Below, piece by piece: positions 1 to 36,371 of a stretch of DNA of 36,371 bases. The stretch comes from a virus. The notes under the pieces are model-generated. The model saw only the letters and a list, made by a program, of their open reading frames with translations. It was not told where the DNA came from and did not search any database. Location: the IMG/VR virus record IMGVR_UViG_3300042934_000419, positions 1-36,371 of that record. The stretch is one strand, 5' to 3'. The first letter of the stretch is position 1, and the number at the start of each line of letters is the position of its first letter. Made by a program: the position numbers and the translations under genes.

Positions 1-32
1 GTCTTAGAAAATAAAAAATATGAAAAATTCAA
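1..32. repeat. terminal direct repeat, copy 1 (circular-contig overlap)
   Basis: These 32 bases are identical to the last 32 bases of the window (36340-36371). The flanking genes, HNH here and TerS at the other end, are normally adjacent in HK97-type phages. This therefore looks like the overlap left when a circular molecule or a phage with joined cohesive ends is linearised by an assembler. A true short terminal repeat cannot be excluded from sequence alone. Confidence 0.9.
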
Positions 33-328
33 GGGGGGGCCTGGACCAGGTCACCACCGGAGTCGAACATCAGTCCGGGTTCAATCAGCTGCTCGGCGCT
101 GCCATGGTGCTCTTGATTGTGGCAGTCCTGGCATACATACTCCAGTAGCCTGTGGTTCAGGCTGACGTTCGGATCGTCTATGTTATCTGGCGTCAGATAT
201 ACAGTGTGATGGACGATCTTACCCGGCTTGCTGCAGCGTTCGCACAGTCCGAACACCTTTGTGATGTACGAAGAGCGGCATTCCTTCCAAGCCTTTGAAG
301 CATAAAACTTCTTAGCCCACGGTTTCAT
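29..328 (-). CDS. HNH endonuclease, packaging-associated
   Basis: A 99-residue HNH nuclease. The N-terminus (MKPWAKKFYASKAWKECR) is the usual 'phage HNH beside terminase' start. It has the CERC zinc pair, the paired histidines of VHH, the central Asn of SLNHRLL, and the C-terminal CQDCHNQEH. Across the circular junction it lies directly upstream of TerS and TerL. In HK97-like phages this HNH protein works with the large terminase to cut at cos. Its ATG overlaps the previous gene's stop (ATGA), implying translational coupling. Family and context are clear; the cos role is known for the family and inferred here. Confidence 0.9.
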   Translation of the reverse strand: MKPWAKKFYASKAWKECRSSYITKVFGLCERCSKPGKIVHHTVYLTPDNIDDPNVSLNHRLLEYVCQDCHNQEHHGSAEQLIEPGLMFDSGGDLVQAPP

Positions 329-489
329 AGTGCCTCTTCACCAGAAGGCTCAGCCTTTAGCATAATGGACTTATACTTCTCGTTGTACTCACCTCTAACG
401 TCTTCCGGGATCCGCTCATCATCGATCGTCTGCGCGAAAACTTCAAGCATCGCTTGAAATACTGGAATGTTAAGTACATCAATTTTCAC
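325..489 (-). CDS. small late-operon protein, unknown function
   Basis: A 54-residue protein (MKIDVLNIPVFQAMLEVFAQ...), first gene of the presumed late operon. I chose the GTG at 489 because an AAAGGAGGG ribosome site sits 6 bases upstream. The open frame extends further up to 684, but that part runs backward through a terminator and the end of the late-regulator gene, so it is not believable as coding. It is acidic and mostly helical-looking, with no recognised domain. It is coupled to the HNH gene by an ATGA overlap. Confidence 0.7.
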   Translation of the reverse strand: MKIDVLNIPVFQAMLEVFAQTIDDERIPEDVRGEYNEKYKSIMLKAEPSGEEAL

Positions 490-511
490 ACTAACCCTCC
501 TTTCTAGAATC

Positions 512-536
512 AAAAAGAGCCGCTTTTCAGCGACTC
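512..536 (-). terminator. intrinsic terminator between late regulator and HNH operon
   Basis: Read on the minus strand, a 7-bp stem (GAGTCGC/GCGGCTC, one G-U pair) with a 6-base loop is followed by TTTTTG. It lies between the promoter at 583-611 and the first late gene. It could end early-operon transcripts or serve as a read-through control point for late expression. Confidence 0.75.
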
Positions 537-582
537 CACCCACTAACTGCCTATAAACATGCGCATGATTATAAGTTATTCC

Positions 583-611
583 TATAAATAGTGGGCTTTT
601 GTACGGGTCAA
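583..611 (-). promoter_or_regulatory. candidate late promoter (TTGACC-N17-TTTATA)
   Basis: On the minus strand a TTGACC -35 box (611-606, overlapping the stop of the late-regulator gene) is separated by exactly 17 bases from TTTATA (588-583). A perfect 10-bp palindrome CATGCGCATG follows at 564-573. It is the last promoter-like sequence before the terminator and the HNH/terminase/structural genes, so it is the natural candidate for the late promoter. The assignment is inference from position. Confidence 0.5.
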
Positions 612-1111
612 TCCCATAAGAACAGGTTCTGTTCAAGCTCCTGGCTGACACGCTTTTGCGCTTCCTCGACATAAGCTTGTACACTGGAGCGGGATATGCC
701 GATCATGTTAGCGATTTGCCCGAAGCTGAAGCATTCACCGTGAGCCAGTAGATAGCACTCCCGCTGCCGGGGACTGAGGTACCGTAGAGCTTCGTCAATC
801 CGCTCCCGCTGGTCATCGGTCAAGTTGCTCGGGCTGCCGGCGGTGGAGCGGCTGGCGAATGCCTGCATGCGTACCGGATCGAGGAGCACTTCCCGCTCAT
901 AGCCAGCTCGCCGCTCAATGCCCCGCTTGTTACCCGGCCGGCGCCCGGTGTTCAGCCACTCGATGGTATATTCACAGTCCGATATCATACCGGATATGAC
1001 TTTCCTGTCATCTGCATCAGCCCTCCGGTAAGCCCGCTCCGCCAGCAGCCGCGACCGTTCGTAATTGATGCTTGTGGCCGCTCCCAAGTCAATAATGGTC
1101 CAGTCCGGCAT
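608..1111 (-). CDS. sigma-like late transcription regulator
   Basis: A 167-residue protein of the phage sigma-factor-like/positive control family. The middle carries GRRPGNKRGIERR and DPVRMQAFASRSTAGSPSN, which I recognise from Bacillus and Geobacillus phage homologues. The C-terminus (about 118-165) is a sigma region 4-like helix-turn-helix: LSPRQRECYLLAHGECFSFG, then QIANMIGISRSSVQ. I placed the start at ATG 1111, preceded by AAGGAGGA; the open frame to 1192 lacks a ribosome site. It is the last early gene and sits just upstream of the candidate late promoter, so it probably switches on the packaging, structural and lysis genes. Confidence 0.85.
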   Translation of the reverse strand: MPDWTIIDLGAATSINYERSRLLAERAYRRADADDRKVISGMISDCEYTIEWLNTGRRPGNKRGIERRAGYEREVLLDPVRMQAFASRSTAGSPSNLTDDQRERIDEALRYLSPRQRECYLLAHGECFSFGQIANMIGISRSSVQAYVEEAQKRVSQELEQNLFLWD

Positions 1112-1136
1112 GATGCGTTCCTCCTTCTGGATGTGT

Positions 1137-1346
1137 TCAATCATAGCGGCTGCCCCGCCGGCGTCTTCCGTCTTCTTCGAGCTGGATGTCACTGATCACG
1201 AATGCAGCAGCTGCCGGTACAAAGATACCGTCGTGCTCTCCGGAGTTGATCCGGTATCCGTCCCGCTCCCGTTTGGCTCTAAATGCTACGCCAGAGACGA
1301 TCTGTCCTGTAGGCGCTGTAAGGCTCTGTGTTGTCTTTATAATCAT
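1137..1346 (-). CDS. hypothetical phage protein
   Basis: A 69-residue basic protein beginning MIIKTTQSLTAPTGQIVSG. AAGGAGGA lies about 11 bases before the ATG. No domain is recognised. The C-terminus is Arg-rich (RRRRGSRYD), which might contact nucleic acid, though this is a guess. It lies in the early operon just before the late regulator. Confidence 0.6.
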   Translation of the reverse strand: MIIKTTQSLTAPTGQIVSGVAFRAKRERDGYRINSGEHDGIFVPAAAAFVISDIQLEEDGRRRRGSRYD

Positions 1347-1443
1347 AGGGGTATATTCCTCCTTATAAGGATAAGTAATCAGGGCTGCGGCCCCCGCTGC
1401 GCTGGGATTATTCTGTCGGGATGATGGCCTCCGGCCAAATACA

Positions 1444-1866
1444 TCACTTTATCCTGAATCCGCCTGACTTTTCTGCGAATTCCGCAAAGCCTTCCACTTT
1501 TTCGATTGTTTCAATGGCTGCTGGTAGATTATAGGTATTAAATTCCTTGTTCCACTCTTCCATTCGAGCCCTTTCTTCCTCAGTTAGGGCTTCCCATTCT
1601 TCACGCTTTCCCCGTTCAACACTGGCCCATCCCCTCGCGACAGCCGCCATTAAAAGTGCGTTTTTCTTAGTAATGTAGTAGCCGTCCATTGACATTGGGC
1701 TGGCGCCTCTCTTGTCAGCATAATAACGGTAAGATGCTGGTCTGATGGAATTTCCGGCCCCGATCACAAGGCCAACTCCAATTTCAAGCAGAATATAAGG
1801 CCAGAAGAAGACTCCATAACTGATTGGTTCAACATCTTTTTTCCTTGGATAAAGGTCATACGGCAT
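1444..1866 (-). CDS. hypothetical phage protein
   Basis: A 140-residue protein beginning MPYDLYPRKKDVEPISYGVF. Residues about 20-38 (FFWPYILLEIGVGLVIGAG) are hydrophobic enough for one membrane segment. The C-terminal half is charged and helical (KREEWEALTEEERARMEEWN). GGGGGAG precedes the ATG. I do not recognise the family. It sits in the early operon between YopX and the late regulator. Confidence 0.7.
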   Translation of the reverse strand: MPYDLYPRKKDVEPISYGVFFWPYILLEIGVGLVIGAGNSIRPASYRYYADKRGASPMSMDGYYITKKNALLMAAVARGWASVERGKREEWEALTEEERARMEEWNKEFNTYNLPAAIETIEKVEGFAEFAEKSGGFRIK

Positions 1867-1881
1867 ATCCTCTTCTCCCCC

Positions 1882-2253
1882 TTATACCTCTAGTAGTTCT
1901 GGATTCTCGTAGATTGAACCTATGACTTCGGATTGAACCAGCTTTCCGTCTGATTCCAGCCTGTGGTAGATACTTGGGTTTCGAGTGAACACCATGTAAG
2001 CACAATGTTCCTTAACCCACTCAACTTCTCCAGCGCCGTAATCATCCTGCAGGATATCCCCTTCGTAGATCTCCCGGCCGTTCTTGTCCTGGAGTCCGGT
2101 GTATTGCAGCAGAACGATGTTTCCCTTCCGATGCTCTTCGAATGGATCATTGTATGATTCAACGCCATTCATGTCCTCCATATACGGCACTATCTCTGCA
2201 TCGTCTTCCGAATCACGTACTACCCACGCCCGGAACTTAATCTCTCTGCTCAT
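1882..2253 (-). CDS. YopX family protein
   Basis: A 123-residue protein with the hallmarks of the YopX family: start MSREIKFRAWV, central LLQYTGLQDKNGREIYEGDI, and the ending VIGSIYENPELL. The ATG at 2253 has GAGGGGAGG upstream; seven further upstream codons are open but lack a ribosome site. YopX proteins are common in Gram-positive phage early regions and their biochemical role is not established. The broken gene at 2271-2501 ends 18 bases upstream, so the two were probably co-translated neighbours. Confidence 0.88.
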   Translation of the reverse strand: MSREIKFRAWVVRDSEDDAEIVPYMEDMNGVESYNDPFEEHRKGNIVLLQYTGLQDKNGREIYEGDILQDDYGAGEVEWVKEHCAYMVFTRNPSIYHRLESDGKLVQSEVIGSIYENPELLEV

Positions 2254-2270
2254 ACTGGTTATGCCTCCCC

Positions 2271-2501
2271 TCAATCCAACCGGATTGCGAAATTAAATGT
2301 TTGGTCTGGTCTCCATGGCCGGGTTCCTGATCCCTTGAAGCCATGGACCTGTTCATATACCTTAAGCACAGGCTGTGCGCGCTCCTCGGCATCTTCCCCT
2401 TTGAAATGTGCCCAAGGCTTTGTTCCGATTCTCACGACTTGCCCGCCCGCTTCCTGAACCGCCTTTGCAAGTCATGGATGAGCTTGCTTTACTGTTGGCA
2501 T
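2271..2501 (-). pseudogene. small early gene interrupted by an in-frame TGA
   Basis: An AAAGGAG site followed by ATG at 2501 starts the peptide MPTVKQAHP, then TGA at 2474-2472. The same frame continues open for 66 more codons (LAKAVQEAGGQVVRIG, then TKPWAHFKGEDAEERAQPVL and onward) to a stop at 2273-2271. The downstream part reads as a plausible protein, fills the gap between two tight genes, and uses the same frame as the good start. I therefore read it as an 85-codon-type gene inactivated by a nonsense change. Stop-codon read-through or a sequencing error are the alternatives. The family is not recognised. Confidence 0.6.
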
Positions 2502-2533
2502 GCTTATCAGCTCCTTTATAGGGGAGAGGGTGG

Positions 2534-2884
2534 TTAACCCTCGTCCTCATCTTGGTTTAAAATACCTGTTACTGTCAGATCACCAATAGCGTGCTGGTAG
2601 ATGTTATCCTCCGATTGACAGATCGGACAGGCCGGGAAGCAGCCTGCGGGCCACGGATCGTCAACTACAGCAAAGGTATAATTCGGTTTGTGCATCTCGC
2701 ACTCGTAAATAGTTACTGATACTGTTTGATTCTTTTCCAGAGGGACTGCCTTTATTTCGATCAGCTCGCTATTCGTACCGCCACACTCCGGGCAGCCGGG
2801 CTCCTCCAGCTCATCGCCCGGGATCTGCTCGACAGAGTAACCCCGTCCGCATTCACAGCGGCGTTTTTCCCAATACTCTTTCAC
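2534..2884 (-). CDS. zinc-ribbon hypothetical protein
   Basis: A 116-residue Cys-rich protein. The GTG at 2884 is preceded by AAAGGAGGGG. Cysteine pairs appear as CECG (near residue 10), CPECGG (about residue 30), a single C in YECEMH, and CPIC (about residue 86), suggesting two zinc-ribbon knuckles. The tail is acidic (NQDEDEG). It overlaps the upstream gene's stop by 4 bases. Function is unknown; such small zinc proteins are frequent in phage early operons. Confidence 0.7.
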   Translation of the reverse strand: MKEYWEKRRCECGRGYSVEQIPGDELEEPGCPECGGTNSELIEIKAVPLEKNQTVSVTIYECEMHKPNYTFAVVDDPWPAGCFPACPICQSEDNIYQHAIGDLTVTGILNQDEDEG

Positions 2885-3363
2885 TCTTGCCCCTCCTTTG
2901 ATGGCCGCCAAGATGACCCTCTTTTCTTAGCATCCTCCCAAGCCTCTTTTGTCCAGCTACTGAACCATTTTGAATGCCAGTCCATAAAGCGCCGTTCGGC
3001 ATCGCTGTCTTTCCATACCCAAGGTGTCCACTGAACGTCTTCCTTACCGCGCCAAGGTTTTATTCTCCATCTATCAGGATGGGATAGCATAAATTGCTGT
3101 TCTATGCAGTTTGGATTAACGACATAATCCGGATTTCCCAAAATCCCTGCATCCCCACCGAAGTGATACCGATGCTTGCCTGTTCCTTCTATGATCAGGA
3201 AGAGTCCTTGTGGCTCTCCGGATCCTGACCAGTCAAGCCATTCCTGGTAAGCAATCAGTTGCAATGATTTCATATTCGGGTGCTGCTCAATTGCCCGGAC
3301 GTCAATCTTTGCACCTTCCCATGCCGTATTTAGGAAATCTGCGAATAGATCCAGTTGCAACAT
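2881..3363 (-). CDS. hypothetical phage protein, Trp-rich
   Basis: A 160-residue protein (MLQLDLFADFLNTAWEGAKI...), ATG preceded by GGGAGGTAACAGGC. It is unusually rich in tryptophan, especially in the C-terminal half (DRWRIKPWRGKEDVQWTPWV). No family is recognised. A 6-bp-stem hairpin lies just upstream of its ribosome site (3379-3395), and its stop overlaps the next start by 4 bases. Confidence 0.7.
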   Translation of the reverse strand: MLQLDLFADFLNTAWEGAKIDVRAIEQHPNMKSLQLIAYQEWLDWSGSGEPQGLFLIIEGTGKHRYHFGGDAGILGNPDYVVNPNCIEQQFMLSHPDRWRIKPWRGKEDVQWTPWVWKDSDAERRFMDWHSKWFSSWTKEAWEDAKKRGSSWRPSKEGQE

Positions 3364-3378
3364 GCCTGTTACCTCCCT

Positions 3379-3395
3379 GGGGCTATGAAAGCCCC
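3379..3395 (-). other. hairpin next to the ribosome site of the 2881-3363 gene
   Basis: On the minus strand GGGGCT-TTCAT-AGCCCC forms a short GC-rich stem directly 5' of the AGGGAGG ribosome site. There is no T-run, so it is not an obvious terminator. It may modulate translation or mRNA stability; this is inference. Confidence 0.35.
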
Positions 3396-3429
3396 TCGTA
3401 ATTACAGCTGACGGATATCTATAGACTTT

Positions 3430-3660
3430 TTAGTAGTTTCGCGGCTTATATTCCTCTTTGGTTTCGTTCCAGCCGCACTTTTCACAAATCTTATCGCCAT
3501 TTTCAAACAGCTCTACGCGCACCCTGCCGCAGTTTTTACATTCCTCACCGGAGTATCCGATTAGCTTCCACTTTTTCTCTGCCTTCTCGCAGTCTGGGCA
3601 TATACCAGGCTGTGGCAAATCACAAAAGCATATGACACAAAACGGATGATCAAGTGCCAT
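3430..3660 (-). CDS. zinc-ribbon miniprotein
   Basis: A 76-residue protein with Cys motifs CVICFC, CPDC, CKNC and CEKC, giving at least two probable zinc knuckles. GAAGGGG lies before the ATG. Function is unknown. It follows the methyltransferase pair in the early operon. Confidence 0.75.
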   Translation of the reverse strand: MALDHPFCVICFCDLPQPGICPDCEKAEKKWKLIGYSGEECKNCGRVRVELFENGDKICEKCGWNETKEEYKPRNY

Positions 3661-3699
3661 AACATCGCCCCTTCCTACGCCGTATCTTCGGACTATGCA

Positions 3700-4662
3700 T
3701 CAAGCTCTCTCGGATTCTATCATCGCTATAATGGCTACAATTGGTAAAACCTGCAACGGAACAACGCCATTTCCCAGCATCTTCAACCGTGGAACTCGCC
3801 CCTTGACTCCACTGGCGACTCTTGGAGGCTCCCATTCGTATTGTGGCTGGCCCATAAGCGCCGGCTGCTGGTGGTTAAGAATGTACTGAACGTAGTCGCT
3901 TAGATTGTCCAGCACTCCCGGCAAATCAATGTCCTTTGTTAAATCAGTCCACCCCGCAGGCAAGCACATCAGCCCTTCTACCCAATCCGGGTTAAGCTGC
4001 CCGGCATGACCAGAACGCATTACAGCACCCGGTATCGTGTCTCGGTCTATTTGTGATGGTGGTAAAGTAGCATTCTTACAATCTTGAGCTGCTGGTGTGG
4101 GCCAGAGCTTTACAGCATCATTCAGCCCAATCGTCCATCCTTGTTCCCGTTTCCTTATTGCCCTGGGTCCATTCGGATCATCACCACTGCGATAATCCCT
4201 TGCTTGTGGAGTCGCCCAGAAACGTACATCATCACGCAATGACCGCGTCTGTCCTCCGCCCGTTGTACCAACAGCATCAGCAGCGTTAGGAGTCGCCCAA
4301 AGCCCCGACGATGAAGATTCGGAATCTTTCGTGCGATGCCCCGACCGCGCAAGCTGGTATAAGGATTGGCTGCGACCGATATCCCATGTCTTCAAAGTCT
4401 TGCCGGATACTGTCGAGCACCGTCTGCGCTTCCTCTTCGGTAAATCCTTCGTCTCCCAAGACAAATTCCCAATCTGACTGCGCCATACTGACGAGTCCTC
4501 TAACATTTTCACCAATGACCCAAGTCGGTCTGCACTCTTCAATGACTCTCCGCATTTCTGGCCAGAGATAACGGTCATCGGATGTACCTTCGCGTTTACC
4601 CGCATGCGAGAAGGGCTGACAAGGAAATCCTCCGGAAATAACGTCAATTGCTCCAATACCAA
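3700..4662 (-). CDS. C5 cytosine methyltransferase, C-terminal part (out-of-frame ORF)
   Basis: A 320-codon frame whose last roughly 200 residues are the target-recognition and C-terminal part of a phage cytosine-5 methyltransferase. It contains WATPNAADAVG, WATPQARDYRSG, WPTPAAQDCKN, LNPDWVEGLMCLPAGWTD and the final motif X-like LGNGVVPLQV. Its first 120 or so codons (4662-4286) run in the +1 frame inside the catalytic half. The catalytic half stops at 4286 exactly where this part would be expected to join. The simplest reading is one gene split by a single-base frameshift near 4290-4320. A separate TTG start at 4662 with AGAGGAG upstream is possible. If the parts associate, the enzyme could still be active. 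Confidence 0.65.
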   Translation of the reverse strand: MVLEQLTLFPEDFLVSPSRMRVNAKVHPMTVISGQKCGESLKSADRLGSLVKMLEDSSVWRSQIGNLSWETKDLPKRKRRRCSTVSGKTLKTWDIGRSQSLYQLARSGHRTKDSESSSSGLWATPNAADAVGTTGGGQTRSLRDDVRFWATPQARDYRSGDDPNGPRAIRKREQGWTIGLNDAVKLWPTPAAQDCKNATLPPSQIDRDTIPGAVMRSGHAGQLNPDWVEGLMCLPAGWTDLTKDIDLPGVLDNLSDYVQYILNHQQPALMGQPQYEWEPPRVASGVKGRVPRLKMLGNGVVPLQVLPIVAIIAMIESERA

Positions 4663-4846
4663 GTTTCGTCAACTCCTCTCTTGTTACATTGCGAATATCA
4701 TCTATGATAGGAACACCGGGCCAACGCTTCTGCAGCAGCTCTTGACAAGCAGGTTCACGTTCACAAAACGCGACTGTTTCCATGCCGACAAGGTGTGTTG
4801 CAATGTCGATCCCACCGTATCCACTGAATAAGCTCAAATGATTCAA
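4286..4846 (-). CDS. C5 cytosine methyltransferase, catalytic N-terminal part
   Basis: A 186-residue fragment holding the catalytic motifs of DNA (cytosine-5) methyltransferases. These are motif I LSLFSGYGGID (AdoMet site), motif IV GGFPCQPFS with the catalytic Cys76, motif VI GENVRG with Glu113, and motif VIII around ERFRIFIVG. The TTG at 4846 has AAGGAG 8 bases upstream, which I prefer to the upstream GTG at 4870. The protein stops right after motif VIII; the recognition domain and motifs IX-X follow in the +1 frame (3700-4662). A complete enzyme would protect phage DNA against host restriction. Confidence 0.8.
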   Translation of the reverse strand: MNHLSLFSGYGGIDIATHLVGMETVAFCEREPACQELLQKRWPGVPIIDDIRNVTREELTKLGIGAIDVISGGFPCQPFSHAGKREGTSDDRYLWPEMRRVIEECRPTWVIGENVRGLVSMAQSDWEFVLGDEGFTEEEAQTVLDSIRQDFEDMGYRSQPILIPACAVGASHERFRIFIVGALGDS

Positions 4847-4879
4847 ATCTGTAGCTCCTTCCTGATGCACGGTATGCCT

Positions 4880-5200
4880 CTACTGCGGCGTACCCATAAT
4901 CTCGCGCTTATGCAGCCTGTCCTTGATCTCCTCATAAGCATATGTCCGGTCATACAGGGCGTGATAACGGTGACTGGTGTCATTTGTGCCCGCTCCGGCA
5001 TTAGCTAAATACAGGAAAGCTGATGGCTTCTCGTGACCACCCGTGAGGATTGGCACGCCCAAATCCTTGCAGCGTGTCTTGCTCAGCAGCACAGCGAATG
5101 GATATGTGGTTCCGTTCCATCTGCCGGTGCGCGGGATGAAATACGGCAGCCCGCTTTCCAACACCTCTTGACGGTTGAATCTCCCTTGTTCGTTTGGCAT
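4880..5200 (-). CDS. hypothetical protein, paralogue of the 5766-6068 gene
   Basis: A 106-residue protein (MPNEQGRFNRQEVLESGLPY...) with AAGGAGG before the ATG. It aligns along most of its length with the gene at 5766-6068. Shared features are an MP-x-x-x-G start, a G-x-P-x-x-I segment, a conserved RC-x-x-LG, then P-x-A-(F/Y)-L-(Y/H)-(L/V)-A. Function is unknown. The two copies flank a zinc-ribbon gene and a 51-residue gene, suggesting an old tandem duplication. Confidence 0.72.
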   Translation of the reverse strand: MPNEQGRFNRQEVLESGLPYFIPRTGRWNGTTYPFAVLLSKTRCKDLGVPILTGGHEKPSAFLYLANAGAGTNDTSHRYHALYDRTYAYEEIKDRLHKREIMGTPQ

Positions 5201-5218
5201 GTCATCCTCCTTATAGGC

Positions 5219-5374
5219 CTAAGCCCGCTCCTTGATTTTGTATTGCACCCTGCCATATTTGGGCTTGCAGCGTCTCAGAATCTCAGTCTCAGCTGCTTCC
5301 CGCTCCCAGCGCCGGGCGTACTTATCTTGAAGGACTGTATATAGTTCTTGATGTGTTGCTGCTTTCCAGTTCAA
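5219..5374 (-). CDS. 51-residue hypothetical protein
   Basis: A small basic protein beginning (TTG start read as Met) NWKAATHQELYTVLQDKY and ending KPKYGRVQYKIKERA. The TTG at 5374 has GAGGGAGG 8 bases upstream, and the gene fits exactly between its neighbours. Function is unknown. Confidence 0.6.
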   Translation of the reverse strand: MNWKAATHQELYTVLQDKYARRWEREAAETEILRRCKPKYGRVQYKIKERA

Positions 5375-5409
5375 AGTAATAACCTCCCTCGGCTACCGCT
5401 TCGCTAGGA

Positions 5410-5769
5410 TTATGCTGTCGGTCGTTGGCCTGCGGCCGGAGCGGGACCTTTCCACCGCCATTCCTCATCTGCCGTTATGATCAATCGGCCGCTGCCGTCG
5501 TTACTCTCAATGGTGTACTGGTTGCGCTCGTCAGGCTGGCCGGGACGATACCATGGGTTGATGCTGAAGGACAGCTCGGGCTGCCGGTTTAAAAATTCCG
5601 CTACAGTGTTCCAGGCTTGCTGTACTTCTTGCGGTATAGGGGTTGTACTCAATGCAAACCCTCCTTCAATGGTTAATTGCTCAGCTCCCCAGCCGCAGCA
5701 GGGGCAGCGGAATACATTGCGCTTTATCTCTTGCATATCAGCTGCGCACTCCAGGCAGATCAGAATCAT
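5410..5769 (-). CDS. hypothetical protein with N-terminal zinc ribbon
   Basis: A 119-residue protein. The first 30 residues form a probable zinc ribbon (CLECAAD then CPCCGWG). The rest is a small domain with ELSFSINPWYRPG and RLIITADEEWRWKG. Its ATG overlaps the stop of the preceding gene by 4 bases. Function is unknown. Confidence 0.7.
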   Translation of the reverse strand: MILICLECAADMQEIKRNVFRCPCCGWGAEQLTIEGGFALSTTPIPQEVQQAWNTVAEFLNRQPELSFSINPWYRPGQPDERNQYTIESNDGSGRLIITADEEWRWKGPAPAAGQRPTA

Positions 5770-6068
5770 AACTGTTCCTCCGCAGCTGCCAACTCCGCGG
5801 GAGTAAGCCGGGATACATCGACCTGCTCCCGGGCCCGTACATAAAGTGGAGCGTAGCTATTCGGAGGAATGGCTCTGGCTACATGCAGGTAAGCTGCTGG
5901 CTGCTCCCAGGCTGCGATATGGGCACCCAGCTCCGCGCATCGGTAACGGGGCAGCAATATCCATCCCTCGGGCCTCGCAGGACGCCATCCGGGTCCTCCG
6001 GTGATATAAACAGGCCTGCCGCATGTTTTTACCTCGGAGCGGGTCAGCCAGCCGTTCTGGTCAGGCAT
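5766..6068 (-). CDS. hypothetical protein, paralogue of the 4880-5200 gene
   Basis: A 100-residue protein (MPDQNGWLTRSEVKTCGRPV...) related to the 4880-5200 gene, sharing the R-x-E-V start region, the RCAELG/RCKDLG core and the P-A-A-Y-L-H-V-A/P-S-A-F-L-Y-L-A segment. It overlaps the end of the RecU gene by 8 bases. Function is unknown. Confidence 0.72.
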   Translation of the reverse strand: MPDQNGWLTRSEVKTCGRPVYITGGPGWRPARPEGWILLPRYRCAELGAHIAAWEQPAAYLHVARAIPPNSYAPLYVRAREQVDVSRLTPAELAAAEEQL

Positions 6069-6618
6069 TTGCCTGGTCTCCGAAGTACAGCCGATCCACT
6101 ACGGCCAGATAATCAAGCGGGACGCGAGCAGCCTGCACTTCGTAACCCTCAACTTCAAAATCATCCAACGTTATACTCTTCCTGCCGCCGGCAGCTGCTT
6201 GCCGTACAAACGCCCGGAGTGCGGTGAAGGGCAGGAGGTATGTCCTGCGCTGTTTACGATATTCAATAAGCACGAAGCAGATGGCACCGTATGAGTAACA
6301 TTTGGATAAGTGCTCAAATTGGTGGTCTGAAATATTTTTTAGATCGAACCGGTCCAGCTCCTTAGTGCTCTTTGCCTCAAAGTAGATCGCCCGGCCGCGG
6401 TAGATGCCGTCATAATCAACGGTCGATTTGGCTTCGTAGTATCCGGCAAGCACCCGGGTACCGGATGACTTCATAACTTTCACCGGCGTGGGCCGCTTCT
6501 GGATGGCAGCCAGGCCCTGAGCCTCGTACATCTCATTGGTTCTGTTCAGCATTTCCTCAAAGGCTTGTCCACGGTTACCGTACTTAATTTGCTTTTGCTC
6601 TTGGATTCTTGCGGCCAT
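6061..6618 (-). CDS. recU: RecU-like Holliday junction resolvase
   Basis: A 185-residue nuclease of the RecU family. It has the N-terminal YGNRGQAFEEML, then YEAKSTVDYDGIYRGR and the catalytic YFEAKST (D68 or D70, E81, K83), followed by HQFEHLSKCYSYGAICFVLI. RecU resolves four-way junctions made during recombination and phage replication. ATG 6618 is preceded by GGGAGGAAAGGG; the 11 upstream codons overlap the previous gene and lack a ribosome site. It sits behind the replication initiator, a usual arrangement in Gram-positive phages. Confidence 0.87.
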   Translation of the reverse strand: MAARIQEQKQIKYGNRGQAFEEMLNRTNEMYEAQGLAAIQKRPTPVKVMKSSGTRVLAGYYEAKSTVDYDGIYRGRAIYFEAKSTKELDRFDLKNISDHQFEHLSKCYSYGAICFVLIEYRKQRRTYLLPFTALRAFVRQAAAGGRKSITLDDFEVEGYEVQAARVPLDYLAVVDRLYFGDQANA

Positions 6619-6856
6619 CCCTTTCCTCCCTTCGCTCGGCAATCTGGTCAACCATATCCACCAGACGAGCGTAGATATATTCTCTTGCTACATCCTTGGT
6701 CACTCCGCTGGCACTGGCTTCTGCTGTGATCTGAGCAACGATGTGATCTGCAGCTTCCAGCTTTTCAAACAGCCGATATTCCAGCGAATCGAAAACTTCT
6801 TCAACCTGTTGGACCATCCATTTTTCGCGGTACCGTTGTTTTGCAGCAGCGCTCAC
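6584..6856 (-). CDS. hypothetical protein between DnaD-like and RecU
   Basis: A 90-residue, mainly helical protein (MSAAAKQRYREKWMVQQVEE...). The GTG start overlaps the initiator's stop (GTGA), so translation is probably coupled. It occupies the slot where many phages carry a DnaC-type helicase loader, but it is far too small and has no Walker motif. No family is recognised. Confidence 0.7.
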   Translation of the reverse strand: MSAAAKQRYREKWMVQQVEEVFDSLEYRLFEKLEAADHIVAQITAEASASGVTKDVAREYIYARLVDMVDQIAERREERDGRKNPRAKAN

Positions 6857-7851
6857 CGATGAATCGCCTCCCGGTTTCCGCCCTGCAGCTTGGCGTCCCG
6901 GATTGCAGCCGCTTTAGCCATTAAGGCTTCATGCTCAGCTATTTGTTCTGGAGTCGGCGGAGCCAAATCATTTTGTGTAATTTCAATCGGCTGCTTACCG
7001 CTATGCCCGCCGCTGCGTCCAGCCCTATAACCTCCTGGAGGAGCGGGTTGCTTTTCCTTTGTCCAAGGTTCATCTATACCCTCAGACTTCCACCGGTTTA
7101 AAATGGCCCGGACATAGCTAAGATTCCTTTTACCTGCGATGACAGATGCCTTCATTGCTTCGCATACCCATTTCTCGGAAAAGTCGGATATGAAATCATT
7201 GAGCTGATCGGATATCACTGAGCTTATGGTCCCAAATCCTTCGGCTTCAAACATCCGGAACGGATTAGCTATCGGCAGTGCTGCCAGCTCTTCTTGTGGT
7301 TTAATTTCTTTTTCTCTTTCTATTTCATTTACTTTACTTTCCTTTACTTTACTTTGTGTACTTTCTGCTGACGCGTTGCTTACCTTATCTGGATTAATGT
7401 AGACATTAACTCTATTTCCGTTAACATCTACCTCATGGATAGGGCTACACACCTTCGCGGCCTCTTGGAGATCGATCAACACATATTCACGAGTAAATGT
7501 TGTCATCTTCCTGCGTTTTGACGCTTCAATATATCTTTTCTGGAAGCCTTTTGAGGTCAATACATGATATTTTTGATAAACGGTGTCGTGGAAAAACCCC
7601 CACCTCAGGCACTCGTTTACAACCTCATTTATGGTGTTAACGTCAACATTAATCCGGTTACCGAATACATATTGCTCACGTTCTCCCCATGGATAGAAAT
7701 ATCCGGTCCTGTAGATCTCGGACATCAATTTTACGATAATCCCCAGACCTTGCATGCCGAATTTATTGACCGGGACGACTAATTTGTCGTCCTGATCAAA
7801 GTCGATGTCCAAAGGGAAATAGTCCAGCCCCTCTTTAATAGGTCTTGCCAT
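6853..7851 (-). CDS. DnaD-like replication initiation protein
   Basis: A 332-residue protein with two domains. Residues 1-110 form the DUF4373/Lin1244-like N-terminal domain (ARPIKEGLDYFPLDIDFDQD, then DDKLVVPVNKFGMQGLGI). Residues about 200-265 are a DnaD domain (FRMFEAEGFGTISS through YVRAILNRWKSEGI). The linker contains a repetitive lysine-rich stretch encoded by short DNA repeats at 7328-7355. Such proteins start phage replication by remodelling origin DNA and recruiting the host helicase loader. ATG 7851 has AGGTGGGG just upstream. Confidence 0.85.
   Translation of the reverse strand: MARPIKEGLDYFPLDIDFDQDDKLVVPVNKFGMQGLGIIVKLMSEIYRTGYFYPWGEREQYVFGNRINVDVNTINEVVNECLRWGFFHDTVYQKYHVLTSKGFQKRYIEASKRRKMTTFTREYVLIDLQEAAKVCSPIHEVDVNGNRVNVYINPDKVSNASAESTQSKVKESKVNEIEREKEIKPQEELAALPIANPFRMFEAEGFGTISSVISDQLNDFISDFSEKWVCEAMKASVIAGKRNLSYVRAILNRWKSEGIDEPWTKEKQPAPPGGYRAGRSGGHSGKQPIEITQNDLAPPTPEQIAEHEALMAKAAAIRDAKLQGGNREAIHR
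7328..7355. repeat. tandem 13-bp repeat inside initiator gene (possible origin)
   Basis: TTTACTTTACTTT occurs at 7328-7340 and again at 7343-7355, within a pyrimidine-rich AT-biased tract (about 7300-7365) in the linker of the DnaD-like gene. Phage origins often lie inside the initiator gene as short iterons in such linkers. Function here is inference. Confidence 0.45.
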
Positions 7852-7860
7852 GTTCCCCAC

Positions 7861-8202
7861 CTACTCTTGGTTGTTTTCGTATAGAGTTTTGCGGTAATTC
7901 TCTGCCCACTGCTTCCCACCGGCAGTATAATCAACGTAATGGTGGCATGTACCGCTGTTTACGCTGGGCCCACAGAGCATAGCAACGTCATTAACGGTGG
8001 TTCTGCCCTCAATCTGCCAACGGCGCACCAGGTGTGCACACTGCAGCCCCTCCGGACTCCCGCAGCGCTCGCAGCAGCCGCCGGATCTCTCCAGCGCCGC
8101 CGCGTACACTTCCTTGCTGATCGCTCCTCGCTGCTTGGCAGTGGGCCTATTACGCTTTGTTTTCTTTGGTTTCGGCACAGGGTCAAACCCAAAGTTAACC
8201 AC
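7861..8202 (-). CDS. HNH-type nuclease, early region
   Basis: A protein of about 113 residues with a zinc-binding HNH-like core: CCERCGSPEGLQCAHLV, then NDVAMLCGPSVNSGTCHH. The N-terminus is basic (KPKKTKRNRPTAKQRG). The frame stays open up to 8259, but the first 19 codons overlap the preceding Cys-rich gene; I chose GTG 8202 (GTG 8211 is also possible). It stops 9 bases before the initiator ATG. HNH proteins in this slot may act in recombination or junction processing, but the substrate is unknown. Confidence 0.75.
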   Translation of the reverse strand: MVNFGFDPVPKPKKTKRNRPTAKQRGAISKEVYAAALERSGGCCERCGSPEGLQCAHLVRRWQIEGRTTVNDVAMLCGPSVNSGTCHHYVDYTAGGKQWAENYRKTLYENNQE

Positions 8203-8362
8203 GACGAGCACCGCCAAACATGTAATGATTGAGACATGTATAATTGCAGCAGAGCGCATTTCCGTAGCGAACGGCCGGCTGCCCGGCCAGGATTACCCGG
8301 CGGCAGTACTTGTCCGCGCATGTACCGACGATGACGAATTTTTCCTTATCAGCAGATTTCAT
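8195..8362 (-). CDS. 55-residue Cys-rich protein
   Basis: A small protein beginning MKSADKEKFVIVGTCADKYC. TGGAGGA lies before ATG 8362. Cysteines at CADKYC and CCNYTC resemble a zinc ribbon. The open frame reaches up to 8569, but no good start is seen before 8362 and the upstream part overlaps another gene. It overlaps the HNH start by 8 bases. Confidence 0.6.
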   Translation of the reverse strand: MKSADKEKFVIVGTCADKYCRRVILAGQPAVRYGNALCCNYTCLNHYMFGGARRG

Positions 8363-8465
8363 TGCTTTTTCCTCCAATCCCTGATAAACTGACCGTAATT
8401 TAATTTTTCTAATGCTACAGTCCGCGGCTCCTACCCCGTCGGGCTGTTTTTCGTTTGTCCACAGA

Positions 8466-8474
8466 TTATCCACA
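8466..8474. promoter_or_regulatory. DnaA-box-like sequence TTATCCACA
   Basis: An exact match to the bacterial DnaA box, with a near-match TTGTCCACA a few bases before it, overlapping the stop of the 59-residue gene. A second exact copy is at 15437-15445. It may be chance or a host-factor binding site near the replication genes. Confidence 0.3.
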
Positions 8475-8645
8475 GTTTGCGGCAATCTCGGCCGGGCTGC
8501 TCCAGATTGTGAGGAGCTCGTCCCGGTAGTGCCGGAACATCTGAATAGCATGCTGCTCATTCGTTTCATCTCCTCGAAGTTTGGCGTCCTTGCTGGCCTC
8601 CAGCCAATAGCGCATTTGATACCGGCATTCTTTAGCGTTTTTCAT
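8466..8645 (-). CDS. 59-residue hypothetical protein
   Basis: Begins MKNAKECRYQMRYWLEASKD with TTAGGAGGGAA before ATG 8645; ends SPAEIAANCG. It is mostly helical, rich in Arg, Glu and Trp. Spacing to the Rha gene (12 bases) fits an operon. Function is unknown. Confidence 0.65.
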   Translation of the reverse strand: MKNAKECRYQMRYWLEASKDAKLRGDETNEQHAIQMFRHYRDELLTIWSSPAEIAANCG

Positions 8646-8656
8646 GCCCTTCCCTC

Positions 8657-9388
8657 CTAATGCATCGTGCCAATGCTCAATTCTTTGACGACCGTTGTAA
8701 AAATTTCTTTGAGTCTTGGTTCAGACTCGATGATGTCTAATTTGTTTGCTGCGTTTATCTTGCTTTTTGTGGCACCGGAAGCTTTAAGACGATCCCTAAG
8801 ATTGTCCAGCCTGGTTTCAAGCCGGCAGTGAGCACGCTCCTCGAATATCTGGTAACAAAGGTTCCAAATTTCTTGATAGTCTTTTCCACGACGGTATCCA
8901 GCAGTTTTGATCATCCCCGTCATTTTGCTACGCCAGTCCTCATCCCTCGAAAGAAATGTATCCTTGATGGCTTTTACTGCCTCAGCTGCCTTGTTAGTCC
9001 GATCTTCCAGGATGCCAACACGCTGCCGCACATCCTTCATGGCCTGCGCCTGCATGATAATCAGATCCTCCACACTGTTCGGCTGCAGTTGCTGCCGCAT
9101 GCGATCAAATGCAGTGATGTACCTTTCCTTGAACTCCATAGCTTGAGGTCCGGTGTACCCCATGACCAGCAAAGCAAATCCTTGTTCTGTCATGAGATAT
9201 TTAGGGGTCTGCCTTCCTTGCCCGTTGATATAATCCGACTGCACGAAATGGTGCACCCGAAAATCTTCGCTACAAGCGAGCTCCCGAATATCTTGCATCA
9301 CCCGACGATGCTCTTTGCCGAATGCCTCTGCCACCGTCAAGCTATCTGTTACCGGACGCCCGCCATCAAGAAAAACCAGCTGATTCAT
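8657..9388 (-). CDS. Rha-family phage regulatory protein with ORF6C-like domain
   Basis: A 243-residue protein. Residues 1-100 are a Rha/pRha domain (VTDSLTVAEAFGKEHRRVMQ, HFVQSDYINGQGRQTPKYLM, FALLVMGYTGPQAMEFKERY). The C-terminal half resembles ORF6C (LCYQIFEERAHCRLETRLDN). Rha proteins act as phage regulators or antirepressor-like factors during lytic growth. ATG 9388 has GAGGAG upstream and overlaps the stop of the preceding small gene (ATGA). An upstream extension to 9487 is open but unlikely. Confidence 0.88.
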   Translation of the reverse strand: MNQLVFLDGGRPVTDSLTVAEAFGKEHRRVMQDIRELACSEDFRVHHFVQSDYINGQGRQTPKYLMTEQGFALLVMGYTGPQAMEFKERYITAFDRMRQQLQPNSVEDLIIMQAQAMKDVRQRVGILEDRTNKAAEAVKAIKDTFLSRDEDWRSKMTGMIKTAGYRRGKDYQEIWNLCYQIFEERAHCRLETRLDNLRDRLKASGATKSKINAANKLDIIESEPRLKEIFTTVVKELSIGTMH

Positions 9389-9558
9389 GGTGTATCTCCT
9401 CTCTGCATTTTCATCAATTTGCGGTATAACCGCTGATACAGGCTTTTCCTTCTGACCCAACCCGGGTCCCCATATTCCCTGCACCATGGGCCTTTAAATT
9501 CAATCTCTACTCCCAACGTTGCAGCATGTTCCAATATGGTTCGGTCAATCCGATCCAT
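9385..9558 (-). CDS. 57-residue hypothetical protein
   Basis: A basic small protein beginning MDRIDRTILEHAATLGVEIE. AAAGGAGA precedes ATG 9558. Its TGA overlaps the Rha start codon, so the two are translationally coupled. Its start region is divergent from the plus-strand gene at 9642. Function is unknown. Confidence 0.65.
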   Translation of the reverse strand: MDRIDRTILEHAATLGVEIEFKGPWCREYGDPGWVRRKSLYQRLYRKLMKMQRGDTP

Positions 9559-9641
9559 GACGTATCTCCTTTCCAAAGCTTCTCTTTCACCCTAAAATGG
9601 AGTTTTCCAGACTGCCATTTGCTTATGAAGGGGGTGAAAGA

Positions 9642-10028
9642 TTGAAACTAAACAAGGAATGTATGCGAGAACTATTGCTTGCCATTGAATCCTTGGAATA
9701 CATGTATTACTTCAATGCAGACGATGCCCGGCAAGAACCATTTGATAAATACGAATTCTACGAAGTTGTCTATGCCGGTGAAAAACTGATTGAGGCTAAT
9801 TACATCAAGGGGAAGATCACTCATGCAGACAACGATGTCTATAATGTCATGTTCCAGTCCTTGACTTGGGAAGGGCACCAGTTCCTTGACAATATTCGAG
9901 ATGACGGCGTTTGGAAGAAAACAAAATCCATTACATCCAAATTCACCAGCGTATCAGTCTCTATGTTGTCAAGCATTGCGGCTTCCGTAATATCTAAAAT
10001 GATTTCTCAGGAGTTGGGATTGAAGTAG
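9642..10028 (+). CDS. DUF2513 family protein, lone plus-strand gene in the early region
   Basis: A 128-residue protein (start read as Met, then KLNKECMRELLLAIESLEY; later NVMFQSLTWEGHQFLDNIRD) of the DUF2513 family found in many prophages. The TTG at 9642 has AAGGGGGTG upstream; an ATG at 9597 is open but lacks a ribosome site. The C-terminus (about 100-125) is Ser-rich and mildly hydrophobic. It is transcribed against the surrounding early operon and overlaps the end of the 9994-10257 gene by 35 bp, the usual look of a gene expressed from the prophage. Its exact role is unknown. Confidence 0.8.
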   Translation: MKLNKECMRELLLAIESLEYMYYFNADDARQEPFDKYEFYEVVYAGEKLIEANYIKGKITHADNDVYNVMFQSLTWEGHQFLDNIRDDGVWKKTKSITSKFTSVSVSMLSSIAASVISKMISQELGLK

Positions 10029-10257
10029 GGTACCTCCGGAGAAACTGTCTTACTGCTTGCAGAAATTCCTCGTGTTTCTGCGATTCTGTGTCGTTGGAGA
10101 TCATCCTAACCTCGATTGTGATGCTGCTCTCGCCATTTTCGAGAATGGTTCCAGCTACTTTTTGAGCTATTTTGTAAGAGTGCAGATATACCTTTACTTT
10201 GCGGGTCGCCTTTTGGTTGGCGGCCTTTTTCTTTTGGATCAGCCGTCTGTTCAGCAC
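9994..10257 (-). CDS. hypothetical protein with LNRRL/KKKAA N-terminus (copy 2)
   Basis: An 87-residue protein starting at GTG 10257 (GGGAGGAGG 8 bases upstream) with (M)LNRRLIQKKKAANQK. The N-terminus matches that of the next gene upstream at protein and DNA level; the rest differs. Its 3' end overlaps the plus-strand DUF2513 gene by 35 bp. Function is unknown. Confidence 0.65.
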   Translation of the reverse strand: MLNRRLIQKKKAANQKATRKVKVYLHSYKIAQKVAGTILENGESSITIEVRMISNDTESQKHEEFLQAVRQFLRRYPTSIPTPEKSF

Positions 10258-10322
10258 TGTAGATGCCTCCTCCCTTTTGCAGTGACGAATATCGTCGTGA
10301 CAAATGTGGGTATCGTCCGAAA

Positions 10323-10607
10323 TTAGGACGAAGACTTTCCGATGAGCGCCTTTAATTTTTGAGAGAATCGAATATAAATCAATTTGTGAAATATTCTTTC
10401 GATTTCTGTACCATCGCGTTTAGCTAACCCGTAATCCCAAAGGCTTCTGTACAGTGAATGACCAGAATCAATTGCGGATTGCAGCCACTTTTCTGATTCT
10501 TGCTCGATGTACGAAACAATGTTCTGGTTAACATCAGGAAGAGCAATCTTCACAACTGCCGCCGGCTTAGCGGCTTTTTTCTTTGCCTGTAAACGTCTAT
10601 TCAGCAC
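10323..10607 (-). CDS. hypothetical protein with LNRRL/KKKAA N-terminus (copy 1)
   Basis: A 94-residue protein starting at GTG 10607 (GGAGGTG 6 bases upstream) with (M)LNRRLQAKKKAAKPA. The first 15 residues resemble the downstream neighbour (9994-10257) while the bodies differ (here NIVSYIEQESEKWLQSAIDS). It overlaps the upstream gene by 11 bases. Function is unknown. Confidence 0.65.
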   Translation of the reverse strand: MLNRRLQAKKKAAKPAAVVKIALPDVNQNIVSYIEQESEKWLQSAIDSGHSLYRSLWDYGLAKRDGTEIERIFHKLIYIRFSQKLKALIGKSSS

Positions 10608-10881
10608 CTTCTGCACCTCCCTCCAGCGATGTAATGAACCGGACCTCAACATCATCAATGATCGCCTGCATCTGCTTGTCCCCGGCGTGATGCCGGCGAA
10701 ACATGGCTATGATCTGCCGGAGCAGATCCGGCGGCGCCCCGGCATCCAGGCAGGATTGCATGGTCACCTGAATGTTATAAGCGTCAACGCTCTGCCGCAG
10801 GTACTTCCGGCTGCCCCAACTGCTGTTTATTAGCCGGCGCTGGGATTCATGGATTGCAGCGTTATCTGGCTTCTTGTCCAC
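10597..10881 (-). CDS. hypothetical phage protein
   Basis: A 94-residue protein starting at GTG 10881 (GGAAGGGAG upstream) with MDKKPDNAAIHESQRRLINS. Helical, acidic C-terminus (LEGGAEGAE). Second or third gene of the early operon after the Xis-like gene. Function is unknown. Confidence 0.65.
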   Translation of the reverse strand: MDKKPDNAAIHESQRRLINSSWGSRKYLRQSVDAYNIQVTMQSCLDAGAPPDLLRQIIAMFRRHHAGDKQMQAIIDDVEVRFITSLEGGAEGAE

Positions 10882-10941
10882 GGCCTTACTCCCTTCCAGG
10901 TATAAAACCCTATGATCTGGTTATGATGGCTGTTGGAAGGG

Positions 10942-11145
10942 CTACACCGTAGAACTACAGCTCGCCCTCTCCTGTTCAGCTATCCAAGCAATGAATGAAT
11001 CCTTGCGGAGCCTCCAAGTGCCATTGAGCTTGATCCCTGGCATCTTATTGGTCCTGCACCAGCTATAAATTGTGCTGCGCGATACCCCCAAATATCCTCC
11101 AGCCTGGTCAGCTGTCAGTAGATCCGGCATATTCTCAAGCTCCAT
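10942..11145 (-). CDS. xis: excisionase-like HTH protein
   Basis: A 67-residue protein with a MerR-like/HTH_17 winged helix: LLTADQAGGYLGVSRSTIYS, then NKMPGIKLNGTWRLRKDSFI. This is typical of phage excisionases and small DNA-binding proteins. It starts with GAGGTG upstream and overlaps the Cro-like gene by 11 bases, so it is expressed in the early operon when the prophage is induced. Excision with the integrase at 12503-13705 is the likely role; a purely regulatory role is possible. Confidence 0.75.
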   Translation of the reverse strand: MELENMPDLLTADQAGGYLGVSRSTIYSWCRTNKMPGIKLNGTWRLRKDSFIAWIAEQERASCSSTV

Positions 11146-11377
11146 TACTACTCACCTCGTGTCCATTAGTTTTTTCTTGCTCCGACGAATCGAATAAATA
11201 ATCAACCGTGCTCTCTGGGAAAAATGCATCTTTTATTGCAAATGCTTCATCGACATGCATTCTATATTTCCCGTTGATCTTATCGCCAATGGTGGATCGT
11301 CTTTTTTTTAAAGTCTTGGCGATATCAGTTACTGTGACATTCTTCTTGAACATCTCGACTCGAAGATTGCTGTACAC
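11135..11377 (-). CDS. cro: Cro-like XRE regulator
   Basis: An 80-residue helix-turn-helix protein starting (M)YSNLRVEMFKKNVTVTDIAK, the usual look of phage Cro/antagonist repressors. GTG 11377 is preceded by AGGAGGGAG; a longer frame to 11497 runs through the promoter and is rejected. It is first in the early operon and divergent from the CI-like repressor, with the promoter at 11426-11454. It probably represses the opposing promoter during lytic entry. Confidence 0.8.
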   Translation of the reverse strand: MYSNLRVEMFKKNVTVTDIAKTLKKRRSTIGDKINGKYRMHVDEAFAIKDAFFPESTVDYLFDSSEQEKTNGHEVSSNGA

Positions 11378-11425
11378 CCTGCTCCCTCCTCTCTTGATGA
11401 ACGCAATTTCGTTTGCGATGACTTG

Positions 11426-11454
11426 ACTATAAACGAAATAGCGGTCACCGTCAA
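11426..11454 (-). promoter_or_regulatory. early (PR-type) promoter
   Basis: On the minus strand TTGACG (11454-11449), a 17-base spacer and TATAGT (11431-11426) form a good sigma-A promoter for cro-xis and the early operon. TTCGTT/AACGAA half-sites, like those of the palindrome at 11534-11551, lie inside the spacer and on both sides, as expected for repressor control. Confidence 0.7.
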
Positions 11455-11497
11455 TCAAATTTTCGTTCTCTTGATCAATATTTCGTTCATAAAACAC

Positions 11498-11526
11498 TTT
11501 ACAACTATATATTTCTCATGTATCAT
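11498..11526 (+). promoter_or_regulatory. repressor (PRM-type) promoter
   Basis: TTTACA (11498-11503), a 17-base spacer and TATCAT (11521-11526) on the plus strand point at the CI-like gene. A TTTCGTTCAT half-operator lies just upstream of the -35, and the 18-bp palindrome lies just downstream of the start point. Confidence 0.65.
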
Positions 11527-11533
11527 GGTTTCA

Positions 11534-11551
11534 TGAACGAAAAATCGTTCA
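11534..11551. promoter_or_regulatory. repressor operator, perfect 18-bp palindrome
   Basis: TGAACGA-AAAA-TCGTTCA is a perfect inverted repeat immediately downstream of the repressor promoter. Related half-sites (GAACGAAA, AAACGAAA, and AACG/CGTT at 11400-11413) recur through 11398-11490. It is the natural binding site for the CI- and/or Cro-like proteins, suggesting autorepression. Confidence 0.7.
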
Positions 11552-11579
11552 CAAATAATCTGAAGGGTGAGTATGAAAA

Positions 11580-11927
11580 TTGGAAAGAGCTAAAATTTTA
11601 GTCCGACTAATTAAAGAAAAAGGCTATCCAAGTAATAGAGCCTTTGCTGAAGAGATAGGCATTCCCCCTACTACTCTTCAATCCATGCTATCCCGAGGAA
11701 TCGGAAAGGCCTCAGTCGATAATGTAATTAAAATATGCCGTGCTTTGGGGATTACTGTAGATGAACTGCAAGAAATGTCTAAGAAAAGCGAAGAAGAGAG
11801 TCTTGCCGAAATTCAAACTATAGCTGCACATCATGACGGTTATGAATGGACTGAGGAAGAATTACAGGAGATTGAAAATTTCAAAAAATATGTCCGTTCT
11901 AGAAATAATCACGATACTAACAAGTAA
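11580..11927 (+). CDS. CI-like XRE repressor (short, ImmR-type)
   Basis: A 115-residue repressor with an N-terminal XRE helix-turn-helix (NRAFAEEIGIPPTTLQSMLS, then NVIKICRALGITVDELQEM) and an acidic C-terminal tail. There is no LexA-type autocleavage domain, and an ImmA-like protease gene follows, so induction probably works by proteolysis as in ICEBs1 or phi105-like systems. The TTG at 11580 is the first in-frame start after a stop at 11574-11576. An ATG at 11573 opens a separate 6-codon frame (MKIGKS) that overlaps this start. Confidence 0.85.
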   Translation: MERAKILVRLIKEKGYPSNRAFAEEIGIPPTTLQSMLSRGIGKASVDNVIKICRALGITVDELQEMSKKSEEESLAEIQTIAAHHDGYEWTEEELQEIENFKKYVRSRNNHDTNK

Positions 11928-11947
11928 CTGCTATCAGGAGTGGTGTT

Positions 11948-12418
11948 ATGCTTTATGATCTATTGCTGCAAAAAGCCAATCAGATGCTAGTAGAGGTCAT
12001 AGAGCGACCCTTGAAAGGCAAGCTAAAAGGGATATACGCTGATGGGGTGATTTGCATTGATAGTAGAATCGAGACAAGAACAGAGAAAGCATGCAAATTA
12101 GCAGAGGAGATCGGGCACCATGAAACAAGCTCTGGTGACATAATCCTTCAAGAATCCATCATTAGTCGGAAACAAGAAAAAAGGGCTAGAAATTGGGGTT
12201 ACGAAGAATTGGTTCCATTATCCGCCTTTCTTATTGGTCACGAAGCGGGAGTTCGTAACATCTATGAGTTTGCAGAATTGCTTGGTGTAACTGATGAATT
12301 CCTAATAAACGCAATTGATCATTACTGGGAAGTTTACGGGACATGCACTTTATATAAACATCAGAATGACGAATACATAATTTACTTCGATCCTATCGCA
12401 GTAATTAAAATATTTTAA
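11948..12418 (+). CDS. ImmA/IrrE-family metallopeptidase
   Basis: A 156-residue protein with the zinc-protease-like motif LAEEIGHHETSSGDI (the family's H-E-x-x-H region in its common EEIGHH form). It is next to the CI-like repressor, the standard ImmR-ImmA pairing. The role by family is to cleave or inactivate the repressor to allow prophage induction. AGGAG precedes the ATG, 20 bases after the repressor stop. Confidence 0.83.
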   Translation: MLYDLLLQKANQMLVEVIERPLKGKLKGIYADGVICIDSRIETRTEKACKLAEEIGHHETSSGDIILQESIISRKQEKRARNWGYEELVPLSAFLIGHEAGVRNIYEFAELLGVTDEFLINAIDHYWEVYGTCTLYKHQNDEYIIYFDPIAVIKIF

Positions 12419-12466
12419 TGACCTACGAAAATTAGCCGCGTGGTGCGGCTTAACATACCCCATAAA

Positions 12467-12480
12467 AGAACATACGTTCC
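12467..12480. promoter_or_regulatory. LexA (SOS)-type box before integrase
   Basis: AGAACATACGTTCC matches the Gram-positive LexA/DinR consensus CGAACRNRYGTTYC at 13 of 14 positions, with perfect GAAC-N4-GTTC. It lies directly before the integrase ribosome site (GGAAAGGAGG). LexA binding here could link the integrase to DNA damage. Function is inferred. Confidence 0.5.
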
Positions 12481-12502
12481 GGAAAGGAGGTGAATTAAAG
12501 AG

Positions 12503-13705
12503 ATGGGAAGAAATTCAAAAAAGGAAGTTAAGTATCCTGGTGTTCGCGAAAAAAATGGACGCTTCACCTACCGATATAGTGTTTCTATTCCTGGAGAAAA
12601 GGGAAGAAAGCAAAAAGAAACACCGTCTTTCCCTACTGCCAAAGAGGCGTTTGAAGCTGGGGTAAAAATAAAAGCACAACTTTTAAACGGAACTTATATC
12701 GAGGAGAAAGACATCATTTTTGATGATTTCGCTGCTGAGTGGCTCAAAATGTATGAAGCTACAGGCAAAGTAAAGAATACCACTGTTGATATTCGAATGA
12801 GAGAATTGAGAAAGTGCAAGAAGTATTTTGGTCATAGGAAAATAGGCGATATCACTAAACGCGATTATCAAATGATGCTGGATGATCAAAAGAAGCAAGA
12901 GTATTCCATAAATTCAATCAAGTTATTACATTCAGCATGTTCTCTTGTCTTCAAAAAAGCTGTTGAACTAGAGATGATAAAATCTGATCCTACTTCAGGA
13001 GTCCAGATGCCGTCATACCAAACTACCGTTCATGATTTAGAAAACAGAACAGAAATTCCTAAATACATGGAAAAGGAGGAATTAGCGCGTTTTCTTAATT
13101 CGGTAAAGACTATCGGGGATAGGCAAGACTATAATATGTTTTTCCTCATCGCCTATACTGGAATGAGAATCGGGGAAATGAATGCTTTAAACAAAAACAA
13201 AGATATTAATCGACAGGAAAAGTATATTTCAATAACAAAAACCCTGTATATTAAGAAAAAGATAAAGGAGTACATCATTAACACCCCGAAAACTAAAGCA
13301 TCTCGTCGAGAAATTGACGTCACGGACAGTGTAATAAAAGTCGTCGATGATCAAATCGCTTGGCTCAATGAATATAAGATGGCACACCGGAAGACATTTT
13401 ATGATGGTGGATTCCTCTTTATTAATACCAGAAGAAATAAAGGTTACCCAGAGGCACAGTCCAACATAACCACCAGAATGAAAACTTACCTTCAGCATGC
13501 AGGCCTACCATCAACACTGACACCGCACAGTTTACGTCACACTCATGTTTCATTATTGGCTGAGATCGGGGTTGATATAGAGACCATCCAGAAACGGATG
13601 GGCCACAGCAGTGATGAAGTAACCCGGCTCATCTATCTTCACGTCACTAAAAAAAGACGAAAAGAAGCTCCTGAAAAATTCGATTTGCTTATGAGTGAAT
13701 TATAG
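12503..13705 (+). CDS. int: phage integrase, tyrosine recombinase family
   Basis: A 400-residue integrase. An N-terminal AP2-like arm-binding domain (KYPGVREKNGRFTYRYSVSI) is followed by a SAM-like core-binding domain (about 70-170) and a catalytic domain. Catalytic residues visible are R222 (AYTGMRIGE), H342 and R345 (TPHSLRHTH), H368 (KRMGHSS) and the nucleophile Y378 (RLIYLHV). GGAAAGGAGGTGA precedes the ATG. It completes the plus-strand lysogeny block and is followed by the probable attachment region. Confidence 0.92.
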   Translation: MGRNSKKEVKYPGVREKNGRFTYRYSVSIPGEKGRKQKETPSFPTAKEAFEAGVKIKAQLLNGTYIEEKDIIFDDFAAEWLKMYEATGKVKNTTVDIRMRELRKCKKYFGHRKIGDITKRDYQMMLDDQKKQEYSINSIKLLHSACSLVFKKAVELEMIKSDPTSGVQMPSYQTTVHDLENRTEIPKYMEKEELARFLNSVKTIGDRQDYNMFFLIAYTGMRIGEMNALNKNKDINRQEKYISITKTLYIKKKIKEYIINTPKTKASRREIDVTDSVIKVVDDQIAWLNEYKMAHRKTFYDGGFLFINTRRNKGYPEAQSNITTRMKTYLQHAGLPSTLTPHSLRHTHVSLLAEIGVDIETIQKRMGHSSDEVTRLIYLHVTKKRRKEAPEKFDLLMSEL

Positions 13706-13959
13706 TGTGGGTAATCCGTGGGGAATTTAGCACAAAATCGTTGATACTACGCGTATTATAGCGCATTTCGGTCTTACTCTAACTTGGTCGTATTTATTAT
13801 TTTTGTTATTTTGATCGTATATTTTACTGATTTAGATCGCAGATATAGGTGATTTTTCAAGATGATAAGTATTTAATTATTATCGTTGTGGGGAATGTGT
13901 GGGGAATAAAAAGCAGGCCTTAATCCTCTTGGTCGAGAGAGGTGCAGGCCTGCGCAAAT
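13706..13959. other. non-coding region after integrase: probable attP with GTGGGGAAT repeats
   Basis: A 254-bp AT-rich gap after int. GTGGGGAAT occurs three times, at 13718-13726, 13888-13896 and 13899-13907, all in the same orientation, with a degenerate copy at 13707. Directly repeated short motifs flanking an AT-rich core directly after int are the usual look of arm-type integrase sites in attP. The core itself cannot be defined without the host junction. Confidence 0.55.
13913..13953. terminator. long hairpin between int and the convergent small gene
   Basis: GCAGGCCT (13913-13920) pairs with AGGCCTGC (13946-13953), with an inner CCTCT/AGAGG stem. It lies between the ends of the convergent integrase and 13960-14148 genes, so a bidirectional terminator is likely. 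The T-runs are weak. It could instead be part of attP. Confidence 0.5.
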
Positions 13960-14148
13960 TCATTTTAGTATAAGGTCAGATTGCAAACGATTTTCTAGTT
14001 CAATTACCTCGGAGATAATAGATAATACATCACCAGCCGCTTCATTCTTTGTACAAAGATTTTCTTGGGTTAATTGCCAATGAACGTCCATAAGTTTTGA
14101 TTTTATTTTTGCAATACTGGATAAATCATTCATGTTGGCTTCTCGCAT
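13960..14148 (-). CDS. 62-residue hypothetical protein
   Basis: A small helical acidic protein (MREANMNDLSSIAKIKSKLM...) with AAGGAGGG upstream of ATG 14148. It is divergent from the XRE gene at 14218, sharing a short control region. Function is unknown. Confidence 0.6.
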   Translation of the reverse strand: MREANMNDLSSIAKIKSKLMDVHWQLTQENLCTKNEAAGDVLSIISEVIELENRLQSDLILK

Positions 14149-14217
14149 TGTCCCATGCCCTCCTTGATGTGTTATAATTCGCTCGTTATCACCCTTTCAT
14201 AAAGGAGTATGGCGGCG

Positions 14218-14460
14218 ATGGCGCAGGGTCCACTTGGGAACTGCCAGCTGCAGAACTTACTCGACGAGAGAGGAATCACCCCGGCGGAGTTTGCACGCAG
14301 AATTGGGTGGTCTTCTCGAATGGTTTATCATTGGTGCAGCAACAAGCGCAAGATGAGCCTTGAAGCTGTTTATGCTGCATCGCAATTTTTAGGAGTGCCG
14401 ATGGAGGCACTCTATGATTGGAATAAGCCGAGTAAGAAAGCACAGGCAGAGCGACAATAA
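14218..14460 (+). CDS. XRE-family transcriptional regulator
   Basis: An 80-residue protein with a Cro/CI helix-turn-helix: LLDERGITPAEFARRIGWSS, then LEAVYAASQFLGVPMEALYD. The ATG at 14218 lies 10 bases after AAAGGAG; the ATG at 14209 is too close to that site. TATAAT at 14173-14178 is a probable -10. It may regulate the divergent small gene and/or the following plus-strand genes. Confidence 0.75.
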   Translation: MAQGPLGNCQLQNLLDERGITPAEFARRIGWSSRMVYHWCSNKRKMSLEAVYAASQFLGVPMEALYDWNKPSKKAQAERQ

Positions 14461-14623
14461 GTCGCGCTCCCTGGTCGGAATCCGAACCTATACGTTCGCA
14501 TGACCTTATTTTAGAGTATTATTCTGGAATATACTGTCGCTAAATGTCGAAATGGACATCGGTAATTAAATACAAACTTTAACATCAGAAACCATTCATA
14601 TAACAAGGAAGGATGTACAGACA

Positions 14624-14803
14624 ATGAACCAATTAACCACAGAATGGCTTGAGAGGAATTTAGGCCGTGGCCTGTCAGATGCAGAGAAGCGTTATGTACA
14701 GTGGATCAACGGTTGGGATAAAGAGACCATCCGGGTAATCGGCGGGATGATTGACCAGGCACACCGGTTTGGTTACGTCTCCGGGCAGGCTGATGGTCGT
14801 TGA
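14624..14803 (+). CDS. 59-residue hypothetical protein
   Basis: Begins MNQLTTEWLERNLGRGLSDA and continues EKRYVQWINGWDKETIRVIG. AAGGAAGG lies about 11 bases before the ATG. An ATGTC-N6-GACAT palindrome (14544-14559) lies in the 163-bp leader before it. Function is unknown. Confidence 0.6.
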   Translation: MNQLTTEWLERNLGRGLSDAEKRYVQWINGWDKETIRVIGGMIDQAHRFGYVSGQADGR

Positions 14804-14831
14804 CGCATATCACGTAGAAAGGAGTTTACCC

Positions 14832-14954
14832 ATGGAATGTACGATCTGCCAGACGACTCACTTGGTTGAGCTAAGACCTGTGTTTGAAGACAAAGAACCT
14901 GTTTGTTTGGCTTGCTGGTTGGAATTCTATGCATCTGATGATGACAAAGAATAA
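14832..14954 (+). CDS. 40-residue zinc-finger-like protein
   Basis: A tiny protein, MECTICQTTHLVELRPVFED then KEPVCLACWLEFYASDDDKE. GAAAGGAG sits 7 bases before ATG 14832. Two CxxC pairs 25 residues apart predict a single zinc ribbon. The open frame upstream overlaps the 59-residue gene in another frame and is not used. A strong terminator follows at once. Confidence 0.65.
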   Translation: MECTICQTTHLVELRPVFEDKEPVCLACWLEFYASDDDKE

Positions 14955-14967
14955 TGCTCTGAACAAA

Positions 14968-15000
14968 GAAGACCCGCCAGGTATCAGCCGGCGGGTCTTC
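14968..15000. terminator. strong hairpin terminator, convergent genes
   Basis: An 11-bp perfect stem GAAGACCCGCC/GGCGGGTCTTC with an 11-base loop, followed by TCATTT. It lies between the convergent 14832-14954 and 15001-15393 genes and probably ends transcription from both sides. Confidence 0.75.
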
Positions 15001-15393
15001 TCATTTCAGCAGCTGCCCGATCTCAGCCGTATATGCGGTAAGCCGCAGGCTGATCTGGGTCCTCATCACGTCACGCGTCATTCCAAACCGCTCTTGGTAT
15101 CCCCGGAAATAAATCATGTAGTACAACAAAAAATCCTCATTGGCATCATCCACCACCTTAATGTTCCTACGCTTCAGTTCCTGCTTCAGCTTATATATGT
15201 CGGCCATGATCCGCTGCTGCAGATACCGTCCGGCCAGTAAGTAGGTTTGCTTCAGTACATTTCCTGAACGTTCGATTTCCTCGATGCTGTTACCTACCAT
15301 CGTATCTATGTAGGGCAGCAGGATCAAATCCCGTACCATTTCCCGCTCCTTATTGCTTAACATCGTGCTGCTGTATGTATGCTGGTCGCTCAC
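15001..15393 (-). CDS. hypothetical protein with LexA-type box at its promoter
   Basis: A 130-residue helical protein (GTG start read as Met, SDQHTYSSTMLSNKEREMVR; C-terminal YYMIYFRGYQERFGMTRDVM). GGAGGCG sits before GTG 15393. It has its own promoter: a TATAAT -10 at 15414-15419 with a GAAC-N4-GTTC box directly upstream. It is separated from the lysis operon by a terminator. I do not assign a function. DNA-damage-controlled expression is the main clue. Confidence 0.7.
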   Translation of the reverse strand: MSDQHTYSSTMLSNKEREMVRDLILLPYIDTMVGNSIEEIERSGNVLKQTYLLAGRYLQQRIMADIYKLKQELKRRNIKVVDDANEDFLLYYMIYFRGYQERFGMTRDVMRTQISLRLTAYTAEIGQLLK

Positions 15394-15421
15394 AATATCG
15401 CCTCCATGGGCTTATTATACG

Positions 15422-15435
15422 CGAACAAATGTTCT
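15422..15435. promoter_or_regulatory. LexA (SOS)-type box in promoter
   Basis: CGAACAAATGTTCT matches CGAACRNRYGTTYC at 13 of 14 positions. It lies 3 bases upstream of the TATAAT box for the 15001-15393 gene, a position where LexA would block RNA polymerase. An exact DnaA-box sequence TTATCCACA adjoins it (15437-15445). Confidence 0.55.
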
Positions 15436-15446
15436 TTTATCCACAC

Positions 15447-15475
15447 AAAAAAAAGCCCCTGCGCAGGGCAGAGGC
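15447..15475 (-). terminator. lysis operon terminator
   Basis: On the minus strand AGCCTCTGCCCTGCGCAGGGGCT folds into a GC-rich stem around the palindrome CCCTGCGCAGGG and is followed by eight T. It lies after the holin gene and ends the late/lysis transcript. Confidence 0.8.
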
Positions 15476-15536
15476 TTCTCACCGGTTCTTCCGGTTTTTG
15501 TATATTCATCTTATCATGTATGGGACAATCTGTAAA

Positions 15537-15752
15537 TCACTCTTTGTCCGTGTATCCCTTGCCGGCCTCCGGATTGCTGACGATCCCCAGAACAACCAGA
15601 ATCCCCAGGATAGCATTCACCGCCGCTGTAGCCTCGTCATACTTCTCCGGGGCGAACTGTACTCCGAAGATTACTCCAACAGTCTGAACACCCAGCAGCA
15701 CTGCTGCCGTCAGGGATACCCACATACCATAGTTCCGCCATTTGCTGTTCAT
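15537..15752 (-). CDS. holin, phi-LC3 type
   Basis: A 71-residue membrane protein with two transmembrane segments (about 10-30 and 43-60; NAILGILVVLGIVSNPEAGK is the second segment and its exit) and a charged C-terminus (GYTDKE). The segment with the NP-E-x-GKG ending is typical of phi-LC3/Phage_holin_1 holins. GGGAGGA precedes the ATG inside the end of the endolysin gene. It forms the membrane lesion that releases the endolysin. Confidence 0.85.
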   Translation of the reverse strand: MNSKWRNYGMWVSLTAAVLLGVQTVGVIFGVQFAPEKYDEATAAVNAILGILVVLGIVSNPEAGKGYTDKE

Positions 15753-15754
15753 GA

Positions 15755-16597
15755 TTAATTTCCTCCCTCATGAATTGTGATAAGTAAGCCGGCACGATGC
15801 AGAATTGTCAGCGTCCGATAAAAGTCATAACTGCCACCTGCCGGGGTGTCCAGCAGACCTGCAGCAACCGCTGCGTCAATGGCCGGCTGTGCCCAGGTTG
15901 GCGGATTCAGCATAGATGCTTTGTTCTTCAGCTCCTTGATATCTCCAGCCTGCTGCAGCGTCTGTTCCTTAAGTACTGCTCTACTTTTGGTCAGACCAGT
16001 CACGGCATCCTTCAGGTCCTTAACCTCAGCCCGCAGCGCGGTCAGTTCCTTCTTTTCCTCAGCTGACAAATCGTCCGCCTCCCCTTGTAATTTATCAATA
16101 ACGGCATACGCTGCTGCAATCTGCGCTGGTGTCGGCTCCCGGCCGATCCGCAGCTGCGTGGTTGTCAGGCCGAATACCATTTCAAAGTGTGGCATGTCCT
16201 TAAAGGAGCGCCAGTCACCTCCCCATTCAAACCCGAGCTTCTTGGCCTCCTCTACTACCTCGGACCAATCCGGCAAACTGTCTTTATCATCGTCCCGCAG
16301 TGTGTCCCAGGAGACTGTGCGACCGTCCGGCAGCAGCAGCGCAAAATCAATGGCCCATCCAAAATTATGATTGCTATAGCCGCCTCGTGCATTGGTTACG
16401 ATTGACCCAGGCTTGGTCCGTCCTTGGGCGTACAGAGCGTCCTGCTCCGCAATGGTCCGCAGCCCCTGAGTAATGATGATCTGTACTCCCCGGGCGTGGC
16501 AGCGCTCAATGAGCGCCGCTGTCGCAGACTTTACAACTGGCTGCAGCCCGGTAAGCTTGGATTCTGATTTAAGCTTCACTTGATCAAGCGTGAGCAT
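15755..16597 (-). CDS. endolysin, M15 L-alanyl-D-glutamate peptidase-like
   Basis: A 280-residue lysin. Residues 1-150 form an M15/VanY-type zinc peptidase (Ply500-like): QGLRTIAEQDALYAQGRT, GYSNHNFGWAIDFAL with H77 and D84, and KDMPHFEM with H137. Residues about 155-230 are a coiled coil (LTALRAEVKDLKDAVTGLTK). The C-terminus (WAQPAIDAAVAAGLLDTPAG, then FYRTLTILHRAGLL) resembles a small wall-anchoring repeat. No signal peptide is seen, so release depends on the holin. Its ATG shares one base with the upstream stop (TAATG). Confidence 0.9.
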   Translation of the reverse strand: MLTLDQVKLKSESKLTGLQPVVKSATAALIERCHARGVQIIITQGLRTIAEQDALYAQGRTKPGSIVTNARGGYSNHNFGWAIDFALLLPDGRTVSWDTLRDDDKDSLPDWSEVVEEAKKLGFEWGGDWRSFKDMPHFEMVFGLTTTQLRIGREPTPAQIAAAYAVIDKLQGEADDLSAEEKKELTALRAEVKDLKDAVTGLTKSRAVLKEQTLQQAGDIKELKNKASMLNPPTWAQPAIDAAVAAGLLDTPAGGSYDFYRTLTILHRAGLLITIHEGGN

Positions 16598-16950
16598 TAT
16601 CGCTTCCCCTTTCTTTCAAAGAACAGGCTCAGGTCCCTGCCCTGCACCAGTACCGCCAACGCGATCAGGGTAACCGTCGTGCCGATCACACCGACCGTCC
16701 AGCCCCAGTCCTGCAGCAGTCGGAAGTAATACCCTGTCCAGCCCTCAGTCTTGCCAAACCGAATGACGAAGCCCAGCAGCCGCTCCAGCGCATAAGCCGT
16801 AAACATCAGCATGCCAAGTACCAGGCCGATTCCGACAACGCCCTCACGGTATTTGCGGCGGAAATAGTGATGCATGGAAAATGTGATATAGATAATGCAG
16901 ATTAGCGATAACGCATAGCCGATTAAAGTAATAGTGTCGTTAACGCGCAT
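16597..16950 (-). CDS. lysis-cassette membrane protein, three TM segments
   Basis: A 117-residue protein starting at ATG 16950 (GAGGGGGAG upstream): MRVNDTITLIGYALSLICII. Three hydrophobic stretches (about 5-26, 38-58 and 80-102) suggest three membrane spans, with a basic C-terminus (FERKGKR). The position before the endolysin suggests a second holin or holin modulator. The assignment is by context only. The frame extends to 17046 but overlaps the previous gene without a ribosome site. Confidence 0.7.
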   Translation of the reverse strand: MRVNDTITLIGYALSLICIIYITFSMHHYFRRKYREGVVGIGLVLGMLMFTAYALERLLGFVIRFGKTEGWTGYYFRLLQDWGWTVGVIGTTVTLIALAVLVQGRDLSLFFERKGKR

Positions 16951-17170
16951 ATTGCTCCCCCTCTTTCTTACTGTGGTCATAGATAAAAGCACCGGCGAAT
17001 CCGTTTGACCGGACAACCTCCTTGTGCCGCTCGTCCAGATCATCAAACCGTCGGATCGTCCAGCGCACTTCCTGTTCCTTTTCCTCCAGCTCAGCCTCTT
17101 TCCGCTTTATGGCCGGGATCTTGCGTAAGAAATCAAACAAACTGATTCGCAGCACCTTAACCGCCTCCAT
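16940..17170 (-). CDS. small coiled-coil protein in lysis cassette
   Basis: A 76-residue protein starting at ATG 17170 (AGGGGTG upstream): MEAVKVLRISLFDFLRKIPA. The middle is a charged coiled coil (IKRKEAELEEKEQEVRWTIR). There is no clear membrane span. It overlaps its neighbours on both sides by 11-14 bases, indicating a tight operon. Function is unknown. Confidence 0.6.
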   Translation of the reverse strand: MEAVKVLRISLFDFLRKIPAIKRKEAELEEKEQEVRWTIRRFDDLDERHKEVVRSNGFAGAFIYDHSKKEGEQYAR

Positions 17171-17444
17171 CCTGATCACCCCTGCCGCCCGGCAGCTCTG
17201 CGGGCTTCATATTCTTCATGACCTCACTGCTTCGCTCAAGCGCATCTATAGCAGACAGCGCCTTTTGGATAGCCTCATCACGTTGCTTCTCTGCCTTCTC
17301 CAACGACTTTCCCGGCACCAGTTTACCCAGCACCAGCCAGCGACCTATAGCGACCAGCAGTAGCGCCTCACCCAGCGCAAACACCCAGCCTATACCGTAC
17401 TTATCCGCCAGCGATAGGGCGTCTGCCAAGCTTGGTACATCCAT
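17157..17444 (-). CDS. single-pass membrane protein, first gene of lysis cassette
   Basis: A 95-residue protein starting at ATG 17444 after GGGGCGGGGAG: MDVPSLADALSLADKYGIGW, a membrane span (about 20-38, VFALGEALLLVAIGRWLVLG), then a cytoplasm-type coiled coil (KSLEKAEKQRDEAIQKALSA) and a Gly-rich tail. It resembles small phage membrane proteins near holins (XhlA-like in plan, not clearly by sequence). The preceding terminator at 17477-17503 separates it from the recombinase. Confidence 0.65.
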   Translation of the reverse strand: MDVPSLADALSLADKYGIGWVFALGEALLLVAIGRWLVLGKLVPGKSLEKAEKQRDEAIQKALSAIDALERSSEVMKNMKPAELPGGRGDQDGGG

Positions 17445-17476
17445 ACTCCCCGCCCCTCTCTCTATGTGATGTATAT

Positions 17477-17503
17477 AAAAAGACACGCCCCGAAGGACGT
17501 GCC
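17477..17503 (-). terminator. recombinase terminator
   Basis: On the minus strand GGCACGTCC-TTCG-GGGCGTGTC is followed by TTTTT: a near-perfect 9-bp stem with a TTCG tetraloop. It lies right after the recombinase gene, so recombinase transcripts should stop before the lysis genes. Confidence 0.85.
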
Positions 17504-17509
17504 TGAATT

Positions 17510-18502
17510 TTACTGAACCAGATATCGTTTATGTTGTTCCCGCTTCCGGTCTTCGGTGATCCGGGCGTAACGCAGGGTGGTCTGTGGATCTGAATGCCCC
17601 ATGAGTTCCTGGACTGCAACCAGCTCAGCACCATTGTTCAGAGTCAGCGTTGCGAAGGTGTGCCGCAGGACATGTGGGCTTACCTTATCCTGCAGGCCAG
17701 CTGCCCGGGCAATGACGGCAATCTCCCGCTGAATGGCACGCTTGGTCAGGCGACGGTGCGGCTTACGCTCTGTCACCATAAGAGCTTCGCAATCATCTGT
17801 GCGGGATTTTAAATACTTCGTCAGATGGTACATTGCTTTGAATGAGAAATAAACCTCACGCTCTTTGTTCCCCTTACCGATCACTCGGCAGCTCATGGAC
17901 TGATGGTTAATGCCGTCTCGGTCCATGCCGTATACCTCTGACAACCGACAGCCGGTTGCATACATTACCTCGATAAACGCCCGCTGCCGGACCGTCCTGC
18001 AAGCTTCCCGCAGCATCTCCAGCTCAGGGATCGTCAGGGCCTTCGGCAGCCTCTTTTCCAGCTTAGGAGTTTTCAGCTTCGCCGATGGGTCCCGGGGTAA
18101 TATCTCCTCCGCTGTTAACCAGCCGAAGAAGCTTTTCAGCACAGACAGTTTCTTCCCGATCGTGCTCATTTTCAGGTGACTAAACTGTCCCAGGTAAGCC
18201 CGGATGTCGGCTGCTGTAACGTTGTCTGTTCGCTTGCGGACATGCCGGAAGAATATGTGTAGGTCCAGTGCATATCCGTCCAGCGTGGACGAGCTGAGAC
18301 CTTCCAGCCGCTTGGATGAAAGAAACATAGTAATCTTCTCGGCTCCGTCCGGGTGTGGCTCGTCCTCCTCCACCCGCTGCACATGATATTTCGATACTAC
18401 TACGGAAAGCAGAGACTTTGTCCGCTCCGCATTCAAATCAGGAAACGCGTCATAAATCACGGCCACGACATCGGACAATAGTTGCTCGCTTGCATTAATC
18501 AA
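17510..18502 (-). CDS. second tyrosine recombinase (XerC/XerD-like)
   Basis: A 330-residue recombinase. An N-terminal SAM-like domain (about 55-135, LEGLSSSTLDGYALDLHIFF) precedes a full catalytic set: R186 (YATGCRLSEV), K210 (IGKGNKEREV), H277 and R280 (SPHVLRHTFAT), H303 (ELMGHSD) and Y312 (LRYARI). It lacks the AP2-like arm domain of the integrase at 12503 and resembles Xer proteins. The TTG at 18502 has GGAGGTG 7 bases upstream (GTG 18511 is an alternative). It lies between the receptor-binding and lysis genes, divergent from an XRE gene, with three operator-like palindromes between them. Roles could be dimer resolution, a second integration system, or DNA rearrangement near the tail gene. 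Confidence 0.9.
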   Translation of the reverse strand: MINASEQLLSDVVAVIYDAFPDLNAERTKSLLSVVVSKYHVQRVEEDEPHPDGAEKITMFLSSKRLEGLSSSTLDGYALDLHIFFRHVRKRTDNVTAADIRAYLGQFSHLKMSTIGKKLSVLKSFFGWLTAEEILPRDPSAKLKTPKLEKRLPKALTIPELEMLREACRTVRQRAFIEVMYATGCRLSEVYGMDRDGINHQSMSCRVIGKGNKEREVYFSFKAMYHLTKYLKSRTDDCEALMVTERKPHRRLTKRAIQREIAVIARAAGLQDKVSPHVLRHTFATLTLNNGAELVAVQELMGHSDPQTTLRYARITEDRKREQHKRYLVQ

Positions 18503-18520
18503 GTCCAGCACCTCCGCAAT

Positions 18521-18598
18521 TACTCGTTTTTCGTGTAATTTAATAATAACACTACACGATTTTCGAGTATATAGGGCTTTTTACACGTTTTTCGTGTA
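18521..18598. promoter_or_regulatory. triple 17-bp palindromic operators
   Basis: Three near-identical palindromes, consensus TACNCG-WTTTT-CGNGTA: 18521-18537, 18553-18569 and 18582-18598 (the last perfect). Their centres are 32 and 29 bp apart, about three helical turns each, so proteins would bind on roughly one face. They fill the gap between the recombinase and the XRE gene. A TATAAT overlaps the third site (18597-18602). They are the probable binding sites of the neighbouring XRE protein. Confidence 0.75.
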
Positions 18599-18622
18599 TA
18601 ATTATTCCCGGAGGTGTGGAGC

Positions 18623-18844
18623 ATGCGAATCAAGTCGAACCTGAAAGTAATTATGGATGCGAGGAATATCAACCCGCTGCAGATGTCAAAAAACATTAAT
18701 TACCGTTATGAATCAGTCAGAATGATGTACAATGACACCGCCAAGCATTATCCGAAGGATCTGCTGCTACTGCTTTGTAAAGAACTGAACGTGACACCTG
18801 GAGATATAATCATAATTGAAGATGAAAAAGAGCCGTCGGATTGA
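18623..18844 (+). CDS. small XRE-type regulator of the second recombinase
   Basis: A 73-residue Cro/CI-type helix-turn-helix protein (MRIKSNLKVIMDARNINPLQ, then KDLLLLLCKELNVTPGDIII). ATG 18623 has GGAGGTG upstream; a GTG at 18614 lies within that ribosome site. It is divergent from the recombinase, with the triple operator between, so it probably represses both. It is the only plus-strand gene in this stretch, and its last codons overlap a bidirectional terminator. Confidence 0.8.
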   Translation: MRIKSNLKVIMDARNINPLQMSKNINYRYESVRMMYNDTAKHYPKDLLLLLCKELNVTPGDIIIIEDEKEPSD

Positions 18845-18861
18845 TCCGGCAGCTCTTTTTT
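18825..18861. terminator. bidirectional terminator between tail gene and XRE
   Basis: AAAAAGAGC..CGGA-TTGA-TCCG..GCTCTTTTTT forms a stem with A- and T-runs on both sides, so it works in both directions. It ends the XRE transcript and the late structural transcript coming from the receptor-binding gene. Confidence 0.85.
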
Positions 18862-18909
18862 AATGCCCGTCTTCTGTTATCGGTAGTGCGCAGTATTCTC
18901 CTACTACGT

Positions 18910-21405
18910 TTAAACCGTGATACCATCTCTTAAAATTGTTAGCCCTATATTTCGGGCGACGTTACGGTAAATTACCCCATACCCAAGATCATTAGGGTGG
19001 ACTTCGTCGGCTATCAAACTATCAATCGAAATCCCTTTTAAATCCGCATAGTCAATGAAGTGATCGTAGTTGGAGATGTAAGGCAGATTATACTCACTTG
19101 CTATCTGACGGATTGTGGTGTCTACAGTGTGCATTTTGAAATACACACTCGCATTATCTTGAGCAACACTCGTTGGATTGGCACTCATTAAAATAATATC
19201 TTTGTCCAGCGCGTGAACATAGTCGATTACATAGCGAAGAAACATCTTTGATGCTTCAGGTGCGTTCAGATACGACCTATCATTTGTACCAATCTGCAAC
19301 ACAACAATATCATCCGTTGATTCAACGAGAGTAGCGACATTCTGGTAAATCCACTCCGAAGTAATACCACTTACACCCCAATTCTTTACCGTTGCAGTTT
19401 TTGGTAATTTGATTGCTTCTAGGTAAAGGGTTTTAGCTGTGCTGCTTGCATTTTTCCGATTCGTTTGTTTCAATTCGACGGTGTGATTGGCAAGGGCTAA
19501 CCCTGTAAACTGGGTTTCGTTTTGGTAACTGAATACACCATAAGCGTCTATCTCGGCTAGTTCAACACCATCAACCCACACTTCCATGATACCAGAATCC
19601 GGTGTTATCGCATGAATGACTGCAAAATGATCGCCATAGAAATCAAATGTAATGGATTGGTCTGTGAATGTATTCGGGGTGGAAAACAACCATTTTAGGA
19701 TGGCTGCTCCGTCATAACCTAATGTGCCTTGACTTATGGTATTGGTAATACTTGGATGATTCAGCGCGACAATGACCTCTTTATTAAAATTATCAATGAT
19801 GTTATTGCGGAGCATATTCGCCCAACATGTCGCCGTTGTTAAATTTGCTCTTTGTCCCGTTGTGCCGATTAGCTCGCCTGTTGCACTATATCCCGTTCCT
19901 GCTACCCCCGCTGTTATGCTGTCGCCCAGACATTTTATATTCGTGCGAACAAAGGGGTTGTTGAGTGATCGAAGTATGTCCTGCAAAACGCCTATTCTTT
20001 CAGAGGATAGAGAGTTTGTTATTGAAGAGAGTTCGATTACGTCATTATTAAAATCATCGAGATTATGATACCTATCAAAGTTTTCGTAAGGTGTTGAGAC
20101 GTTTCCCAATTCTAGCTGCAGTGTATTCAGATTAGTTATCTCGTCACAAATTCTTACATAGGCAGCGTTAGAAGGTGTGGTGAACGATTCGCCTGAATTA
20201 ACTCCGCTTATATATACCCGACTGGCATCATAGAAGGCGAACTGCTGTATATTATTTTTTCTGTATCCGGTGCTCGCTGACACTGGAATATAGTCAGAAG
20301 CAAAGAATCCAGCGTTTACTACCAACAGCCCGTTGGCGCTATTCACGTAGCGGCCGTTTGTAACCGTGGATTTGTTAAATAAGTTTTTGCTTGCTTTACC
20401 TATGACAGGCTTCGAAGTCGGCAAAAAATCATCCACGTTAATATATGGATTAAATTGTTGATAAGACGTTCGAGCGTTTCCGAGTTCCACCTGTTCAATG
20501 TCCAACAGAGCGCTTGTAACGGTGACTCTCATATAGGCAGCGCCGGCGGGAGTAGTAAATGTATATGCGCTAGGGCTCGCTAAACCAGATATAAACACTT
20601 TCGAACTATCATAAAAAGCACATTGAAGATTATCCGTCTTCGAATATTGAGTACTAGCAGCTACAGGAATATAGTCACTTGCAATAAATCCAGCATTTGC
20701 TAGTGCTTCACCAGTTACATTGTCGATATAATACCCAGTTGTGACCGTTAGCTTATCAAACAGGTTTTTACTCGCAACCCCTTTGATAACAGGAAACGCA
20801 AACTGCTTCGGAAGCAAACTATAATCAGCGGGTATTGCATTTATTTCTGTCGTACCCGCTATTTGCGCCAGAAATTCCGGAGACATATAGGTCTGGTCTA
20901 AGAGTCCCCTTGTCTTGTCAATTTGAGTCACTCCGATATTTCCCGTTTTGTCCAGCTTATCAATTTCCAAACTTTCCACTCGATCCTTGGTGATGTTCAA
21001 GTCTGTCTGATTCGCCTTTTCCGCCAACTGCGCAGCAAGGCCATCCCGCTCCGTATCCAATCTGGACTTGAGTGTAGGGTATGTTGTGCCGGTTGAGCTG
21101 ACACGCGCCTGATCGGCAGCAGGGCTGCTGTCACCAGATACGACTGCTGTGTCAAACTGTTCCTGCAGGCTGTCCGCTGCCGCCTTCATGTTCCCGGCGC
21201 CGGCTACTTTTCCGGTATATACAATGTGCTCAGCAGCATGGGCGGCAGTGGAGTCCTTGTGCTGGGTTACCTCAGCCTGAATGCCTTCTGAGACAGCTGT
21301 CGCGGCATCCAGCTCAGATTCAACGTTATCAAATCCTGTTTCTATTCGATCATAGGTTTCACTGATTGGCTCCTGCCCCGGAAGGCTCATGTACCGGTTC
21401 GGCAT
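18910..21405 (-). CDS. receptor-binding tail protein with SGNH hydrolase domain
   Basis: An 831-residue protein. Residues 1-200 are helical and tail-attachment-like. Residues 207-327 and 333-452 are two copies of one beta-type module (ASKNLF..., GF(I/F)ASDYIPV(A/S)AST, AFYD(S/A)S(K/R)V(F/Y)ISG, ELGN..(T/S)(S/P)Y). Residues 488-825 form an SGNH/GDSL hydrolase: block I GDSITAG (Ser496), block III GTND (706-709), block V DEVHPND (D800, H803), with an inserted beta domain at about 575-665. It probably binds and deacylates a host surface polymer. The ATG has AAAGGAG upstream. Confidence 0.85.
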   Translation of the reverse strand: MPNRYMSLPGQEPISETYDRIETGFDNVESELDAATAVSEGIQAEVTQHKDSTAAHAAEHIVYTGKVAGAGNMKAAADSLQEQFDTAVVSGDSSPAADQARVSSTGTTYPTLKSRLDTERDGLAAQLAEKANQTDLNITKDRVESLEIDKLDKTGNIGVTQIDKTRGLLDQTYMSPEFLAQIAGTTEINAIPADYSLLPKQFAFPVIKGVASKNLFDKLTVTTGYYIDNVTGEALANAGFIASDYIPVAASTQYSKTDNLQCAFYDSSKVFISGLASPSAYTFTTPAGAAYMRVTVTSALLDIEQVELGNARTSYQQFNPYINVDDFLPTSKPVIGKASKNLFNKSTVTNGRYVNSANGLLVVNAGFFASDYIPVSASTGYRKNNIQQFAFYDASRVYISGVNSGESFTTPSNAAYVRICDEITNLNTLQLELGNVSTPYENFDRYHNLDDFNNDVIELSSITNSLSSERIGVLQDILRSLNNPFVRTNIKCLGDSITAGVAGTGYSATGELIGTTGQRANLTTATCWANMLRNNIIDNFNKEVIVALNHPSITNTISQGTLGYDGAAILKWLFSTPNTFTDQSITFDFYGDHFAVIHAITPDSGIMEVWVDGVELAEIDAYGVFSYQNETQFTGLALANHTVELKQTNRKNASSTAKTLYLEAIKLPKTATVKNWGVSGITSEWIYQNVATLVESTDDIVVLQIGTNDRSYLNAPEASKMFLRYVIDYVHALDKDIILMSANPTSVAQDNASVYFKMHTVDTTIRQIASEYNLPYISNYDHFIDYADLKGISIDSLIADEVHPNDLGYGVIYRNVARNIGLTILRDGITV

Positions 21406-21589
21406 GTTTCTCAGCTCCTTTCTTTAATGCTCCCAACTGCTTCTCAATGGCTTCTTTTACCCCATTCAGGATAGCTTCTTCTTGTCCTGGGGGATGGTAC
21501 GGCAGCACCGCAGATATAACGGCACAAATCTCCGGAACAGGGCGCCGCGGGTCTATTTCAATCTGAAGAGTAGGACGAATATTTGCCAA
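21359..21589 (-). CDS. 76-residue tail-region protein
   Basis: A small protein, (M)ANIRPTLQIEIDPRRPVPEI, from TTG 21589 with AAGGAGGT 8 bases upstream; longer in-frame starts lack a ribosome site. The C-terminal half is helical (EEAILNGVKEAIEKQLGALK). It overlaps the start of the receptor-binding gene by 47 bases. Function is unknown; it may be a chaperone or minor tail component. Confidence 0.65.
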   Translation of the reverse strand: MANIRPTLQIEIDPRRPVPEICAVISAVLPYHPPGQEEAILNGVKEAIEKQLGALKKGAEKHAEPVHEPSGAGANQ

Positions 21590-21630
21590 GCTTAAAACCT
21601 CCTTATTTCGAACGTCAGTTCCACAGGAAA

Positions 21631-21688
21631 AACCTCCCATTCTGTCGAAATGATAGGCTGCCTGACCTATATCTGAAGAAGGGAGGTT
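21631..21688 (+). promoter_or_regulatory. inverted repeat that could hide the ribosome site of the 21694 gene
   Basis: AACCTCCC (21631-21638) is perfectly complementary to GGGAGGTT (21681-21688), the Shine-Dalgarno sequence of the plus-strand gene at 21694. If both are in the same leader RNA, the pairing would block translation. Whether the transcript starts far enough upstream is unknown. Confidence 0.4.
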
Positions 21689-21693
21689 AACAT

Positions 21694-21903
21694 ATGATTA
21701 TTGATTTTGATTTTAAAGAATTGGAACGAAAGATTATCAAAGAATTCGAAGATTTAAACAGGAGAGCCGGAAAACCAGTTCATTATATGGATATCGTCAC
21801 AACATCCGCGAGAGTAGCTGTTGTGGCTATTCAGAAGTACCATGAAGAATACCATCAGACGCCTCCAAAAAATCAGCAGCATCCTGATGAAAAGCCTCTC
21901 TAA
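21694..21903 (+). CDS. 69-residue hypothetical protein on the opposite strand
   Basis: A small charged protein (MIIDFDFKELERKIIKEFED, then LNRRAGKPVHYMDIVTTSAR) with GAAGGGAGGTT 5 bases before ATG. It runs against the late operon and its 3' end overlaps the 21827-21976 gene for 77 bp tail to tail. Its context suggests independent expression, perhaps from the prophage. Function is unknown. Confidence 0.65.
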   Translation: MIIDFDFKELERKIIKEFEDLNRRAGKPVHYMDIVTTSARVAVVAIQKYHEEYHQTPPKNQQHPDEKPL

Positions 21904-21976
21904 ACGCCTTGATTAGCTGTTCCTTGTGAGCAGCTAATTCTTCCCTGATAATCTCCCTGACGTGTTGTTCATCCAT
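21827..21976 (-). CDS. 49-residue protein, paralogue-like of upstream gene
   Basis: Starts MDEQHVREIIREELAAHKEQ after AAAGGAGGG, ATG 21976, ends LHGTSE. The segment VREIIREEL resembles IREIVREEL of the neighbouring 69-residue protein. Its last 77 bases are antisense to the plus-strand gene at 21694-21903. Helical. Function is unknown. Confidence 0.6.
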   Translation of the reverse strand: MDEQHVREIIREELAAHKEQLIKAFREAFHQDAADFLEASDGILHGTSE

Positions 21977-21990
21977 TGTTAAACCCTCCT

Positions 21991-22200
21991 TTAGATATTG
22001 AGTGGACCGTTACCGGATTTCCGCTGCAACTCATTTACCGCATTAACAACAGCTCTTCCGAACTCATGGCGGCCGATCGTAAGGCCTACCGCTTCAGATT
22101 TACGATCGTCCAGTTCTTCCCGCACAATCTCCCTGATCCGCGCCTCCACTTCTGGAGAAACCACTGCCCGCTTTACCTTAATTCCAAAATAGCTTCTCAT
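21991..22200 (-). CDS. 69-residue protein with tape-measure-like C-terminus
   Basis: MRSYFGIKVKRAVVSPEVEA, then ARIREIVREEL and the C-terminal GRAVVNAVNELQRKSGNGPL. AAGGAGGAAGG precedes the ATG. The C-terminus resembles the last 25 residues of the tape measure protein (ARVVAAAANDIQRRTGKPLF). It may interact with the same partner in the tail, or be a relic of duplication. Function is unknown. Confidence 0.65.
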   Translation of the reverse strand: MRSYFGIKVKRAVVSPEVEARIREIVREELDDRKSEAVGLTIGRHEFGRAVVNAVNELQRKSGNGPLNI

Positions 22201-22227
22201 AAGTCCTTCCTCCTTCAGATCAAATTT

Positions 22228-22253
22228 AAAAGCCCCACCTTATAGGTGAGACT
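22228..22253 (-). terminator. attenuator-like terminator in tail operon
   Basis: On the minus strand AGTCTCACCT-ATA-AGGTGGGGCT forms a 10-bp stem (two G-U pairs) followed by TTTTAAATTT. It lies after the stalk-domain gene and may lower or end transcription before the small genes at 21.8-22.2 kb. Confidence 0.65.
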
Positions 22254-22269
22254 TAGTGATGAATAGGTA

Positions 22270-22815
22270 TTATTTTTGCAAGGCTGCGATTTGAGCATCC
22301 AGCTCGACCAGTTGTTGCTGCAGATCGACGAGCTCAGCTTTACGCTGCTCATACTCAGCTTTGCGAGCTTCCAGTGCTTTCTCAGCAGCAGATTTACTTA
22401 ATTCATCGAAAGCGCCATCGTAATTCTTCTGAGCGTTTGGGATATATGTAGTCTCATACATCTTAACGCCGCTTTCAGCTGCTTGAACATCCTTTAGAAG
22501 CAAGGTGCGTTTAAATTTCAGACCATTTATCTGAATAGCCACCTCATCAGAAGAAGCAGCAGCTGTACTGCCTGGCTCTATTACGATAGTTCTCCCCTCC
22601 ACTGTCAGCGAGGCTCCCACGGCATCAGAAACTGCTCTGACTGGTGCATACGCTGACCCGTTAATAATTCCAGCCTCAGCAACCTTTTTTCCGTCCTGCA
22701 TTATTGTGTATATCCCTGTCACTTTCTTTCCGAAAATGCCTACTGAATCTGCAAATGCTGATGCACTGGCAAACAGTAAAACCCCGACGATGACTCCAGA
22801 TATAAACTTCTTCAA
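22270..22815 (-). CDS. secreted stalk-domain (copper amine oxidase N-like) protein
   Basis: A 181-residue exported protein. From TTG 22815 (AAGGGAG upstream) it begins (M)KKFISGVIVGVLLFASASAF with the end AFA-D, a standard signal peptide. Next comes a stalk domain like those of Paenibacillus copper-amine-oxidase-N proteins (GSAYAPVRAVSDAVGASLTV). A coiled coil (about 135-181) ends it. An upstream ATG at 22881 would put 22 charged residues before the signal and is less likely. A secreted host-like domain inside a tail operon is unusual; it could be a surface-modifying (exclusion) factor. Confidence 0.75.
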   Translation of the reverse strand: MKKFISGVIVGVLLFASASAFADSVGIFGKKVTGIYTIMQDGKKVAEAGIINGSAYAPVRAVSDAVGASLTVEGRTIVIEPGSTAAASSDEVAIQINGLKFKRTLLLKDVQAAESGVKMYETTYIPNAQKNYDGAFDELSKSAAEKALEARKAEYEQRKAELVDLQQQLVELDAQIAALQK

Positions 22816-22882
22816 CCTAAACACTCCCTTGCCAAAGATTTCTATATCCTTATTATCGTCTGTTTTCGCCAAAAGTTTCAAC

Positions 22883-24910
22883 CTATTGTGGAATATTTAC
22901 AATTGCTAGTTGTGTGCCGGCCATACTAAATAGTTTTAAATTCCTTGTTGTTGGATCAAATGTCATGTTAATGGCCGCAGAAGTTATCAAAGAGGCGAGA
23001 GTATTGAGTTCTGATTGCAGCGAAACCTCAGTCTCCTCATTTCTGAAATCGCTCCAACGAGAAACGTATGCTCCGTTATATCCACGAAGCCGGATATTTT
23101 GGAATTCCATAGTTAGATTGTCACCGTTCAAGTAGAGCCCTGTTGACCCGCCTGGAAGAGTCATAGATGCTTGGCTGCTCCCATTCGTAAATCTAAATTC
23201 AGATAGAGCATTTGACCCCGATGACAACATTTCAATCCCTATTGATGATGAGGATTTCACAAAGAACATTCGATTTGTGCTGCTCATAGCCGCATATGGA
23301 TAAGACCCATCGGAGGATGTCTGTATCAGCGCTCCCGTGATGGTACCGCCATTAATGGTAGAGGCCTCAATTAATCCGCTAAACCTGCCGTCTACGGCAT
23401 CCATATGCCCGGCCACATCCACTTTGAACGGTGCATTTGCATAGGCTGATGCCCCGAGCCATATCCCCCAGTCACTTGCCTTGAAGACATTCTCTCCGGT
23501 GCCGATTTGAATCGTTCCGCCCTCAATCTCCGGGCTTATAAGCTTACTGGTTATGATCGTGCCCGAGAACATATACTGATTATTCGGTATATCAAACCAG
23601 AGGGCCCGCTGGCCGTCATCATTATAGAAACTTAGCTCGTCTGCGTTAAAGACTGCTTTGGCATTTGCGTCCTGTACCTGAATAACTAACCCTTGCTCCC
23701 GGGTGATTGTCGCGCCATAATACCGTTTCTTTTCCTTGAGCGCTGTCTTATCCAGATTATTGACTGCCTCGGTCAGCGTGCCTGGCACAACAAATTCACT
23801 CTGTTGTTCAGAGATTGACGGGGCCTCAACCTTCAGCGCGATACCGCCTTTAAAGCTCAATGTGGAATGAAGGATATAGGACTCATATTGTGCGATCCCG
23901 GTCCATGGCAGATCCGTATCCTCCCAAGCCGTGATCGTTTCCAACCAGCTCGCACCCTCGTACAGCCCGATGCCCACCCGATCCCCGATGTCCAGCTGCG
24001 GAAACCCGCGAGAGTCCATATCATAGGGTAAATAGGTAACGCCGCTTAGAGATGCTTGCAGGGCGTTTACGATGGCCTGCGTCGCTAAAGGATTTTCAAG
24101 ATACAGCGTGTGATTCTCATCCCCGCTGCCCGCCTCGTATGCCAAATCATCCTCAGTATCATAGGTGACAACCACCCGGGTGTATGACTTCAGTGGGTTT
24201 GTCTGCTTGGCCCGGATGTAATCCGACCGGCTGTAGGTAAATACAGGCGTTTCCGGCACAAACCGTTTCATCCGGAGTACCCCATCTTTACCTATGAACA
24301 GTGAGCCGCAGTTTGCCCCAGCAATATAGGCCAGCACCTGCCGCATACTGTAGCCTGTTGGAGCCACCGGCGCGGCGTAAGCTGGGTTAATCACCACACT
24401 GCTATTGTAGATGTAGCCCAGCCGGCTGCAGATCTCATCGAACACGGCTTGCTGGGTTGTCGGGTATACCAGCGAAGAGATATATGGCTGATCTGCAAAT
24501 ACGAGTTTGTCATAACACTCATATGTCCACACATCGTTTACCTTATCGCGGCTATCCACATGGAACTCACCCAGCGGCAGCCATTCCGTATTGCCTCCGA
24601 TCCAGGGATATGGATCATCTTCCCATGGTATATTCGCTTCCTGCCAGGTCATACGGGCAAGGGACAGGGAGATATACGGAATGATCCGGGCATTGGCCGG
24701 GATCTCCTCCGCCGCTCGCAGCCGGATCGTCAGCTTGGCCGGAATGGCAGTGCCTATCTCAAACTCGCTGTTACTGACAATGCTTGCATCAATCGTGAAA
24801 TCCACAATCTTGGAACTGTCATATTCCTTGTCCACAATCAGAGCCTTGATCAGAAATTCATGATCAAAGCCCCGTAAGTAATCTGCATAAATTGTTGATA
24901 TCGGGTACAT
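22883..24910 (-). CDS. tail hub/tail-associated protein (Tal-like)
   Basis: A 675-residue protein. The N-terminal 370 or so residues resemble phage tail-hub proteins of the gp27/Tal type (IEVSL-like beta domains, LPLGEFHVDSRDKVNDVWTY, LVFADQPYISSLVYPTTQQA, MRQVLAYIAGANCGSLFIGK). The C-terminal 250 residues are beta-rich repeats (GTITGALIQTSSDGSYPYAA) like the shafts of tail fibres. It follows the tape measure and DUF6711 gene, so it probably forms the tail tip and carries the receptor-binding protein. GGAGAAGTG precedes the ATG. Confidence 0.82.
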   Translation of the reverse strand: MYPISTIYADYLRGFDHEFLIKALIVDKEYDSSKIVDFTIDASIVSNSEFEIGTAIPAKLTIRLRAAEEIPANARIIPYISLSLARMTWQEANIPWEDDPYPWIGGNTEWLPLGEFHVDSRDKVNDVWTYECYDKLVFADQPYISSLVYPTTQQAVFDEICSRLGYIYNSSVVINPAYAAPVAPTGYSMRQVLAYIAGANCGSLFIGKDGVLRMKRFVPETPVFTYSRSDYIRAKQTNPLKSYTRVVVTYDTEDDLAYEAGSGDENHTLYLENPLATQAIVNALQASLSGVTYLPYDMDSRGFPQLDIGDRVGIGLYEGASWLETITAWEDTDLPWTGIAQYESYILHSTLSFKGGIALKVEAPSISEQQSEFVVPGTLTEAVNNLDKTALKEKKRYYGATITREQGLVIQVQDANAKAVFNADELSFYNDDGQRALWFDIPNNQYMFSGTIITSKLISPEIEGGTIQIGTGENVFKASDWGIWLGASAYANAPFKVDVAGHMDAVDGRFSGLIEASTINGGTITGALIQTSSDGSYPYAAMSSTNRMFFVKSSSSIGIEMLSSGSNALSEFRFTNGSSQASMTLPGGSTGLYLNGDNLTMEFQNIRLRGYNGAYVSRWSDFRNEETEVSLQSELNTLASLITSAAINMTFDPTTRNLKLFSMAGTQLAIVNIPQ

Positions 24911-24914
24911 AGCA

Positions 24915-25274
24915 TCACTTCTCCGTAAGGGTTACTTTAAGCGAATCCCACAAAATCACCCCATCCTTCTCGATCGCCATTGGTGCCGGCCTGTTCCCGA
25001 CATACACCGTCTTCGTAACATATTTCCCTTCCATCGGGTCCGGGTAATGAAATTCAAAATACACTCCAGACATTTGCTTGAGCAGCCTCGACATGGTAGC
25101 CATCGTCAGGGGCGGCCAGCTCACCTGAATTTGCCGTTTAACTGCCACGCGGTCCCGGTTCAGAATGCCATCAGCTGTCCGGGTTGTCGTTTCAGCATCG
25201 TCAAGGTCAAGTACCTCCACTTGGAATTCAGAGGGCTTGGCAGCAATTACGGCTCCGTTTATTTTGAGGTCCAT
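24915..25274 (-). CDS. small tail protein (DUF6711-like)
   Basis: A 119-residue beta-rich protein (MDLKINGAVIAAKPSEFQVE...; VKRQIQVSWPPLTMATMSRL; YFEFHYPDPMEGKYVTKTVY), like the DUF6711 proteins found between tape measure and hub genes. It occupies the slot of a distal tail component. AGAAAGGATGG precedes the ATG. Confidence 0.75.
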   Translation of the reverse strand: MDLKINGAVIAAKPSEFQVEVLDLDDAETTTRTADGILNRDRVAVKRQIQVSWPPLTMATMSRLLKQMSGVYFEFHYPDPMEGKYVTKTVYVGNRPAPMAIEKDGVILWDSLKVTLTEK

Positions 25275-25289
25275 TTGGTGCCATCCTTT

Positions 25290-28142
25290 CTAAACATTGA
25301 ATAGTGGCTTGCCGGTTCTGCGCTGAATGTCATTCGCGGCAGCTGCGACCACGCGGGCCAGAGCAACTCCGTTTACTTCAAGTGTCATACCTTTGCCGCT
25401 TTCCTTCATGGTTCGGTTCAGCTCATTTATAGCCGAAACGACTTCACGGTTATTATTCGATCCTTCCGGCATGTAGTCCCGCAGCTTGGACAACGGTGCC
25501 ACGACTTCAGGGTCTGACGCTGCCCCGCGGTTGTCGCCAACCATAGCCAGTGTCGGACCAAAGGCCATTCCGCCTTTAGCCAGCTTCGGAATTTGCTTGA
25601 TGTTCACACCAAACTCTCCACCGCCAAGGAAATCAGGCATGTCTAATTGAATCTTGTTCAATCCTTTAATAACTGTATTGATCATGTCGATGATTAAGTT
25701 CAGAGGCAGCTTCACAATGCCGACCAGAGAATCAAACACACCCTTGAATATGCCCTTGACTCCGTCCCACGCTTTGGACCAATTCCCTGTGAATACGCCT
25801 GTGATAAAGTCCATAATCCCGTTCAGTGTCGTCTTCAGTCCGTCAATCACTGTTCCGATACCTTTAAAAACCGTCTCGAAAGCAGGTTTGAGGATCTTCC
25901 AAAGCACATCAACGACCGGGTTGATGACATTTTTCCACAGCCAGGTAAGTACTTCGATCACCTTGCCGATTACAGGTATAACCGTCTTGGTGAGAATTTC
26001 GTAAATTGATTCCCACGCCGTCGCCAATACAGAGCCAACCGCTTCAGCCAATGGCAGTACAACCTGCTTCCAGATCATCGTAAGGACATCCGCTAAAATC
26101 TGGAACACTGGCTTGAGTACTGTGCCGATGAATGTACCCAACGGGACCAGCACCTTTTGCCAGAGTTGCTTGAAGATGTCCAGCAGCTGCGGGATTAGCG
26201 AATCCACGAAAAACTTTATAGCCGGCTGAAGGATTTTCTTCCATGCGTCCGTTAAAACAGTCATGACAAAAGTGGCCACCGGCTTCAGCGCGTCAAGCCA
26301 GGTCTTCCCCAGCTCCGCGACCTGTTTCCGGAAGGCTTCGCTTTCCCTGTAGAGATCCACAAAGCTGATAATCAGGGCTGCAATAATGCCGGTTATGACA
26401 TTGACCGGACTAAAGACCGCAGCAAAAGCCGATGCCAGTCCCTCCATAATCACGGTCACTATCCCGCCGGTTGTAATCAATTCTCCGACTGTCACCAAAA
26501 ATCCGCCCAGCGAAGAAAGAGCTGTGCCGATTGCCGGCAGGAACCCGGCTACCTGGAACGCAGCAAAGAACCCGGCCACCATCACAGCCGCCTGTACAAA
26601 AGATTGCTGGTGTCCATCGATCCAAGAGGAGAGTTGGTTCAATCCGTCCGCCAGTGCCGCCAATCCAGAAACAATAGCTCCGCCGGTCCATTCGGCAATC
26701 GGCCGCAAGAAACTATCAAACAACCATTTCGCGGCAGGCTTAAAAGCATTTACTGCGCTGTTGATAACTCGGATCGCTCCGGCCAGCACATCAATAAATG
26801 CCGGCAGTGCCTTCTCCACGGTCCATTTAGCCAGTGGGACAAGCACTTCCTTGAGGAACCATTTCAGCCCTTCGCCCACGTTCTTGGCAAACGGCTTAAC
26901 TGCCTCCCACAGACCCGCAAGAGATTTCCGCAAAGGTTCAAGGCTGATTTTGCCCATGGATCCCAGGGCCTTGCGAAACTTATCCGCCATTGCCTGGGCC
27001 TTATCGCTGATATCAATCATGATAGCGCCCATGGCCCCGAATGCGCCTGTATCAAGATTCATCTCCGGTATTGACGCTCCGCCAGCTCCTCCGGCGCCAT
27101 CCGCTCCATCAGTACCGGTTGTTCCGCCAACCAGGTTCAATTGGTCGAATCCGGCCACTGACTGCTTCGCCTTCTTGCCCGCCTTTTTGGCGGCATCGCC
27201 CGCCGCAGTGGCTTGGTCTCCAGCCGATTTATAAGCATCTGCCAGGCTGCTGACAGCTCCAGTCTGATCAGCAACGGATTTTGCCTGCGCATTGGATGCA
27301 GATGATCCGCCGAACAAAGCCGTTACAAATTGAGCTGCAAAATTAGTTACCATCGCCAGCGCGGCTGCCATCCGTGTTAACGCCGGCAGGATATAATTAT
27401 AAATCGGCAGGAATGCCTGCCCGAGGGCCAGCCGTGTGTTCTTCAGCTGAGCGACAAACGCTGCCTGCCGGTAGGCCGTGTTATCCGCTACCGTGTTTCC
27501 GTATTTGATTGACGCCTGCTCCAAGATCGCCATGAGACGAATCGTCTGCTGGGTCTGGAAATCAATCTGATCCCAGCTGCGGCCGTTGGCGAATGCCTGG
27601 AACGCCCTGGTGGATTCGAGTAAGGCGACGTTCACATTAATCCCCAAATCCTCGATTGCTTCGGTATTACCTAGAAGACCGGATCGGATGCGCTCCATGG
27701 TGTCTTCCATCGTCCGCCCGGTGCCGGCTGCAACGATTGCTGAGGCCTTGAGCAAGTCCTGCGTCCGCTGCGTGGTCTCGGCGACCGTGGCCGAAAACCC
27801 GCTGATCAGATTGGAGTACACGGCTGCATATTTCGTAATTTCGAGGGTGGACATCCCCATTGCCGCGGCATTCTCGTTTGCCCACTTCTGAAACGCCCCG
27901 GCGGCGCTGCCAAGTGTGCGGTTGATCTGCATGATAGCCGCTTCGTACTGGATAGCATCCTTGATCGCACCGCCGATGAGCAGCCCAGCTCCTACCCCTG
28001 CAAGCAGCGTATTGATCCCTTTTACTGCCCTTGAGACATTGTTCTTAAAATCATTGAGGTCCCGCTGTGCCTGAACCGTTGCCTTCTTCAGCGCTGTAAA
28101 GTCTGCACCGGCACGAACCAATAGGTTTTTTACTACTGCCAT
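25290..28142 (-). CDS. tail tape measure protein
   Basis: A 950-residue protein with the features of siphovirus tape measures. The N-terminus is helical (FTALKKATVQAQRDLNDFKN), followed by a TMP core (AAIMQINRTLGSAAGAFQKW; ITKYAAVYSNLISGFSATVA), Gly/Ala-rich linkers, hydrophobic segments around 525-620, and Trp-spaced repeats (about 640-830; LWKNVINPVVDVLWKILKPA). At about 1.5 Angstrom per residue it predicts a tail near 140 nm. It is followed by the hub genes and preceded by the G/GT chaperones, which bind it during assembly. Confidence 0.93.
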   Translation of the reverse strand: MAVVKNLLVRAGADFTALKKATVQAQRDLNDFKNNVSRAVKGINTLLAGVGAGLLIGGAIKDAIQYEAAIMQINRTLGSAAGAFQKWANENAAAMGMSTLEITKYAAVYSNLISGFSATVAETTQRTQDLLKASAIVAAGTGRTMEDTMERIRSGLLGNTEAIEDLGINVNVALLESTRAFQAFANGRSWDQIDFQTQQTIRLMAILEQASIKYGNTVADNTAYRQAAFVAQLKNTRLALGQAFLPIYNYILPALTRMAAALAMVTNFAAQFVTALFGGSSASNAQAKSVADQTGAVSSLADAYKSAGDQATAAGDAAKKAGKKAKQSVAGFDQLNLVGGTTGTDGADGAGGAGGASIPEMNLDTGAFGAMGAIMIDISDKAQAMADKFRKALGSMGKISLEPLRKSLAGLWEAVKPFAKNVGEGLKWFLKEVLVPLAKWTVEKALPAFIDVLAGAIRVINSAVNAFKPAAKWLFDSFLRPIAEWTGGAIVSGLAALADGLNQLSSWIDGHQQSFVQAAVMVAGFFAAFQVAGFLPAIGTALSSLGGFLVTVGELITTGGIVTVIMEGLASAFAAVFSPVNVITGIIAALIISFVDLYRESEAFRKQVAELGKTWLDALKPVATFVMTVLTDAWKKILQPAIKFFVDSLIPQLLDIFKQLWQKVLVPLGTFIGTVLKPVFQILADVLTMIWKQVVLPLAEAVGSVLATAWESIYEILTKTVIPVIGKVIEVLTWLWKNVINPVVDVLWKILKPAFETVFKGIGTVIDGLKTTLNGIMDFITGVFTGNWSKAWDGVKGIFKGVFDSLVGIVKLPLNLIIDMINTVIKGLNKIQLDMPDFLGGGEFGVNIKQIPKLAKGGMAFGPTLAMVGDNRGAASDPEVVAPLSKLRDYMPEGSNNNREVVSAINELNRTMKESGKGMTLEVNGVALARVVAAAANDIQRRTGKPLFNV

Positions 28143-28146
28143 TCAT

Positions 28147-28413
28147 TCACCCGCTCGTTCCGCCGCCCAGTGCGGCGTTCAGTTTTTGTACCTCAGCAAG
28201 CATCTGTTCCGGCGACTGTGCCGTCCGCTGGTTACCCTTCTTCAGTACATCCTTCAGGGAAGGCATCCGCTTGACCCTCTGCCAATAGGCTGCCATATAC
28301 GCGCTGGTCAACTGCTGCTCGCTGTCACGCTGCATCTGCTTGTTATAAGCATCAATGTACATGTTCAGCTCCGCTGGAGTGATTTCGTTGTACTCCGCGA
28401 TCCGGACGCCCAC
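28147..28413 (-). CDS. tail assembly chaperone gpT part, made by -1 frameshift (gpGT)
   Basis: This frame holds MYIDAYNKQMQRDSEQQLTS and YMAAYWQRVKRMPSLKDVLK, the usual T domain. The frame is open upstream through PGEWDWQESLKAAISVGVRI, which carries the conserved W-D-W-x-E-S-L signature, so the real product is a fusion reached by slippage in gpG at 28491-28497, not a separate protein from GTG 28413. By analogy with lambda gpGT it recruits the tape measure protein. It ends 5 bases before the tape measure start. Confidence 0.85.
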   Translation of the reverse strand: MGVRIAEYNEITPAELNMYIDAYNKQMQRDSEQQLTSAYMAAYWQRVKRMPSLKDVLKKGNQRTAQSPEQMLAEVQKLNAALGGGTSG

Positions 28414-28427
28414 GCTGATCGCTGCCT

Positions 28428-28817
28428 TTAGCGATTCTTGCCAGTCCCATTCTCCAGGATCTGTGCCGACAGCTCCGCCGGCGTCGGCTGGTTTCCCTCC
28501 GGTACAGCAAATGCTCCAAAGGAGATGTTGAAGGCCGCGGTAATTTTTTCGACAATGTGCCCGAAGTTCGGCGCTTGGTCAAGCAAGTCCTCCATATCTT
28601 CCAGCTTTAGATTTTCTCCGTTTTGTTTTGCATCCGACAGCAGCCCGCAATATACGTATTTCTCGATTTCCCCCAGATCAAGGGATTCCATGTTGATGTC
28701 TTCCATTTTCGTGCCGGTAAGAGCCACCAGCGTTTTCAGAGCCTTATGCCCGTACCTCAGTTCCCGGGGCCGATCCAGCTCAATAAGTACCACATCGTTT
28801 TTTCCGTTATCCGTCAT
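28428..28817 (-). CDS. tail assembly chaperone gpG
   Basis: A 129-residue protein (MTDNGKNDVVLIELDRPREL, then RYGHKALKTLVALTG). ATG 28817 has GGAGGG 8 bases upstream; six open codons beyond lack a ribosome site. It lies between the tail tube and tape measure genes, and its last codons carry the slippery site to gpT. Length and position match the Gram-positive phage G family. Confidence 0.85.
   Translation of the reverse strand: MTDNGKNDVVLIELDRPRELRYGHKALKTLVALTGTKMEDINMESLDLGEIEKYVYCGLLSDAKQNGENLKLEDMEDLLDQAPNFGHIVEKITAAFNISFGAFAVPEGNQPTPAELSAQILENGTGKNR
28491..28497 (-). other. -1 slippery heptamer G GGA AAC
   Basis: On the minus strand GAG-GGA-AAC contains the canonical X XXY YYZ heptamer GGGAAAC in the gpG frame. 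After a -1 slip the frame stays open through the whole T domain. The sequence downstream is GC-rich and could slow ribosomes. Confidence 0.85.
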
Positions 28818-28840
28818 CTTCTTTTCCCTCCACATGAAAT

Positions 28841-28865
28841 AGGCCGGATCAGTTTGACCCAGCCT
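28841..28865 (-). terminator. weak hairpin after tail tube gene
   Basis: AGGCTGG-N11-CCGGCCT (minus strand) followed by ATTTC lies between the tail tube and chaperone genes. Such partial terminators after the abundant tube protein gene lower expression of downstream genes. The weak T-run makes it a guess. Confidence 0.45.
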
Positions 28866-28882
28866 TATCGGTTATTTGGTTG

Positions 28883-29296
28883 TTACGGTGTTACAGGCGG
28901 CAGTGTCAGCGTCGGCTTGCCGGACACCTTAATCGTAGCCTCAAAGCTTACCAGTTCCTCTAGCTCAGCGCCGGTACTTACAGCCGTCACTACGCCATCA
29001 AACTCCCAGCTGGCGCCGAGCTCGGTAGGGAAGACAATGCTGAATTCCTCTACCCCGCCTTCCTCGTAAGCCTCATCCAGCGCACGCTGGCCGGCATCGC
29101 CCGGCTCGAAATATCCAGACAGGGAAACTTCCCCACCATCCTTAAAACCACCAGTGAACGTCCGGTATCCACCGTCACTGTCCAGTGTGGTAGTGTCCAG
29201 AGTATCGGCTGATTTCTCCACACCGCCGATGGACGTCAGCCCGCCCACCTTCACCGCGCCAATCATCAATTTTGTCCCTACGGCACGCTTTGCCAT
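28883..29296 (-). CDS. major tail (tube) protein
   Basis: A 137-residue protein (MAKRAVGTKLMIGAVKVGGL; TSIGGVEKSADTLDTTTLDS; GGEVSLSGYFEPGDAGQRAL). These are tail-tube features of the TP901-1/phage tail tube family. GAGGAGGG precedes the ATG. It follows the terminator/completion gene and precedes the chaperones. Confidence 0.88.
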   Translation of the reverse strand: MAKRAVGTKLMIGAVKVGGLTSIGGVEKSADTLDTTTLDSDGGYRTFTGGFKDGGEVSLSGYFEPGDAGQRALDEAYEEGGVEEFSIVFPTELGASWEFDGVVTAVSTGAELEELVSFEATIKVSGKPTLTLPPVTP

Positions 29297-29307
29297 ATGA
29301 TCCCTCC

Positions 29308-29685
29308 TCAGTAATAAACCTCAAATTCAATGACACATCGGTATAGCTTTGGCTTTTCCTCGTACAGCTCCACCGGCTCCTCATAGGTCAGCTCCTGCAC
29401 ATTCGGACCATCCTCCCCGATTATGCGTCCTTCAAAGCTAATCAGGGCATCAATGACGTCCCGGACATGCTGCTTCAGGTCACCATATCGCTTGGCGATC
29501 ACATGCAACTCGCAGGGCACAGACCGTCCCTCCGTATAGCCATTCAGCGCCTTTGTACGGCGTCCCTCGCTCGATTGGTACACAACATAGGGTTCTGCCC
29601 TTCCGGGCTCAAATACCGGGTACACCCTTTCAGAGAGACCGGGTAACTGCTCCAGCTCAAAGGTCAGTGCTTCTTCGAATGTCAT
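29308..29685 (-). CDS. tail completion/terminator protein (DUF3168-like)
   Basis: A 125-residue protein (MTFEEALTFELEQLPGLSER; VYPVFEPGRAEPYVVYQSSE; CVIEFEVYY end), in the tail-terminator slot with gpU/gp17-like length and plan. The ATG overlaps the upstream stop by 4 bases. Confidence 0.8.
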   Translation of the reverse strand: MTFEEALTFELEQLPGLSERVYPVFEPGRAEPYVVYQSSEGRRTKALNGYTEGRSVPCELHVIAKRYGDLKQHVRDVIDALISFEGRIIGEDGPNVQELTYEEPVELYEEKPKLYRCVIEFEVYY

Positions 29686-30131
29686 CCCCTTGCCTCCAAT
29701 GCCTTTTCCGCTGCCTTGATCCCTTCGTTAACTATGGTCTGTGTGATGATACGCGTGTTTTCCGTCAGGGATTTCCGTAAATAGCGATAGCCTGGAATAT
29801 AGCCACCGTCTACGGTCATAAAACCGTATTCTTGGGAAGCCGGATAATAAGACCGCTTGCCGGCTTTGGATATTTTAACGAAAATATCATTCTTGGCCGG
29901 GTCCATCATAATGTCGTAAACCTTTTTGCCGACTTTTACCCGCCGCTCCGGCTTCATGATAATACCGGCTTTAAGATCACCCTGATCGACAGGAGCATTA
30001 CTCTTTGCGGACTTGAAAGCAATCTTAGCGCCGGATCTGGCCGCCTTCGTTGCAACGGTTTGAGGTACTTTGCCAAGGCGCTTGAAGGCCTTCTCCAGTT
30101 CCTTCATGCCTATAATCTCATTACGGGCCAT
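29682..30131 (-). CDS. HK97 gp10-like neck/tail-completion protein
   Basis: A 149-residue protein (IIGMKELEKAFKRLGKVPQT; KAARSGAKIAFKSAKSNAPV; DQGDLKAGI), matching the HK97 gp10 family (tail component/neck). GGAGGG precedes ATG 30131. It connects head and tail. Confidence 0.87.
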   Translation of the reverse strand: MARNEIIGMKELEKAFKRLGKVPQTVATKAARSGAKIAFKSAKSNAPVDQGDLKAGIIMKPERRVKVGKKVYDIMMDPAKNDIFVKISKAGKRSYYPASQEYGFMTVDGGYIPGYRYLRKSLTENTRIITQTIVNEGIKAAEKALEARG

Positions 30132-30132
30132 A

Positions 30133-30441
30133 TCATCCCTCCATCGGATACCGGCTGCAGATCAGCTCGGTAATCTCTCCGTTTTTGGTGAACGTCCGGA
30201 TGATGTAGTAATCTATCCCTTCCGCGCGCAGCTTCGGCTCCTCCTGGTATTCAACCGTTCGGATCTCATACACAATTTCCGGCTTCATTCCGGCTGCGAA
30301 CGCCTGGTAAAACTCAGACTGCCGAACAGACTTCCGGTTCACGAACACCATACGGGGAACGCCGTCTACCCGCGTATCCTCGCCGTAACTATCTCGGCCC
30401 GGTATGACCGGAATTAACTCCGCAGTGTTTCGCCACATCAT
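30133..30441 (-). CDS. head closure (head-tail joining) protein
   Basis: A 102-residue beta-rich protein (TAELIPVIPGRDSYGEDTRV; RTVEYQEEPKLRAEGIDYYI) in the slot of SPP1 gp16-like head closure proteins. It overlaps the connector stop (ATGA). Confidence 0.78.
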   Translation of the reverse strand: MMWRNTAELIPVIPGRDSYGEDTRVDGVPRMVFVNRKSVRQSEFYQAFAAGMKPEIVYEIRTVEYQEEPKLRAEGIDYYIIRTFTKNGEITELICSRYPMEG

Positions 30442-30746
30442 ATGACCGGATCCTCCTCCCGCGGTGCCGCATACTCGCCGGATAGAGTTAAATGAGCCTT
30501 TAGCTTGTCGTATGACAACTGCAGCCGTTCCGCATCCGGGTTATCCCAGCCGAAATTCGCTTTCACATAGACCGTTACTGCCCGGCGTATCAGCGCATCC
30601 TCCTCGTCCTGCGTTTTTTCATCGGCCACACCAGAAAGCCGCAGATCGTTTTGAGCTGCGGCAATCAGGTCTGAGATTTCATCATCAAATGCAGTGTTGG
30701 CGATGCCGATCCGAAGGGCTGTCTTGATGCTATTCAGCAGGGACAT
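30438..30746 (-). CDS. head-tail connector, gp6-like
   Basis: A 102-residue helical protein (MSLLNSIKTALRIGIANTAF; ISDLIAAAQNDLRLSGV; RRAVTVYVKANFGWDNPDAE), the DNA-packaging/gp6 connector pattern. ATG 30746 has GGAG 9 bases upstream; three codons upstream are open. It adapts the portal to the neck. Confidence 0.87.
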   Translation of the reverse strand: MSLLNSIKTALRIGIANTAFDDEISDLIAAAQNDLRLSGVADEKTQDEEDALIRRAVTVYVKANFGWDNPDAERLQLSYDKLKAHLTLSGEYAAPREEDPVI

Positions 30747-30978
30747 CCGTACCATCTCCGGCTGCAGGCTTCACGCTATCGCGCTTGGCCGGCACTTCCT
30801 TTTTATTCACGGCGGAATCCTTCTGTACCCGCTTCGGCACAAGCTCATCCTCAGAGACAAAACCCTTTTTGACCAGGGTATTAACCCGCTTCTCATCATC
30901 AGAGGAAAAGGTTTGACCGGGAAGCAACAGCCGCCCGGTCTCCTTGTCACGAAACTGTTTAATTACTTCACGTTCCAA
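30730..30978 (-). CDS. small head-region protein
   Basis: An 82-residue protein (start read as Met, EREVIKQFRDKETGRLLLPG, then QTFSSDDEKRVNTLVKKGFV) with a Lys-rich, disordered C-terminus. The TTG at 30978 has AAAGGAG 9 bases upstream. The pattern resembles small proteins between capsid and connector in many Gram-positive phages. It may be a head decoration or assembly factor; this is unproven. Confidence 0.68.
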   Translation of the reverse strand: MEREVIKQFRDKETGRLLLPGQTFSSDDEKRVNTLVKKGFVSEDELVPKRVQKDSAVNKKEVPAKRDSVKPAAGDGTDVPAE

Positions 30979-31001
30979 GATCACCCACTCCTTTCTGGCG
31001 A

Positions 31002-32282
31002 TTATCCCGCCTCAGCTTCGAGTTGCAGAATGACAAATGCCTTATTATCAACAACATCACCATCGACAATGGCATACCCCATGTAGTCGGTCAGGCGCTG
31101 ACGAACATGATCCTCACGGTACATGGTGATATCCTCATTGATATTTGCCATGTACCCGGCATTAGCATTACCGATCAGAATTTCACCGGCAGGAATGGAA
31201 GCATCCGGTTTAATCAGACGGCCAAAGATACGACCCACTCCACCGGCATTTACGTCCGGCACAAACAGCGGACGACCGACGTCATCAAGCATATTAGCCA
31301 GCGTGCTCCAGATCGTTGTGTTATTAGCGTAAATCGTAACACCATTTGCATACGAGGAGTGAATGCCACCCATTGCCGCCGTCAGGTTCACATATTTCAA
31401 CCCGGCAGCTTCGGTATATTCAATGATCTGCGGCGTAAGGGTTTCCGCTGCCAATGCTGTTTTGATTCCACGAGGCTCCGGTTTGAATGTTTGGCTGCCG
31501 CCCGGCTTCCCTTTACCCGCATATACGGCGTTCGACAGAGCGATACCCATACGGTCACCAATCTCGCGCTCGACGTAAGCAATGAAGTCATCAACAGCCA
31601 TTTTGCGCAGCTTCCAAGTCACCTGAATAGCCTTTGCCAATTCACAACCGGTCAGCTCCAGCAGCCCGAATCCAAGTTGATCAGTATCGACGGTATCGTC
31701 TTCGTCATACCACTGTGCATTCGGTGATGTACCACCCTTGATCAGACTCAGGTTTCCGGTAACGCGGAACTTGCGGACATCTGCCCACAACGGATACTGC
31801 TCCTCTGCACGCTTCCAAATGCCGGCTACAACCGTTTTCGGAATGAGTACCGCACTATTCTCCGTTGAGTGAGTAAAAGCCCGGTATTCGGCATTGACAC
31901 GTTCATAGGCATTGCGTTCTTCAGTGCCCAGTGACATGCCCATCATGTCTTTAGCCCAAGAGGCGCGATACTCCGCTGTGCTGATGGCTTCAACCCACTT
32001 CATTTCTCCGATGTTACGGGCTTCCGGCTGCGGTTGCTCCAACGTCCCGAGGGTCGTGGCTGAAGCAGCACCTGCATTAAGGTCGGCAGCAATCTTTGCC
32101 CGCTTCTCAATTTTGGCTTTTTCATCCTCAAGAGCCCGGAGTTCTTTTTCCAGTGCATCCAGATCAACCTCAGTATCACCTTCAAGCGAAGTGCGGATTT
32201 CTGCTTTGCGCTGCTCGATTTCCGCCAGGCGGCCACCGCCGGCAAACAACTGCAGGTCGAGCTTATATCTTTTTGTCTTCAT
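31002..32282 (-). CDS. major capsid protein, HK97 family
   Basis: A 426-residue protein. The first 100 or so residues are the scaffold-like delta domain (coiled coil, LEKELRALEDEKAKIEKRAK), removed by the protease. The rest is the HK97 fold (ISTAEYRASWAKDMMGMSLG; ENSAVLIPKTVVAGIWKRAE; MGIALSNAVYAGKGKPGG; EDITMYREDHVRQRLTDYMG). GGGAGG precedes the ATG. It is directly downstream of protease and portal. Confidence 0.95.
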   Translation of the reverse strand: MKTKRYKLDLQLFAGGGRLAEIEQRKAEIRTSLEGDTEVDLDALEKELRALEDEKAKIEKRAKIAADLNAGAASATTLGTLEQPQPEARNIGEMKWVEAISTAEYRASWAKDMMGMSLGTEERNAYERVNAEYRAFTHSTENSAVLIPKTVVAGIWKRAEEQYPLWADVRKFRVTGNLSLIKGGTSPNAQWYDEDDTVDTDQLGFGLLELTGCELAKAIQVTWKLRKMAVDDFIAYVEREIGDRMGIALSNAVYAGKGKPGGSQTFKPEPRGIKTALAAETLTPQIIEYTEAAGLKYVNLTAAMGGIHSSYANGVTIYANNTTIWSTLANMLDDVGRPLFVPDVNAGGVGRIFGRLIKPDASIPAGEILIGNANAGYMANINEDITMYREDHVRQRLTDYMGYAIVDGDVVDNKAFVILQLEAEAG

Positions 32283-32305
32283 GAATACATTCCTCCCAAT
32301 TTTAA

Positions 32306-32929
32306 TTAAAGATAGGTTTGCAGCAGCAACTTCCGTCTCCGTTCGGCAGCCTCCGCCGCCTTCATCTCCTTCTCGATCTCCACCTCGAAGGCTGAACGGG
32401 CTGAAATGGAAGTCGTATCATAAGCCGGAATATCCACGGCGGACACGTCGTAAACTTTCTTGATCTTCCGGATCGTCCGGGTGCGGTTTTCAGAATCGTA
32501 GGCTGATTCCTTGACGGTGTAGGCGTAGCTCATACGGTCAATGTATCCGCCTTTAATCTCGGCAAACAGTTTCCGGCCCTCCTCGGTGCCGTCCAGCTTG
32601 GCACGGACAAAAAGACCTTTCTTATCCACCTTGAGCTCCAGCGTCTTATTCCGGGTACGAGCAACAACCTTGCCGCCGTGATTGTAATTAAAAATCACAT
32701 CCGACATGTCGGCCTCCGAGAGCGCCCGGTCATCTACCTGCTCCTTATATTCCTTGCCGTCATACTCCCACAAGACCGTTGCCTCGTTGAACCGGCAGGC
32801 ATAACCTTCGACAATCATTTCCTCTGCTGCATCCTCAGCCGGGGCCGCAGCACGAATCTCAAAGCTAAATTCCCGGAACTCGCGATCACTCCGTCTTGGA
32901 TTCGGATTCTCCTTTGTTTTTACCGTCAT
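32306..32929 (-). CDS. HK97-family prohead protease
   Basis: A 207-residue serine protease (S78/U35). The catalytic region shows FNYNHGGKVVARTRNKTLEL (His) and DRMSYAYTV (Ser), then a helical C-terminal tail. ATG 32929 has GGGAGGTGA upstream; the upstream GTG/ATG pair (32938/32935) lies in that ribosome site. It overlaps the end of the portal gene by 44 bases. It cuts the delta domain of the capsid protein during head maturation. Confidence 0.9.
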   Translation of the reverse strand: MTVKTKENPNPRRSDREFREFSFEIRAAAPAEDAAEEMIVEGYACRFNEATVLWEYDGKEYKEQVDDRALSEADMSDVIFNYNHGGKVVARTRNKTLELKVDKKGLFVRAKLDGTEEGRKLFAEIKGGYIDRMSYAYTVKESAYDSENRTRTIRKIKKVYDVSAVDIPAYDTTSISARSAFEVEIEKEMKAAEAAERRRKLLLQTYL

Positions 32930-34124
32930 CCTCATCACCTCCCTCCCCGGTTTTGTCGCCGCTCTTCCCCTTGCCTACCTCGGCTGTATCCAGCCTGCGG
33001 ACCGGCTTGTCACCGCCTGGCAACGGCGCATAGTTGAACGCTTCGCGCCATTCATTCGGCGTCATCGCCCCGCGGTCAACCATTTGGGCCAGGTTCAGCT
33101 TTGTGGTCACGCTGGCGTACTGCAAGCGATTCGATTCATAAATGATTTCATGTCCATGAGCCCGTTCGTTTGAAGTGAACAGCTTGGATGTAAACTCCAA
33201 ACTGAGCTGAATGGCGATCGGCTCGATGACCGATTCATAAAAGGCGTTCCATTCATCCTCTTTGTATTTGCTCATGACGATGTTTTCGTTGACACCGAAG
33301 TACTTGTATACCTTCTCGTCGATGTACTTCTGCTGCCCGGCATTCACCATCTTCGGGTTGCTGTTCAACGGGACGTAATCGGCTTTACTGTCAATTGCAG
33401 CCACGCCGCCGTTATTATTGACGTCCATGTAATCCTTCACGAACTCATCCCGGTTTTTCTTCAAATCCTCCGGCCGGAGTGCTGTACTATACTTCAGCAG
33501 CCCCCGCAGATCCGCTGAAGACTTCACGGCATTACTGATACCCTGATTCGATGTGTTGATCAACTCCAGTGTCGGCAGCAGAGCAGTTTCGTTTGATTCC
33601 CCGAATAAATCGGATTCATAAAAAAAACGCCGTAAATGAATTACGTCGTCATAGGGAACAGTTAATTTTTTTCCGCTGCTGAACTGGAAACGTAAATACG
33701 TATCACCCTCATATTCCAGAGCCTCGACACTTGATGCAATGACTGGGTAGAAACCGACCAGTCTTGGCCCCGCTCGCTGAATTAAGATAAACGCATTACT
33801 CCGCAGCATGAGCTGTGTCACGATTTTGTAGTAAAAATCGTAGGCATTCATGTGCGGATTTGGTTTTAAGCTCAGCAGCCGCTCAATATCGTCATTCATA
33901 ATCCTCAAAGAGCCACTGTCCCTCCGGATATGCTTCGGCTTCAGCTTGGCCGCATTGCTGGCGATGACATGCACCGTTGAACGGACAACGTCCGAGGCGT
34001 AGGCATCATTTCCAAAATTCGTGAATACTGGAGTAAACCCCTTCATCAACTGCATCATCGTGTAGTTCCGGACGGTGTCGCTGATGCTGCCGAACAGCCG
34101 GTTCCAAACACTTCGTTTCTGCAA
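32886..34124 (-). CDS. portal protein, HK97 family
   Basis: A 412-residue protein (VWNRLFGSISDTVRNYTMMQ; SDVVRSTVHVIASNAAKLKP; MNAYDFYYKIVTQLMLRSNA; ENIVMSKYKEDEWNAFYESV), typical of the HK97 portal family, with a Lys/Glu/Gly-rich C-terminal tail. The TTG at 34124 has AAGGGGGTG upstream. It forms the dodecameric vertex through which TerL pumps DNA. Confidence 0.93.
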   Translation of the reverse strand: MQKRSVWNRLFGSISDTVRNYTMMQLMKGFTPVFTNFGNDAYASDVVRSTVHVIASNAAKLKPKHIRRDSGSLRIMNDDIERLLSLKPNPHMNAYDFYYKIVTQLMLRSNAFILIQRAGPRLVGFYPVIASSVEALEYEGDTYLRFQFSSGKKLTVPYDDVIHLRRFFYESDLFGESNETALLPTLELINTSNQGISNAVKSSADLRGLLKYSTALRPEDLKKNRDEFVKDYMDVNNNGGVAAIDSKADYVPLNSNPKMVNAGQQKYIDEKVYKYFGVNENIVMSKYKEDEWNAFYESVIEPIAIQLSLEFTSKLFTSNERAHGHEIIYESNRLQYASVTTKLNLAQMVDRGAMTPNEWREAFNYAPLPGGDKPVRRLDTAEVGKGKSGDKTGEGGDEDDGKNKGESESKTE

Positions 34125-34140
34125 TCCCTCACCCCCTTCC

Positions 34141-35901
34141 TCAAATCATGTTCATGTACTCTTCCCGGTGCCGCTCCAAGGCGACATAGGCATTGAGCAG
34201 CGCAGCTGTTCCGTCGATCCGGCGCCGCTGGTTCTTGCCCTTGTGAGGCTGTATCGTTTGGTTCTTCTGGTCAATATCCACCGCCGTATTTGACAAGCAC
34301 CACTTGTCGATGGGGTTGTTATTGTAATTGACCAGCTTCGCCTTCAGATCCGCGCCAAGCAGCTTCATCGGGCCGGATAAGGTCGCCTTACCCTGTGCCA
34401 CCGCCTCCATCGAACCAGTGCCGAAGTGATTCTGCATTTCCTCCACCCAATAAACGGCCGAATATCGGTCATAACCAGTCCAGGGAATGTAGATGTCGTA
34501 TTCGTTCTGAACCTCGACAAACCATTCAGTCACGTATTTGTGATGCACCCGGTTCCCCGGCGTCGTCCGCAGCAGCCCGCGATCGTGCCAGATGTCATAG
34601 GGTATTTTATCCTCCTTGGACCGCTGTTCCAGTAAGTCCTCCGGAAGCCAGTACATCTGAAGTACATAAATTGTCGGATCGTTCGGCCGCATGGCGATGA
34701 CCTTCGCTGCCGTTAAGTCCGTTGTCTCAGATAAGTCAGCTCCGCCGATTCCGTAGCGAAGTCCCAGCTGCCGGACATCAAAGATGGCCATGTTGTTCAG
34801 GTCTTCAAATGGCAGCCATGCTTCCGTCGAGGTCTCCCGGACATTGAAATCCTTGGTAAGCAAGTTTTTGATCAGCATCGCGTTCGCTTTGGCCTTGTTG
34901 ACCTTGGTTTCGAGTTGGTCCGTCTTCTTGATCGTTCCTAGTCCCGGGTTAGCCTTCGGCCAGGCAGCCGGATCCACCCACTCTTTGCGATCATCCAATT
35001 CATAGATGATGGGCAAGAAACGGTCATCCTTGTACCCGTCCGGATCGCCGAAGCCATTCAGCACCATCTCAGCCTCGTCGTACTTCATATCATAGACTGC
35101 TTCGCGGACGGTTCCGGCTGTTGTAATCATGACCAGTAACGGCTGCTCCCGCGCGCTGGTACCATCTACGATAACGTCATACAGGTTCTTGTCCTTCCAG
35201 GCGTGTATTTCATCCAGCAGGGCCCCATGAACGTTCAGACCGTCCAGCGTATCCGAATCAGAGCCGAGTGGTTTAAATGTGCTGTCATTCCAGTCACAAA
35301 CCAGCTCCGCCACCAAGGGCTTGATCCGGCGCAGCAGAGACGGCGATTTCTTGACCATCCGCTTTGCTTCCATCCAGACCAGTTTTGCCTGATCCTTCTT
35401 GGTCGCGACCGCATACACCTCAGAACCCGGCTCACCGTCTGCCACCTGTAGGTATAGACCAATGCCGGATGCAATGGTAGACTTTCCGTTTTTACGGGCA
35501 ACGACTAAAAACACCTCGCGGTATTTGCGGGTGCCGTCTATTTTATGAACAAAGCCGAATGTCGCTGCGATGAAGGCCTGCTGCCAGAGCTCCAGGTCGA
35601 TTGGCTTGCCGCCCCATTTCCCTTTGCTGTGTTTGCAGTAATTCTCAATAAATTCAATCGCATGATTGGCCTTGCGGTTATCATATTCCCAAACAGAAGT
35701 GACATCATAAACATCTGCGGCCAGCTTTTTGTAAACGCGCCGGACCTTATCGCTGACAACCTCTTCCCCGGACTCGATCCGTTCCCAGTAATGCAAGATC
35801 GGGTTATATGAGAGTGGATACTGCTTCCGGAGAACCTTTGCCTTGCCGGCTGCCCGCTTCCCTCTCCCGCGCCGCGGCCGCGCCTCCTGTACCGCGCTCA
35901 T
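34141..35901 (-). CDS. terL: terminase large subunit
   Basis: A 586-residue packaging motor. ATPase domain: Walker A VARKNGKST (134-142), Walker B GALLDEIH (226-233), coupling TTAGT (260-264). Nuclease domain: GADLSETTDLTA (387-398, D389 and D395) and DGTAALLNAY with D563. This is the HK97-type Terminase_1 plan. Its ATG overlaps the TerS stop (ATGA). It is preceded by TerS and HNH across the junction, so cos packaging is likely. Confidence 0.95.
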   Translation of the reverse strand: MSAVQEARPRRGRGKRAAGKAKVLRKQYPLSYNPILHYWERIESGEEVVSDKVRRVYKKLAADVYDVTSVWEYDNRKANHAIEFIENYCKHSKGKWGGKPIDLELWQQAFIAATFGFVHKIDGTRKYREVFLVVARKNGKSTIASGIGLYLQVADGEPGSEVYAVATKKDQAKLVWMEAKRMVKKSPSLLRRIKPLVAELVCDWNDSTFKPLGSDSDTLDGLNVHGALLDEIHAWKDKNLYDVIVDGTSAREQPLLVMITTAGTVREAVYDMKYDEAEMVLNGFGDPDGYKDDRFLPIIYELDDRKEWVDPAAWPKANPGLGTIKKTDQLETKVNKAKANAMLIKNLLTKDFNVRETSTEAWLPFEDLNNMAIFDVRQLGLRYGIGGADLSETTDLTAAKVIAMRPNDPTIYVLQMYWLPEDLLEQRSKEDKIPYDIWHDRGLLRTTPGNRVHHKYVTEWFVEVQNEYDIYIPWTGYDRYSAVYWVEEMQNHFGTGSMEAVAQGKATLSGPMKLLGADLKAKLVNYNNNPIDKWCLSNTAVDIDQKNQTIQPHKGKNQRRRIDGTAALLNAYVALERHREEYMNMI

Positions 35902-36266
35902 CGGTCCGTCACGAATCCCTCGAACCCGTCGTCATCATCCTTCGGCAGGTCTTTCGGGCGGAGATCCACCAGCTGCTTCATGATGGTGGCGTGATTTTTA
36001 ATCATCGTGTTGTAAATCTCAACCTCAGGAGATTTTTTGGTGCCCCACTGGTTCTCTCCATTTTGATATTCACTCACAGCGCCGTTTTCATTGATCGTTT
36101 CCTGCAGATCCTCCAGGGTGATCGTCATGAAGGCGGCGTTCTTAATCAAGGAGTCCACGATCTTTTTTTTCTTTGGGTCAACTCCGGCCAACTGCCGAGA
36201 AAGTCGGCTGATCTCCGCCGAAATCCTCTCCTTTTTCGTCAGTTCCTCGGGCGGTTTTTTTGACAT
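35898..36266 (-). CDS. terS: terminase small subunit, P27 family
   Basis: A 122-residue protein (PPEELTKKERISAEISRLSR; KIVDSLIKNAAFMTITLEDL; QNGENQWGTKKSPEVEIYNT; MIKNHATIMKQLVDLRP), the P27/Terminase_4 pattern. GAGGAGAG precedes the ATG. It recognises the packaging site and loads TerL. Confidence 0.88.
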   Translation of the reverse strand: MSKKPPEELTKKERISAEISRLSRQLAGVDPKKKKIVDSLIKNAAFMTITLEDLQETINENGAVSEYQNGENQWGTKKSPEVEIYNTMIKNHATIMKQLVDLRPKDLPKDDDDGFEGFVTDR

Positions 36267-36339
36267 TTACTCTCCTCTCCCTCGGTAGACCACACCCCCT
36301 ATAGAAATGACTTGCGTATTTTTTGAAGGGGGCACATCG
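36267..36339. other. HNH-TerS intergenic junction, candidate cos region
   Basis: The space between TerS (36266) and HNH (29 across the circle) is about 100 bp. It holds ACCCCCT (36294-36300) with its complement AGGGGG (36327-36332) and a G-rich run at 33-39. In HNH-carrying HK97-type phages cos usually lies beside terS, so this is the first place to look. The cut positions cannot be read from the sequence. Confidence 0.4.
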
Positions 36340-36371
36340 GTCTTAGAAAATAAAAAATATGAAAAATTCAA
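36340..36371. repeat. terminal direct repeat, copy 2
   Basis: Exact copy of bases 1-32; see that entry. Removing one copy gives a circle of 36,339 bp. Confidence 0.9.

Follow-up and report, generated by a model that had tools for sequence, protein, structure and literature searches.

The window analysed here is the whole of a 36.4-kb temperate phage record (IMGVR_UViG_3300042934_000419, positions 1 to 36,371), and the 32-bp terminal direct repeat that it carries indicates that the phage genome is probably complete. As stated in the initial annotation, the phage already has a normal integrase; a conventional tyrosine integrase is encoded at 12503-13705 on the plus strand (Pfam Phage_integrase, E 1e-24, with Phage_int_M and SAM_3 domains), and Pfam places genes for an HTH protein (11580-11924) and an ImmA-type M78 peptidase (11948-12415) beside it. 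A tail fibre or receptor-binding protein (RBP) of 831 residues is encoded on the minus strand at 18910-21405 (PHROGs and Pfam). Its C-terminus contains a GDSL esterase domain (Pfam), and the two tandem copies of one module reported earlier for this protein can be read directly in its translation ('ASKNLF.K.TVT.G.Y...ASDYIPV.AST.Y.K'). Between the RBP gene and the lysis genes lies a separate module that encodes a second recombinase and its regulator.

The recombinase open reading frame spans 17510-18511 on the minus strand and specifies 333 residues when read from a GTG start, but TTG at 18500-18502 is the likelier initiation codon because it directly follows GGAGGTG and is also the start of a 96%-identical orthologue of 330 residues. 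The protein has a Phage_integrase domain (Pfam, E 9e-35) together with a SAM-like domain, and matches XerD in the PDB (1a0p, E 2e-39). Moreover, residues R189, K213, H280, R283, H306, and Y315 are invariant across 27 recombinase orthologues. Judged by this catalytic R-K-H-R-H/W-Y set, the enzyme is a full-length, Xer-like member of the tyrosine recombinase superfamily, which bears out its earlier description as complete. It falls below the cut-offs of the chromosomal XerC (213.5 bits versus 335) and XerD (210 versus 330) models, and is not of the IntI type (90 bits with the integron integrase model versus a cut-off of 265).

A gene for an XRE regulator, starting with ATG (18623-18844, plus strand; Pfam HTH_26, E 4e-11), diverges from the recombinase gene, and a repeat search locates three operator-like inverted repeats (18520-18537, 18552-18569, and 18581-18598) between the two start codons. 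Operators of the same type are present in the related loci L004 and L012. A scan places one terminator 3' of the recombinase gene (17481-17504, minus strand), and sequence and scan together place another at the end of the XRE gene (approximately 18828-18861), where a symmetrical stem with A and T runs on its sides is probably bidirectional. The divergent regulator, its three operators, and terminators on both sides had all been proposed before, and each is confirmed. From their positions, the terminators of the module plausibly split the late operon; several relatives have no terminator 3' of the recombinase. Elsewhere in the window, two elements lie near the promoter region of the minus-strand gene at 15001-15393: a LexA-like box (AACAAATGTTCTT, 15424-15436) that also occurs in G002 and G015, and, at 15537-15554, a weak match to the XRE operator (78%) that would be its fourth copy.

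Close orthologues of the recombinase are approximately 50-96% identical to it, and identity at the next level drops to approximately 33%. They are found in prophages of Paenibacillus, Shouchella, Halobacillus, Anoxybacillus, Bacillus, Halalkalibacter, and Desulfosporosinus as well as in many viral contigs, and those examined in detail have tail-fibre genes on one side and Prophage_tail or lysis genes on the other. Another integrase is present in at least 13 of the 26 records with an orthologue (a further full-length tyrosine enzyme in six, a serine enzyme in seven), from which it follows that the XerD-like enzyme is a second recombinase. Several tyrosine recombinase genes or fragments are clustered beside the orthologue in L120 (10001-14471), and several of the genomes G002, G004, G006, G007, G008, and G009 encode a short tyrosine-recombinase catalytic-domain protein (183-204 residues) elsewhere.

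The phages with the most similar recombinases were compared by k-mers, and this revealed a 13-mer that they have in common shortly after the RBP stop codon, which led to a recombination site conserved in 20 recombinase-bearing loci. In the window this 3' site (18883-18909, minus strand) begins directly after the RBP stop codon and consists of a degenerate left arm, ACGTAGT (18903-18909), the spacer AGGAGAAT (18895-18902), and the right arm ACTGCGCACTAC (18883-18894). The consensus of the 20 loci is a WGGAnnAT spacer followed by the right arm ACTGCGCAnTA, in one orientation throughout; the conserved right arm is ACTGCGCAnTAA, and the spacers vary between phages at two or three positions. In leave-one-out scoring the 3' site is the top match in 17 of the 20 loci, including the window (score 27.7, rank 1), and in the other three it is second to its own array copy. 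A scan of 396 Paenibacillaceae genomes gave 10 exact 3' sites and no occurrence of the reversed pattern used as a control. The site follows immediately after the last RBP, chaperone or cargo gene, with the recombinase gene 218-646 bp downstream (1.9 kb in the L085 array). No clear site accompanies the orthologues L007, L015, and L016 or those of the divergent clade with L101. A group of the L309 type sharing the 20-mer was rejected; in L321, an unrelated phage and the one example examined, the match overlies a terminase-like gene, so that the shared 20-mer is probably a chance identity within one lineage.

A recombinase gene adjoining its own site resembles an int-attP pair, and the 3' site might on these grounds be an attP at which the phage can integrate; an orphan cassette with site-like ends by lon in the chromosome of Paenibacillus sp. 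DMB5 could be read in the same way. Wherever host flanks are visible, however, module and site lie inside prophages, the chromosomal case contains only cassettes and no phage genome, and another integrase is available in at least half of the records surveyed. We therefore attach almost no credence to the second integration mode suggested in the initial annotation, and the recombinase is likewise not a simple replacement acting as the sole integrase.

The RBP gene itself contains the partner of the 3' site. This 5' site (21007-21038, minus strand) is in frame, codes for AQLAEK at residue 125, and comprises the left arm TTGCTGCGCAGT (21027-21038), the spacer TGGCGGAA (21019-21026), and a degenerate right arm (21007-21018); across phages, 5' sites have the conserved left arm TTAnTGCGCAGT and the 8-bp spacer TGGCGGAT. 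Reading the in-frame copy as a right-arm match via CTGCGCAGTT is ruled out by L325 (GCGCAGTTGGACCATACTGCGC), and the in-frame copy is the left arm. Both arms are intact in the 3' site of L325 (GCGCAGT-TGGACCAT-ACTGCGC), which means that the full core consists of inverted arms of approximately 12 bp around an 8-bp spacer, and the 5' and 3' sites taken together give the same 12-8-12 core. Such cores are typical of tyrosine recombinases. The arms are shared out between the two sites, the left being kept in the in-frame site and the right in the 3' site, with the inner arms degenerate; the outer arms belong to the constant phage backbone and the inner, degenerate arms to a cassette. In the window the interval between the sites (18903-21018, minus strand) covers RBP residues from approximately 131 to 831, including the tandem modules and the GDSL esterase domain. 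The two sites are in direct orientation and have unlike, heterospecific spacers (TGGCGGAT versus WGGAnnAT). As for inverted repeats of the shufflon type, there is no convincing pair in the window and one weak inverted match only; this single match to the site model lies inside the RBP cassette (19752-19774, plus strand), scores 18.1 bits, above shuffled sequences, and, having no proper left arm, is probably due to chance.

A 12-8-12 core resembles loxP, and an XerD-like, arm-less protein would suit resolution of phage genome multimers or circularisation, as in Cre/lox or XerCD/dif. Multimer resolution requires one site only, however, and leaves over the second, in-frame site, the arrays of cassettes, and the two-sided breakpoints described below. 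Dimer resolution, another of the roles offered for this module at the outset, accounts neither for the in-frame RBP site nor for the exchanged cassettes, and we regard this type of function as very improbable.

Conservation of the in-frame site is found at the level of the DNA. The codons CAG-TTG are used in 10 of 10 cases picked by protein sequence, for which codon usage gives a probability of approximately 5e-12, and unrelated viral AQLADIA motifs have more than 40 different codings. The 12 nucleotides GCGCAGTTGGCG, or near variants, recur in fibre genes of other phages. In an independent genome sample containing ten sites (nine from the exact scan and one with a mismatch), eight have an in-frame 5' partner upstream in the fibre gene. 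The two sites also coincide with the limits of homology between phages. Two Shouchella prophages in one genome differ solely in the interval between the sites: they have approximately 115 N-terminal fibre residues in common, are then wholly different until the 3' site, and over the 8.1 kb that begins at this site have 99.8% DNA identity; the left boundary in this pair is the DNA coding for AQLA (GCGCAGT-TGGCACAA). Two-sided breakpoints are visible in L013/L014, further phage pairs have the fibre N-terminus in common only up to the 5' site, and L289/L305 have the cassette in common only from the 5' site onward. More generally, the RBP beside the recombinase has a constant N-terminus and a variable C-terminus among related phages. 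These paired sites and exact homology breakpoints strongly support recombination altering the tail gene, which is the one of the three originally suggested roles that has stood.

In recombinase-bearing phages, moreover, the 3' arm of a phage predicts its own in-frame 5' arm (mean 9.6 of 12 positions versus 8.4 when permuted, p=0.00017), as illustrated by L097, in which 5' TACCGCACAGT is paired with 3' ACTGTGCGGTA, and by L090, in which 5' GCGCATT is paired with 3' AATGCGC. Arm divergence also tracks divergence of the recombinase (Mantel r=0.43, p=0.00025), p-values throughout being optimistic because the sequences are related to each other. Mosaicism of fibre genes at linkers is well known, and homologous recombination at the AQLADIA linker and the conserved flanks, with the recombinase as an unrelated neighbour, remains the main rival explanation; exchange partners are indeed homologous in their fibre N-termini and flanks, and many phages carry the sites without the recombinase. 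A protein linker, however, would not be expected to have fixed third-codon positions, inverted-repeat symmetry between the 5' and 3' arms, or covariation with a non-coding 3' site and with a recombinase, and we consider ordinary mosaicism unlikely.

Taken on the evidence of these sequences, the module probably serves the site-specific exchange, between phages, of the C-terminal, receptor-recognising part of the fibre, and the best reading is that this exchange of RBP cassettes would be under repressor or SOS control. In the mechanism that we propose, the exchangeable segment would be bounded by two directly repeated core sites, one (5') in frame within the fibre gene and the other (3') after the last cassette gene. 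The XerD-like recombinase would bind the arms and recombine 5' with 5' and 3' with 3' sites between co-resident phage genomes, so that RBP cassettes would be swapped together with chaperone and surface-modifying cargo genes. Unlike 5' and 3' spacers would disfavour simple deletion, as do heterospecific sites in laboratory recombinase-mediated cassette exchange, and expression of the recombinase would be kept off the late operon, here by the XRE protein and its operators and in relatives by a different repressor, a LexA-type box or structured RNA in the leader. Within this scheme we infer catalysis by the XerD-like enzyme, the choice of partner, timing at induction, and an effect on host range.

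Several observations count against exchange by this enzyme. The 5' and 3' spacers are unlike and the 3' spacers vary between phages, whereas many tyrosine recombinases require spacer identity. A few orthologues have no clear site. In addition, many phages have both sites and no close orthologue of the recombinase, implying that the enzyme is used in trans, has been lost, or is replaced by another. A different recombinase, from the host or from other phages, might then use the sites, with the XerD-like family as one user or a non-functional neighbour; 17 of 18 tested site-bearing viral records have no close orthologue, and only distant tyrosine recombinases are present in 11. No other conserved recombinase was found beside the sites, however, and the arm sequence tracks the divergence of the XerD-like family, which makes it quite improbable that the sites belong to another enzyme.

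Beyond the RBP C-terminus and a chaperone-like protein of approximately 90 residues, the cassettes frequently encode one further protein: an acyltransferase-3, EpsG, PMT_2-type glycosyltransferase, GT2 or hexapeptide acyltransferase protein or one with a weak Wzy_C match. Such cargo may convert the receptor or exclude superinfecting phages in a manner matched to the RBP. Small second cassettes bounded by sites are present in L004 (6763-7354), L084 (4920-5272), and L085 (8100-8737); they are homologous and contain a gene that we label RHH-like from a reading of its sequence. Their last 90 bp or so, preceding the site, are conserved and may form an accessory or attC-like element. The orphan in the chromosome of Paenibacillus sp. 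DMB5 (L367, 3224-6828) comprises an RBP C-terminal cassette, a membrane-protein gene, and an RHH-like mini-cassette, with no other phage genes around, and has lon on one side and a gene read as lonB on the other; two prophages of this strain encode the recombinase. An exact empty chromosomal site was not found for the orphan cassette by lon, relatives carrying a different sequence of 92 bp (or 1425 bp) at this position. The orphan cassette nevertheless hints that cassettes may move on their own. A wider reading, which is possible but which we put forward tentatively, is that of a natural cassette-exchange network in which many Bacillota phages would use one standard heterospecific site pair, in frame in the fibre gene and behind it, to trade cassettes of a standard format that combine RBP domains with matching surface-modification genes, a subset supplying the recombinase in trans and excised cassettes being parked in the host chromosome.

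Control of the recombinase varies from the XRE protein and three operators of the window to other repressors in other phages. A LexA-type box lies upstream of the recombinase in 12 of 33 loci, compared to 2.7% by chance. Eight loci (L010, L013, L015, L016, L018, L088, L094, and L096) have a conserved structured leader approximately 130 bp upstream of the recombinase start, with an intrinsic terminator and a covarying hairpin, some of the covarying pairs being formed between a loop and the ribosome-binding site; this leader is a candidate new cis-regulatory RNA. Rfam at gathering thresholds gives no match in the window module or in the leaders of L010, L013, L015, L016, L018, L088, and L101. 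A second, different conserved leader (GAAAGCACCCGTCC.TAGCCTG.CAGC..GAGTGCT..ACACCGGAG) is seen upstream of the recombinase in L101, L103, and L105 of the divergent clade. That one gene is under so many different dedicated controls suggests that its switching must be independent of the late operon, and induction, at which several prophages would wake together, may be the moment for it.

Among known systems, the Rin shufflon of Bifidobacterium prophages works within a single phage, where several stored segments for the RBP C-terminus are inverted at rix repeats of 11 bp (PMC6109161). Like the module studied here, it has a phage XerD-like tyrosine recombinase without an arm-binding domain beside the RBP gene, a separate integrase, and an RBP C-terminus that is varied behind a constant N-terminus (PMC6109161). 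The present phages, in contrast, usually have one segment, which lies between two 12-8-12 cores that point the same way and differ in their spacers. Their cassettes include cargo genes, the recombinase has control of its own by a divergent XRE repressor or another dedicated system, and the proposed exchange is between phages; inverted sites of the Rin type with stored alternative RBP C-termini were not found in the window. The system is therefore Rin-like in function and different in its direct, heterospecific in-frame site pair and mobile cargo cassettes. A literature search with the site sequence, with most subscription papers outside its scope, returned no relevant paper, and Rin alone was relevant. 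Integrons (IntI, attI, attC) resemble the present system in the tyrosine recombinase next to a site of recombination, in the site at the end of every cassette, in the occurrence of short tandem arrays (here L004, L084, and L085), and in the many site-bearing elements without the enzyme. The present enzyme, however, is not IntI, as its model score shows, and the cassette here supplies the remainder of an open reading frame. Laboratory cassette exchange that uses heterospecific or half-mutant lox or FRT sites also has direct sites of unlike spacer on either side of the cassette, with the weak arms facing the cassette and the good arms facing the backbone; the system described here is natural. 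Finally, the Gin, Cin, and Min systems share the purpose of tail fibre variation, but employ serine recombinases and inverted sites in one phage genome rather than a tyrosine recombinase and direct sites.

Tail-fibre mosaicism is usually ascribed to chance homology. If the exchange proposed here takes place, RBP exchange would be programmed, with a defined site pair and its own recombinase under separate control, receptor-binding modules would have exact and predictable boundaries across Bacillota phages, and the fixation of the VDAQLADIA-like fibre motif at the DNA level would be explained. Moreover, RBP domains are repeatedly accompanied by acyltransferases, EpsG- or Wzy-like proteins, and glycosyltransferases, which suggests that recognition and alteration of the receptor travel as one unit.
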